From the NCBI GenBank assembly GCA_020426345.1, contig JAGQQE010000010.1, positions 1 through 47,074 of the forward strand: a DNA stretch of 47,074 nucleotides. Direction: 5' to 3'. This stretch comes from Planctomycetaceae bacterium. GTDB lineage: Bacteria > Planctomycetota > Planctomycetia > Planctomycetales > Planctomycetaceae. Position numbers and translations under genes: made by a program. The notes below the pieces were generated by a model. It was not told where the DNA came from, did no database searches, and saw nothing but the letters and a program-made list of their open reading frames with translations. Position 1 is the first letter of the stretch, and the number at the start of each line of letters is the position of its first letter. This document shows positions 1 through 47,074 of the stretch, in pieces.

Positions 1-37
1 AAAAGCCGGACAATTGCGGTGTGCAATCGTCCGGCTT
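1..37 (-). terminator. Rho-independent terminator of the ugd operon
   Basis: A 15-bp inverted repeat (3-17 with 23-37, 5-base loop) lies 43 bases beyond the ugd stop. Read on the minus strand it is followed by at least four T before the window ends. The one imperfect pair (12/28) is A against C on the plus strand but G-U in minus-strand RNA, which fits a terminator selected on the minus transcript. Confidence 0.85.
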
Positions 38-79
38 CGGGATGGTAATTTCGTGTGGGTGAGTTCAGAGACAGATGAG

Positions 80-1399
80 CTATGCTTCCGGCACAGGCAG
101 GGCACTGAGTCCGATGCCGGAGTAGTAGAAGCCGCGACGTGCCATTTTCTGGCGGTCGTACAGATTTCGTCCGTCAAAGATCACCGGGGATTTCATTTTC
201 AGCTTCACGTAGTCGAAATCCGGATTCCGGAATTCATTCCATTCCGTGACGATTGCGATGCAGTCGGCATTTTCGCAGGCATCATAGTGATGCTTGCAGT
301 AGGTGATGCGATCGCCCATAACCTGACGAACGTTTTCTTCGGCTACCGGATCGTGAACACGAACCGACGCGCCAGCGTCCAGAAGGCTTTCAATGAGAAC
401 CAGTGACGGGGCTTCGCGAATATCGTCTGTTCGAGGCTTGAATGAAAGTCCCCAAATGGCCACCGTTCGGTCCTTCAGGTCGCCAAAATAACCGGAGATC
501 TTCTTGAAAAGAACGTGCTTTTGATGATTGTTTGTTTCGTCCACGGTTCGAAGGATTCGAGCTTCCACATCATTGGCCGCCGCAACTGATGCAAGTGCGC
601 GAACGTCTTTGGGGAAGCAGGACCCGCCATAACCGACTCCCGGGAACATAAATGCAAACCCGATCCGGGCGTCATGCCCCATGCCTTTGCGGACGTCGTT
701 GATATCCGCACCAACCCGTTCGCAGATGTTTGCGATCTCGTTGATAAAGCTGATCTTGGTGGCCAGCATGCAGTTGGCGGCGTACTTGACCATCTCAGCA
801 CTTTCAATACCCATGCTGATAAACGGCTTTTCAGTGCGCAGGAACGGCTTATACAGTTCATGAAGCACATCTGATGCTTCTTCTTCGTCGACACCCACGA
901 CAACCCTGTCTGGTTTGGTGAAGTCGTCGATCGCGGCACCTTCCTTCAGAAATTCCGGATTCGATGCCGAATAAAATGGCGTCTCTGTTTTTGCCTTGAT
1001 CCAGTTGGCTACCTGACGATTGGTTCCAACAGGGACGGTACTCTTGCAGATAACGACGGCTCCTGACTTCAGGTAAGGAGCCATGCCTTCCGCCGCACTC
1101 TGAACGTATTTCAGATCGGCCGCACCGTTTTCGTCCTGAGGCGTCCCCACACAGATGAAAACACATTTTGCATCGCTGATCGCCTGCTGGTAGTCGGTTG
1201 TAAACTTGAGTCGACCCGCAGCCGCATTCCGTTTGACCAGTTCTTCCAGTCCTGGTTCGTAAATGGGCACTCCACCATTATTGAGGAGATCGACTTTACG
1301 GGCATCGACATCAAGACACGTGACATCATTGCCGCTTTCGGCGAAACACGTTCCTGTCACCAGCCCTACATAGCCGGTACCTATCATCGTGACCTTCAT
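80..1399 (-). CDS. ugd: UDP-glucose 6-dehydrogenase
   Basis: This enzyme oxidises UDP-glucose to UDP-glucuronate with two NAD+, supplying acidic sugars for polysaccharide. The 439 residues match the usual bacterial length. An N-terminal Rossmann motif (GTGYVGL, residues 7-13) is followed by SNPEFLKEG near 146-154, which binds substrate, and the catalytic loop [10 protein letters not shown] with Cys261 as nucleophile. The ATG lies 2 bases after the stop of the upstream glycosyltransferase, so it is the last gene of a three-gene operon (methyltransferase, glycosyltransferase, ugd) closed by the hairpin at the window start. Two users of its product, UDP-xylose synthase and UDP-glucuronate epimerase, lie at 27.6-29.6 kb. 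The family assignment is secure; the final polysaccharide is not visible. Confidence 0.97.
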
Positions 1400-1401
1400 T
1401 G

Positions 1402-2652
1402 TCAGTCTCGCTTAATACTTTCAAGTGGTTTTGAATTGGACTGTGCCTGCTGGTAATCCCGATGCAGTTGCTCCAGCAGCATCTCGATATGGTCCAGCTT
1501 CTGATACTCCGCCTGTAACTGGTTGTTTGATTCGTTCACGCTGCCTTCATCAAACGCCGCATACGCTTTCAATGCCGTGCGGGATTCACTGGCAACACTT
1601 TCAGGTGTATGCCGTCCCGTTTCCTGAGACACCGTCAATATTCCCTGACGGCTTCGGTTGCGCACAGAGTCGGCAATGTACACCGGCCGACTGCGGACCT
1701 GATCGTAAATTCGAATTACGTATTCGCCAAGAATGCTGATCCCCAGCGCATTCAGTGCGCCAAAGAGCGAAGCGAGCGTAACGACGGATGTCCATCCGGG
1801 TATTGCCAGCCCGGTGAACAGCTTGTGAAACAATACGAAGCCGATCGACGCTGCACAGATGGAGGCAGAAAGGGCGGCGATCACGTAGAAGAATGTAAGC
1901 GGGAATGCCGAGAACGAAAGGATGGCTGTTTTGGCCAGACGAAACAGGCCCTTCAGAGAGACGCGCGGATGCTGATCATGTCGAGCGGCCCGTTCCACTG
2001 GAACTCCCGTTTGACGGAAGCCAGCCCAGCTTCGCAGGCCGGGGAAATAGCGATCCTGTTCCGGAAGCTGCTGAAGAATATCGATCACGCGGCGATCCAG
2101 CAGACCAAAGTTGCCAGCGTCCTGAGGGATCGGAGTCGATGAGACGGCATTCAGCACACGATAGAAGCTGTAGAACAGCAGTCGTTTGGGCAGAGATTCC
2201 TTGCGATTGAATCGCTCGGCATACACCACATCAAATCCCGATTCCCACTCGGTCAGAAAGTCGGGTATCGCACGGGGATCATCCTGCAAGTCCGAATCCA
2301 TGACGATGGCAACATCGCCACTGGCGTAATCCAGTCCTGCGTGAACGGCAGGCTGGTGGCCAAAATTACGCGCCAGATGAACGACAACGATCCGATGGTC
2401 TTCAATCGCCAGTCGGTCCAGCAATTCACGCGATCCGTCGCTTGATCCATCGTTCACGTAAACGATTTCAAAATCGGCGGAGTTCTTCTCCAGTGCCTTC
2501 ACCAGTTGGCTGGTCAACTCCCTGAGGATCGCGGCTTCGTTGTAAACCGGCAGCACGGCCGAGATCTTTGATGAATGTCGGTCACGATCATTGCAGTACA
2601 CAGCGAATGCACCGTCAGCTTCCAGCTCTCGTTGCGGAACGTCAAACGTCAT
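1402..2652 (-). CDS. Family 2 glycosyltransferase, polyprenyl-phosphate type, membrane anchored
   Basis: This is probably an inverting GT-A transferase that moves a sugar from a nucleotide donor to a polyprenyl phosphate (DPM1/GtrB/ArnC group). The domain starts near residue 31 with [16 protein letters not shown] (67-75) and DSDLQDDP (119-126) give the metal-binding DxD, and the family motif [12 protein letters not shown] lies at 198-209. Two membrane helices follow at about 245-277 and 285-315. A tail of about 90 residues is unusual and ends in a charged, coiled-coil-like stretch. I chose the ATG at 2652, which overlaps the methyltransferase stop as ATGA. An upstream in-frame start at 2712 would run deep into that gene. 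The 416-residue product is coupled to ugd by a 2-base gap. The sugar it transfers is unknown. Confidence 0.9.
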
Positions 2653-3374
2653 TTGCGCAGCACTCCAACAAGCGACAGCCCCATCGGGACACCAACACTG
2701 TTCAGGCACCAACGCTCAGCGGCAGCCGCCGTCAGCAGCGCACGATTCGTGAATGACGATACTTCGGGAAAATCCGGCTGGTGACGACTGGGAAACAGTT
2801 TTTCCCATCCGCGCACGGCGAGAGCTGCGGGCAAAGTGAAGCTGTTCCAGTAGTTCAGCCACTGGACACGGAACTGCGATTCTCGCGCGTGAGTCCGAAA
2901 TTCCGCGATTGTGTACCTGCGGAAATGTCCGAGCTGTTCATCCCAGCGACTGTAGAGCCATGGATGGGCGGGTACGGTGATGATGACCGCTCCATCGTCT
3001 TCAAGCGAATCGTGAACATGCTTCAGAACCTGCACTGGATCCTCAACGTGCTCAAGCACATCCAGCAGGACGACAGCACGAAGCGATTGCGGTTCGACCG
3101 GCCATGGCTGGCCAAGATCATGCACGCGAACATCTTCAATGCCGCGGTTTCGAACGTGCTCGACTGATTCGGGCATCAGGTCAAACCCGGTGACGTCGTA
3201 GCCCATCTCGTTGAATTCGACGAGATTACGTCCCGACCCGATGCCACCTTCGACCAGCCGACCGGGGGGCGGGCAATGTTTGCGAAGTAAACGTGTGACG
3301 AGTTTGCGTTTCGCAACGTGCCACCAGTAATTGTCTTCGAGTTCAACGAGTTCCTGCAGGTGACTGGGGTCCAT
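2649..3374 (-). CDS. Class I SAM-dependent methyltransferase
   Basis: The protein has the Rossmann-like SAM site: motif I is EGGIGSGRNL, followed by an acidic strand end (GYDVTGFDLMPES) and the hydrophobic VVLLDVLEHVEDP typical of UbiG/Methyltransf_11 enzymes. The N-terminal ELEDNYWWHVAKRKL is common in methyltransferases found in glycan clusters. I prefer the ATG at 3374 (241 residues) because GGAG lies 11 bases before it; an in-frame GTG at 3410 would add 12 residues. The stop overlaps the start of the glycosyltransferase by ATGA, so the two are translated together. The substrate is unknown; the neighbours suggest a sugar or lipid-linked intermediate. Confidence 0.88.
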   Translation of the reverse strand: MDPSHLQELVELEDNYWWHVAKRKLVTRLLRKHCPPPGRLVEGGIGSGRNLVEFNEMGYDVTGFDLMPESVEHVRNRGIEDVRVHDLGQPWPVEPQSLRAVVLLDVLEHVEDPVQVLKHVHDSLEDDGAVIITVPAHPWLYSRWDEQLGHFRRYTIAEFRTHARESQFRVQWLNYWNSFTLPAALAVRGWEKLFPSRHQPDFPEVSSFTNRALLTAAAAERWCLNSVGVPMGLSLVGVLRK

Positions 3375-3645
3375 GCCGAATAGTGCTCCGAAAGGAAAAG
3401 TCTGCTTCACCGCAGCCTGAAGGGAACTCTGTTCAATACATCCAGCGAATTAACGCGCCGCCGGCGCCCGGCGTGTGACAAGAAGAGCCTATCACCTGGA
3501 TGCATCGACAACGTTAAGTTCAACGGTACTTCAGGCTCTGAGCACTCATCGGCCGAAATCTGTAGGGGTCACGCCGGTTGTGTGGTGAATCAGCAACAGG
3601 AACGCATGATCGCCATAGCCGCTATGAACAACCGCATCCGTATCA

Positions 3646-4365
3646 TCAGAATATCGCAAGACTCAGCAGTGTCATCAGAATGAACAGGATGCCACTGGTG
3701 AAAACGATCAATGACAGCCGCCGCCGCTGAGGTGGGCTCGCCTCCAGTTGTCCACTGGCAATTGAAATCAACGACGATGCCGAAATGTAGAGTGCATAAA
3801 GCAGCAGAGGTGGAAATGCGGGGGACAGCAACAGCGATCTGGTTGCTCGTTCAGTCAGCTTTTTCGTTTCGGCATTTTCAACCACCGGTTGATTTGCAAT
3901 CTGCACTATTGGTGCAGCGTAGGGATTCTCAGACCGTTCCGTCTCGATGACATCCGGCAGGGAAATACTCGTCCCGTCTTCCTGCAGCGGTGCTGTTACC
4001 TCCCGGTCGTCAGTACCCCGCAACTTGCCGCAGTTCCAGCATTCATCAAATGTCCGGGCGTTGATTTCATCGCAGGCAGAACACTGCCATTCGGTCGCTT
4101 CAACATCATTCACCCGGGCCTCGCGAAGTACCTGAATTGCTTCTTGTGCACGGCTTTCCGGAACCAACAGCTCAATTCTGCGAACGGCCAGACCGTAATA
4201 GTTCAGGGAATCTGCCAGTTCGGTGCCGGTCGTCTGAACGGGTATGCCGGACGACCTCAGGATGGCAGCATCTATTTCTGCCGTCGTTGGCTGGTCATAC
4301 ATCCGGATGACCACAGGCCCGTCGTCACCAAATGCAGGTTGGTTGGCGGGACTTGTTCGTGCCAT
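3646..4365 (-). CDS. DUF2007 / zinc-ribbon membrane protein
   Basis: A 239-residue protein in three parts. Residues about 15-80 resemble the DUF2007 putative signal-transducing domain (an ACT-like fold): alternation of VVIRMYD, a helix, and IELLVPESRAQEAIQVL. A four-cysteine ribbon follows, CSACDEINARTFDECWNCG, close to the RanBP2 or double-zinc-ribbon pattern. Two hydrophobic segments at the C-terminus probably cross the membrane. The ATG is preceded by a strong ribosome site (GGGGGAGG, 4371-4378) in the 21-base gap after the protease stop, so it is the third gene of the LRR-protease-DUF2007 operon. I do not know its function. Membrane-linked sensing of the protease branch is only a guess from position. 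Confidence 0.75.
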   Translation of the reverse strand: MARTSPANQPAFGDDGPVVIRMYDQPTTAEIDAAILRSSGIPVQTTGTELADSLNYYGLAVRRIELLVPESRAQEAIQVLREARVNDVEATEWQCSACDEINARTFDECWNCGKLRGTDDREVTAPLQEDGTSISLPDVIETERSENPYAAPIVQIANQPVVENAETKKLTERATRSLLLSPAFPPLLLYALYISASSLISIASGQLEASPPQRRRLSLIVFTSGILFILMTLLSLAIF

Positions 4366-4370
4366 GAATT

Positions 4371-4378
4371 CCTCCCCC
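4371..4378 (-). promoter_or_regulatory. Strong Shine-Dalgarno of the DUF2007 gene
   Basis: On the minus strand GGGGGAGG sits about 5 bases before the ATG at 4365. It is one of the few near-consensus ribosome sites in this part of the window and fixes the start. Confidence 0.7.
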
Positions 4379-4386
4379 GCAAAACG

Positions 4387-6165
4387 TTACTGGGCCGGGA
4401 TCCGGTCGACAACAGACTGAATTGGCAGGACCAGTGTCGACTCGCGCGCACGGCGTGCAATGATGACGCCGATAATGCGGCCACGGGCATCGATCAATGG
4501 TCCGCCGCAATCGTCAGGCTGCACAGGGATGTCACATTGCATGATCTGGCGGAAACCAGTTCGTCGCTCACTCAATGGACCCACACGGCCATCCAGAAAT
4601 TCTGCTCGATGAAACATCGCTCCGGGATCACTACCCATTCTCGCCCCGGTGGTTCGTGCCTGACCGTTTCGCCACAAATCAAACTGCAGCCAGTCTCCCG
4701 GCTGGTTTGACTGGTGAATGCGTTCGACATCTTCAAATCCGCTCAACGTCTGCCCATTGATAGCATGAATGCGGTCACCTGTTCGAATCATTGCATCGGT
4801 TCCCGTGCTGTTGGGACTGACACTCTCGACAACGATCTCCGCTTTGTCGGAAAGCGAAAAACGCATTCCGAACTTTCCCTCCGCGGCTGGTTCGTCATGC
4901 ATTGTTCGAGACAACCATCCGAGCTTCAGAGTGCTATCCGGTTGAAGCGTTGCCGCGACAGGGTGATCGACGAAGATGGATTCCGGATTCGGCAGCGGCT
5001 GCATTCGATCGTCGTCAGAGATATCCAATCGAAGGATCGTAATGTCGGTCGCCTGATCAGTTGCCACAACACGTGCCGAGAATCTCTTTCCATGGCGACC
5101 GACGCAACGTATGAAATGCCGGGGAACTTCGTCCCGAACCACGATACCATGGTCATCCAGCAGCGAACGTTTGGTTGCTACCAGGCCGTTACCGAGCCGT
5201 GTTCCAAGCCCGACGCGTTTCCACCGTTGCTGATCACGAACGGCATCGCTGTGATCTTCTGTGTCCTTTGTACGCGTTTCGACAATCACAGTGCGATCTT
5301 GTGCAAGTGTGTGAAGTTCAGATGGCAGATGGTTGAGTGCCCGCTCGAGTTCTTCTGATAAGTTTCGTTCTGCCTGGCCCGGGATTTCCCGGGGCACGCT
5401 GGCGACTTTTGAATCAGTCAGAAATTGTCGGACGACTTCCAGAGTCACGTGGTGATTACTGGTCAGATCGAAGCCAATTTGGCGATGGACTCCCAGCAAC
5501 TGCCCCCGCAGATTGATCACGGGGCCTCCCGAATCTCCCACAGATAACGCACACGTCGTTCGGAATGAACGTTCTGTTTGATGCGTGATGGTTCCCAGGC
5601 GAACCACAGTCGAAGAATGATTTGGTTCTCGAGCCGGAAGACCTGAACTGAGCACAAACGTACCAGGCCCCTCCGGCGGCGAGACTGGCATTTCCATCGC
5701 GAGAGGGATGGGCTGCATGTCGAATTGGCCGATCACCGACGGATCGGCTAACTGCAGCACCGCCAGATCACAGTGACTGTCTCGGTGTCGTATGGTCGCA
5801 ATTGCAACTTGATGCTGCGGCAATACTACACGAACCATCGGCGCTTCCTGGCCTGGCGTCGGTTCCGGTACTCCGTGGGCAACCGTGAGGATGATCCCCT
5901 CGCGATTGATCAGAACTCCGGAAGCACGATCGTTTCGGCTGATGATGCGTACGGTACCACGACGCAGGCATTCGTGGAGCCACGCTGTTTCCGGAACCGC
6001 TGGTTTTGGAACGGAATGGGCAGTCGCGTCCGGATTACGACGGCCGTCGTCTTCTGGGCTTCCTGGACAGAACGTTTCGTCCGTTGCCATAGCCTGACTC
6101 GCAAACACCTGGCATGCGAGGAGCGACAGCATGAGAATCCACGTGCGCCCAAAGTTTCTATTCAC
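4387..6165 (-). CDS. Exported double trypsin-like protease with nested PDZ domain
   Basis: A 592-residue exported protein with signal peptide (basic start, hydrophobic 9-20, cleavage near the AMA at 25-27). The first trypsin-like domain (about 65-250) has an intact triad: His97 in TVAHG, Asp133 in CDLAVLQL and Ser212 in GDSGGP. A second domain of the same kind begins near 315 but appears degenerate. The strand that should carry His reads TKRSLL, Asp374 is kept in TDITILRLD, and the serine loop reads DDCGGP, with Cys553 in place of Ser. A PDZ domain (about 415-505; RTGDRIHAINGQ) sits between the Asp and the Cys loop, so it is nested in the second domain. Translation starts at GTG, overlapping the LRR gene stop by 8 bases. 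It resembles DegP/HtrA relatives in parts but not in order. It probably acts outside the cytoplasm. Confidence 0.85.
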   Translation of the reverse strand: MNRNFGRTWILMLSLLACQVFASQAMATDETFCPGSPEDDGRRNPDATAHSVPKPAVPETAWLHECLRRGTVRIISRNDRASGVLINREGIILTVAHGVPEPTPGQEAPMVRVVLPQHQVAIATIRHRDSHCDLAVLQLADPSVIGQFDMQPIPLAMEMPVSPPEGPGTFVLSSGLPAREPNHSSTVVRLGTITHQTERSFRTTCALSVGDSGGPVINLRGQLLGVHRQIGFDLTSNHHVTLEVVRQFLTDSKVASVPREIPGQAERNLSEELERALNHLPSELHTLAQDRTVIVETRTKDTEDHSDAVRDQQRWKRVGLGTRLGNGLVATKRSLLDDHGIVVRDEVPRHFIRCVGRHGKRFSARVVATDQATDITILRLDISDDDRMQPLPNPESIFVDHPVAATLQPDSTLKLGWLSRTMHDEPAAEGKFGMRFSLSDKAEIVVESVSPNSTGTDAMIRTGDRIHAINGQTLSGFEDVERIHQSNQPGDWLQFDLWRNGQARTTGARMGSDPGAMFHRAEFLDGRVGPLSERRTGFRQIMQCDIPVQPDDCGGPLIDARGRIIGVIIARRARESTLVLPIQSVVDRIPAQ

Positions 6166-7318
6166 CTTCGATGTACTTCAGCTGAATGGCGGTGTTCGGC
6201 AATTTCATTTGCAATGCCTGAACTCCCTCTTCAGTGACAGCGGTTCGTGTCACTTTCAGGTCTTTAAGTTGAGTCAGGTGTTCGAGTGATGGCATGCCAG
6301 CATCCGAAACAGAGGTTGAACCCAGATGAAGGAAGGTCAGCTGGCTCATGTCTTTCAGTGCGGGCAGGCCAGCATCGGACACCTGCGTGTTGTCCACGTT
6401 CAGCCATGCCAGATTGACAAGTGGCGACAAGTGCTGAAGCCCCGTATCACTGATTGCATCGCGCCAGAGGTTCAGCTTCTTCAGTGAAGTCATCTGCCCG
6501 ACAATTGCCATCCCCTGGTCATCCAGCAATGAGTTTTCGCTCAGGTCCAGATCTTCCAGTTTTTTGCAGGCTGTCAAATGTTGAAGCCCGTCGTTGCTGA
6601 CCTGTGTTTTTGAGATTCGAAGTTTCTTCAGGTTTGGAAATCGTGCGACCATGGTCATTGCGTCGTCGTCCACCAGCGTACTCTTCAAATACAGTTCTTC
6701 GATGCTCGACAACCCAGCCAGGGCTTCCAGTGCTGTGCCGCTGACCCACAGGTCATCAACTGCCAGGACTTTCAGATTCTTTAATGTCGCCAGTTTGGCA
6801 ACTCCGTCATCACCCACCGATGTCGCGCTGCTTTCGCCGGACAAGCGGATGGCCTTCAGCGTCGTGATTCCCGACAGTGTCTCCATAGCCGCGTCGGTGA
6901 TAGCGCAGTTTCGGATATCCAGATTCGCGAGCGGGCCTTTGAAACTTCCGATCGTTGCGATGCCGGAGTCTGAAATGGGAAGTTTGTCCAGATGCAGAGA
7001 TCGAAGACGTTCAAGGGGTTGAAGTATCGGCAGCGTTTCATCGCTGGATTCTGTACCTCGAAGATCAACGTCAATGATGAAACCAGCTTCGCGCTGAAGC
7101 TTTGCACCAAGTGCCTCAAGTTTTGATGAGATCTCTTTTTCCTGTGCCGCAGGTTCGGCCGAAACTTCAGTCGTTTTTTGGCTTGTGGACGGCTGGCATC
7201 CGGAGACCATCACGAATGCCGTGGCCATTCCGATGGCAGCAACTGAAGACAAACGCGCAAACAGGTGTCGAACAAACAGGTTTCGAACAAGCAACGGAAC
7301 ACTCCTGCCATCATGCAT
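6158..7318 (-). CDS. Leucine-rich-repeat lipoprotein
   Basis: From the ATG at 7318 this is a 386-residue protein with a hydrophobic stretch ending in a lipobox (VSGC, Cys41). It should be lipidated and held at a membrane. After a charged spacer, about 11-12 repeats of roughly 24 residues follow the pattern LxxLxLxxTxVSDxGLxxL, as in planctomycete and F-box-type LRR proteins. In-frame starts further upstream (to 7462) would add 48 residues without a sensible signal, so I reject them; there is no clear ribosome site. The gene ends eight bases into the protease gene, so the two are coupled. The LolD/permease pair directly upstream could release such a lipoprotein; that link is inference. The LRR surface is probably for protein binding; the partner is unknown. 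Confidence 0.85.
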   Translation of the reverse strand: MHDGRSVPLLVRNLFVRHLFARLSSVAAIGMATAFVMVSGCQPSTSQKTTEVSAEPAAQEKEISSKLEALGAKLQREAGFIIDVDLRGTESSDETLPILQPLERLRSLHLDKLPISDSGIATIGSFKGPLANLDIRNCAITDAAMETLSGITTLKAIRLSGESSATSVGDDGVAKLATLKNLKVLAVDDLWVSGTALEALAGLSSIEELYLKSTLVDDDAMTMVARFPNLKKLRISKTQVSNDGLQHLTACKKLEDLDLSENSLLDDQGMAIVGQMTSLKKLNLWRDAISDTGLQHLSPLVNLAWLNVDNTQVSDAGLPALKDMSQLTFLHLGSTSVSDAGMPSLEHLTQLKDLKVTRTAVTEEGVQALQMKLPNTAIQLKYIEGE

Positions 7319-7506
7319 CAATTCGAACAACAAAGACTGCTGTAAGAATACGCAATGCGGGAGGAATTCCAAACTCAGTGAGCCGTTTGTTCGCAGGTCC
7401 AGCCAAAGATGGGCTCGAACAGGCCGCCAGGAAACACGCCGCTCGAAGCGCATCTTTGCCAACGAAATTCATATCAGCCGACCGATACGGCCCCCCGGAG
7501 TCGTCT

Positions 7507-8241
7507 TCAGGCGGCTTCTTCGTGTGACACCGTCTGAATCTGCCCCTGCGCCAGTCGAACGATGCGATGGGCCTGCGCGGCGATGCTTTCGTCGTGTGTA
7601 ACCATCACAATGGTCAGCTGACTGTCCTGATTCAGTCGATTCAGAATGTCCATAATCTCGCCGCCTGTTGACGCATCCAGATTTCCGGTTGGCTCATCGG
7701 CCAGAAGAATCTCCGGCTTGCCCACAAGAGCCCGTGCGATGGCACCTCGCTGCATTTCGCCGCCTGACATTTCGGAGGGACGATGTTTGATACGGTGCTC
7801 CAGCCCAACCTGCTGAATCATGTCCATCGCCATTTCCCGGATTTCTCGGCGTTTGCGCCAGTAGTCCAGCAGAGAGTATCGGATCATCAGCGGTGTCATC
7901 ACGTTTTCGAGCAGCGTGAGTTCCGGCAGCAGATGATAGAACTGAAAGATAAAACCAAACACATGATTGCGCAGCTGATCACGAGCGTGCTGCGACAAGT
8001 TGTCGATCCGTTTTCCCTGCAGCATGACTTCGCCAATATCTGGTGCATCCAGAAGCCCCATGACATGAAGCAGTGTGCTTTTCCCGGAGCCACTCTGGCC
8101 GACCACGGAGATAAATTCCCCGCGGTTGGCTTTCAGGCCGGCTCCACGCAGAACCGGTACCTTGTGTTCTCCTTTGACATAGGACTTTGTGATGGCGTCG
8201 GCGGAGATCAGCGGCGTTGTCATCTTTATGGTTTCGTTCAT
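7507..8241 (-). CDS. lolD: ABC transporter ATP-binding protein, LolD/MacB type
   Basis: This is the ATPase of a lipoprotein-release or MacB-type exporter. The 244 residues hold Walker A GQSGSGKST (48-56), the Q-loop FQFYHLLPELT typical of LolD, the signature MSGGEMQRGAIARAL, Walker B ILLADEPTGNLD and the switch His in MVTHDE. The signature ends EMQRG where most relatives have QQQRV, a mild change. A second ATG at 8223 would shorten it by six residues. It lies 69 bases after the permease gene, and together they form the transporter. The LRR lipoprotein and protease follow on the same strand after 188 bases. LolD is the best name because the permease is of the LolC/E type rather than the MacB fusion. 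Confidence 0.88.
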   Translation of the reverse strand: MNETIKMTTPLISADAITKSYVKGEHKVPVLRGAGLKANRGEFISVVGQSGSGKSTLLHVMGLLDAPDIGEVMLQGKRIDNLSQHARDQLRNHVFGFIFQFYHLLPELTLLENVMTPLMIRYSLLDYWRKRREIREMAMDMIQQVGLEHRIKHRPSEMSGGEMQRGAIARALVGKPEILLADEPTGNLDASTGGEIMDILNRLNQDSQLTIVMVTHDESIAAQAHRIVRLAQGQIQTVSHEEAA

Positions 8242-8310
8242 GATGGAAGACTCATCTGCGGCAGAAGTTCGATCACAGAAGAACGCGCGGATGCGATTCC
8301 GCAGATCAGA

Positions 8311-9975
8311 CTATTCGTATCGGAGAGCACGCACGGGATGCAGGCGTGAAGCTCGACGGGCCGGCAATACGCTCGCCAGAACGGCAATCGCGATGGCGCC
8401 AAGAGCCACCCAGAACACCATCATGGGATTAACCTGAGTGGGGATCTCATGAAAGTAATAGATCTTTTCGTCGAAGACGCGTCGACCCGTCAGCCAGCTC
8501 AATCCGTCTTCGATTTCGTTGATGTAGTGCACAAAGAACAGCCCGATCATCACTCCGGCAAGGCTGCCAACGATTCCCAGGCCCAGACCATAGGACAGGA
8601 AGATTGACATCACGCCCTGACTGCTGGCGCCCAGGGACTTCAGGATCCCGATGTCGCGTGTCTTTTCGACAACGATCATGAAGAAGATTGCCAGAATTCC
8701 AAAACCAGCAACCGCAATGATAAGAAACAGAAGTACATTCAGGATGGCGGTTTCAACTTCCACGGCGGACAGCAAAAGGCTCTGCTTTTCTTCCCAGGTT
8801 CGTATGCTGACGGCGAACGGCGGGAAGGCGGCCTTCAGTTTCGCGACAACCTGTGCAGCATCCTGGTAGTCCTTCAGTCGAATATGGATGGCCGAAATAT
8901 GGTCGACTCCATCCACGATCATTGCGCGATTACGCTGGAGTTCTTCAAGATTCATCAACACGATGCTGGAATCATATTCGCTCATTCCACTGCGAAAGAT
9001 ATCAGAGACAGTCGCTGTAAATTTGACGACATCAGGTGGCTGACTTGCTTTGACCGTCGAAAGAATGACGTCGTCGCCGGGATTCACCATCATGACCTTC
9101 TGAAGCTTCTTGGTTTCAGGGTTGAGGACCTGGAAGCTGACAATACCTTCACCGAGATAGACCCGAGCGGCGAGCGGCTCGGTGGAAATCGCTGCATCGG
9201 GGATATCAAAATGTTCGTCGAACGGGAGATCAATCGGCGACTCGGCCGCAGCGGAACCTGGCGTCATTTCCGTTGAAGCATCGCTCACGGCATCCGAAGC
9301 CCCGGCGATGTTCACCGGCGTGGTACTGTCGCCTGCCAGATCGAATGTGGGTTCTTCGACTGCTGCCTGAAGATTGTCCCCGGGATCTGAGTTGGTTTGG
9401 GGCAGATGGTCGAACGTTGGCGTGATTGATCGCTGTTGAAGCTGCATTGAATTCAGCTCCTTCACCTGCCGACGATATTCAATCGCTTCCGGGGTGAGTG
9501 TCCATCCCAGTGGCGTGTCCGGCGAACGCAGAGCAGGCCGGGTGACAACTCCGTCCTCGACGACCGCGTTGTAGCTGTCCAGATAGTCCTGTAGCGGGCC
9601 TACCTGTGCCTTACCCGCCGGATCAATGCCAACGATGCTGACCTGAGCAACGAACATCTCGCCACTCCAGGGGTCAGTGCATGAAATCATGCCGGGTACT
9701 TCTACTGTGGGCGTCATCGCGGCGATATAATCACCGGCAGCCTCGCGCACAATCTGCATTTGGCGCTGGCTGTCAGCGATTCCGTCCATGCTCTTGGATT
9801 CAACAACGATATCCGCCAGGAAGTTGTGAAGGCGGTCTCGCATCTCATTCGCAAAACCAGCCATCACACTGTTCACCACGATCATCGTGGCAACACCCAG
9901 CATGACGCTGATGATGCAGGCGAGGGCAATGTATTTGGTTCGAAGATAACGAACACAAAGCAGCAGCTTGTACAT
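8311..9975 (-). CDS. FtsX-family permease, LolC/LolE type
   Basis: The membrane partner of the adjacent LolD. The 554 residues show one N-terminal helix (about 15-37), a large extracytoplasmic region, and three C-terminal helices with the FtsX signature (KTRDIGILKSLGAS, then ...VLPARRASRLHPVRALRYE at the end). This is the usual LolC/E order. The periplasmic part holds an acidic, Ala/Ser/Thr/Pro-rich stretch at roughly 160-265 that makes the protein about 140 residues longer than typical LolC. The start at 9975 has GGAG eight bases upstream and lies 40 bases after the lysS stop; a longer frame from 10059 would overlap lysS. Only one permease is encoded here, so it may act as a homodimer, or a second one lies elsewhere. 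Confidence 0.87.
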   Translation of the reverse strand: MYKLLLCVRYLRTKYIALACIISVMLGVATMIVVNSVMAGFANEMRDRLHNFLADIVVESKSMDGIADSQRQMQIVREAAGDYIAAMTPTVEVPGMISCTDPWSGEMFVAQVSIVGIDPAGKAQVGPLQDYLDSYNAVVEDGVVTRPALRSPDTPLGWTLTPEAIEYRRQVKELNSMQLQQRSITPTFDHLPQTNSDPGDNLQAAVEEPTFDLAGDSTTPVNIAGASDAVSDASTEMTPGSAAAESPIDLPFDEHFDIPDAAISTEPLAARVYLGEGIVSFQVLNPETKKLQKVMMVNPGDDVILSTVKASQPPDVVKFTATVSDIFRSGMSEYDSSIVLMNLEELQRNRAMIVDGVDHISAIHIRLKDYQDAAQVVAKLKAAFPPFAVSIRTWEEKQSLLLSAVEVETAILNVLLFLIIAVAGFGILAIFFMIVVEKTRDIGILKSLGASSQGVMSIFLSYGLGLGIVGSLAGVMIGLFFVHYINEIEDGLSWLTGRRVFDEKIYYFHEIPTQVNPMMVFWVALGAIAIAVLASVLPARRASRLHPVRALRYE

Positions 9976-10015
9976 AGTTGGCACTCCGTTGCCCCGGGAA
10001 ATCAGCTTTCCCGGA

Positions 10016-11524
10016 TTAATCCTGTTTCTTGTCTTCCTGCTTGTCTTTTCCACCTTCATTTTCGTGCCGCAGAAGCGGGAAGAAAATGATATCGCGGATG
10101 CTGCGGCTGTTCGTCAGCAACATCACCAGACGGTCGATTCCAATTCCCAGTCCACCCGCTGGAGGCATCCCTACTTTTAATGCTTTGACGAAGTCGTGGT
10201 CCATTTTTGCCATCGAATCTTCTTCATCCTGACCTTCCAGTTGAGTCAGGAACAGTTTTTCCTGCAGTCGAGGATCGTTGAGTTCTGTGTAGGCGTTTGC
10301 CAGTTCCATCCCCCGCACAAACAGTTCGAAGCGTTCGGCAATGGCCGGATTGTCCTGCTTTCGCTTGGTCAGCGGACAAATGGCTGCCGGGTAGTCAATT
10401 ACAAAGATGGGACCCTTCAGATTGTCTTCCACCGTGGCTTCGAACACTTCGCTCACAACGACATCCGGGTGCATTCCGGTTGTGTCGATCCCCAGCGATC
10501 GGGCTTTGGCTTCTACAGCGCTGGCATTTGTCATGTCGCAGCCTGCATGTTCCAGAAACAGGTCGGCGTAGGTTCGTCGAGGCCAGGGAGGTGTCAAATC
10601 CACAGAGTCGCCCTCTTCACCCCATGGTATGATCAGCGAATCTCTGATTGCTTTGGCCGCATTCGTGACGATCTTTTCGGTCAGATCCATCATTGACCGA
10701 TAATCTCCATAAGCCTGGTAGATCTCAATCATCGTGAATTCGGGATTATGCGTCGCGTCCACGCCTTCGTTTCGAAAAACGCGACCAATCTCAAAGACCC
10801 GCTCGATGCCGCCAACCATCAACCGCTTCAGATGCAGTTCAAGTGCGATCCGAAGATAAAGCTCCATATCCAGCGTGTTATGGTGCGTGATGAAGGGCCT
10901 TGCCGCAGCTCCTCCGGCCACGGCGTGTAACACAGGCGTTTCAACCTCATTGAACTTTTCACCGCGAAGTGTCTGACGAACTGAATCGATGATTGCAGAA
11001 CGTTGCAGCATTCGATCCAGGACACCGTCGTTGTAGATGAGGTCCAGATACCGCTGGCGGAGAAGTGTTTCAACATCCTGGACCGAATGGAACTTCTCCG
11101 GCGGCTGAGCCAGTGATTTACATAACACGGTCAATTCAGAGACCTTAACCGACGGTTCACCCGCATCAGTTCGCCAGGTTGTACCATCGATCCCGATCAG
11201 GTCACCCAGATCCAGCGCGCCCATCAGTTCCCATTGCTGGTCGCTCAGGTCGCCGCGGGAGAACAGCAGCTGAATGCGTCCCGTCTGATCCTTGATATCG
11301 TAAAACCGAAGTTTGCCAGCCTTACGACGCAACATGATGCGGCCGGCAATTCGCACGGTGGGGCCGTTGACGCCCGCTTCGGCCGGAACCTGCTCTCTCG
11401 CTGTTGCGATCCCTGTGTGGTTGTCGAATCGCTGTCCCCACGGATCCTGGCCAAGAGACTCGATTTTTTCGAGCTTCTCAAGTCGTGCAAGTTCGAATCG
11501 ATCCGGTTTCTGTGGCGCCGTCAT
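10016..11524 (-). CDS. lysS: Lysyl-tRNA synthetase, class II
   Basis: Charges tRNA-Lys with lysine in the cytoplasm. From the ATG at 11524 the protein has 502 residues, the usual length. An OB-fold anticodon-binding domain (about 55-160; [19 protein letters not shown]) is followed by the class II core: motif 1 around [17 protein letters not shown], motif 2 [24 protein letters not shown] and motif 3 [16 protein letters not shown] at 11581 in frame would add 19 residues without homology, so I reject it. The tail is Lys/Glu-rich ([12 protein letters not shown]). The gene heads a same-strand run into the LolC/D genes with a 40-base gap; transcriptional linkage is likely, functional linkage is not. 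Confidence 0.97.
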
Positions 11525-11869
11525 GAGTTCACGTGTGAGGTCTGTTTTCCGTCCGCACTGGCGAACGTCGGAAAATGACAACTGTTTTGAGAAGAGAGTG
11601 AGAATGGGCCAGTGCTGATCGGTGGACTCAACAACGGCGGAAAACCGGCGGATCTTGCTGAAATCAGCCGTTCAGGTCAATCCCATCCCGGTTCTCGATC
11701 AATTTCGCCGGATCCTGCCGGGATCACCGGATCCGCTACGGATTCCATGCCCAGAGATACCACACGGGTCAGAAGGGCACAGAATTGGTCAGGGAACTTC
11801 CCGGACAGCAGAAGGGAGTCTCCCGAAGGTGTGACGTTGACTTCCCGGGAATTTCGCGCCAACTGAGTT
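11525..11869. other. Intergenic region between the AhpD-like gene and lysS
   Basis: There are 345 bases without a convincing gene. It should hold the 3' end of the AhpD-like transcript and the lysS promoter, both on the minus strand. A perfect 10-bp palindrome TTCCCGGGAA (11842-11851) lies 18 bases past the AhpD-like stop, and GGATCC occurs twice in 11710-11735. No T-tract follows these, so I do not call a terminator. Confidence 0.5.
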
Positions 11870-12505
11870 TCAATTGACGCCGACAGACCGAAGAAACTGG
11901 CTGCCACAGACAATGGTTGCGGCACACTGAACGGCTTCGTAGATCGCTTCGTCCGAGATTTCCAGCTGACGTGCCTTCGCAACGTGGGAGGATGTACAGG
12001 GTTTACATCCGTTCAGGTTGCTGAGTGAGAGGTTGATCAGTTCCACCGTTTGATGGGTCAGAGATGTCCCGCTGAATGTATGGGCTCGCAGTCCGACAGA
12101 CATCCCGTCAAACACGTCTGATCCGCTGATATCGCGGAACTTGAACAGCACATTGTACATGGAGTTTGTTGATCCAACTGCCATGGCTTCAATGACTTCC
12201 GTCGAATTGACACCCGCACGTTCAGCGTATGGCTTCAGGAACGACAGCCATGCCTGGCAGCCCATGTGCCCGCATGCCGCTGAAGCGACCAGCAGTTTTG
12301 TTTTCAGATCCAGTTTTCCTTCGCTCAGCACAAACTTGCGGAAATTCATGAAGTAGTCGTGCAACAAGGCTGGCACATTTGCGAAATAGCGGAAGATCTC
12401 GGGCACCTCTGACAACTCAAGAACCTCACGAATCCGCTCAAAGGTTTGTGCGACCTTGTCCACGGCATCCGATTCGTTAACTGGCTGGATAAGAGGTGTA
12501 GACAT
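11870..12505 (-). CDS. AhpD-like / carboxymuconolactone decarboxylase family protein
   Basis: A 211-residue all-helical protein of the AhpD-like superfamily. The C-terminal half has the family redox site NGCKPCTSSHVAKA (Cys-x-x-Cys-x-x-His), preceded by VELINLSLSNL. The first half repeats the fold with a changed motif, CGHMGC (four residues between the cysteines), so only the second site looks catalytic. Such proteins reduce peroxides or peroxiredoxin partners through the CxxC pair. No AhpC gene is next to it, so the partner is unknown. The ATG has AGGAG 14 bases upstream, a long spacing. It lies divergent from the unknown gene at 12811, with a 305-base shared upstream region. Confidence 0.85.
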   Translation of the reverse strand: MSTPLIQPVNESDAVDKVAQTFERIREVLELSEVPEIFRYFANVPALLHDYFMNFRKFVLSEGKLDLKTKLLVASAACGHMGCQAWLSFLKPYAERAGVNSTEVIEAMAVGSTNSMYNVLFKFRDISGSDVFDGMSVGLRAHTFSGTSLTHQTVELINLSLSNLNGCKPCTSSHVAKARQLEISDEAIYEAVQCAATIVCGSQFLRSVGVN

Positions 12506-12810
12506 GGCTCTGATGGGAACTCCTGTGATAATGAAAGGGCTTTAGTGTCTTTGAATGAATGAGAGTGGATAGAATACGCAGATGCCGGAGAGGGAGTGAA
12601 ATTTGGGGTTTGCAATCTCCACATTTCGCAACTTCCACATATCACTCCTGTTGAGCATGTGCGATGAATGATGGGCTGGAAGACGCTCTCCACATCTCCA
12701 ACCTTTCACGAATCTGTTTAATTCATCGCGGCGCTGCGGAACCATGAGCGGCATCGTCCCTGCTGACTGTCCTTTCTGCCACGTATACAGCGAACCAAGT
12801 CACCTTTTCA
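12506..12810. other. Divergent promoter region
   Basis: These 305 bases separate the start of the AhpD-like gene (minus) from the unknown gene at 12811 (plus) and must carry both promoters. I see no open frame with coding character and no strong inverted repeat. A plus-strand TAGAAT near 12570 could serve as a -10 element, but no well-spaced -35 goes with it. Confidence 0.45.
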
Positions 12811-13665
12811 ATGAATAATACTGTCAGCATCTTCATGATTGGCCCATTGCGCGAGCCTGTGTTTGCAGCAACGGTCGAAGCAGTTCGGCGGAATGATGCC
12901 GTTCGAATTGCCGGGGAATTCGAAACAATTCCAGCGGCCATTCGACATCTGAAGCAGGGGGCACCGGCAGCGGACCTGACTATCGTTCTGCAAAGTTATC
13001 CTGAACAGTTTCAGCGGGCGGATATCGATCAGCTGATTTCCGCGACGATTTTCAAGTCGTTGGTCTGTTGTTTTGGTCCCTGGTGCGAATCGGATGGACG
13101 ATCGGCACCACACTGGCCAACCACCGTTCGAATACCTGCTCGTTTTTGCCCGGATGCCATACTGGATGTTGTAAATGGTCTATCCGAGGGGCTGGAGCCA
13201 CTTTCACCTCTCGCATCACCTGAGGAGGTTTACGCGTATCGGACCCTGGGTTCGGCTCTGAGACGGCCTGATACAAAAGATGGAATCGAGTCTGCTGTTT
13301 TGATCGGACAGGATCGAGCCCTGTTGCAAACGGTGCAGGACATCTGCCGCGAGTTCGGGATCAGGGTGGAATGCGTTACCGTCCACCAGCTGGTCGCAGG
13401 AACGATGGGTGTGACGGTGCCTCCGCAGTTGGCGTTCGTCGATCAGGATGGACTGCGTTCGGAGCTTTGGTTGAATGCCGCACAGCGTCGATTTCCCAGC
13501 GCTTGTGTTGCCGGGCTCACTTGGCACGTTGATCCAGACTTGAGCGATTCGTCGTTCCCGGTAATTGCAAAGCTCAATCTGGCTGCAGGCATCGAGGGAT
13601 TATTGCGTGCTCTCACATCAGAGGTTCACCAAATGCAAGTGCTCGATGATCCTGATGACGATTAG
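12811..13665 (+). CDS. Unknown protein with two receiver-like alpha/beta halves
   Basis: I do not recognise this 284-residue protein as a named family. It has no signal peptide or membrane helix, so it is probably cytoplasmic. Residues 1-100 alternate beta and alpha like a response-regulator receiver (VSIFMIGPLREPVFAAT, then IAGEFETIPAAIRHL and ADLTIVLQSYPEQF). Residues from about 160 repeat this shape (SAVLIGQDRALLQTVQDIC, VECVTVHQLVAGTMG, PQLAFVDQDG, FPSACVAGLTWH). The phosphorylated Asp and the Lys of true receivers are not clearly present, so it may be a degenerate double receiver. The C-terminus is acidic (DDPDDD). It is a lone plus-strand gene among minus-strand genes and converges on the DUF1559 gene with a 44-base gap. 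Confidence 0.7.
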   Translation: MNNTVSIFMIGPLREPVFAATVEAVRRNDAVRIAGEFETIPAAIRHLKQGAPAADLTIVLQSYPEQFQRADIDQLISATIFKSLVCCFGPWCESDGRSAPHWPTTVRIPARFCPDAILDVVNGLSEGLEPLSPLASPEEVYAYRTLGSALRRPDTKDGIESAVLIGQDRALLQTVQDICREFGIRVECVTVHQLVAGTMGVTVPPQLAFVDQDGLRSELWLNAAQRRFPSACVAGLTWHVDPDLSDSSFPVIAKLNLAAGIEGLLRALTSEVHQMQVLDDPDDD

Positions 13666-13682
13666 GGATTTGCTCGCTCCTG

Positions 13683-13698
13683 ACGTTCGGCGGAACGT
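13683..13698. terminator. Short hairpin between convergent genes
   Basis: A 6-bp stem (ACGTTC/GAACGT) with a GGCG loop sits in the 44-base gap between two convergent stops. Only a weak T-rich stretch follows on the plus strand, so termination by it is uncertain. Confidence 0.3.
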
Positions 13699-13709
13699 TG
13701 GCCTCTTGT

Positions 13710-14858
13710 TTAGAAATCCTGATCGCTGAGATCTTCCTGTGTTTCGATTGCCGACTCGGGGCCTCGCGGCCGCGAACCGGCGGGGGAGACGAGTCGAGCG
13801 TAAACCGATGGCGCGATGTCTTCGCTGACGAATCCCACCGATCCATCAACCCATGCAACATTGACACCGTTGGGATGCTGGGAATTCGGGGCCGCGAATC
13901 GGACATCATTTTCCGATCCCAGTCCGGCGGCGGTCCCATTGACAACAGAGCTGACACCGATCGAACTGCTTGCTTTCGAAATTGAATCGAATGGGTTTCG
14001 ATAATTAGCAGGCCCCTGATCGTACGGAGCAATTGGCAGCACAAACGTGCAACGCCGCCAGTTTGGGCTTGCCCAGTTGGCTTTGGGACCGGCGTTGGCA
14101 AGACCAGCGTGTGAGTTTTCAGAGAGCAGGATGGTTTGGCTGCTGCCATCGTAGACTCTATCCAGAGAAAAGCTTCCGTGACTCCACGATCTGGTGATCA
14201 TCGCGGAGTCGGCGCCAGGTTCACGCACTTGCCAGAACATGCCCGTATCACGGTGGGCGTCTGCATCTTCAGCGTCGATGTCAGGTGTGGCCATAGAATT
14301 GGTGGTGTTATTGCGATTCCAGTTGATCTGACCGGCATCCCAAAAATTGTCCTTTGCACCGACCGACATGTAACCATGGTTCACGACGTAACTCAACTGG
14401 CGGGGCTCCGATGGTCTGGTCGTATCATCGGGGCAATACAAAACGCGAACAGGAATAGAACCCAGCTCTGAATTTGCAGGGCTATCAAAGGGTTGGTCGA
14501 AATTCCATCGATCGGCAATATCTCTGCGGTCCACGTACGGCAGAAGAGATACGACCCAATTCTGCATGGGGCGGAACCTCCCGCCGTCGCGGTGCTGAAA
14601 TCGTTGTGATGCCGGCAAATGACCCTGATGAGCACCCGCGTAGTTGTGCATCGCCAGTGCGAGATTCTTCAGGTTATTCCGGCACGACAACAGATGCGAT
14701 GAACCGCGTGTGACTCGAATTGACGGCAGAATCAATGCCAGCAGTGTTGCAACGATGGCCACAGAAACGGCGAGGTCCACAAGTGAAAATCCACCGCGTT
14801 GTGGTCGTTGCCCGATTCGCTGCCGCCCGAATATCGTTCGCCCCATTGTGTCCCCCAT
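13710..14858 (-). CDS. DUF1559 pseudopilin-like protein
   Basis: A 382-residue member of the large planctomycete DUF1559 family. The N-terminus is a class III (prepilin) signal: a basic, Arg/Gln-rich leader, then GGFSLVDLAVSVAIVATLL and a single hydrophobic helix. Usual pseudopilins have FTLIEL; here the acidic residue at the fifth mature position is Asp, not Glu. The globular part ends with the H-X9-DG motif (HPNGVNVAWVDG) near 335-346, the mark of the prepilin-type processing-associated domain. It is probably cut by a prepilin peptidase and held at the cell surface. Its role is unknown. A second ATG at 14846 has GGGGGA five bases before it and may be the true start. No secretion genes lie nearby. 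Confidence 0.9.
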   Translation of the reverse strand: MGDTMGRTIFGRQRIGQRPQRGGFSLVDLAVSVAIVATLLALILPSIRVTRGSSHLLSCRNNLKNLALAMHNYAGAHQGHLPASQRFQHRDGGRFRPMQNWVVSLLPYVDRRDIADRWNFDQPFDSPANSELGSIPVRVLYCPDDTTRPSEPRQLSYVVNHGYMSVGAKDNFWDAGQINWNRNNTTNSMATPDIDAEDADAHRDTGMFWQVREPGADSAMITRSWSHGSFSLDRVYDGSSQTILLSENSHAGLANAGPKANWASPNWRRCTFVLPIAPYDQGPANYRNPFDSISKASSSIGVSSVVNGTAAGLGSENDVRFAAPNSQHPNGVNVAWVDGSVGFVSEDIAPSVYARLVSPAGSRPRGPESAIETQEDLSDQDF

Positions 14859-15198
14859 TCGACATTGCCGGCCAGCACGATTGCCTTCAATCCAAAGGTT
14901 GCAATCGCTTAGGGGGGAGTAACGATGTCGTGCAGCAGAGTTCCGTATCCTGCTACGGAAAAATTATCCTGATTGTCAGGAAAGATCCTTGCTGAGGAGC
15001 AACTTCGAAGACACTGCCCAAATGCATCAATCGGCACTGCGAATCAGTCTGGTGATTTGAGAACTGCGCCGAAAGACGGCTCCGGGGCGAACATGGCAGG
15101 CAGGGATCCGTCGCCCGGTGTCCGGGAAATGGCACTGCGTGGGACCGGCCCCTTCATTTGGGGTGATCCAAACTGGAAAGCGATCGCCTGGATGGTCC
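14859..15198. other. Upstream region of the DUF1559 gene
   Basis: These 340 bases lie between the 3' end of the VKOR-fusion gene and the DUF1559 start, both on the minus strand. A perfect 7-bp hairpin (TTCCGTA, 6-base loop, TACGGAA; 14941-14960) lies 83 bases upstream of the DUF1559 start, in its likely leader. It has no T-tract on the minus strand, so it is not a standard terminator. No gene is seen. Confidence 0.45.
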
Positions 15199-16953
15199 TC
15201 AGTTCTTTTCAATTGCGCTGGAGAGCGACGCGACGCTGTTGACTTCCCCGGTCATGATGGAACGCGGGAACATCAACTTGGGGACAGCCCCTGCGCCGAC
15301 CTTGCGATACAGATCCACATGCCGTTGGATGTACTGATCCGGAATGCCACGATTGAGTTCATCCTGCAGAGGCTGCCGACCGACGAGCTGTTCCGCTTTG
15401 GTCCGTGCTTCTCCCGCGGTGCGGTTTCGCCCTGCATCGAACATCCAGTTGTGGTATTCGGCGAACTGCTGTGGCGAAACTCTCCAGACAGCAACGGCCA
15501 GTTTTGCCAATTCGCATGCATCAGCGTGGCCGGTGCTGCTGATGGCATTGTTGCAGCGTGGGTTCAGAGGCACGGCCAGCATAATAATTGCAAAGTCATC
15601 ACCGTATTTTTCACACGCTTTCTTGATGGTTCGGTGAGTGTTTCGGCAGTGTGGACACGTGTAGTCGAACATTTCCACCATGATGTATTTCGCATCGCAC
15701 TTGCCAACCATGGGCCATTGAGCAGCATTCAGCCGGAACTTGTCACCAGCCACGCTGACAATTCTTGGTTCTGCTTCACCGGCCGCTTCTTCCGTTTCGG
15801 GTTGCTGTGCTTTGGTTTCTTCAGTTGAAGTCGCTTCGTCCGATTTCGTAGTTTCATCAGCAAACGCGATCAGGATGTGATTTGTCGATCGAATGGCTCC
15901 CGGAATGATTGTCAGAACGGAAGAAATCACCGGAAGCGTTTCATCCTTTTCTGCGGATGCTGCGGCAGGTTGCCGGGGCTCAATCTCCGGAGTATCAGAG
16001 CCGCTGCGACTGACACTGGGGTTCGAGGCGCTGGATTTCGTGTCTCTGGATTCCACCACTGGCGAATCCGGGTCGCGAGCCGAGGCCGGTGATGAATCAC
16101 CCGGGGCAGGCTCGATAAAGGGAGCTTCAAACACCGCGGTTGCGTCAGCAACAGGAGACTCAAACACCGGTGCGGCTTCAATTTCGCCGGGAGCCGCGAA
16201 GATCTCATCACCTGGTGGGGCGAAAATATCTGCGTCTGGAGATGCCAGCATGTCGGAACTGGATGAACCTGAAGCGGGAAGATCGAACTCTTCCACAACG
16301 AAGGTCTGGGGCGGGGGAGTCAGCAGTTGGCCAATGATCAGAACTGCCGAACACGCGGCTCCTGCGCCGCCAAATTGTCGGATCGATTTCCAGCTGATCT
16401 GCTTCTGCATCAAGACGGTGGCAACCAGCAGCAGCCCACAGGTATGCGCGACCAGGCAGTATGGGCACAGGTGTCCGATCACAAAAACTTGCAACCCGAT
16501 AAACCAAAGCGCCGCGATACCAGCGGCCACAGCTCCCGCTGTGAGCGATTTCCAGGCAAGAACACGCAGGGATTCAGGGGAATTCGGACCAACAAAAACA
16601 AGGACTGCCAGAAGACTCGCATACAGTCCAACCGCGGGCACGGAGACGGGGATACCAAACCACTTCGACCAGGCGCTCGTGAGAACGTGTCCGCAATTGA
16701 AGACATCTCCCGTACATCCGAACACGGGTGAAGCATTAAATGCAGTCCATGCAAGGTATGCCGAGACTGCGAGCGCAATTGTACAGAGGATACGGAGAAA
16801 CCAGCGCACACTGCCGGATGGACCAGATGGAGGGCTGCCGGAAGGGGGACCCTGGCCGTCATCGATCGGGGCGTGAAACGCCGGCGTTTCCGATGTGGTT
16901 TTCAATCCGTCGTCATCAGAACAGATCACAGCAAGTCGAAGCGGCGAAGGCAT
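15199..16953 (-). CDS. VKOR-thioredoxin fusion, disulfide-bond formation protein
   Basis: A 584-residue membrane protein that probably oxidises exported proteins. Residues 50-215 form a vitamin K epoxide reductase (VKOR) domain with four or five helices: the shuttle pair Cys80/Cys87 (GCTGDVFNC) and the quinone-side pair Cys163/Cys166 (CPYC). A 200-residue linker rich in Pro, Ser, Ala and Glu follows. The C-terminal DsbA-like thioredoxin domain carries CPHC (Cys433/Cys436) in EMFDYTCPHCRN and shows homology to the end. Bacterial VKORs are often fused to a thioredoxin domain, so the two halves likely act as the DsbB and DsbA parts. The ATG at 16953 has GGAG eight bases before it; a frame open to 17151 adds 66 residues without homology. 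The long linker is unusual. Confidence 0.9.
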   Translation of the reverse strand: MPSPLRLAVICSDDDGLKTTSETPAFHAPIDDGQGPPSGSPPSGPSGSVRWFLRILCTIALAVSAYLAWTAFNASPVFGCTGDVFNCGHVLTSAWSKWFGIPVSVPAVGLYASLLAVLVFVGPNSPESLRVLAWKSLTAGAVAAGIAALWFIGLQVFVIGHLCPYCLVAHTCGLLLVATVLMQKQISWKSIRQFGGAGAACSAVLIIGQLLTPPPQTFVVEEFDLPASGSSSSDMLASPDADIFAPPGDEIFAAPGEIEAAPVFESPVADATAVFEAPFIEPAPGDSSPASARDPDSPVVESRDTKSSASNPSVSRSGSDTPEIEPRQPAAASAEKDETLPVISSVLTIIPGAIRSTNHILIAFADETTKSDEATSTEETKAQQPETEEAAGEAEPRIVSVAGDKFRLNAAQWPMVGKCDAKYIMVEMFDYTCPHCRNTHRTIKKACEKYGDDFAIIMLAVPLNPRCNNAISSTGHADACELAKLAVAVWRVSPQQFAEYHNWMFDAGRNRTAGEARTKAEQLVGRQPLQDELNRGIPDQYIQRHVDLYRKVGAGAVPKLMFPRSIMTGEVNSVASLSSAIEKN

Positions 16954-17544
16954 CGAACTATCTCCGTGTGCCAGCCTCTTGGCTGACAGCGTGGCGTGGT
17001 CAGCGTAGGAAAACGCAGAACCACTTAACTCATGCGAGCCTCTATGGACCGGGCAATTTGCCCCGCGGAGCGCTGGCGAGGGATACCAATGCTCTGACCA
17101 CAGAAAATACACCCTCCCTGGACCAACCAAGAATACGTTTTGCTGAGGCACGACAAAAGGCCAAAGAATTGATTCTATGGCTATAAATCTTTATCCAAAC
17201 GTCGCAAACCTATCCCAGGAATTCTCCGGCTCCTTAAGCTTGCAGGCCCACTTCGCCGCAAAATCCGTCCAGTTTTACTGAAATGCTCATCCGTCCGAAT
17301 CTGCTCGAATACGTGAATCGGGGCACCAACGCTCTGCGGATGGGGTGGCAGATACCAGAATTCTGGTTCACTCAGGCAGTTCCCGAAAGCGTTGTGCTGC
17401 ACTGCAAGGAGGGATATAACCCGCCTGGTCGTCGATCTGGCGTCATTCCGCATCGACCGCTGTTTCGTTTCTGTCGTTTCCATTGTGGCTTTTCGTATCA
17501 GTCGCAAATGGAATGGACAGTCTTTTTTCTGACAAGATGGATTC
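16954..17544. other. Divergent region between the VKOR fusion and thrS
   Basis: There are 591 bases with no convincing gene, although minus-strand frames stay open through parts of it. It must hold both the minus-strand VKOR-fusion promoter and the plus-strand thrS promoter and leader. I looked for a T-box and saw no convincing specifier hairpin, antiterminator or T-box sequence. Two imperfectly similar stretches around 17050-17105 and 17318-17385 share GATACCA and flanking bases. Confidence 0.45.
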
Positions 17545-19743
17545 ATGATTCAGGTTCAACTGCCCGACGGGAATGTTCTGGAACAATCTGACAATGCAAC
17601 TGCACTGGACGTCGCTGCTGGTATCGGCGAGCGTCTGGCAAAGGCAACTGTGGCAGCCAGCATCGACGGAACCATCGTCGACGCAATGCGCCCGCTTGCG
17701 GAACTGACCGACCTGCGTCCCGTACCCCTGAAATTGATTACCGAGCGTGATGCCGAAGCATTGGGGGTGATGCGCCACAGTTGTGCGCATGTGATGGCAC
17801 GTGCCGTAATGCGACTGTTTCCCGGCACTGGGCTTGCATTCGGCCCGACCCTTGGGAATGGCTTCTACTACGATTTTGACCTGAGCACTCCGATCAGCGA
17901 AGACGACTTCCCACGCATCGAAGCAGAAATGCAGAAGATTGTTGATGAAGCGGAACCGTTTGAACGCTTTCACATGAATCGCGACGAATCCATTCAATTC
18001 TGCGACGATCTTAAACAGGAACTCAAGGTCGAACACATTCGGACCGGACTGGCAGAACATTCGACACTCAGCTTCTACCGTCAGGGAGAATTTGTGGACC
18101 TGTGTCGTGGGCCTCATGTTCCGCACGCCGGCAAGATCAAGGCTTTCAAGATCCTGAGCGTTGCGGGTTCCTATTGGAAAGGCAATGCAGAAGGTCGACA
18201 ACTGCAGCGTGTTTACGGAACGGCCTGGTTTGACCGCAAGGACCTGAAGGCTTACCTGGAACAGATTGAGGAGGCCAAGAAACGGGACCACCGTGTGATT
18301 GGCAAACGGCTTGGTCTGTTTTCGATTAATCCCGAGGTTGGTCAGGGATTGTGTCTGTGGCTGCCCCGAGGAGCCATCATTCGTGCAACGCTGGAAGAGT
18401 TCATCAAAGCCGAACTTCTGCGACGTGGGTACCAGCCCGTCTATTCGCCGCACATCGGTCGCGTTGAAATGTATGAAACCAGTGGCCACTTCCCTTATTA
18501 CCGTGATTCACAGTTTGCACCTCTGTTTGGTCATTCCGCCGGGCAACTGGTCGATCACTGGATCCGTTGTCTTGATCCGTCCGACGAGGAACACGTGGTG
18601 CCTTCGCCAGATGATGAAAAGAAGCTTCTGGAAGCCGCAATCGTTCTCGGATTCAAGGTGGATCAATTCCCGGTCAATGGGACACCTGATGAGAAGCGTG
18701 ATGTCTTGCGCCGCTGGGAGCGTCAGCAGGAACGGTTTCTTCTTCGTCCGATGAACTGCCCCCACCACGTTCAAATGTACAAAGCGATGCCGCGCAGCTA
18801 CCGGGACCTTCCCGTGCGACTCGCGGAATTTGGAACCGTTTATCGCCATGAGCAGTCGGGTGAACTAAACGGCATGCTGCGCGTTCGCGGCCTGACGCAG
18901 GACGATGCCCACTTGTTCTGTACTCCGGAGCAGGTGGAACAGGAATTCAAAGATACGCTGGGGCTGGTGAAGTATGTTCTTCAGGCCGTTGGTCTGGAAG
19001 ATTACCGCGTCCAGCTTTCCACCCGCGATCCGGGGTCGGACAAATATGTTGGCAGCAACGAGCTTTGGGACAACGCTCAGGGCGTCCTTCGTAAGGTACT
19101 GACCGAGCAGGGACTCTCATTCGTTGAATGCGAAGGTGAAGCCGCCTTTTATGGCCCGAAGGCCGACTTCATGGTGCGTGATTGTCTTGGAAGAGAATGG
19201 CAACTGGGGACCGTGCAGCTGGATTACAATCTCCCGAATCGATTCCAGCTGGAGTACACTGGTCCGGACAATAAGCCGCATCAGCCCGTCATGATCCATC
19301 GAGCTCCGTTTGGTTCGATGGAACGTTTTGTCGGGATGCTGATCGAACATTTTGCGGGCGCGTTTCCGCTCTGGCTGGCGCCCGAGCAGATTCGCGTACT
19401 TCCGCTCAGCGAAAAGACCGACGACTACGCCATTGCTGTGGCTGACAAATTGCGATCGGCAGGTTTCCGGGTTTCGACCGATCTGCAAAGCGCTCGTGTT
19501 CAGGCGAAAATTCGCGACGCACAACTCGACCTGGTGCCGTACATGCTGGTCTGCGGTCCAAAAGAAGCCGAACAAAACGCTGTGGCAGTGCGCTGCCGGA
19601 TCGACGGGGATCTGGGAGTGATGTCAATCGACGATGCAATCGCCCGACTGGTAGAAGAACGCGATCAGCGGACAATTCGGCAGGTTGTAAAATCCACGTT
19701 CAGCGGACTGGAAGGTGAGTCGGCAGAACAGGGCGAATACTAG
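17545..19743 (+). CDS. thrS: Threonyl-tRNA synthetase with catalytic-domain insertion
   Basis: Charges tRNA-Thr in the cytoplasm. The 732 residues contain an N-terminal TGS domain (1-62), the second editing domain ([11 protein letters not shown] at 78-88; GGSY-like SVAGSYW near 205), the class II core and a C-terminal anticodon domain ([11 protein letters not shown]). The zinc Cys is Cys405 in RPMNCPHH; motif 2 is [21 protein letters not shown] and motif 3 is [15 protein letters not shown]. Between motif 1 ([18 protein letters not shown]) and RPMNCPHH lie about 70 residues where E. coli-like enzymes have about 10-15. The extra block (about 330-393) is charged and helical. This explains a length about 90 residues above E. 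coli ThrS. The start is the only ATG before the TGS domain. Confidence 0.97.
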
Positions 19744-19910
19744 ATTGCAGTCTGAACGGGCCCGGCCGATGGATTCAACAGGGGCTTCGCGCCACAAAGG
19801 ACGCTCGGCCTGATCCCCGGCAGCTATTTGTGATTCCTCACTGGCCACCAGAACATTCGAATTCTTCACACTATACCATCCCAACCATATCAAACAGAAA
19901 GTTCAGTGCC

Positions 19911-20351
19911 ATGGGCGCAACAGCCAAAGCAAGACAACTGGGCATCGCTCTCGATCCACAGCCAAAGGGCTACCTGAATATGTGTATCAGGAGCGGCAAT
20001 CAGCTCATCACGTCCGGGCACGTGAGCGACATCAAAGGGATTGTTGGCAAGGACGTGATGGTCGATATGGGCTACGAGGCCGCCAAAGAATGTGCAAAGA
20101 AGATTCTGCGATCCGTCTGTAACTGCCACGGTTCTCTGGATGGACTGCGGGTCATTAAAGTTCTCGGCTGTGTTTATTCCGCCCCGACCTTCACCGATCA
20201 ACATTTGGTGATCAATGGTGCGTCTGACTTGTTTCATGAAGTGTTTGGCAAAGACGGCGACGGTTACCACGCCCGCAGCGCACTTGGCTTCGCCGCGCTT
20301 CCAACTGGAGCGGCTGTCGAAGTGGAAGCCATCTTTGAGATCAAAGAGTAG
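19911..20351 (+). CDS. RidA/YjgF-family protein
   Basis: A 146-residue member of the RidA (YjgF/YER057c/UK114) superfamily. It matches the longer subgroup that begins with a basic helix and LGIxLDPxPKGxY, then NQLITSGHV, ahead of the common core. The C-terminal block HARSALGFAALPTGAAVEVEAIFEI includes the conserved Arg of the trimer-interface pocket, whose counterpart in RidA binds the carboxylate of reactive enamines or imines. True RidA deaminates 2-aminoacrylate; many members of this subgroup have no proven activity, so the reaction is left open. I chose the ATG at 19911; a GTG at 19830 in frame adds 27 residues without homology. A gap of 1.2 kb follows. Confidence 0.88.
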   Translation: MGATAKARQLGIALDPQPKGYLNMCIRSGNQLITSGHVSDIKGIVGKDVMVDMGYEAAKECAKKILRSVCNCHGSLDGLRVIKVLGCVYSAPTFTDQHLVINGASDLFHEVFGKDGDGYHARSALGFAALPTGAAVEVEAIFEIKE

Positions 20352-21549
20352 ACCTTTCGATTCCAGAGCGTCTACTGCTGCTGCTGTTGTCTCAGTTCTT
20401 CCGAATGTTACCGGAACTGTTCGGATTGGCGGTTTGCCCTGGCTCAGGGTGCTGGTGTGGCAGGTTGCTTCGAGTTGATGGCCGTCTATTGTCTGTCTCA
20501 GGATTCAGGCAGACCGTACGGCCTGAGATTGAAGTCCGCCCTGCAATTTCTGTGGTGCCCCAGAATGGTGCGTCAGAGTGGGTCGCTGGATTCAACCTGC
20601 CCGGCGAACTCCGAAAACTCTTGCGAGACGAAAAGACAAAGAATTTCAGAATTCATTCGAACATCCCGGGTTTGTTTGTGTCATGGCATTCATGAATGCG
20701 AACAAATGCAGCTTCATGCAACAACCCGTACGTGCGATCAATGAATGGCCGCAGAGTAACCCGTCTGTTGACGGCTGTTCCTGAAGGAATCTGTTTCGAA
20801 GAATGGATTGCAAGCTATCGTCGCAAGGTTGGTTCATCGGTATTCGCTGCTGGTCGAAAGAATGAACGTTCCAGCCGCAAGACAATGCACCGAATGTGCT
20901 CCGGCATCCATGGCACGACAAGAGACGTCGGCGAGTCCGGCAAAAGAGCGCCTTTGGCTTATTTCTCCGACGGTTCTCACACCGCCCGTGTCCATAAAGG
21001 TGCGTGGCAGCGAAGTACGCAGATTGGCGGGTGAGTGCCGCGAATCATCGCCTGCCTGCAAACGGTCCTGCAACGCGGTTGGAAGTACTTCACCCGTTCG
21101 ATGGGTTGGTCGCACGGAGCTGGTCCGACGGAGCGGCAATATGAGAACCTGCTCGAAGCGATTTTTAGTCAACGTTTTGGGTGACTCTGAAACGATCGGG
21201 CTCCATCCGTTGATGACGGGCTGCTTCTTTCCGTGCGGACCTGACGCAGTTCAGTGAGCCTCCGTTCAAAACGCAGGCTTCTGTCCTGACCTGAAACGCA
21301 TGAACGCTTTGGTTCTGTCCGGCAGTCAGACATATTACGCTGCACTTGTCCCGGGCCCGTCCGAAAAATCGAACGCGGTGCTTGGAGGTCAAAACGCGTG
21401 GAAGTCAGCGAATGTGCCCGTCCGCATGTGGTTCTGCCGATGCCGCATCAAAGATACAAAAACTGCAGGTTGAATCTGCCCAAACAAGTTGAATGATAAC
21501 TCCGTACAGATTGAGACGGACAAGAGAAGACAAAACGAAAGTAAGACAA
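20352..21549. other. 1.2-kb stretch without a recognised gene
   Basis: Open frames of 60-150 codons occur on both strands (for example 20808-21257 plus and 20834-21172 minus), but they overlap each other, are rich in Arg, Ser and Cys, and show no domain or ribosome site. I saw no tRNA, SRP RNA, tmRNA or RNase P RNA signature. The right end must contain the promoter of the RNase R gene. It may be decayed sequence. Confidence 0.5.
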
Positions 21550-23955
21550 ATGAGTTCCATGGAAGAGAATATCAAAGACCTGCTGTCCTCGGACGAATAC
21601 CGTCCGATCGTGGCGCAGGAACTGGCTCGCAAGTTGAGAGTCAGCAAGAAGAGTATGCCGACATTTCGCGAAACGCTTGACCGTCTGATTGCAGGCGGAC
21701 ATGTCCGCGAAGGCAAGAAAGGGCGTCTACGACTGCGTCCATCTGCGGGCTTCATTTCGGGGGTTGTCAAGAAGATTGCCAGCGGTGCCGGGTTTGTCAT
21801 TCCGAATGAACGTACCCCGGAACTCAAGGGCGCTGATATCTATATTGCCGCAAGAGATCTGCGTGATGCTCAAACGGGCGATGAAGTTCTTGTGCGTCTT
21901 CTGAATGCTCGAAGAACAAACGGGCAACGAACTGGTGCCGTCGAAAAAGTTCTGGAGCGAGCCAGCAATGTGTTCGTCGGTGTCTATCAGGAATTCGGGG
22001 ATCAGGGATACGTCCAGGTCGATGGTACCGTTTTCGAACAACCGATCCACGTGGGCGATCCGGGAGCAAAGGGAGCTCTGCCTGACGATAAAGTCGTGAT
22101 CGAAATGCTTCGATTCCCGACTGCCAGCCGCAAAGGTGAAGCGGTGCTGACGGAGGTTCTTGGCAAACGTGGTGACCCGGGCGTCGACACTATGACTGTG
22201 ATCTACAGCCTGGGGCTGCCACACGAATTCAGCGATGACGTTCTTGAAGACGCTCGCATTCAGGCGGAGAACTTTGATGAAACGGCAATTGGCAGCCGGC
22301 GTGATCTGACAGGCGAAACGATTATCACCATCGATCCGGTCGACGCTCGCGACTTCGACGATGCAATTTCGCTGACCAGAAGCGACGACGGACACTGGCA
22401 TCTGGGGGTCCACATTGCCGACGTATCTCACTTTGTGACTCCGGGAAGTGCGCTGGATGAGGAAGCACGGTTACGGGGCACCAGTGTTTACCTGCCACGC
22501 CATGTCATACCGATGTTGCCGGAGGTGATCAGCAATGGTCTCGCCAGCCTTCAGCAGGGAGTCGTGCGGTTTACCAAGAGCGTGTTTATCGAATTTGCTG
22601 CGGACGGAAGCGTCCTGGGCTCAGAAGTTGCCAACACGGCGATCAAAGTCGTTCGCCGGTTCGCCTATGAAGAGGTCATGCCCATCATCCAGAACCCTCG
22701 GCAGCAGGCACCTGGTGTGACGGCAAAAGTCCGACATCTGCTGGAGCACATGTACGAGCTCGCGATGATTCTCCGTCAAAGGCGGTTTGCGAATGGTGCT
22801 CTGCAGATGGGCGTTGCAGAAGTTGAAATTGATTTTGATAAAGACGGAACTGTCACAGGTGCTCACGAGCGACATCACGATCAGAGTCACGAAATTATCG
22901 AAGAATTCATGCTGGCGGCCAACATTGCTGTAGCGACCCTGCTGTCTTCGAGGGACATCCCGTTTCTGCGACGTGTTCATGGTTATCCGGATGAACTGCG
23001 GTTACGGGCGTTCCAGGATTTTTGCCGGGGGCTCGGATACGAGCTCGAGCACTTCCAGAGTCGCTCGGAAATCCAGAACCTGATCAATGAAGTCGCCGAC
23101 AAGCCAGAGGGACGCGCAATCAACTATGCGTTGTTGCGAAGTATGAAACAGGCGGAGTATTCTCCTGAAGACGCCGGGCATTATGCCCTGTCCGAAGAAG
23201 ATTACTGCCACTTCACCAGCCCGATCCGACGCTACCCCGATCTGACCGTTCATCGCATTATCGGCGATCTGGCCGATGGAAGAATCCCGACAACCGACAG
23301 CATGGCGGAGCTGTTGCAACTGGGTAAGAATTGCTCCAGCACAGAGCGGCGCGCGGAAAAGGCAGAACGTGAACTGATCAAGATCAAGCTTCTTCGATAC
23401 ATGTCCGCCCATGTAGGAGAAGAAATGGATGCATTCATCACGGGCGTGGAAAACTTTGGTATGTTTTGTCAGGGTGTCAAGGTGCCCGCTGAAGGACTGA
23501 TTCATGCCAGCACACTTTCCGATGATTTCTACCAGTTTGATCAGTCAACTCGCACGCTGACCGGACAACGAACGAAGCGTGAATTCCGACTGGGTGATCG
23601 GGTGAAAGTCATCATTGCAAATGTCGATATCGATCGACGGCAGCTGGACCTGCGACTGGCCGACGGAAAGAAACCCATCGGAGTCCCGCGGTCTATTCGT
23701 CGGAATGCCGCTGTCGAAACGATGGTGCCGGAAGTCTCGTCCACACCTTCGAAGAGCAAGTTCCGAGGGAAATTCAGAGACAAAGTTGCCACCGCCGAAG
23801 TAAACCCGGGCGGTCGTGCGAAATCAAAAGTGCATCCAGAAGGCTCCCCGGATGCGAAGAAGCGACACAAGCCGAAAGGCAGACCTTCTGCGGCCAAACC
23901 AAAGGGAAAGAAATCCGGCGGCAAGGGAAAGAGTAAAAAGAATCGCCGGAACTGA
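21550..23955 (+). CDS. rnr: Ribonuclease R
   Basis: A processive 3'-5' exoribonuclease that degrades structured RNA. The 801 residues begin with a winged-helix domain (LSSDEYRPIVAQELARKL) and two cold-shock OB folds. The RNB catalytic domain starts near residue 255, with ITIDPVDARDFDDAISL holding the four metal-binding Asp, then HIADVSHFV and LPRHVIPMLPEVISNGLASL. The S1 domain is at about 640-725 (MDAFITGVENFGMFCQG). The tail of about 70 residues is rich in Lys, Arg, Gly and Pro (GKKSGGKGKSKKNRRN), as in other RNase R proteins that load on RNA through a basic tail. ATG at 21550 or 21559 gives the proper N-terminus; an upstream in-frame start at 21493 does not. Confidence 0.96.
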   Translation: MSSMEENIKDLLSSDEYRPIVAQELARKLRVSKKSMPTFRETLDRLIAGGHVREGKKGRLRLRPSAGFISGVVKKIASGAGFVIPNERTPELKGADIYIAARDLRDAQTGDEVLVRLLNARRTNGQRTGAVEKVLERASNVFVGVYQEFGDQGYVQVDGTVFEQPIHVGDPGAKGALPDDKVVIEMLRFPTASRKGEAVLTEVLGKRGDPGVDTMTVIYSLGLPHEFSDDVLEDARIQAENFDETAIGSRRDLTGETIITIDPVDARDFDDAISLTRSDDGHWHLGVHIADVSHFVTPGSALDEEARLRGTSVYLPRHVIPMLPEVISNGLASLQQGVVRFTKSVFIEFAADGSVLGSEVANTAIKVVRRFAYEEVMPIIQNPRQQAPGVTAKVRHLLEHMYELAMILRQRRFANGALQMGVAEVEIDFDKDGTVTGAHERHHDQSHEIIEEFMLAANIAVATLLSSRDIPFLRRVHGYPDELRLRAFQDFCRGLGYELEHFQSRSEIQNLINEVADKPEGRAINYALLRSMKQAEYSPEDAGHYALSEEDYCHFTSPIRRYPDLTVHRIIGDLADGRIPTTDSMAELLQLGKNCSSTERRAEKAERELIKIKLLRYMSAHVGEEMDAFITGVENFGMFCQGVKVPAEGLIHASTLSDDFYQFDQSTRTLTGQRTKREFRLGDRVKVIIANVDIDRRQLDLRLADGKKPIGVPRSIRRNAAVETMVPEVSSTPSKSKFRGKFRDKVATAEVNPGGRAKSKVHPEGSPDAKKRHKPKGRPSAAKPKGKKSGGKGKSKKNRRN

Positions 23956-24466
23956 GAGTCACAGATTACAGCAGAAGAGCGAATGAGCGTCGCCGGAAGT
24001 TACAGGCCACTTCAATGGAAGCATGGTCAGCAGTGGGGCGGCGCCGATCTGTGAGCTGCACTGATCTGAGGACCTTCTGACTGCCGTGACGTCGCCAGAC
24101 CTAAGGGCGGTTGAAGGGTGTCTTACAGGTGGCAACGTTGCGGGGCATTTGCCTTGTGGCGGGTCCGAATGCGCTTTTCTCGGGGAAAAGAAGGCTCTCA
24201 GAGGGCCGGATCGGCAGGCGCAACACCTTGTCAAATAAGGGTTTATCGCCTTGACATAGTTTTGACATGGGGGTGACGACCTCTGGACTGAGTGAGATTG
24301 TGGTAAGTCGATAAGGACCGTAGCCTTGCTGCAGTTGGACGAAGCATTCGGGAAGAATCGCGTGCGGATCCAACTTTGTGTGTGATGGGAATTCAACCCG
24401 CAGGACCGCAGGCCGTTCTCATCCTCAGACCAGTCATCGCAACCTCACAGAAAGTGTGCGTCACGC
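23956..24466. other. Intergenic region upstream of the desaturase gene
   Basis: These 511 bases hold no convincing gene. Two adjacent hairpins occur: CTTTTC/GAAAAG (24174-24190) and GGCTCTC/GAGGGCC (24193-24207). Just after them lie three copies of a TTGACA-like word in about 40 bases. The part near 24467 should carry the desaturase promoter and leader. Confidence 0.45.
24229..24268. promoter_or_regulatory. TTGACA/TGTCAA cluster, possible operator or -35 region
   Basis: TGTCAAA (24229-24235), TTGACAT (24251-24257) and TTGACAT (24262-24268) lie about 200 bases before the desaturase start. The last two are direct repeats 11 bases apart, about one helix turn, and the first is inverted to them. 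This could be a regulator site or a -35 element; no good -10 is seen. Confidence 0.35.
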
Positions 24467-25492
24467 ATGAGCGCAACGATTCCAACAATGGCAGTTCCTG
24501 AGAAGGTTCTGACGCCGGCTGAACTTAAAACGCAACAGCGACTTGCAGATACCGAGACTCTGGTAAACGCTTTTCATAAAGATCAGCTGCGGTGGTCAAA
24601 CATTGATTGGGTTGTCACCCTGTTCTTAATTGGTGTCCATGTTGGTGCGCTTGCTGCACCCTTTTACTTTTCGTGGACGGGACTGGCTGTCTGTGTTGCT
24701 CTTCACTGGGCGACGTGCAGTATCGGCATTTGCCTCGGCTACCACCGGTATCTCGCTCACAAGAGCATGAAACTGCGATCGCCTGCTGAGTTTGTTGTTC
24801 TCGCCTGCGGATGTCTTTCGGGAGAAGGGGCTCCTTTGACCTGGGCCGCAACTCATCGGTTGCACCATCAGAAGTCCGATCAGGAAGGTGACCCGCATTC
24901 GCCAATTATTGTCGGGCCATGGTGGTCACATATTCTCTGGTTATTCCCGAAGCGGACAACGCATGCTGCTCGCGTATTGTATCGACGGTATGTGCCGGAA
25001 CTTGTGGACCGCCCGATGATGAAGTTCTTTCAGAAGACCTTCGCCTTGTGGCTTTGGGGAAGCGGGTTGGCGTTACTTGGTATCGGTTACGCAATTGGCG
25101 GTTGGGATATGGGCATTTCGATGGTGGTTTGGGGGATGTGCGTCCGAATGGTCGCCGCCTACCACAGTACCTGGTTTGTGAATTCCGCCACACATTTGTG
25201 GGGATACCGCAACTACGACACTCGGGACCACTCACGCAATCTTTGGTGGGTCGCTATCCTCGCCTACGGTGAAGGCTGGCACAACAATCATCACGCTCAT
25301 CCGAGCCTGGCACCAGCTGGTCACAAATGGTGGGAATTCGATATTACCTGGTGGTCAATCAAAGCGTTGCGAGCTGTCGGCCTCGCCTACGACGTCAAGG
25401 ACAATCTTCCCAGAGGACGACAGGCAGAAGACGAAGGTGTGGATGAAGCAGAACGGATGCTGGTCCCTGCCACCCCTGAAGTCGCTGCGTGA
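24467..25492 (+). CDS. Membrane fatty acyl-CoA/phospholipid desaturase
   Basis: A 341-residue integral-membrane di-iron desaturase of the stearoyl-CoA Delta9 type, which introduces a cis double bond into acyl chains and so tunes membrane fluidity. The three histidine boxes are present: HRYLAH (93-98), HRLHH (130-134) and HNNHH (near 268-272), plus GEGWHNNHHAHP typical of the family. Hydrophobic segments at about 47-90 and 185-225 should form the four helices. The N-terminal 40 residues are soluble. The gene stands alone between RNase R and gltX, with a repeated TTGACA word upstream and its own terminator 30 bases after the stop. Substrate and position of desaturation cannot be read from sequence. 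Confidence 0.93.
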   Translation: MSATIPTMAVPEKVLTPAELKTQQRLADTETLVNAFHKDQLRWSNIDWVVTLFLIGVHVGALAAPFYFSWTGLAVCVALHWATCSIGICLGYHRYLAHKSMKLRSPAEFVVLACGCLSGEGAPLTWAATHRLHHQKSDQEGDPHSPIIVGPWWSHILWLFPKRTTHAARVLYRRYVPELVDRPMMKFFQKTFALWLWGSGLALLGIGYAIGGWDMGISMVVWGMCVRMVAAYHSTWFVNSATHLWGYRNYDTRDHSRNLWWVAILAYGEGWHNNHHAHPSLAPAGHKWWEFDITWWSIKALRAVGLAYDVKDNLPRGRQAEDEGVDEAERMLVPATPEVAA

Positions 25493-25836
25493 ATTCGGCT
25501 CTGGAAAAATAACACCTGATTCAGGGAGTCACCAGAACGGTAACTCCCTTTTTCATGCGCACAGAAGCAAGTCTGGCGATCATCCGCGCGGCAGGCTGAG
25601 GGAGGTGTCAACCGTTGGTAACGGGCATCTGATGGTGGCCCGCTTTGCGGGTCTGGTCGGTTCATGAGTGCCGGCTGAGGTTCCCGGGAGCGTGCCGTTC
25701 CTGTTCGTTGGCAGTCCCACATCGGGGAAGCCCTTGGAAGGCCTGTTTTTCGAAGGTAACATCCGCCCACCATACAGCTTCCGCCAGTAAGAAACCCTGC
25801 CAGTACCAATCACTGGTCACAACGAAAAACAGACAA
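25493..25836. other. Intergenic region between the desaturase and gltX
   Basis: These 344 bases contain the desaturase terminator (25523-25553) and, to its right, about 280 bases in which I see no gene. A frame in phase with gltX is open back to 25645, but the extra residues lack homology. The gltX promoter should lie here. Confidence 0.5.
25523..25553 (+). terminator. Rho-independent terminator after the desaturase gene
   Basis: The stem is AGGGAGT-C-ACC paired with GGT-A-ACTCCCT (10 pairs, one mismatch, 5-base loop), followed by four T. It ends the desaturase transcript 30 bases past the stop. Confidence 0.85.
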
Positions 25837-27417
25837 ATGACTGTTCGAACGCGATTTGCTCCCAGCCCCACTGGATTTATGCACATTGGCGGCATGCGGA
25901 CGGCACTGTTTAACTGGTTATTCGCGCGGCATCACGGCGGTCAGTTCATCCTGAGAATTGATGACACGGATCAGCAACGCAATATGGACGAAGCGCTGGG
26001 GCCAATTCTGGATGCGTTTCGGTGGCTGGGGCTCGACTGGGACGAAGGTCCGGAAGTTGGCGGAGATTGCGGTCCTTACTTTCAGTCGCAACGACAACAT
26101 CTGTATCAGGCTGCCCTGACGCAGCTGCTCAACAGCGGACATGCCTATCGGGACTTTGAATCACCGGCGGAAACACAGGCCCAGCGTGAAGCCGCAGAGA
26201 AAGAAAAGCGTCAGTACGTCAGCAGCCGGACGTCACTGAATCTCACGCCAGACCAGATCGCTCAAAATCTATCTGACGCTGTGCCACACGTTGTTCGTTT
26301 CATCGTGCCCCGTGACCGCAGGATTCAGATCAACGACCATGTAAGAGGAGACGTTGAGTGGGATTGCAGCCTGATGCCGGATCCCGTGATTGCCCGTAAC
26401 GATGGTTCCCCTCTTTACAACTTTGCAACCGTGGTTGATGATGCCCACCTGAAGATTACCCACGTCATTCGTGCGGAAGAGCACCTGTCAAATACGCCGG
26501 TTCAGGTGTTGCTTGGTGAAGCCCTTGGGTATCAGCAGCCTCAATGGGCACACATCCCGTATGTTGCCGCGCCAGGCAGCAAGGAGAAGATGAGTAAGCG
26601 GAAGATCTCGAAGTACCGCACAAATCCGCAATTCATGAAGCTCTTCGAGATCGGTGATACAGTTCTCGCGGCGATCGGCGAAGACGCCGCTTCGGATGCG
26701 TTATCGCCCGTGATGGTGGCCTATTATCAGAAGGTTGGTTTTATCCCCGCCGGCGTCTTGAATGCCCTGGCTCGACTGGGCTGGTCGCTGGATGATTCGA
26801 CCGAACTCCTGTCTGTTGAGGCCGTCACGGAATCATTTTCGCTGGATCGAGTCATCAAAAGCGCAGCCGGATTTGACCCTGACAAACTGATGAGCTTTCA
26901 GGCACACTGGATGGGCCAGTTGCCGTTCGAAGAAAGACTGGCTGGCTGTCTGCCGTTTCTGACAAAGTCGGGGAAGATTCAGGAACCGGTTTCCGAAACC
27001 ATGCAAACCTTTGTTGGCAGGGTCATCGAGCTGGCTGCCGATCGAATTCGAATCTTTGGTGACATACTGCAGCTGGATGAATTCTTTGTGGCGGATGATC
27101 AGCTGACGCACGACGAAAAGAATTTCCAGAAACGCGTAGTTAAGCCAGATGCCGCGGTGGATTTGCTTCAACAGGTTACGCGGCTGCTCTCCACGCTGAG
27201 CGATTTCACGGCGGACGCTTTGCACGATGCCGTTAACTCGTTCGTTTCGGAACGCGGTCTCCGGGCGGGAGATTTGTTTCCCGCATTGCGGCTTTGCGTC
27301 ACAGGAAAGGCACAGGGAACCGACTTGTTTCCAACAATGGAGTTACTTGGCAGGGATCGAGTCATGGCAAGGCTCAACCGGAGCATTGGCATTGCAGAGT
27401 CCATGAAGGTTTCGTGA
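25837..27417 (+). CDS. gltX: Glutamyl-tRNA synthetase
   Basis: A class I synthetase charging tRNA-Glu (and perhaps tRNA-Gln where GatCAB is present). The HIGH-type motif is FAPSPTGFMHIGGMRTALFNWL at the extreme N-terminus, which fixes the ATG at 25837 and a length of 526 residues. The second class I motif is KMSKRK at about 252-257. The fragment DDTDQQRN and the RFIVPRD segment of the catalytic fold follow the usual order, and the C-terminal helical anticodon-binding part ends in the common LGRDRVMARL. It sits between two intergenic regions and appears to be its own unit. No unusual change was noted. Confidence 0.96.
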   Translation: MTVRTRFAPSPTGFMHIGGMRTALFNWLFARHHGGQFILRIDDTDQQRNMDEALGPILDAFRWLGLDWDEGPEVGGDCGPYFQSQRQHLYQAALTQLLNSGHAYRDFESPAETQAQREAAEKEKRQYVSSRTSLNLTPDQIAQNLSDAVPHVVRFIVPRDRRIQINDHVRGDVEWDCSLMPDPVIARNDGSPLYNFATVVDDAHLKITHVIRAEEHLSNTPVQVLLGEALGYQQPQWAHIPYVAAPGSKEKMSKRKISKYRTNPQFMKLFEIGDTVLAAIGEDAASDALSPVMVAYYQKVGFIPAGVLNALARLGWSLDDSTELLSVEAVTESFSLDRVIKSAAGFDPDKLMSFQAHWMGQLPFEERLAGCLPFLTKSGKIQEPVSETMQTFVGRVIELAADRIRIFGDILQLDEFFVADDQLTHDEKNFQKRVVKPDAAVDLLQQVTRLLSTLSDFTADALHDAVNSFVSERGLRAGDLFPALRLCVTGKAQGTDLFPTMELLGRDRVMARLNRSIGIAESMKVS

Positions 27418-27655
27418 ATTCAATTCCCTCCACCATCCGTCGTTAACGAAACATCAGGGTTGTTTTTCTGCAGAATCCGAAGGAATTGGCAACTCAATCC
27501 TGTTCACCCATGGGAATTGAGCTATGTGTACCTCAACCGCTGGACTCGTAGCAGGCGACAATTGAATCGGAATGATCGATTGCGGCGGCATTTCAGGATT
27601 TGGGTTTGGCGGACGTCAAATACTGCGTCACGCTCAGAAGAATTGAGAGAAGCAG

Positions 27656-28585
27656 ATGGCAACGGTACTGGTGACGGGCGGAGCAGGTTTTCTGGGAAGC
27701 CACTTGTGTGATCGACTGATTGAACGTGGCGACGAAGTAATTTGCGTTGACAACTTTTTTACGGGTAACAAGAACAATATCCGACACCTGATGTCGAACC
27801 CCAGGTTCGAGCTGATTCGGCATGACATTGTCCATCCGCTTTATGTTGAAGCGGATCGCATCTTCAATCTGGCGTGTCCGGCATCGCCGGAGGCCTACCA
27901 ATACAATCCCATCAAGACCATCAAGACATCAACGGTCGGTATGGTCAACATCATGGGGCTGGCGAAACGGTGTGGCGCGCGAGTTCTGCATGCGTCTACT
28001 TCCGAAGTCTACGGTGACCCTCAGGTTCATCCACAAACCGAAGACTACTGGGGGCATGTGAATCCGATCGGTCCACGCAGTTGTTATGACGAAGGGAAGC
28101 GGATTGCCGAATCGCTGTTGATGAATTATCACGAAGCGCACGGCACGGAAATTCGAATTATACGAATCTTTAACACGTATGGCCCGCGGATGGCTCCGGA
28201 TGATGGTCGAGTCATTTCGAACTTTATCACACAGGCACTTCGAGGTGATGACATCACCGTTTATGGCGATGGAACACAAACACGGTCGTTCTGTTTTGTC
28301 AGCGACCTGATCGAGGGAATGCTTCGTCTGATGGATCAGGACGTACATACCGGGCCGGTTAATATTGGTAACCCCGTCGAAAACACAATGCTTGAACTGG
28401 CCGAAGCCGTTATCCAGGCGACCGACAGTAAGTCGAAAATTGTTCACATGCCATTGCCAAAGGACGACCCGCAAAAACGATGTCCGGACATCACCCGAGC
28501 GAAGAACTGGCTTGGCTGGGAACCCGAAGTACCGCTTGCCGAAGGCCTTCAAAAGACCATCGACTGGTATTCGAAGCACATCTAA
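27656..28585 (+). CDS. UDP-glucuronate decarboxylase (UDP-xylose synthase)
   Basis: A 309-residue extended short-chain dehydrogenase that turns UDP-glucuronate into UDP-xylose through an NAD-bound 4-keto intermediate. It has the Rossmann motif [11 protein letters not shown] (7-17) and the family-specific [12 protein letters not shown]. Further on are [32 protein letters not shown] with the catalytic Ser/Thr, YDEGKR with the catalytic Tyr and Lys, and [17 protein letters not shown]. These blocks separate UXS from ordinary UDP-glucose epimerases with good confidence. It lies 24 bases before the UDP-glucuronate 4-epimerase gene on the same strand, so both branches from UDP-glucuronate are encoded together. 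The dehydrogenase making the substrate is at 80-1399. Confidence 0.92.
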
Positions 28586-28609
28586 CAGTCTTCAGGGAAG
28601 AATGATTCC

Positions 28610-29623
28610 ATGGCACGAATTCTTGTGACGGGAGCCGCCGGGTTTATCGGTATGCACACTGCAACCCGGCTGCTGGATCGCGGCGATAGGGTTGTTGGTC
28701 TCGACAATCTCAACGATTATTACTCGCCGCAGCTAAAGCAGGATCGACTGGCAACACTGGCCAGTCGTGACGGTTTCCAGTTTCACCAGATGAATCTGGA
28801 AGACCGTGACGGCCTGATGCGGTTGTTTGAACAAAACCAGTTTGACAGCGTCATCCATCTGGCTGCACAGGCTGGTGTTCGGTATTCGCTCACAAACCCT
28901 CACACGTACGTTGATTCAAATCTGGTGGGATTCGTGAGTGTCCTGGAAGCCTGTCGCCACAACAGCATTGGCCACCTCGTTTACGCTTCGTCCAGTTCAG
29001 TTTACGGAGCCAACAGGAAGATTCCGTTTCGTACAGACGACCGAGTGGACTTTCCTATCAGTCTCTACGCGGCCACCAAGAAGGCCAATGAACTGATGGC
29101 TCATACTTACAGCCATCTGTATGACCTGCCGACAACCGGCCTTCGTTTCTTTACTGTCTACGGTCCGTGGGGACGTCCGGATATGGCCATCTGGATGTTC
29201 ACCGAAGCAATTCTGAAGGGCAAGCCCATCGACGTCTTTAACAATGGGCAAATGAAGCGGGACTTCACATTCATCGACGATATCGTGGAAGGAGTGATTC
29301 GGGTCAACGATCATGTTCCCCAACGAGGCGTATCAAATACGGTTGACGCCTCGCAGGACATGCCACAAACCGATGCCCCATACAGCATCTATAACATAGG
29401 AAACAACCAGCCTGTCGAGCTGATGCGCATGATCGAGGCACTCGAAGAATGTCTGGGCGTTAAGGCTGAAAAACGGATGCTTCCGATGCAACCGGGCGAT
29501 GTCCCAATGACTTACGCAGATATCGACGCTCTGCAGGCTGCCGTTGGTTTTCGGCCAGAAACATCAATCGAAGCGGGCATCGAGCAATTCGTACGATGGT
29601 ACAAAGGCTACTTCAGGGTCTGA
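28610..29623 (+). CDS. UDP-glucuronate 4-epimerase-like NAD-dependent epimerase
   Basis: A 337-residue extended SDR enzyme, most like the CapI/LpsL/GAE group that converts UDP-glucuronate to UDP-galacturonate. It shows TGAAGFIGMH (7-16), the group-typical GLDNLNDYYSPQLKQDRL, HLAAQAGVRYSL, SSSSVYGANRKIPF, the YAATKK active-site pair and RFFTVYGPWGRPDMA. A C-terminal block MQPGDVPMTYAD is also a hallmark of this group. AGGGA stands about 11 bases before the ATG. It is co-transcribed with the UDP-xylose synthase upstream and followed by a hairpin at 29688-29721. Related enzymes epimerise other acidic sugars, so the exact substrate is likely but not certain. Confidence 0.9.
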   Translation: MARILVTGAAGFIGMHTATRLLDRGDRVVGLDNLNDYYSPQLKQDRLATLASRDGFQFHQMNLEDRDGLMRLFEQNQFDSVIHLAAQAGVRYSLTNPHTYVDSNLVGFVSVLEACRHNSIGHLVYASSSSVYGANRKIPFRTDDRVDFPISLYAATKKANELMAHTYSHLYDLPTTGLRFFTVYGPWGRPDMAIWMFTEAILKGKPIDVFNNGQMKRDFTFIDDIVEGVIRVNDHVPQRGVSNTVDASQDMPQTDAPYSIYNIGNNQPVELMRMIEALEECLGVKAEKRMLPMQPGDVPMTYADIDALQAAVGFRPETSIEAGIEQFVRWYKGYFRV

Positions 29624-29687
29624 AACGAGCTGCGCAAGAATGGTCCGGCGTTAGATCCGTCCTGAAGGGTTTGGCCCGGCAAAAGCA

Positions 29688-29721
29688 AAGGGAGTCCGTG
29701 GCGATCACCACGAACTCCCTT
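29688..29721. terminator. Hairpin terminator between convergent genes
   Basis: AAGGGAGT and ACTCCCTT enclose an inner CGTGG/CCACG stem (13 pairs, one mismatch, 6-base loop). On the minus strand it is followed by a T-rich stretch (TTTGCTTTT) and lies 62 bases past the HesB/IscA stop; on the plus strand it follows the epimerase by 64 bases. It may serve both directions, better on minus. Confidence 0.65.
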
Positions 29722-29783
29722 ACGTTTGACTGTTTCACCGGGACCAGAGCCCGTAAGCCCTGAATGCAGCACAGCCGGTCTTG

Positions 29784-30113
29784 CTAGACGGAGAAGCTGT
29801 TGCCACAGCCGCAGGACTTAACAATGTTGGGGTTGTTGAACGTAAACCCGCGTCGATCCAGCCCGCTGTAGAAATCAATCACGGTTCCGTCGAGGAACAG
29901 TTCGCTTTTCTTATCGACAACCAGTTCTACTCCATGATGCTGGAAGAGCAGGTCTGCTGTTTCGTTGTAGGAGTTGGTAAAGTCGAAGTTGTATTCCAGC
30001 CCGCTGCAACCACCACCCCGCACACCAACGCGAACGTACTTCAGGTCGTCGCGATTCTGTTCCTGAATGACGCGCTTGATTTCGGTGGCAGCCGCTTCTG
30101 TCACGATCACCAT
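29784..30113 (-). CDS. HesB/IscA-family iron-sulfur carrier
   Basis: A 109-residue A-type carrier that delivers Fe-S clusters to target enzymes. The three conserved cysteines are present: GGGCSGLEY in the middle and SCGCGNSF at the C-terminus. The N-terminal VTEAAATEIKRVI and the central YSGLDRRGFTFNNPN are typical of the ErpA/IscA group. The ATG at 30113 has GGGAG ten bases upstream; an in-frame start at 30227 would add 38 unrelated residues. No other Fe-S assembly gene is nearby, so it stands alone. ErpA is a reasonable label but IscA or SufA cannot be excluded. A ferredoxin gene, a possible client, lies at 46.6-46.9 kb. Confidence 0.93.
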   Translation of the reverse strand: MVIVTEAAATEIKRVIQEQNRDDLKYVRVGVRGGGCSGLEYNFDFTNSYNETADLLFQHHGVELVVDKKSELFLDGTVIDFYSGLDRRGFTFNNPNIVKSCGCGNSFSV

Positions 30114-30550
30114 TTGAACGATACTCCCATGCGAAATGCCGGATTTCCACTGAATCCAGGCCAGATGATTCAAGTAAACGCAGTCCAACGAGCGGCACTG
30201 CGACACTACTTTAGACGGAAAAGTCACGATGTGAAGCGCAAATCTGCAACGGACACTCCGCCGGACGCAAGTTGATCCGGGGAAGGCTCGAACCGATGGT
30301 TCCGGGAGGAGTTTTGCGTGGGAATCGCCACTGGAACTTTTGAGATTTGAGAAATCTCACCAGGTAATTCGTGCGTTCTGCGAATCTGTGAAGGCCACCG
30401 AATAGCGGGATCCTGACGCCTATCCCTGGAATGACAGGTTTTTGACCGTTACATTGCTGTTTCGACTCCAGGTGACTAGCGCTGAACAGGTTTGATCGTG
30501 GTGTTGACCTGAATCCGGCAAACCGTGAGTACTGAGAAAGCAGCAATCAG
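30114..30550. other. Divergent intergenic region with palindrome
   Basis: These 437 bases lie between the start of the HesB/IscA gene (minus) and the membrane-protein gene (plus). There is no convincing gene or RNA. A perfect 8-bp inverted repeat with a 3-base spacer is at 30341-30359. Confidence 0.5.
30341..30359. promoter_or_regulatory. Palindrome, possible operator
   Basis: TGAGATTT-gag-AAATCTCA is a perfect 8-bp inverted repeat in the divergent region, 228 bases from the HesB/IscA start and 192 from the membrane-protein start. No T-tract follows, so a protein-binding site is more likely than a terminator. The regulator is unknown. Confidence 0.4.
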
Positions 30551-31516
30551 ATGAGCGAATCGAATACCGATAAGAGTGCCCCTGCAAAGGCTGAGGAGGC
30601 TAAGCGTGCTCCGGACCGACCGGAACATGTGTACCTTGTGTCCTACCCCAAAATCGTATTCCTTTACCCGACCGTGGTCACGGCCCTGTTCTGCGCCGTG
30701 TTCATGTGGGCGAAAGGCGGCCTGCCGGAAAGGGTCGCGGCACCAGATTCGGCAACGGCGGGTGTTCTGCCACATGTCATGCTGGACGACACACGAGTGG
30801 TGTTTGCATCGTTCGATGAACTGGCGACAGACTCGTCCGGCAACGATGGAGCTGCTCAAACGCAGAACGAATCCGAAGAATCAGCCGCCGAGCCCCCCCT
30901 AGCCGCGAACGAAGAATCCGGTGAAGCCGCAGAATCCGGTGCGGCCACAGAAGAGGGGCCAACCTATCATTTCGTTTGCGCCCGCATTTTTCTGCTCGTA
31001 TTCTTCCTGAATCTCGTCGTGATAGCCTTCGACTTCCCTCGAACAACATCGTTGACATGGTTTTTTGCCGTCGTCGCGATTGCCGTTGGTCTGTGGACGC
31101 TGTTTCGTATGAATGAAGGTCTGGCTCCTCGAGTTGTCCAAAGCCTTCTTAGTGTGCAGCCGGCAGCCAATTCTTCGTTCTACTTCATTTTCGCACTCGG
31201 CATGCTGATACTTTACATCGCTGTTCTTATCAGTCGCCGCTTCGACTATTGGGAAGTCCGTGGGAATGAGCTTCTGCATCATCACGGAGTGCTGAGCGAT
31301 CTTGAACGCTTCTCTGCGCCGAATCTGCGTATCGACAAAGAAATCAACGACGTGTTCGAGTACCTGCTGATGCGGTCCGGCCGCCTGATCCTGCACCCAA
31401 GCAATGAACGCCGTGCGATCGTTCTTGAAAATGTGTTGTTTATCAGTCGGAAAGAAGACGCAATCACCCGCATGCTTGGTGCACTTCAGGTTCGAGTTCG
31501 GACGGATTCTGAATAA
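30551..31516 (+). CDS. Membrane protein with PH-like C-terminal domain
   Basis: A 321-residue membrane protein with no family I can name firmly. After a charged 25-residue start come YPKIVFLYPTVVTALFCAVFMW (first helix) and an acidic, Ala/Glu/Ser-rich loop (about 85-135). Two or three more helices follow (about 138-160, 165-182, 200-220). The last 95 residues (YWEVRGNELLHHHGVL to the end) are predicted beta strands and a helix that resemble bacterial PH-like (bPH2) domains. Its role is unknown. It is followed 72 bases later by an MFS transporter on the same strand, so a shared transcript is likely. Confidence 0.72.
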   Translation: MSESNTDKSAPAKAEEAKRAPDRPEHVYLVSYPKIVFLYPTVVTALFCAVFMWAKGGLPERVAAPDSATAGVLPHVMLDDTRVVFASFDELATDSSGNDGAAQTQNESEESAAEPPLAANEESGEAAESGAATEEGPTYHFVCARIFLLVFFLNLVVIAFDFPRTTSLTWFFAVVAIAVGLWTLFRMNEGLAPRVVQSLLSVQPAANSSFYFIFALGMLILYIAVLISRRFDYWEVRGNELLHHHGVLSDLERFSAPNLRIDKEINDVFEYLLMRSGRLILHPSNERRAIVLENVLFISRKEDAITRMLGALQVRVRTDSE

Positions 31517-31588
31517 GGTCGACGTCATCTGTTGACCAATGCATCGGTGTGTGTCTCCCGTCAGAGTTGTGGATGGATCCAAACCACG

Positions 31589-33136
31589 ATGAGCGAAGTT
31601 CAAACGGTTCCCAGCGGCGGTGACGGATCGGATGGCGGGAGCGATTCACTCGACGAAGGCAGTAATGCTCTTCCTCCAACGCTGGCAACCCCAACCTTTG
31701 CTGGTTTCGTCACTACACAATTTCTGGGTGCATTTAACGACAACTACTTTAAACAGCTTGTGCTGCTGGCTTGTCTGAACGAAAAGGCAGCCAGCAGTAC
31801 TGATCTGCAGCCACTGGCTGTATTTGCGTTCGCACTTCCTTTCGTCCTGCTGTCCGGCTTCGGAGGATTCCTCTCGGATCGCTTTTCGCGTCAGCGAATT
31901 ATTGTCGCCTGCAAAGTTGGCGAAATCGGCGTCATGGCCCTGTCGCTGCTGGTTCTGCTGATCCCGGGACTCAGCAGCAGGACACAACTGATGCTGCTGA
32001 TCGCGGTCCTTGGTTTTATGGGGGCACAGAGCGCGTTGTTTGGTCCGTCCAAGTATGGATCACTACCGGAGTTGTTTCGCCCGGAACAACTTCTGCCGGT
32101 GAATGGCATTGTGCAGATGACCACGTTTCTCGCCATCATCTTTGGGATGGTCGCTGCCGGAGTTACGCTTGATTACCTGGATCGATCGCTCTGGCCGGGA
32201 AGTGTGATCGCCGTCGGTATCGCCATTGCCGGCACACTGACTTCGTTATTGATTCGCCGAACCAGAGCAGCGAATCCTTCACTTTCGCTTCGCCCGGAGC
32301 ATCTGGGGATACCCAGGGATATTCGTACGTTGCTGAAGAATCAGCCGCCACTCTACTCCGCCATTCTGATTGCGTCGGTGTTTTGGTTTATTGGTGGAAT
32401 AACACAGCCAGCGGTCAACACCCTCGGCCGTGAGATGATGGGGCTTTCAGAGACTCGCGCAAGTGTTCTGGCGGCATCAATCGGGGTGGGAATTGCAAGT
32501 GGATGTATTGCTGTCGGTGTCCTGGGCAAACATGCCGGTCCGACCTGGGTCATGCGTGGCGCGTGGGGAATGATTCTCTCGTTGTTTTCTATCAGTTTGC
32601 TCGCCAGCCAAACATACTCACGACCTGGATCAGCAGGGACTGACACAGTTCATGTCGATCATCAGGGGGCGGTTGACGACGCAGCTTCCGGTCTCGGTGT
32701 CAGTTCCTCAGACACGACTTTGGCGGAGGATTCTGACGGAATCTCCACATCCGAAATCGGCCCCTCTGAATCCGGTGCCAGGGAATCAATTGTCGAGGCC
32801 ATCTTTCATGCACCGAAGATCGAGTGGGCCCTTCGTTTTTGTATGGCAATGCTGGGCTTTTTTGCAGGGACATTTGTCGTTCCTCTGCAGGTCTATATTC
32901 AGCAGGCACCATCGCAGGAGTTAAAAGGTCGAGTGCTTGGGACACAGAATCTGATTAACTGGATTGGTATTGTTCTTTCTGCCGTATTTCTGATTGTCTA
33001 CAACCTGACGCTTGCCTCCCTTTTCGATGCTGAAACGCTGTCAGCTCGACATCATATCATATTCACCATACTGGCCATCCTGCTGCTTCCAATTGCATTC
33101 TATTACCGACTTCCCGCTCGGTTAGACACCGAATAG
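31589..33136 (+). CDS. MFS transporter, LplT-like
   Basis: A 515-residue major facilitator with about 12 helices. The first helix has FLGAFNDNYFKQLVLL, a signature of the LplT/Aas lysophospholipid transporters. The loop between helices 2 and 3 reads GFGGFLSDRFSRQR, the MFS loop motif, and ALFGPSKYGSLPELF also fits LplT. Between the C-terminal helices about 75 hydrophilic, acidic residues (about 350-425 in this numbering) are inserted in a cytoplasmic loop. In other bacteria LplT-like proteins flip lysophospholipids inward for re-acylation; no acyltransferase domain is fused or adjacent here. I chose the ATG at 31589; an upstream start at 31532 adds 19 residues that do not fit. Confidence 0.88.
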   Translation: MSEVQTVPSGGDGSDGGSDSLDEGSNALPPTLATPTFAGFVTTQFLGAFNDNYFKQLVLLACLNEKAASSTDLQPLAVFAFALPFVLLSGFGGFLSDRFSRQRIIVACKVGEIGVMALSLLVLLIPGLSSRTQLMLLIAVLGFMGAQSALFGPSKYGSLPELFRPEQLLPVNGIVQMTTFLAIIFGMVAAGVTLDYLDRSLWPGSVIAVGIAIAGTLTSLLIRRTRAANPSLSLRPEHLGIPRDIRTLLKNQPPLYSAILIASVFWFIGGITQPAVNTLGREMMGLSETRASVLAASIGVGIASGCIAVGVLGKHAGPTWVMRGAWGMILSLFSISLLASQTYSRPGSAGTDTVHVDHQGAVDDAASGLGVSSSDTTLAEDSDGISTSEIGPSESGARESIVEAIFHAPKIEWALRFCMAMLGFFAGTFVVPLQVYIQQAPSQELKGRVLGTQNLINWIGIVLSAVFLIVYNLTLASLFDAETLSARHHIIFTILAILLLPIAFYYRLPARLDTE

Positions 33137-33835
33137 CAGACGCCCGGCACAGCTATTCCACCAGCTGCACTGCCCGAAATGACCTGGGCGTCGTGTTTGT
33201 GTCCATGATGCGCGACAACGAAATGCCAGACCGTTTACTGATCCAGCAGCATGGCTGTGAGATCGTTCTTGCCTCCTCCGTGCGCGAAAGCCTTGTGATA
33301 TGCCGCCAGTGACGTCGGGTTCACGGGCCGAGATCCGGATCGGATCATTCCGGAATACCTGGATTCAAACCTGCGGCACAAAGGCCATGACTGCGTGATC
33401 GTCTCTTGTTCATCGGCGTTTCGGTGATTTGGCTGAGTCATGTGTTTGAATGGGTCGGATTTTTCCCCGCCGGGCATGTTCCCCGTCTGATCTTCATGGT
33501 GAACACTGGAAGCATCTGCTCTCGTTGCCCATGCTGAGAACACTAGAGATCCCGGAATCCCGCTGGAAATTCCTGAAATCTGTTCCAGGGCTTTTCGGGT
33601 GACAAACCTCTCAAAAACCGCGGCAAAGGAGAATGGCCCGGAAGTTTTTTCATGAGTTTTTGTTTACTTTGGCTGAGGTGTCGTTGTCGGAATGGCCTGA
33701 AACCCGCGATATACGGGAGTCTTGAGCTCAATAGAGTGTTTTGAAAATCTTTTGGAAAATGGCGGCATTTCGTGGCGGGCTTTCAATGAGGAAGTGACTC
33801 ATGAATCCGGCTGCTGTTGATTTTACGAGGCTTTC
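33137..33835. other. Upstream region of the sigma-kinase cassette
   Basis: These 699 bases hold no convincing gene; a 102-codon minus-strand frame (33235-33543) has no recognisable domain. The right end has an AT-richer block (33735-33765) and a 13-codon leader frame before the sigma-factor start, and it must contain the cassette promoter. Confidence 0.45.
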
Positions 33836-33842
33836 ATGCTGA
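33801..33842 (+). CDS. Possible 13-residue leader peptide of the sigma-factor gene
   Basis: ATG at 33801 opens a 13-codon frame (MNPAAVDFTRLSC) whose TGA overlaps the start region of the sigma gene. An AGGAAG ribosome-site candidate lies about six bases before it. Such an arrangement could couple or tune sigma translation. It is short enough to be chance; the evidence is position only. Confidence 0.3.
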   Translation: MNPAAVDFTRLSC

Positions 33843-34438
33843 GGACTTTGTCAGACCAGTCGCTGCTTCAACGACTCCGCACGGGTAGCGAAGATGCCGC
33901 AACTGAGTTATACGGGCGTTATGCCAAGCGTCTTGATTGCATTGCATCAAGGGGTCTGGGCAGCGACATGCGCTCAGTTGTCGGCAGTGAGGATGTTGTT
34001 CAATCGATTTTCAGGACGTTTTTTCGAAGGGCGGCGGCAGGAGATTATGACGTCCCGGAAGGCTCTGAGCTCTGGAATCTCCTGGTCACAATCTCACTCA
34101 ATAAGATTCGCGCGATCGGGCTGCATTATCGCCGACAGAAGCGCAGTGTTGCTCGAACAAAACACGGAGACTCCGCTACAGACGACATGGCGGTTGGCGA
34201 TGACGTTGCCTGTCAGGTCCTGCGGATGGTGATTGATGAGCTGATCGAGTCATTGCCGGAATCTCATCAGCGCATCATACATTTGCATATTGACAATTGG
34301 GGAGTTTCCGAGATCGCTTCGAAAACTCAACGATCGAAACGAACGGTCGAACGTGTTCTGCAGCAATTCCGAACGCAGTTGAAAGAGCTGATTTGCGACG
34401 ACGTGAATGACAAATCCGAACTCCACGAAGATGCTTAA
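33836..34438 (+). CDS. ECF-family RNA polymerase sigma factor
   Basis: A 200-residue ECF sigma factor of the kind found in planctomycetes. Region 2 is near residues 20-90 (ELYGRYAKRLDCIAS, then SEDVVQSIFRTFFRRA and LWNLLVTISLNKIR). Region 4, a helix-turn-helix, is near 140-190 (LPESHQRIIHLHIDNWGVSEIASKTQRSKRTVERVLQQF). GAGG stands five bases before the ATG. Its last 32 bases overlap the Ser/Thr kinase gene, which is strong evidence that the two act together. Kinase-linked ECF factors are thought to be activated by phosphorylation, since no anti-sigma gene is present here. Likely targets are its own operon and perhaps the adhesin gene at 39.9 kb; that is inference. Confidence 0.92.
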   Translation: MLRTLSDQSLLQRLRTGSEDAATELYGRYAKRLDCIASRGLGSDMRSVVGSEDVVQSIFRTFFRRAAAGDYDVPEGSELWNLLVTISLNKIRAIGLHYRRQKRSVARTKHGDSATDDMAVGDDVACQVLRMVIDELIESLPESHQRIIHLHIDNWGVSEIASKTQRSKRTVERVLQQFRTQLKELICDDVNDKSELHEDA

Positions 34439-37403
34439 TCTCACAGATTGCGTTGAGGCTTACGAGCAGTCGATCGCCAACGGTTTTGACTGCGCGATTG
34501 AATTGTTTGCTCCGCACGAATCTCATCCGGAATATGCCGAGATTGTGACTGAGCTTGTCCGGGTGGAGATGGAGCATCGTGGCTGGCAGCCACGTTCAAA
34601 TATTGCAGGATATTGTAAACGCTTTCCAGTTGCCTTCGACAATCCTGTTCATCGAGCGATCATAGCGTTTGAAGAGTTTCGTGTTCGGCGCCAGCATGGA
34701 GAACCTGTTACTCGACATGCCTATGCCGACGAGTTTCAGATTGATACGACACAGTGGCCGTCAATCGCCTCGAATCCTGATATCGACCTGCTGGCCGACG
34801 CCGGCTCATCGGGTCATCGAGGGCGTCTTGTGCCTTCGGTGACGGAGATGGATGAAACACATCTGCTGCAATGTATTGCAGAAGCATTTCCTGAATTTGA
34901 ACCTCTCGAAGAATTAGGGAGAGGTGCGTTCGGCCGCGTCTTTCTCGCTCGTCAGCGAAATCTGGCAGACCGTCTGGTGGTGATTAAAATCACTTCCGAC
35001 ACAACGACGGAACCAGAGCGACTGGCTCGCCTGCAACATACGAACATCGTGCCTGTCTATTCAGTGCATCGTACAGCTGACTGGCAGGCAATTTGTATGC
35101 CGTTTTTTGGCAGGCGAACGCTGCGCGACCATCCTGTGGCCGATATCCAGTCATCGCTGCGGCTTATGGAACAAGTCGCCATCGGCCTGCAACATGCTCA
35201 CCGCTGCGGCATTCTGCATCGTGACGTCAAGCCTGCCAATATTCTGGTGACGGACAATGGCCAGCCGATGCTGCTCGATTTCAATTTGTCTTCAGACAGT
35301 GCGTCACGGTCAATGACGCGTTCTATCGTCGGTGGCACGATTCCTTATCTTTCACCCGAGCAACTGCAGTCTTTGAGGTCCGGCGAATCGGTGAGTGCGA
35401 CCGCCGACATCTATTCGATTGGGGTGATTCTTTTTGAATTGCTCGCTGGCCGTCTGCCGTTCGAACTCCCGAAGGCAGCCTCGATTCCGGAGTTAATTCA
35501 GCACGCCCAGGAGCGAGAATCCGGTGAAATCCCACACATCCGAAGCATCAATCCTCGTGTGTCGTTCGCTGTTCAGGACATTGTCCTGAAATGCCTGCAG
35601 CCCGAATCAGCGGACCGGTATCAATCGGCTGCAGACCTTGCTGCGGATCTGCGGCGGGAGCTGGACCGCCTGCCGTTGAAACATGCTCCTAATTCATCGA
35701 TTGCAGAACGCATCGCAAAATGGAGACATCGTCATCCGCGACTCTTGTCTGTCACGACACTGGCAGCCGCACTCCTGGCAATGGTCATCATTGCAGGCAT
35801 GGGATCCTATGCGTCTCAGCGGCGAATGCTGGCATTGCACGCAGAATCGCAATGGAAGGAATTCCAGCTGTCGGCGCCTGAAATTCGTACGCTCCTTTCG
35901 GCACCCGATGCTTCGCTTCCGGCTCTGACGGAAGGAATTAGCAGCGCAAAGAACCTGGTGAACCAGTATCACGTTGCAGATTCAGCAGACTGGCATCATA
36001 GGCATGAAGTTCAGCTGATCGAGCACCCGCAGCGTCAACTTCTGGATGAAGAGTTGTCGGAAATAGTGTTCCTGATGGCGTACGGTCTTCAGCGGCAGTC
36101 GCGATTTTGCACAAACGAAATGCATCAATCCCAGTTGTTGAACGAGGCACTGCAATGGAACTCTCTGGCATCGCAGTTTGATTGCGCCGCAGACTCGGGC
36201 GAAGTCTGGCTGAGTCAGCGATCTGCCATTCAGCAAACGCTCAATTCCCTTTCCTCTCATGCCGCACCGCAGGTTGATTTGCAATTTCGAGCCCGACCGA
36301 TTGCCGATGGGCCAGGTCAGCTGTCAGGCTTTTCAAATGCCATTCGCTTGCTGGAAGCGGGCGATTCTCCAGCAGCCCACGTTCTTCTGTCAGAACTTGT
36401 CCAACGCAACCCGCATGACTATTCGGTGTGGTACCTGCTGGGAAAATCACGACAGGCAATGCGTCTTTACGGGGACGCGGATGCGGCGTTTTCCACCTGC
36501 ATCGCACTGAACGCGGATTGTTGGGTCGCATGGCAGGATCGCGCAGTTGTTCGATTGGAATTGCAACGATTCGAAGACGCTGCTGCCGACTGTACAAACG
36601 CCATTCATTTGAGGCCCAGTGCGCCAAGTGGATATCTCAACCGTGCACTGGCCAACGCCGCTTTAAAGGAATTTCAGATGGCGGAAGCGGACCTGAACAT
36701 GGCAATTCAGTCTGGCGGTCCATCGCGGGCGTTCTTTCTGCGTGCCGACGTTCGCCAGCAACAGGGCAATCAGGCAGGTGCGCAGTCAGACTACGACGCG
36801 GGTTTAAAAGCGGTTCCGAACGACGTGGATAGCTGGGTCACTCGAGGAATGGCCTATTTGCCACAGGACCCGGTGAAAGCTCTGGCAGATTTTGAACAGG
36901 CACTTCGCCTCGATCCGAAATCTCGCGATGCGTTGCAGAATTCCGCCCATGTATTGGCGGAGAGACTTGGCAAACGTGAAGAGGCAATTCGATTTCTTGA
37001 TACTCTCCTGACATTCTGTCCCGATGACAATCCGGCGCGGATAGGTCGCGCAGTGCTGTACGCCCGCGCGGGCGAAGACGCGTTAGCGCGTCGCGACGCC
37101 GACGATGTTCTGCAGCAGTCGCCGGATGCGATTACTCGCTATCAGGTCGCCTGTGTCTTTGCGCTGACGTCGCCGAGAAGCATGGAAGATACAGAACGTG
37201 CGATGCGGCATCTTTCAGAGGCGATGCGAGCGTCACCCGAACTGCATTCCATGGCGGAGCAGGATTCTGATCTGAACCCGCTACGAAACCTGCCGGCATT
37301 TCAGGAACTGCTGAATGCATGTCGGAAACTTATGACACTCGGAACAGATGTTCCCTCGGCAAGTAAGCAGCCGATTGCGGTCAATCAATCTAACGGAGAT
37401 TAG
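34407..37403 (+). CDS. Ser/Thr protein kinase with membrane helix and TPR repeats
   Basis: A 998-residue signalling protein. After a 160-residue N-terminal domain seen in planctomycete kinases, the kinase domain (about 165-440) has the Gly loop GRGAFGRVF, Lys194 in VVIK, HRDVKPANIL with Asp273 and the APE-like SPEQL. The DFG motif reads DFN (291-293), and the region around helix C is short (TTEPERLARLQHTNIV). A membrane helix near 455-475 is followed by about 500 residues on the outer side with tetratricopeptide-like pairs of helices (for example WYLLGKSRQAMRLYGDADAAF). The start overlaps the sigma gene by 32 bases, or by 8 if the ATG at 34431 is used. It probably controls that sigma factor. 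Activity despite DFN is plausible, since the metal-binding Asp is kept. Confidence 0.9.
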   Translation: MTNPNSTKMLNLTDCVEAYEQSIANGFDCAIELFAPHESHPEYAEIVTELVRVEMEHRGWQPRSNIAGYCKRFPVAFDNPVHRAIIAFEEFRVRRQHGEPVTRHAYADEFQIDTTQWPSIASNPDIDLLADAGSSGHRGRLVPSVTEMDETHLLQCIAEAFPEFEPLEELGRGAFGRVFLARQRNLADRLVVIKITSDTTTEPERLARLQHTNIVPVYSVHRTADWQAICMPFFGRRTLRDHPVADIQSSLRLMEQVAIGLQHAHRCGILHRDVKPANILVTDNGQPMLLDFNLSSDSASRSMTRSIVGGTIPYLSPEQLQSLRSGESVSATADIYSIGVILFELLAGRLPFELPKAASIPELIQHAQERESGEIPHIRSINPRVSFAVQDIVLKCLQPESADRYQSAADLAADLRRELDRLPLKHAPNSSIAERIAKWRHRHPRLLSVTTLAAALLAMVIIAGMGSYASQRRMLALHAESQWKEFQLSAPEIRTLLSAPDASLPALTEGISSAKNLVNQYHVADSADWHHRHEVQLIEHPQRQLLDEELSEIVFLMAYGLQRQSRFCTNEMHQSQLLNEALQWNSLASQFDCAADSGEVWLSQRSAIQQTLNSLSSHAAPQVDLQFRARPIADGPGQLSGFSNAIRLLEAGDSPAAHVLLSELVQRNPHDYSVWYLLGKSRQAMRLYGDADAAFSTCIALNADCWVAWQDRAVVRLELQRFEDAAADCTNAIHLRPSAPSGYLNRALANAALKEFQMAEADLNMAIQSGGPSRAFFLRADVRQQQGNQAGAQSDYDAGLKAVPNDVDSWVTRGMAYLPQDPVKALADFEQALRLDPKSRDALQNSAHVLAERLGKREEAIRFLDTLLTFCPDDNPARIGRAVLYARAGEDALARRDADDVLQQSPDAITRYQVACVFALTSPRSMEDTERAMRHLSEAMRASPELHSMAEQDSDLNPLRNLPAFQELLNACRKLMTLGTDVPSASKQPIAVNQSNGD

Positions 37404-37407
37404 AACC
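37390..37407 (+). promoter_or_regulatory. Shine-Dalgarno of the matrixin gene inside the kinase stop region
   Basis: GGAG at 37395-37398, nine bases before the ATG, overlaps the last codons of the kinase. It decides the start at 37408 over an upstream in-frame codon at 37348. Confidence 0.6.
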
Positions 37408-39060
37408 ATGGCGCTATTCCAAATCCTGAATCTGCTGAATGTGACTCGAAAGTCCCCGAACGCGCGCCGCCGCTTTCGCTCTCAGAAAGAGGCGGAAATC
37501 CTTGAGGTTCGCAGTCTGCTGACGACTTTCGCATGGTCGAACGCAACAAGCCTGACAATCAGCTTTGCACCCGACGGAACAGATATTGCCGGCACGCCAA
37601 GTGGGTTGAATTCTCAACTGGATCAGTTGGGAACACCAGCGGAATGGCAGGGCACAATCGTCCATGGTTTCCAGACATGGCTTAATGAATTGGGCTTCGA
37701 TCTTTCGGTGGTGAGCGACACCGGCGCAGACTTTGGAATCAACGGAGCCACGCGGGGGGATGCACGATTTGGTGATGTACGCGTTGGAGCCGTGCCGTTG
37801 AGCCCTGAGACACTTGCCACGGCAATTCCACAGAACGCATTCATCTCCGGAACGTGGGCCGGGGATATGATGCTGAATTCCAACCTGCAGTTAAATTCGC
37901 TGGATGAACTGTATGCACTGTCGCTGCATGAAGCAGGCCATATTCTGGGACTGGAACACAGTTCCGATCCGGCCTCTCCCATGTTTGATCACGCCGGCAC
38001 AGTCGTTCTTCAGCCAACCGCGCAGGACATTGCAGTTTTGAAGAGTCTCTATTCGCAGGGAGGCGGAAAACAGCGAACGTCGGAGGACGAGAGTTCATCC
38101 GATGACGATTCAGAACGCACACGACGAATCGTGCCAGTGGATTCCACGGGGATGTTTCCGCATTTTGAAGTTACAGGCGTGATCGGCGACGCGGGTCAGA
38201 TTGACACATTTGTCTTCAGCCCGGGCGCTGTGTCAAGAGAAGACCCACGAATCACAACAATCGTCCTGCAAACAACCTCCACCGATTTCATTCCTGACCT
38301 GACGCTGTCAACGGCCAGCGGTCGGAAGGTTGAATCGACAATTGTGGCGAATGGAAACGGGCTGATTATTCTGCAGTCGCGTGAACTTGAAGCTGAGAAA
38401 GATTATGTCGTTAAGGTTCGATCCGCTTTCACCGATTCGCGCTTGTCACAGGGACGTTATGAGCTTGCAGTGACGTTTTCCGAATCTGCCCAGGTCATGG
38501 ACACCCTGGCCAGAGGTACCCTGGATCGTGAAAAGACGCACAGGTCGTTCGAATTCGCTGTCGGCAAGACAGAGCTGTATAATTTTCTGCTCGTTACAAA
38601 AGGGAATGACTCAAAGACGAAACCAGTTGACGCTGCGGTCGTACTGTCAGTCGTCGATGAGGCGGGGCGCGTTGTCTTCCGCGCTGTTGCTTTGCCCGGA
38701 CAATCAGCTTCTAACAACACGGTCATGCTTCGCGAAGGAACGTATCAACTGATGGTCGATGTTGTTGCTGCCTCACGGCGATCGACTCCAGAAGTTGAAT
38801 TCGCCGTTCGCGGGAGTGTACTTTCGACGGATGCCGGGCCGTTGCCGAGAAATCCTGTCGGCAATCCTTTGAACACTTCCCTTGTCACGCTGCCCTATAC
38901 GCCGGAGGTCCTGACAACGACAGTCTCAACAACTGTGAAGAATCCAGTTGTGACGACCCCTTCAACAAAGCCTAAGCGGCCGCCCCTTCTGTATGTCCCG
39001 GTTACGTGGCAGCAGCTTTTGCTTGACTATCCATCACTTGGTGGTCGTGGATTTCGCTGA
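37408..39060 (+). CDS. Exported matrixin-type zinc metalloprotease, LE-x-R-x-LL protein
   Basis: A 550-residue metalloprotease. It opens with a basic segment and EILEVRSLLT (30-39), the N-terminal LEPR-XLL-type motif of many planctomycete surface proteins. The catalytic domain (about 40-215) has the metzincin zinc site HEAGHILGLEH (His174, Glu175, His178, His184) and the Met-turn Met192 in SPMF, as in matrixins (M10). The rest is beta-rich: two regions resembling pre-peptidase C-terminal (PPC) domains (about 250-350 and 365-470), then a Thr/Pro-rich tail. It begins 4 bases after the kinase stop with its own ribosome site, so it is in the sigma-kinase operon. Its target may be the giant surface protein encoded next, but no direct evidence shows this. 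Confidence 0.88.
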   Translation: MALFQILNLLNVTRKSPNARRRFRSQKEAEILEVRSLLTTFAWSNATSLTISFAPDGTDIAGTPSGLNSQLDQLGTPAEWQGTIVHGFQTWLNELGFDLSVVSDTGADFGINGATRGDARFGDVRVGAVPLSPETLATAIPQNAFISGTWAGDMMLNSNLQLNSLDELYALSLHEAGHILGLEHSSDPASPMFDHAGTVVLQPTAQDIAVLKSLYSQGGGKQRTSEDESSSDDDSERTRRIVPVDSTGMFPHFEVTGVIGDAGQIDTFVFSPGAVSREDPRITTIVLQTTSTDFIPDLTLSTASGRKVESTIVANGNGLIILQSRELEAEKDYVVKVRSAFTDSRLSQGRYELAVTFSESAQVMDTLARGTLDREKTHRSFEFAVGKTELYNFLLVTKGNDSKTKPVDAAVVLSVVDEAGRVVFRAVALPGQSASNNTVMLREGTYQLMVDVVAASRRSTPEVEFAVRGSVLSTDAGPLPRNPVGNPLNTSLVTLPYTPEVLTTTVSTTVKNPVVTTPSTKPKRPPLLYVPVTWQQLLLDYPSLGGRGFR

Positions 39061-39880
39061 TTGAGCATTCAGTAACAATGTTCTTCTGCGGACCATGCCG
39101 GACAAGTGGCCAGCTGCTGCTGTGTGTGTGTGGCAGACGATCATGCGACGCTGGAATCTCCTGGTTCGCGTAACCTTGAAGCACTCAGGAGATTCGCAAA
39201 GCGGCATACAATTCAGGCGATCGCCAATCGTCTGTTTCGGAGCATTCAGACTGTCGAGCTTTTTTGTTCGCGGCACATGATAGTGTTATTTCTGGGGAAA
39301 CGCGCGAAGTTGTCGCCGTTTCCTCTGGAGCAGTGCGCCCGGGGAGCAGCGATGGCTGCAGTCTGAATAGAGGCAGCCGCATGTGTGTCGCATGCTGACG
39401 AAGAATTGTGCAACTATTCTTTCGCAAAACTCCATTGTTCTTGTTCTGTGCTTCGTTCCATTCCGAACCACGAAGAAGCCACGCTGGATGGCGAAACATC
39501 AGCCGGACGATGCTGCAATTATTTATGGCCATCATCTGGAATGCGGAGTTTTTTCAGAAAGCTTTGGCGGAGTTTCGATGTGGAAGTCACTTAATCCGTT
39601 AGCCGAAGCTGCATTGCTGCCCGCCGATATTTGTTTGACGAAAACGGCCCGTCTGTCAGACACAGATCATCTGCCGGGATTTCCCGGACACTCTGAAATT
39701 CGCCACGCAAATACTCTCCGGTATTCAAGTGATACCAGATCACTTGTGCTGGAGACGTTCGGCGAGACGGAAGTCCGTGCTGCGATCTGATCATTAAACC
39801 CCAGGGCAATTCAGGCAATTTGTCTGTTGGTAATTCGTTGTCGTCACGCTGCAGCGATCCCACTCGTAAGGAAATTCATC
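39061..39880. other. Intergenic region before the giant surface protein
   Basis: An 820-base gap follows the protease gene. Frames of 60-135 codons exist on both strands (for example 39383-39790 plus) but show no domain, signal or ribosome site. I saw no terminator with a good T-tract after the protease gene, so readthrough is possible. The giant gene has AAGGAA eight bases before its ATG. Confidence 0.45.
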
Positions 39881-42800
39881 ATGGTTTCATTCCTCCGCCA
39901 ACTTCGCCGCGTTGCCAGACTCTCCAGAGCTCGCCGGCGTCCCCGAAGGCAGTGTTCACAAAAAAATCAAATGGGATGTGAGTCGCTTGAAACTCGAGCC
40001 CTGTTGTCGGCAATCACCGGAACAATCTACGAAGATGTCGATTCCAGTGGTACCAAAACTGGTCCGGACAACACTCTGGGCGGCTGGCAGGTTTATGTGG
40101 ATCTGGATAACAGCGGAACGCTCAATAGCCGAGCTGATGGAACACCTGAGCCATCTGTATTTGCAAATTCAGGCGGCGACTACACCATCAATATGAATGG
40201 TTTTCCGACCGGTACTTACCGCGTCGCTGAGATTGTTCAGCCTGGATGGAGCCCAACGGCGGCAACCTCCCGTGATGTCGCATTTACGAGTAGCCAGGAT
40301 TCCAACAAGGTCGACTTCTTCAATTTTGCTGGCGGCGACATCGTCGGTACGGTCTGGAACGACCTTAACGCTGACGGCATAAGAGCTGTTGATCCGATCA
40401 CTGGAGAATTCACCGATCCGGGGCTGGAGGGATGGACGGTGTTCATCGACATGAAGCCCGCTGGTGGTGGCGGCTTGAATGGCATTCCTGATCCAGGTGA
40501 ACCGACCACAACGACTGACGCATCTGGTCAGTATCACTTTTCGAACCTGCCCGCCGGTGACTATGAAGTGACTGAAGTTCAGCCCGCAGGCTGGGATGTT
40601 CCCTCAGGGAGATGGGACACAAAGCAGACAGTTGCTGTCAATGCCTTGACCACTGCGACGCAGGACTACGCGAATTTTTCGTTGATCAATGGCTCGATCA
40701 GCGGTTCCGTCTGGAATGACCTCAACATTGACGGTGTGCGGGAAACAGATCCCATCACCGGAGATTTTACGGAGCCGGGTCTGGCCGACTGGACGATCTT
40801 TCTGGACACCAACAATAACGGTGTCTTAGATCCGACAGAAACGTCTACGGTCACTGATACAGATGGAAACTATTCATTCATCAGTCTGGCTGCCGGTGAT
40901 TACGAAGTGACCGAAGTCATACCGGCGGGCTGGGATGTTTCGCCGACTTATGACAGTCGCCAAACGGTCGCTGTGCGCGGCGGACGGAATTCAACGGCGA
41001 ACGATTTCGCGAACTTCACTGTCGAAAATGGTTCTATTCGTGGTACTGTCTGGAACGATCTGTTTCGAGATGGTATTCGCAACAGCGATATCTCCGGAGC
41101 CTTCACGGATCCGGGCCTGGCAGGCTGGACCGTTTATCTGGATATGAATCGCAATGGAGCCTTTGACAGTACAGAGCCCACTGCGATAACCGATGTTGAT
41201 GGCCACTATCTGTTTCCAGGCTTGCAGGTTGGTGAATACGAAGTTATCGAAATTGTTCCAACAGGCTGGGAAACCGCTCCGACGTTCGGCGACAATTACT
41301 CCGTGCGAGTTTACTCGGGTGCAGAGTCTGTCGCCCACGACTTTGCAAACTTCAATCTGTCAACGCTGATTCCGGGCACAGTCAGCGGTACGGTCTGGAA
41401 TGACGTTAACGCAAACGGCATCATCGACAGCACTCCATCGGCCGAACCTGGACTTGGCGGACGCATCGTGTTTGCGGATCTGAATTCCAACGGGATTCCT
41501 GACGCTTCAGAACCTCAAACCACCACAAACCCTGATGGAACATACACGATTTCAGGCGTGGCGCCGGGAACGGTGAATATCGTGGATGTCCTTCCGGCCG
41601 GATGGAGAGCAACATCGCCGGTCACGAGCGTTCGTTCGCTGGTTCTGAAGAACGGCGAGAACAAGACCGGGATCAATTACGGAACTGCGGAGCTGAAGAA
41701 TTCTACCATCAGCGGAGCAGTCTTTGCTGACACAAACAAGAACGGTATTCGCGACGCGGGCGAACACGGACTGGCCGGCATCACTGTTTATCTTGACATG
41801 AACAACAGCGGGACGCTGGACGCTGGCGATCTTCAGACGACAACTTCGGCCGATCTCTACTACACGCCATCCATTAACGAAGCTGGCAGCTACAGTTTTG
41901 ACCATCTGGCTTCCGGCACCTACTCTGTCCGTCAGATTATTCCAGTGGAACTCAGCGCCACACCAACAACGCAGTTTGAACATTCGGTCACAATGGTTGC
42001 TTCCGAAAATCACTCGGGAGTTGATTTTGCCGACGTCTTTCGGCTGAACGAAATCCATGGTGTAAAATTCGACGATGCCAACGGTAACCACGTGCGTGAT
42101 GCGGACGAGGTAACCGTCGCGGGCACCACGATCTTCATTGATTCCAATCGAAACAATGTGCTTGACGCCGACGAAATGAGCACCATTACAGGCAGCGATG
42201 GTTCGTATTCATTCACAGGTCTGGCGCCGGGGGCCTACGTTGTTCGAGAAGTCGTCGAATCAGGATTTGGGATAACATTCCCAACAACCTCCGGAGGGAC
42301 TTTGTGGCCAGCCGGAGTCAGTAATCCTGCTGTCGGCAATGTCTCACCGACAAGCATTACAACGTCGCTCATTGTTGGACAATCCTATAATCAGACCGTG
42401 AGTTTGACCCTGCCTGATACTGGTGCGCTGACGAACGCTGTTGACGTCTTTCTGCTGTTTGACGATACCGGTAGCTTTACGAACAATAGCCCGATCGTAC
42501 GAGCCGCGTTTCCAGACATCATTACTCAGTTGCAGACATCACTTTCAGGAACGGACCTCGCATTCGGTGTTGGGCGATTCGAGGAATACGGCAACTTCGC
42601 GTCTGAATACGGTACTGGCCGACCATTCGTATTGAATCAGCCGATCGTTGCGGCCAGCACACCCGGCTATCTGACCGCAATTCAAGCGGCATTAAATCGA
42701 ACAACACCGGGATACGGCGGCGACGGTCCGGAGACCGATATTGAAGCGTTGTACCAATTGGTAACGGGCATCGGATTTGACGGAAACAACAACGGGTCCG

Positions 42801-45800
42801 TGATGGACAGCGGTGCCGCGGGGCTTGGGGCAACTCAATTGCTTCCTGGTAACAGCGGCGACGTGCCTTCCTTCGTTTCTTTCACGGCGGATGCATCGTC
42901 CAACGTCCTGCCAGCAGCTGGTACCGTCGGAGGCGGTGGTTTCCGAGCCGGCGCTTTGCCCGTGATTCTGCTGGCGACCGACACAGGTTTTGCCTATCAG
43001 CCGAAGGGCGAAACGACGATCACAGGGGCAAACGGTTTGACTCTTCCCGTGAGTGATCTCACCGGAACATCACGTGGGACCACCCCGTTCAGTTCCGGCG
43101 CAGGACTCCAGGAGACAATTACCGGGTTGAATGCGCTCGGTGCCCTGGTGATTGGGCTTGGCACCAACACGCAGAGCAACGTTGATCCGCGACAGGGACT
43201 GGAAGCGATTTCAAAGCTGACCGGCGCGATCAATCGTTCGACGACACCCATTGATAATGGCACTGGAACTCCAATTGCTCCCGGCGATCCGTTGTACTTC
43301 CAGATCTCAACCGGCTTTGCGGGCAGTGTTGCTGCGGGCGTACAAAACGCCATACAAAATGCGGTGACAAATGTGGCGATGGACATCACAGTTCAGGCGT
43401 CGGATCCTCGCGTTCATATTATCAACCACACAGGAACCCGCACGAGTGTTGGTTCCGGACAGACCGCATCGTTTGATATCGAATTCGTTGGCGATGGCAT
43501 TCCGCATCGTTTTGATCTGCAGTTTGTACGTGAAGGAACGAACGTTGTTCTTGGCTCGATCCCGGTTGTACTTGGGACTCCGATTCCTGGCGATGGGTAT
43601 CACTTCAATGATCTTGGCGAAGGCGAAATTGAACTGGAGGATCACTTTGGTGACCATGCATCGGGGGCATCAACAGCCAATGTGGCTCCGAGTTTCGTAG
43701 CCGGAAGCAACCAGGTTGCACCAGAAGACGCGGGAATACAAACTGTCATGCCGTGGGCAACGGGAATATCTCCAGGTCCTGCCAGCGAAGCATCACAAAC
43801 CGTCAACTTCGTGGTGGTCTCAAACGACAATACCGGGCTGTTCAGTGTTCAGCCAGCGATTTCGGCTGATGGCGTCCTGACGTTTACTTCGGCACCCGAT
43901 GCATTCGGGACAGCAACACTGTCCGTGGTTCTGCACGATAATGGCGGCACCGCGAATGGCGGGACAGACACCAGTGCTCCGCAACAATTCACGATTCATA
44001 TCACGGCAGTGAATGATACTCCGGCTGTCGTCGATGATTTCTATTCATCTCCGAGCGGAGATATCGTCATTGTTGCGGCGCCTGGCGTGCTGGCAAACGA
44101 CAGCGACGTTGACGGTGACCTGCTCAGTGTTACCCCCGTCACATCGCCAGTTCATGGCTCACTGACATTAAGTACCAGCGGTAGTTTTTCATATATTCCG
44201 GACGCTGGTTTCAGCGGCACCGACAGCTTCACCTACGTGGCTAATGATGGCACCGTCGATTCAGCCGTGGCGACAGTGACAATCGCTGTCACGGCTGCCA
44301 ATAGTGCTCCGACTGCGGCTGGTGATCACTATGCAACAAATGAAGACGTTGTGCTGATCATTGATCTGCCCGGTGTCCTCGGGAATGATACCGACATCGA
44401 CGGAGATCCGCTGACAGCAAGAGTTGTGACCGATCCGTCTCACGGATCGTTGACGCTCAACCCGGATGGCAGCTTCATTTACACTTCTGTCCCGAATTTC
44501 AACGGAATCGACAGCTTCACCTACACCGCTAATGATGGGACTGTGGATTCTGCTGCAGCGACTGTGACAATCACAGTGGCTCCGGTGAATGATCTTCCTG
44601 TTGCAATACCAGACGATTACAACACTTCAGAAGATGTGCCACTGAATATCACACTTCCCGGCATACTTAGCAACGATCTGGATGCAGACGGTGATCCGCT
44701 AACGGCGAGGCTCATTTCGGTCCCAGCCCACGGCACTTTGACAGTGAACCCGGATGGCAGCTTTAACTACGTTCCGGACCTGAATTTCAACGGAAGTGAC
44801 AGTTTTACTTATGTCGCGAACGATGGAGTAGTTGATTCAGAGGCGGCCAAAGTTACCATCAGAGTCGCTGCAGTCAACGATGCACCAGTCGCCACCCCAG
44901 ATCGCTATTCGATCAGCGAAGACAACACACTAACCGTGGTCATCCCGGGCGTGCTGAATAATGACACCGACATTGACGGTGATGCCCTGACGGGAAGACT
45001 TGTTGCTGGCCCAACTCATGGAACGCTGTTGCTGGACTCAAACGGCCACTTCACCTACACACCGGCCTTGAACTACAACGGCACCGATACATTCACGTAC
45101 GTCGCGAATGACGGATCGCTGGATTCAGCGCCAACGACTGTCACGATCACCGTGACTGCAGTGAATGATGCACCGCTTGCCATTGGCGAGGACTTTGCCG
45201 TGGATGCTGGAACGGTACTGAATATTACACTACCCGGTATTTTGGCGAACGACAGTGATGTTGACGGAGATGGACTCACAGCAGTCCTCGTGGCTGGGCC
45301 GTCGAATGGTTCACTCATACTGAACGCCGACGGTTCGCTGAGCTACACGCCTGCAACAGGCTTCAGTGGCACCGACAGTTTTACCTACGTTGCAAATGAC
45401 GGCTCGCTGAATTCCGACACCGCCACTGTCACATTGACTGTGAATCCCATTCTGCCTCCGCCAACGGGTGATATGCACTTCCTTGTGGTCGATACGTCCA
45501 GTCGTCGTACATTCGAATACGACGAGGCTGGCGGTGTGCTGAATCATTCTCGGCTCAACAACGAAGACCAGAAACCCCGGGGGATTGCGACCAACAGCAA
45601 CGGTACTCTCCGCTGGGTGATCGACGAAAAAGGCGAAGTGTTTGTCTACAACGACAGCAATGTCCTTCTTGGTTCATGGGAATTTGAAGGCGTAGACAAA
45701 GCTCAGGGCATCGCGATCAATGGCAACGATCTGTGGGTTGTTGACAGCAGCAATGATCGAGCGTACCTGTTCTCAGGAGCCGCTTCACGTCGTTCCGGCA

Positions 45801-46462
45801 GTGCCCGTCCGGACTTCAGTTTTGCATTGAGCAACTCCAACAGAAATGCAAAAGACCTGGTGACTGATGGGGAGCATATCTGGATCGTCAACGACACGGC
45901 TTCGGTCGATCGAGTGTTCCGATACTCGATGGCAGGTACGCCTGATGGAAGCTGGGTGATTGATTCGGCGAATACTCAGCCGACAGGCATTGCTCTGTCG
46001 CCGGACGGTACGGGGACGCTCTGGATCGTTGATTCCCTGAGCGACCGTGTTTATGGATACGATGGCGGCACAACCCGATTCTCAGGCAATCTTTCTGCCA
46101 CGCATCAGTTTGCTCTGAATTCACTCGACAGAAACGCTCAGGGCATCGCAATCGTCGTTCCGCCAGTGTCTACCGGGCTCGCCTCACCCGCAAGCGTTTT
46201 GACACCCATCGCAAAAGCGACGGCATCATCACTCTTTGATGATCCTGCTGAGATGTCCATGACGATTGCGACATCCGATTCCCCATCGACGCGGACAACG
46301 ACCGCCAGGATCGCCACCGTAAGAATCGAAGTGCAGAGCCACGATGATGACACGTTCGTCAAATCAGAGCGCGAAGTGTCGGGGGAACGTCCGGATCTGG
46401 AAGACTCACTTCTGGACGAGGCTTTCGGAACGGACGACTTGTTTCTGCTTCTGGGCAGCTAA
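39881..46462 (+). CDS. Giant repeat-rich surface adhesin (SdrD B-like, VWA-like, cadherin-like)
   Basis: A 2193-residue exported protein. The basic start and ESLETRALLSA (34-44) form the LEPR-XLL-type signal region. Seven SdrD B-like/Cna-B-like domains begin near residues 45, 153, 271, 385, 501, 609 and 724, each with the pattern G-T-V-W-N-D-x-N-x-D-G and Asp-rich loops that should bind Ca2+. A region at about 850-1165 resembles an integrin-beta/VWA fold with a changed metal site DDTGS (861-865). After a linker and one Ig-like unit come five cadherin-like repeats (about 1380-1859), each exactly 96 residues (288 bp). The last 310 residues contain a propeller-like repeat (WVVDSSNDRAYLF, WIVDSLSDRVYGY). 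No sortase signal or dockerin is seen. ATG at 39881 follows AAGGAA; a strong terminator follows. It probably acts in adhesion. Confidence 0.9.
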   Translation: MVSFLRQLRRVARLSRARRRPRRQCSQKNQMGCESLETRALLSAITGTIYEDVDSSGTKTGPDNTLGGWQVYVDLDNSGTLNSRADGTPEPSVFANSGGDYTINMNGFPTGTYRVAEIVQPGWSPTAATSRDVAFTSSQDSNKVDFFNFAGGDIVGTVWNDLNADGIRAVDPITGEFTDPGLEGWTVFIDMKPAGGGGLNGIPDPGEPTTTTDASGQYHFSNLPAGDYEVTEVQPAGWDVPSGRWDTKQTVAVNALTTATQDYANFSLINGSISGSVWNDLNIDGVRETDPITGDFTEPGLADWTIFLDTNNNGVLDPTETSTVTDTDGNYSFISLAAGDYEVTEVIPAGWDVSPTYDSRQTVAVRGGRNSTANDFANFTVENGSIRGTVWNDLFRDGIRNSDISGAFTDPGLAGWTVYLDMNRNGAFDSTEPTAITDVDGHYLFPGLQVGEYEVIEIVPTGWETAPTFGDNYSVRVYSGAESVAHDFANFNLSTLIPGTVSGTVWNDVNANGIIDSTPSAEPGLGGRIVFADLNSNGIPDASEPQTTTNPDGTYTISGVAPGTVNIVDVLPAGWRATSPVTSVRSLVLKNGENKTGINYGTAELKNSTISGAVFADTNKNGIRDAGEHGLAGITVYLDMNNSGTLDAGDLQTTTSADLYYTPSINEAGSYSFDHLASGTYSVRQIIPVELSATPTTQFEHSVTMVASENHSGVDFADVFRLNEIHGVKFDDANGNHVRDADEVTVAGTTIFIDSNRNNVLDADEMSTITGSDGSYSFTGLAPGAYVVREVVESGFGITFPTTSGGTLWPAGVSNPAVGNVSPTSITTSLIVGQSYNQTVSLTLPDTGALTNAVDVFLLFDDTGSFTNNSPIVRAAFPDIITQLQTSLSGTDLAFGVGRFEEYGNFASEYGTGRPFVLNQPIVAASTPGYLTAIQAALNRTTPGYGGDGPETDIEALYQLVTGIGFDGNNNGSVMDSGAAGLGATQLLPGNSGDVPSFVSFTADASSNVLPAAGTVGGGGFRAGALPVILLATDTGFAYQPKGETTITGANGLTLPVSDLTGTSRGTTPFSSGAGLQETITGLNALGALVIGLGTNTQSNVDPRQGLEAISKLTGAINRSTTPIDNGTGTPIAPGDPLYFQISTGFAGSVAAGVQNAIQNAVTNVAMDITVQASDPRVHIINHTGTRTSVGSGQTASFDIEFVGDGIPHRFDLQFVREGTNVVLGSIPVVLGTPIPGDGYHFNDLGEGEIELEDHFGDHASGASTANVAPSFVAGSNQVAPEDAGIQTVMPWATGISPGPASEASQTVNFVVVSNDNTGLFSVQPAISADGVLTFTSAPDAFGTATLSVVLHDNGGTANGGTDTSAPQQFTIHITAVNDTPAVVDDFYSSPSGDIVIVAAPGVLANDSDVDGDLLSVTPVTSPVHGSLTLSTSGSFSYIPDAGFSGTDSFTYVANDGTVDSAVATVTIAVTAANSAPTAAGDHYATNEDVVLIIDLPGVLGNDTDIDGDPLTARVVTDPSHGSLTLNPDGSFIYTSVPNFNGIDSFTYTANDGTVDSAAATVTITVAPVNDLPVAIPDDYNTSEDVPLNITLPGILSNDLDADGDPLTARLISVPAHGTLTVNPDGSFNYVPDLNFNGSDSFTYVANDGVVDSEAAKVTIRVAAVNDAPVATPDRYSISEDNTLTVVIPGVLNNDTDIDGDALTGRLVAGPTHGTLLLDSNGHFTYTPALNYNGTDTFTYVANDGSLDSAPTTVTITVTAVNDAPLAIGEDFAVDAGTVLNITLPGILANDSDVDGDGLTAVLVAGPSNGSLILNADGSLSYTPATGFSGTDSFTYVANDGSLNSDTATVTLTVNPILPPPTGDMHFLVVDTSSRRTFEYDEAGGVLNHSRLNNEDQKPRGIATNSNGTLRWVIDEKGEVFVYNDSNVLLGSWEFEGVDKAQGIAINGNDLWVVDSSNDRAYLFSGAASRRSGSARPDFSFALSNSNRNAKDLVTDGEHIWIVNDTASVDRVFRYSMAGTPDGSWVIDSANTQPTGIALSPDGTGTLWIVDSLSDRVYGYDGGTTRFSGNLSATHQFALNSLDRNAQGIAIVVPPVSTGLASPASVLTPIAKATASSLFDDPAEMSMTIATSDSPSTRTTTARIATVRIEVQSHDDDTFVKSEREVSGERPDLEDSLLDEAFGTDDLFLLLGS
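44018..45457 (+). repeat. Five tandem 288-bp units coding for cadherin-like domains
   Basis: Units start at 44018, 44306, 44594, 44882 and 45170, each exactly 288 bases (96 codons). Each encodes a form of APVA-x-x-D-x-Y, then GVLANDSDVDGD, GSLTLNPDGSF-Y-P, F-G-DSFTYVANDG and TVTITVTAVND. The reading frame and length are kept although the bases have diverged. Confidence 0.9.
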
Positions 46463-46489
46463 AAAACTCCGCAACAATTCATTCTCCAG

Positions 46490-46521
46490 AAACTCAGGTC
46501 AATCCTTGACCTGAGTTTTTT
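46490..46521 (+). terminator. Strong rho-independent terminator of the adhesin gene
   Basis: A perfect 12-bp stem (AACTCAGGTCAA with TTGACCTGAGTT, 46491-46502 and 46506-46517) has a TCC loop and is followed by a T-tract (four T after the stem, six in a row overall). It lies 28 bases after the adhesin stop. Confidence 0.93.
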
Positions 46522-46607
46522 CGTCGTGGAACAGAAATTTTTGCGGTCGATACGATCAAAGCCAGCGGGAGGTGAACATCCCTGGGAGTTGGAAAATCAC
46601 CGGGAAA

Positions 46608-46886
46608 TCATCCGCCACAAAGCGGAGACTTCTTCTGCACAATCCGGGGGCATTTGGGAGCCATTTCTGCATTCAATTGTTTGTATTCCTGCCATCTATC
46701 GGGAAGATGATCTTCAAAGAAAATGGCTTCGACCGGGCACTCAGGAACACAGGCTTCACAGTCGAGGCATTCATCGGGATCGATAAACAGCATGGCCTCT
46801 CCTTCGTAGAAGCAGTCGACGGGGCAAACGACAACGCAGTCCGTATACTTGCAGTTAAAACAGGGTTCAGCCACAACGTGAGTCAT
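46608..46886 (-). CDS. fdxA: 7Fe ferredoxin ([3Fe-4S][4Fe-4S])
   Basis: A 92-residue electron carrier very close to Azotobacter FdI/FdxA in its first 60 residues. Cys9, Cys17 and Cys50 would hold the [3Fe-4S] cluster, and Cys21, Cys40, Cys43 and Cys46 the [4Fe-4S] cluster. Cys12 and Cys25 are also present as in FdxA ([31 protein letters not shown]). It is shorter than the usual 106 residues at the C-terminal end. A strong ribosome site (GGAGG, 46894-46898) stands seven bases before the ATG. It is a lone minus-strand gene facing the adhesin terminator. The redox partner is not visible. Confidence 0.95.
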
Positions 46887-46893
46887 TGGAGTT

Positions 46894-46898
46894 CCTCC
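46894..46898 (-). promoter_or_regulatory. Consensus Shine-Dalgarno of the ferredoxin gene
   Basis: GGAGG on the minus strand, seven bases before the start at 46886, one of the few full-consensus sites in the window. It suggests high expression of the ferredoxin. Confidence 0.7.
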
Positions 46899-47074
46899 GG
46901 AAAAGGAAATAGGTTTGGAGAGAAAAGGCCCTTCATTTGATGAATGCAGATGTGGCTCGATGACCGGACAAAAATCTCAGAAAAACATAATGTCAGCCGG
47001 AAGCGGTGCCTGAAATCTGTTGCTGGTGACTCCCGGCTGAAATTTCCGGTAGTCAGCTTTCCGTTGAAAAATCG

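Follow-up and report, generated by a model that had tools for sequence, protein, structure and literature searches.

Genes at the end of the window

The DNA analysed here, 47,074 nucleotides in length and referred to as the window, is contig C11 of the 6.8-Mb draft genome of a planctomycete (G000). Analysis of open reading frames and Pfam matches revealed four co-directional genes on the forward strand at the window end: an ECF sigma factor (33836..34438, 200 aa), a Hanks-type Ser/Thr kinase (34407..37403, 998 aa), a secreted matrixin-like metalloprotease (37408..39060, 550 aa) and a giant surface protein predicted to be an adhesin (39881..46462, 2193 aa). The close packing claimed in a preliminary description of this DNA was borne out by the ORF coordinates: the sigma factor and kinase genes overlap by 32 bases, or by 8 bases should the kinase start at in-frame ATG 34431, the kinase stop lies 4 bases ahead of the protease ATG at 37408, and the next gene encodes the 2193-residue surface protein. 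The gap between the protease and adhesin genes measures 820 bp, and a strong intrinsic terminator (z = -5.3) lies 3' of the adhesin gene on the same strand (46490..46522). No RNA family was matched in Rfam. ORFs and Pfam matches of the cassette neighbours included no anti-sigma-like gene, in agreement with the absence reported earlier.

The sigma factor consists of regions 2 and 4 only and matches Sigma70_ECF (3e-11) together with PF07638 and PF08281. Its sigma2.2 region reads GSEDVVQSIFRTFF, the acidic stretch being GSED in the window protein and DPED, DAED or DSED in relatives; in the ECF subfamily VQS comes after GSED or DPED, its Ser occupying a position that is Glu in other ECFs. This Ser was rejected as a mark of kinase-linked ECFs, since it is also present in ECFs with no visible kinase within 1.5 kb. 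The exchange of sigma2.2 acids for uncharged residues and a phospho-Thr that marks group ECF43 was not found in the window sigma factor; unlike ECF43 members, which are devoid of these acids, its family retains most of them (DPED/GSED), with Ser for the E of DxxDxxQE. Judged by its sequence, the window ECF is of the planctomycete kind that retains most sigma2.2 acids, and for this reason the published charge-restoring switch is not simply transferable to it. Groups other than ECF43 retain the DAED acids and, according to reviews, may work differently (PMC8999054).

The kinase comprises an N-terminal domain, a kinase domain (residues 165-406; Pkinase, 2e-37), a single transmembrane helix (35742..35798, forward strand; residues 446-464) and an ectodomain matching TPR profiles, a kind of periplasmic part already known from other kinases (PMC11032199). 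The HRD motif is present and DFN replaces DFG. Among the readable kinases related to that of the window (L068-L118), DFN stands for the canonical DFG in 30 of 32.

The protease matches Peptidase_M10 (5e-7; PF00413 at 30 bits against a cut-off of 24) and carries an intact zinc site, HEAGHILGLEH, of the form HExxHxxGxxH (37927..37959, forward strand); the zinc site with the Met-turn, HEAGHILGLEHSSDPASPMF, is that of an M10 matrixin. In the AlphaFold model the export motif is followed by an MMP-type catalytic domain, whose near folds are MMP-12, MMP-13 and karilysin (TM by target 0.66-0.76), and by two C-terminal beta-sandwich domains, for which the collagen-binding tandem of ColG was the best fold match. 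The window protease thus has HExxHxxGxxH, Met-turn and catalytic-domain fold in common with the M10 MMPs, and differs from them in its LExRxLL signal, its two C-terminal beta-sandwiches, the co-encoded kinase and the lack of a cysteine-switch propeptide, there being no cysteine among its 550 residues. The cysteine switch is typical of animal MMPs and is absent from many bacterial M10 proteins too, and its absence here bears on membership of the animal MMP subfamily, not of M10 as a whole.

The giant surface protein is composed of six SdrD_B and five Cadherin/Big_9 matches (E down to 1e-99 in Pfam), the latter as cadherin-like/tandem-95 repeats, a vWA/integrin-betaI-like domain and an NHL-like C-terminus. 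The vWA-like domain (42416..43465, forward strand) carries a MIDAS-type DDTGS and is 65-86% identical to close relatives over about 350 aa. Its nearest folds are integrin beta headpieces and the SpaC pilus adhesin (Foldseek E 1e-5, TM about 0.4, from a moderate model with pLDDT 66); no credible match emerged when PDB sequences were searched with a profile of this domain, and matches came from the fold search alone. SdrD_B repeats, vWA fold and MIDAS-type DxTxS are shared with SdrD/SpaC adhesins and integrin beta I domains, whereas the window protein has no LPXTG anchor, bears the planctomycete export signal and resembles these folds at a TM of only about 0.4. Its repeats and MIDAS-bearing vWA domain are consistent with a large vWA/SdrD adhesin, as which it is predicted here.

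The start motif LE-x-R-x-LL ascribed earlier to both exported proteins was confirmed, each showing an N-terminal basic stretch and then the motif: LEVRSLL in the protease (37501..37521, forward strand), with E33 and R35 invariant in 24 M10 relatives, and LETRALL in the adhesin (39986..40006, forward strand). Exported surface proteins of planctomycetes with LExRxLL (PF07595) were reportedly described by Studholme in 2004. No match of the cassette proteins to PF07595 was reported at E 0.01, and the NF012209 (LEPR family) profile gave zero matches in the own genome, a result that is uninformative because the controls likewise gave none. In the Tuwongella immobilis proteome, LExRxLL proteins combine an N-terminal basic stretch with the motif and include giant repeat proteins (PMC8567305), features which the cassette protease and its giant repeat neighbour share. 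No report tying LExRxLL proteins to a linked sigma-kinase pair or to a common promoter was found in the literature read.

Linkage of the genes in relatives

A set of 119 relatives was searched separately with the sigma factor and with the protease, and the neighbourhoods were then read. The ECF subfamily comprised 26 loci, two of which stop at a contig edge, leaving 24 readable ones. An M10 gene adjoins the sigma-kinase pair in 16 of these 24; four further loci have a DUF1559 pseudopilin in its place, with a giant LExRxLL protein next in three of the four. Since genomes of about 7 Mb hold 1 to 7 M10 matches each, the chance expectation is well below one M10 neighbour among 24 loci. By sequence comparison, the ECF sigma factor, the TPR-kinase and the LExRxLL matrixin are a conserved triad linked far above chance, and the pattern recurs in named GTDB genomes (L108, L109, L112, L114, L116, L117). 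In the M10 tree the kinase-linked members stand against a 17-member free-standing clade (support 100/99). The M10 gene lies away from the sigma-kinase pair in G001 and G002; the sigma factor and M10 trees still group the same genomes, and the M10 genes that moved away each carry their own promoter motif. No flanking genes are common to the cassettes.

Several related arrangements were encountered. The own genome contains a second, rearranged cassette (L083, G000:C776:1930-8548), with M10, ECF (45% identical) and kinase genes on one strand. In a sister cassette the DUF1559 pseudopilin replaces the protease, often with a giant LExRxLL protein following (L069, L071, L072, L076, L275). FG-GAP (integrin-alpha-like) LExRxLL giants adjoin sigma-kinase-M10 or kinase-M10 genes at L075 (13671-16688), L123 (3438-7673) and L272 (2-3190), and the promoter motif described below is present at those of L075 and L123.

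The kinase is the steadier partner of the protease, compared with the adhesin, as judged from the gene neighbourhoods. M10 genes stand directly beside the kinase even where no ECF gene adjoins them (L095, L096, L098, L103, L104, L111), with M10-kinase spacing of -44 to +50 bp in many loci. Moreover, about one third of the wider kinase-linked M10 proteins are without the third zinc ligand or another catalytic residue (L070, L073, L075, L078, L079, L090, L092, L098, L101, L111 and L118 among them), which in sequence suggests pseudoproteases, as expected of a binding module. This steadiness and this degeneracy make it a serious alternative to adhesin processing that the M10 protein serves the kinase as an extracellular partner: kinase and M10 would be the core pair, the M10 protein would act upstream by binding or cleaving the TPR ectodomain or its ligand, and sigma factor and adhesin would be one possible output. 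However, the zinc site of the window protease is intact, and M10 genes outside the operon carry, by the core matrix described below, an ECF-type promoter motif, as target genes do (L093, L094, L097, L108). The two roles of the M10 protein can coexist, and we regard the core-pair arrangement as a possibility of limited likelihood.

The adhesin follows the cassette more loosely. All four genes were found together in three other genomes, and the check for conserved gene order in relatives, proposed earlier, was positive: the triad recurs in 16 of 24 loci, and the complete set is present in unchanged order in L267 and rearranged in L268 and L108. L267, from another genus, has the order and strand of the window, with identities of 62% for the sigma factor, 46% for the kinase, 42% for M10 and 56% for the adhesin; its sigma factor is the closest to that of the window among readable loci, the sole nearer one (G003) being on a contig that breaks off within the kinase gene. 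In L268, from a third genus, the adhesin gene is divergent from sigma-kinase-M10, in L108 (a Pirellulaceae MAG) it separates kinase and M10 and runs on the opposite strand, and a fifth genome (L069) has the order ECF-kinase-pseudopilin-adhesin. The adhesin thus adjoins the cassette in five genomes and four arrangements, the window and L267 sharing one; the first survey had placed it next to a sigma-kinase pair in G033 only, and L267 and L268 came from a later family-wide search. Enrichment of LExRxLL giants near cassettes was not significant; the background was itself biased, as it contained loci chosen for their adhesins.

Most adhesin homologues have no ECF-kinase pair nearby, those that are linked do not form a clade, and the nearest relatives of the window adhesin by sequence (L173 and L281) have no adjoining ECF gene. 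The closest of them, L281 (G187:C26; 87-89% identity in the vWA domain), is unlinked, yet the motif is well matched 333 bp upstream of it, although its genome (G187) yielded no close ECF. As read from these sequences, the adhesin is a looser member of the cassette and not clade-faithful, and the expectation that protease and adhesin both stay with the sigma-kinase pair stood for the protease and only loosely for the adhesin. Such a distribution would also be produced if the adhesin were a passenger merely adjoining a sigma-kinase-protease unit. We consider this improbable in view of its place beside the cassette in five genomes and in different arrangements, of the higher motif scores upstream of linked than of unlinked adhesins, and of the promoter which the window adhesin and sigma factor genes share.

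A promoter motif upstream of both units

A TGGCGG box with an ACT box 15 bp further on is common to the regions upstream of the ECF genes. The shared promoter motif sought upstream of 33836 and 39881 was found in the window as TGGCGG-N15-GTGACT at 33773..33799, 36 bp before the sigma factor ATG, and TGGCGG-N15-GTCACT at 39565..39591, 289 bp before the adhesin ATG, both on the forward strand. The two 27-mers are identical at 22 of 27 bases and are the best match between both upstream regions, a value reached in none of 300 shuffles. The exact pattern TGGCGG-N15-KYSACT has two matches in the 47-kb window with both strands scanned, one per unit (33773 and 39565). The second box was made degenerate after inspection of the sites, and the match counts in window and genome are therefore optimistic; for the same reason more weight was given to a core-column matrix, which was trained on ECF promoters of other genomes, always excluding the locus under test and the window. 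This matrix took the place of a full-width one in which the spacer was overfitted and unrelated positions of the window came out on top.

With the core matrix, the linked adhesins of L108, L069 and the window ranked as the top three of 13 upstream regions. When L267, L268 and six unlinked adhesins, fetched later, were added, linked upstream regions outscored those of unlinked adhesins (p = 0.0009). Taken by itself and with the window excluded from training, the window adhesin site gave p of about 0.03, and that of L267 gave 0.09 against a small null. Several top 'background' matches of the matrix proved to be cassette neighbours, including the FG-GAP giants of L075 and L123. The motif is present at about half of the subfamily's ECF genes, and about half are without a good one.

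The exact pattern did not yield a genome-wide regulon: the draft genome holds 13 exact matches against 12 for the reversed control, and the pattern is accordingly not enriched overall. Three of the 13 lie outside ORFs of at least 150 aa, including both window copies; the third (L195, G000:C283:3090-3116) precedes the gene for a rhomboid-like membrane protein by 258 bp. The want of genome-wide enrichment, along with the many exact matches of a close pattern in relatives that look like coding sequence, would fit a motif that is the site of another regulator or a coincidence, with the genes expressed constitutively. Nevertheless, the two-box layout with its 15-bp spacer, the recurrence of the motif in unrelated contexts at about half of the subfamily ECF genes, at separated M10 genes and at linked adhesins, and its near-absence from other intergenic DNA of the own genome speak against this explanation, which we hold to be unlikely.

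A putative surface-expression circuit

That the four genes are a real unit is supported by what is read from the sequences, namely the conserved linkage, the tight co-directional packing of the sigma-kinase-protease genes, the common promoter motif and the common export signal. Because the genes are kept together in distant relatives and one promoter signal is found, a self-contained surface-expression circuit is probable. We propose, with a probability of roughly 0.7 and by analogy with known kinase-activated systems, a circuit conserved in Planctomycetia in which a kinase-activated sigma factor drives its own sigma-kinase-protease operon plus the adhesin. The TPR ectodomain of the membrane kinase would sense something outside the cell, and the kinase would activate the co-encoded ECF sigma factor, probably by phosphorylation as in EcfP/PknT and EcfK/PknS. 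Sequence comparison points to TGGCGG-N15-(T/G)(C/T)(G/C)ACT as the site recognised by the sigma factor, which would amplify its own operon by autoregulation and switch on the adhesin from the second promoter copy. Protease and adhesin would leave the cell by means of the planctomycete LExRxLL export signal, and the most likely task of the matrixin would be to remodel the cell surface or the surroundings of kinase and adhesin. Sensor, switch, promoter sequence and outputs of this proposed circuit are all contained within 13 kb. The self-contained surface programme suggested in the preliminary description is thereby upheld in part, as a real unit with the protease in the sigma-kinase operon and an ECF-type motif of the adhesin's own; processing of the adhesin by the protease, which had been suggested as well, is so far unsupported.

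Kinase-activated ECFs have been described as EcfP/PknT of Vibrio parahaemolyticus and EcfK/PknS of Xanthomonas citri, in group ECF43 (PMC13147305, PMC8999054), and Ser/Thr-kinase-linked ECF groups of planctomycetes comprise ECF59, ECF61, ECF62 and ECF217 (PMC8999054, PMC13147305). The window resembles the kinase-linked ECFs in the position of the ECF gene beside a membrane Hanks kinase, in the absence of an anti-sigma gene and in the proposed phospho-regulation (PMC8999054, PMC13147305). The outputs differ, being polymyxin resistance or a type VI system for EcfP/PknT and EcfK/PknS, and a secreted matrixin and an adhesin for the predicted circuit of the window. Searches of the open literature, the neighbourhood tables of the large ECF re-classification aside, turned up neither a sigma-kinase-matrixin-adhesin unit nor a TGGCGG-N15-ACT promoter. 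Kinase-linked ECFs, the LExRxLL signal and TPR-bearing kinases are thus known elements, and the putative four-gene regulon they form here was not found described.

A broader, phylum-specific adhesion circuit is also conceivable, and we put it forward as a speculative reading of rather low probability. A receptor-like kinase and an M10-derived, often catalytically degenerate extracellular partner would together control the ECF sigma factor, which in turn would switch on interchangeable giant LExRxLL adhesins from one promoter type, these being SdrD/integrin-betaI-like in some lineages and FG-GAP/integrin-alpha-like in others. If true, this would give bacteria an equivalent of signalled adhesion under the control of a matrixin.

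Planctomycetes are rich in ECF sigma factors, kinases and giant surface proteins, the wiring of which is almost wholly uncharted. The proposed kinase-activated surface-expression circuit is testable in a cultured relative, since it is conserved across genera, and through it the kinase-linked ECF groups that retain the sigma2.2 acids gain a predicted promoter and predicted targets.
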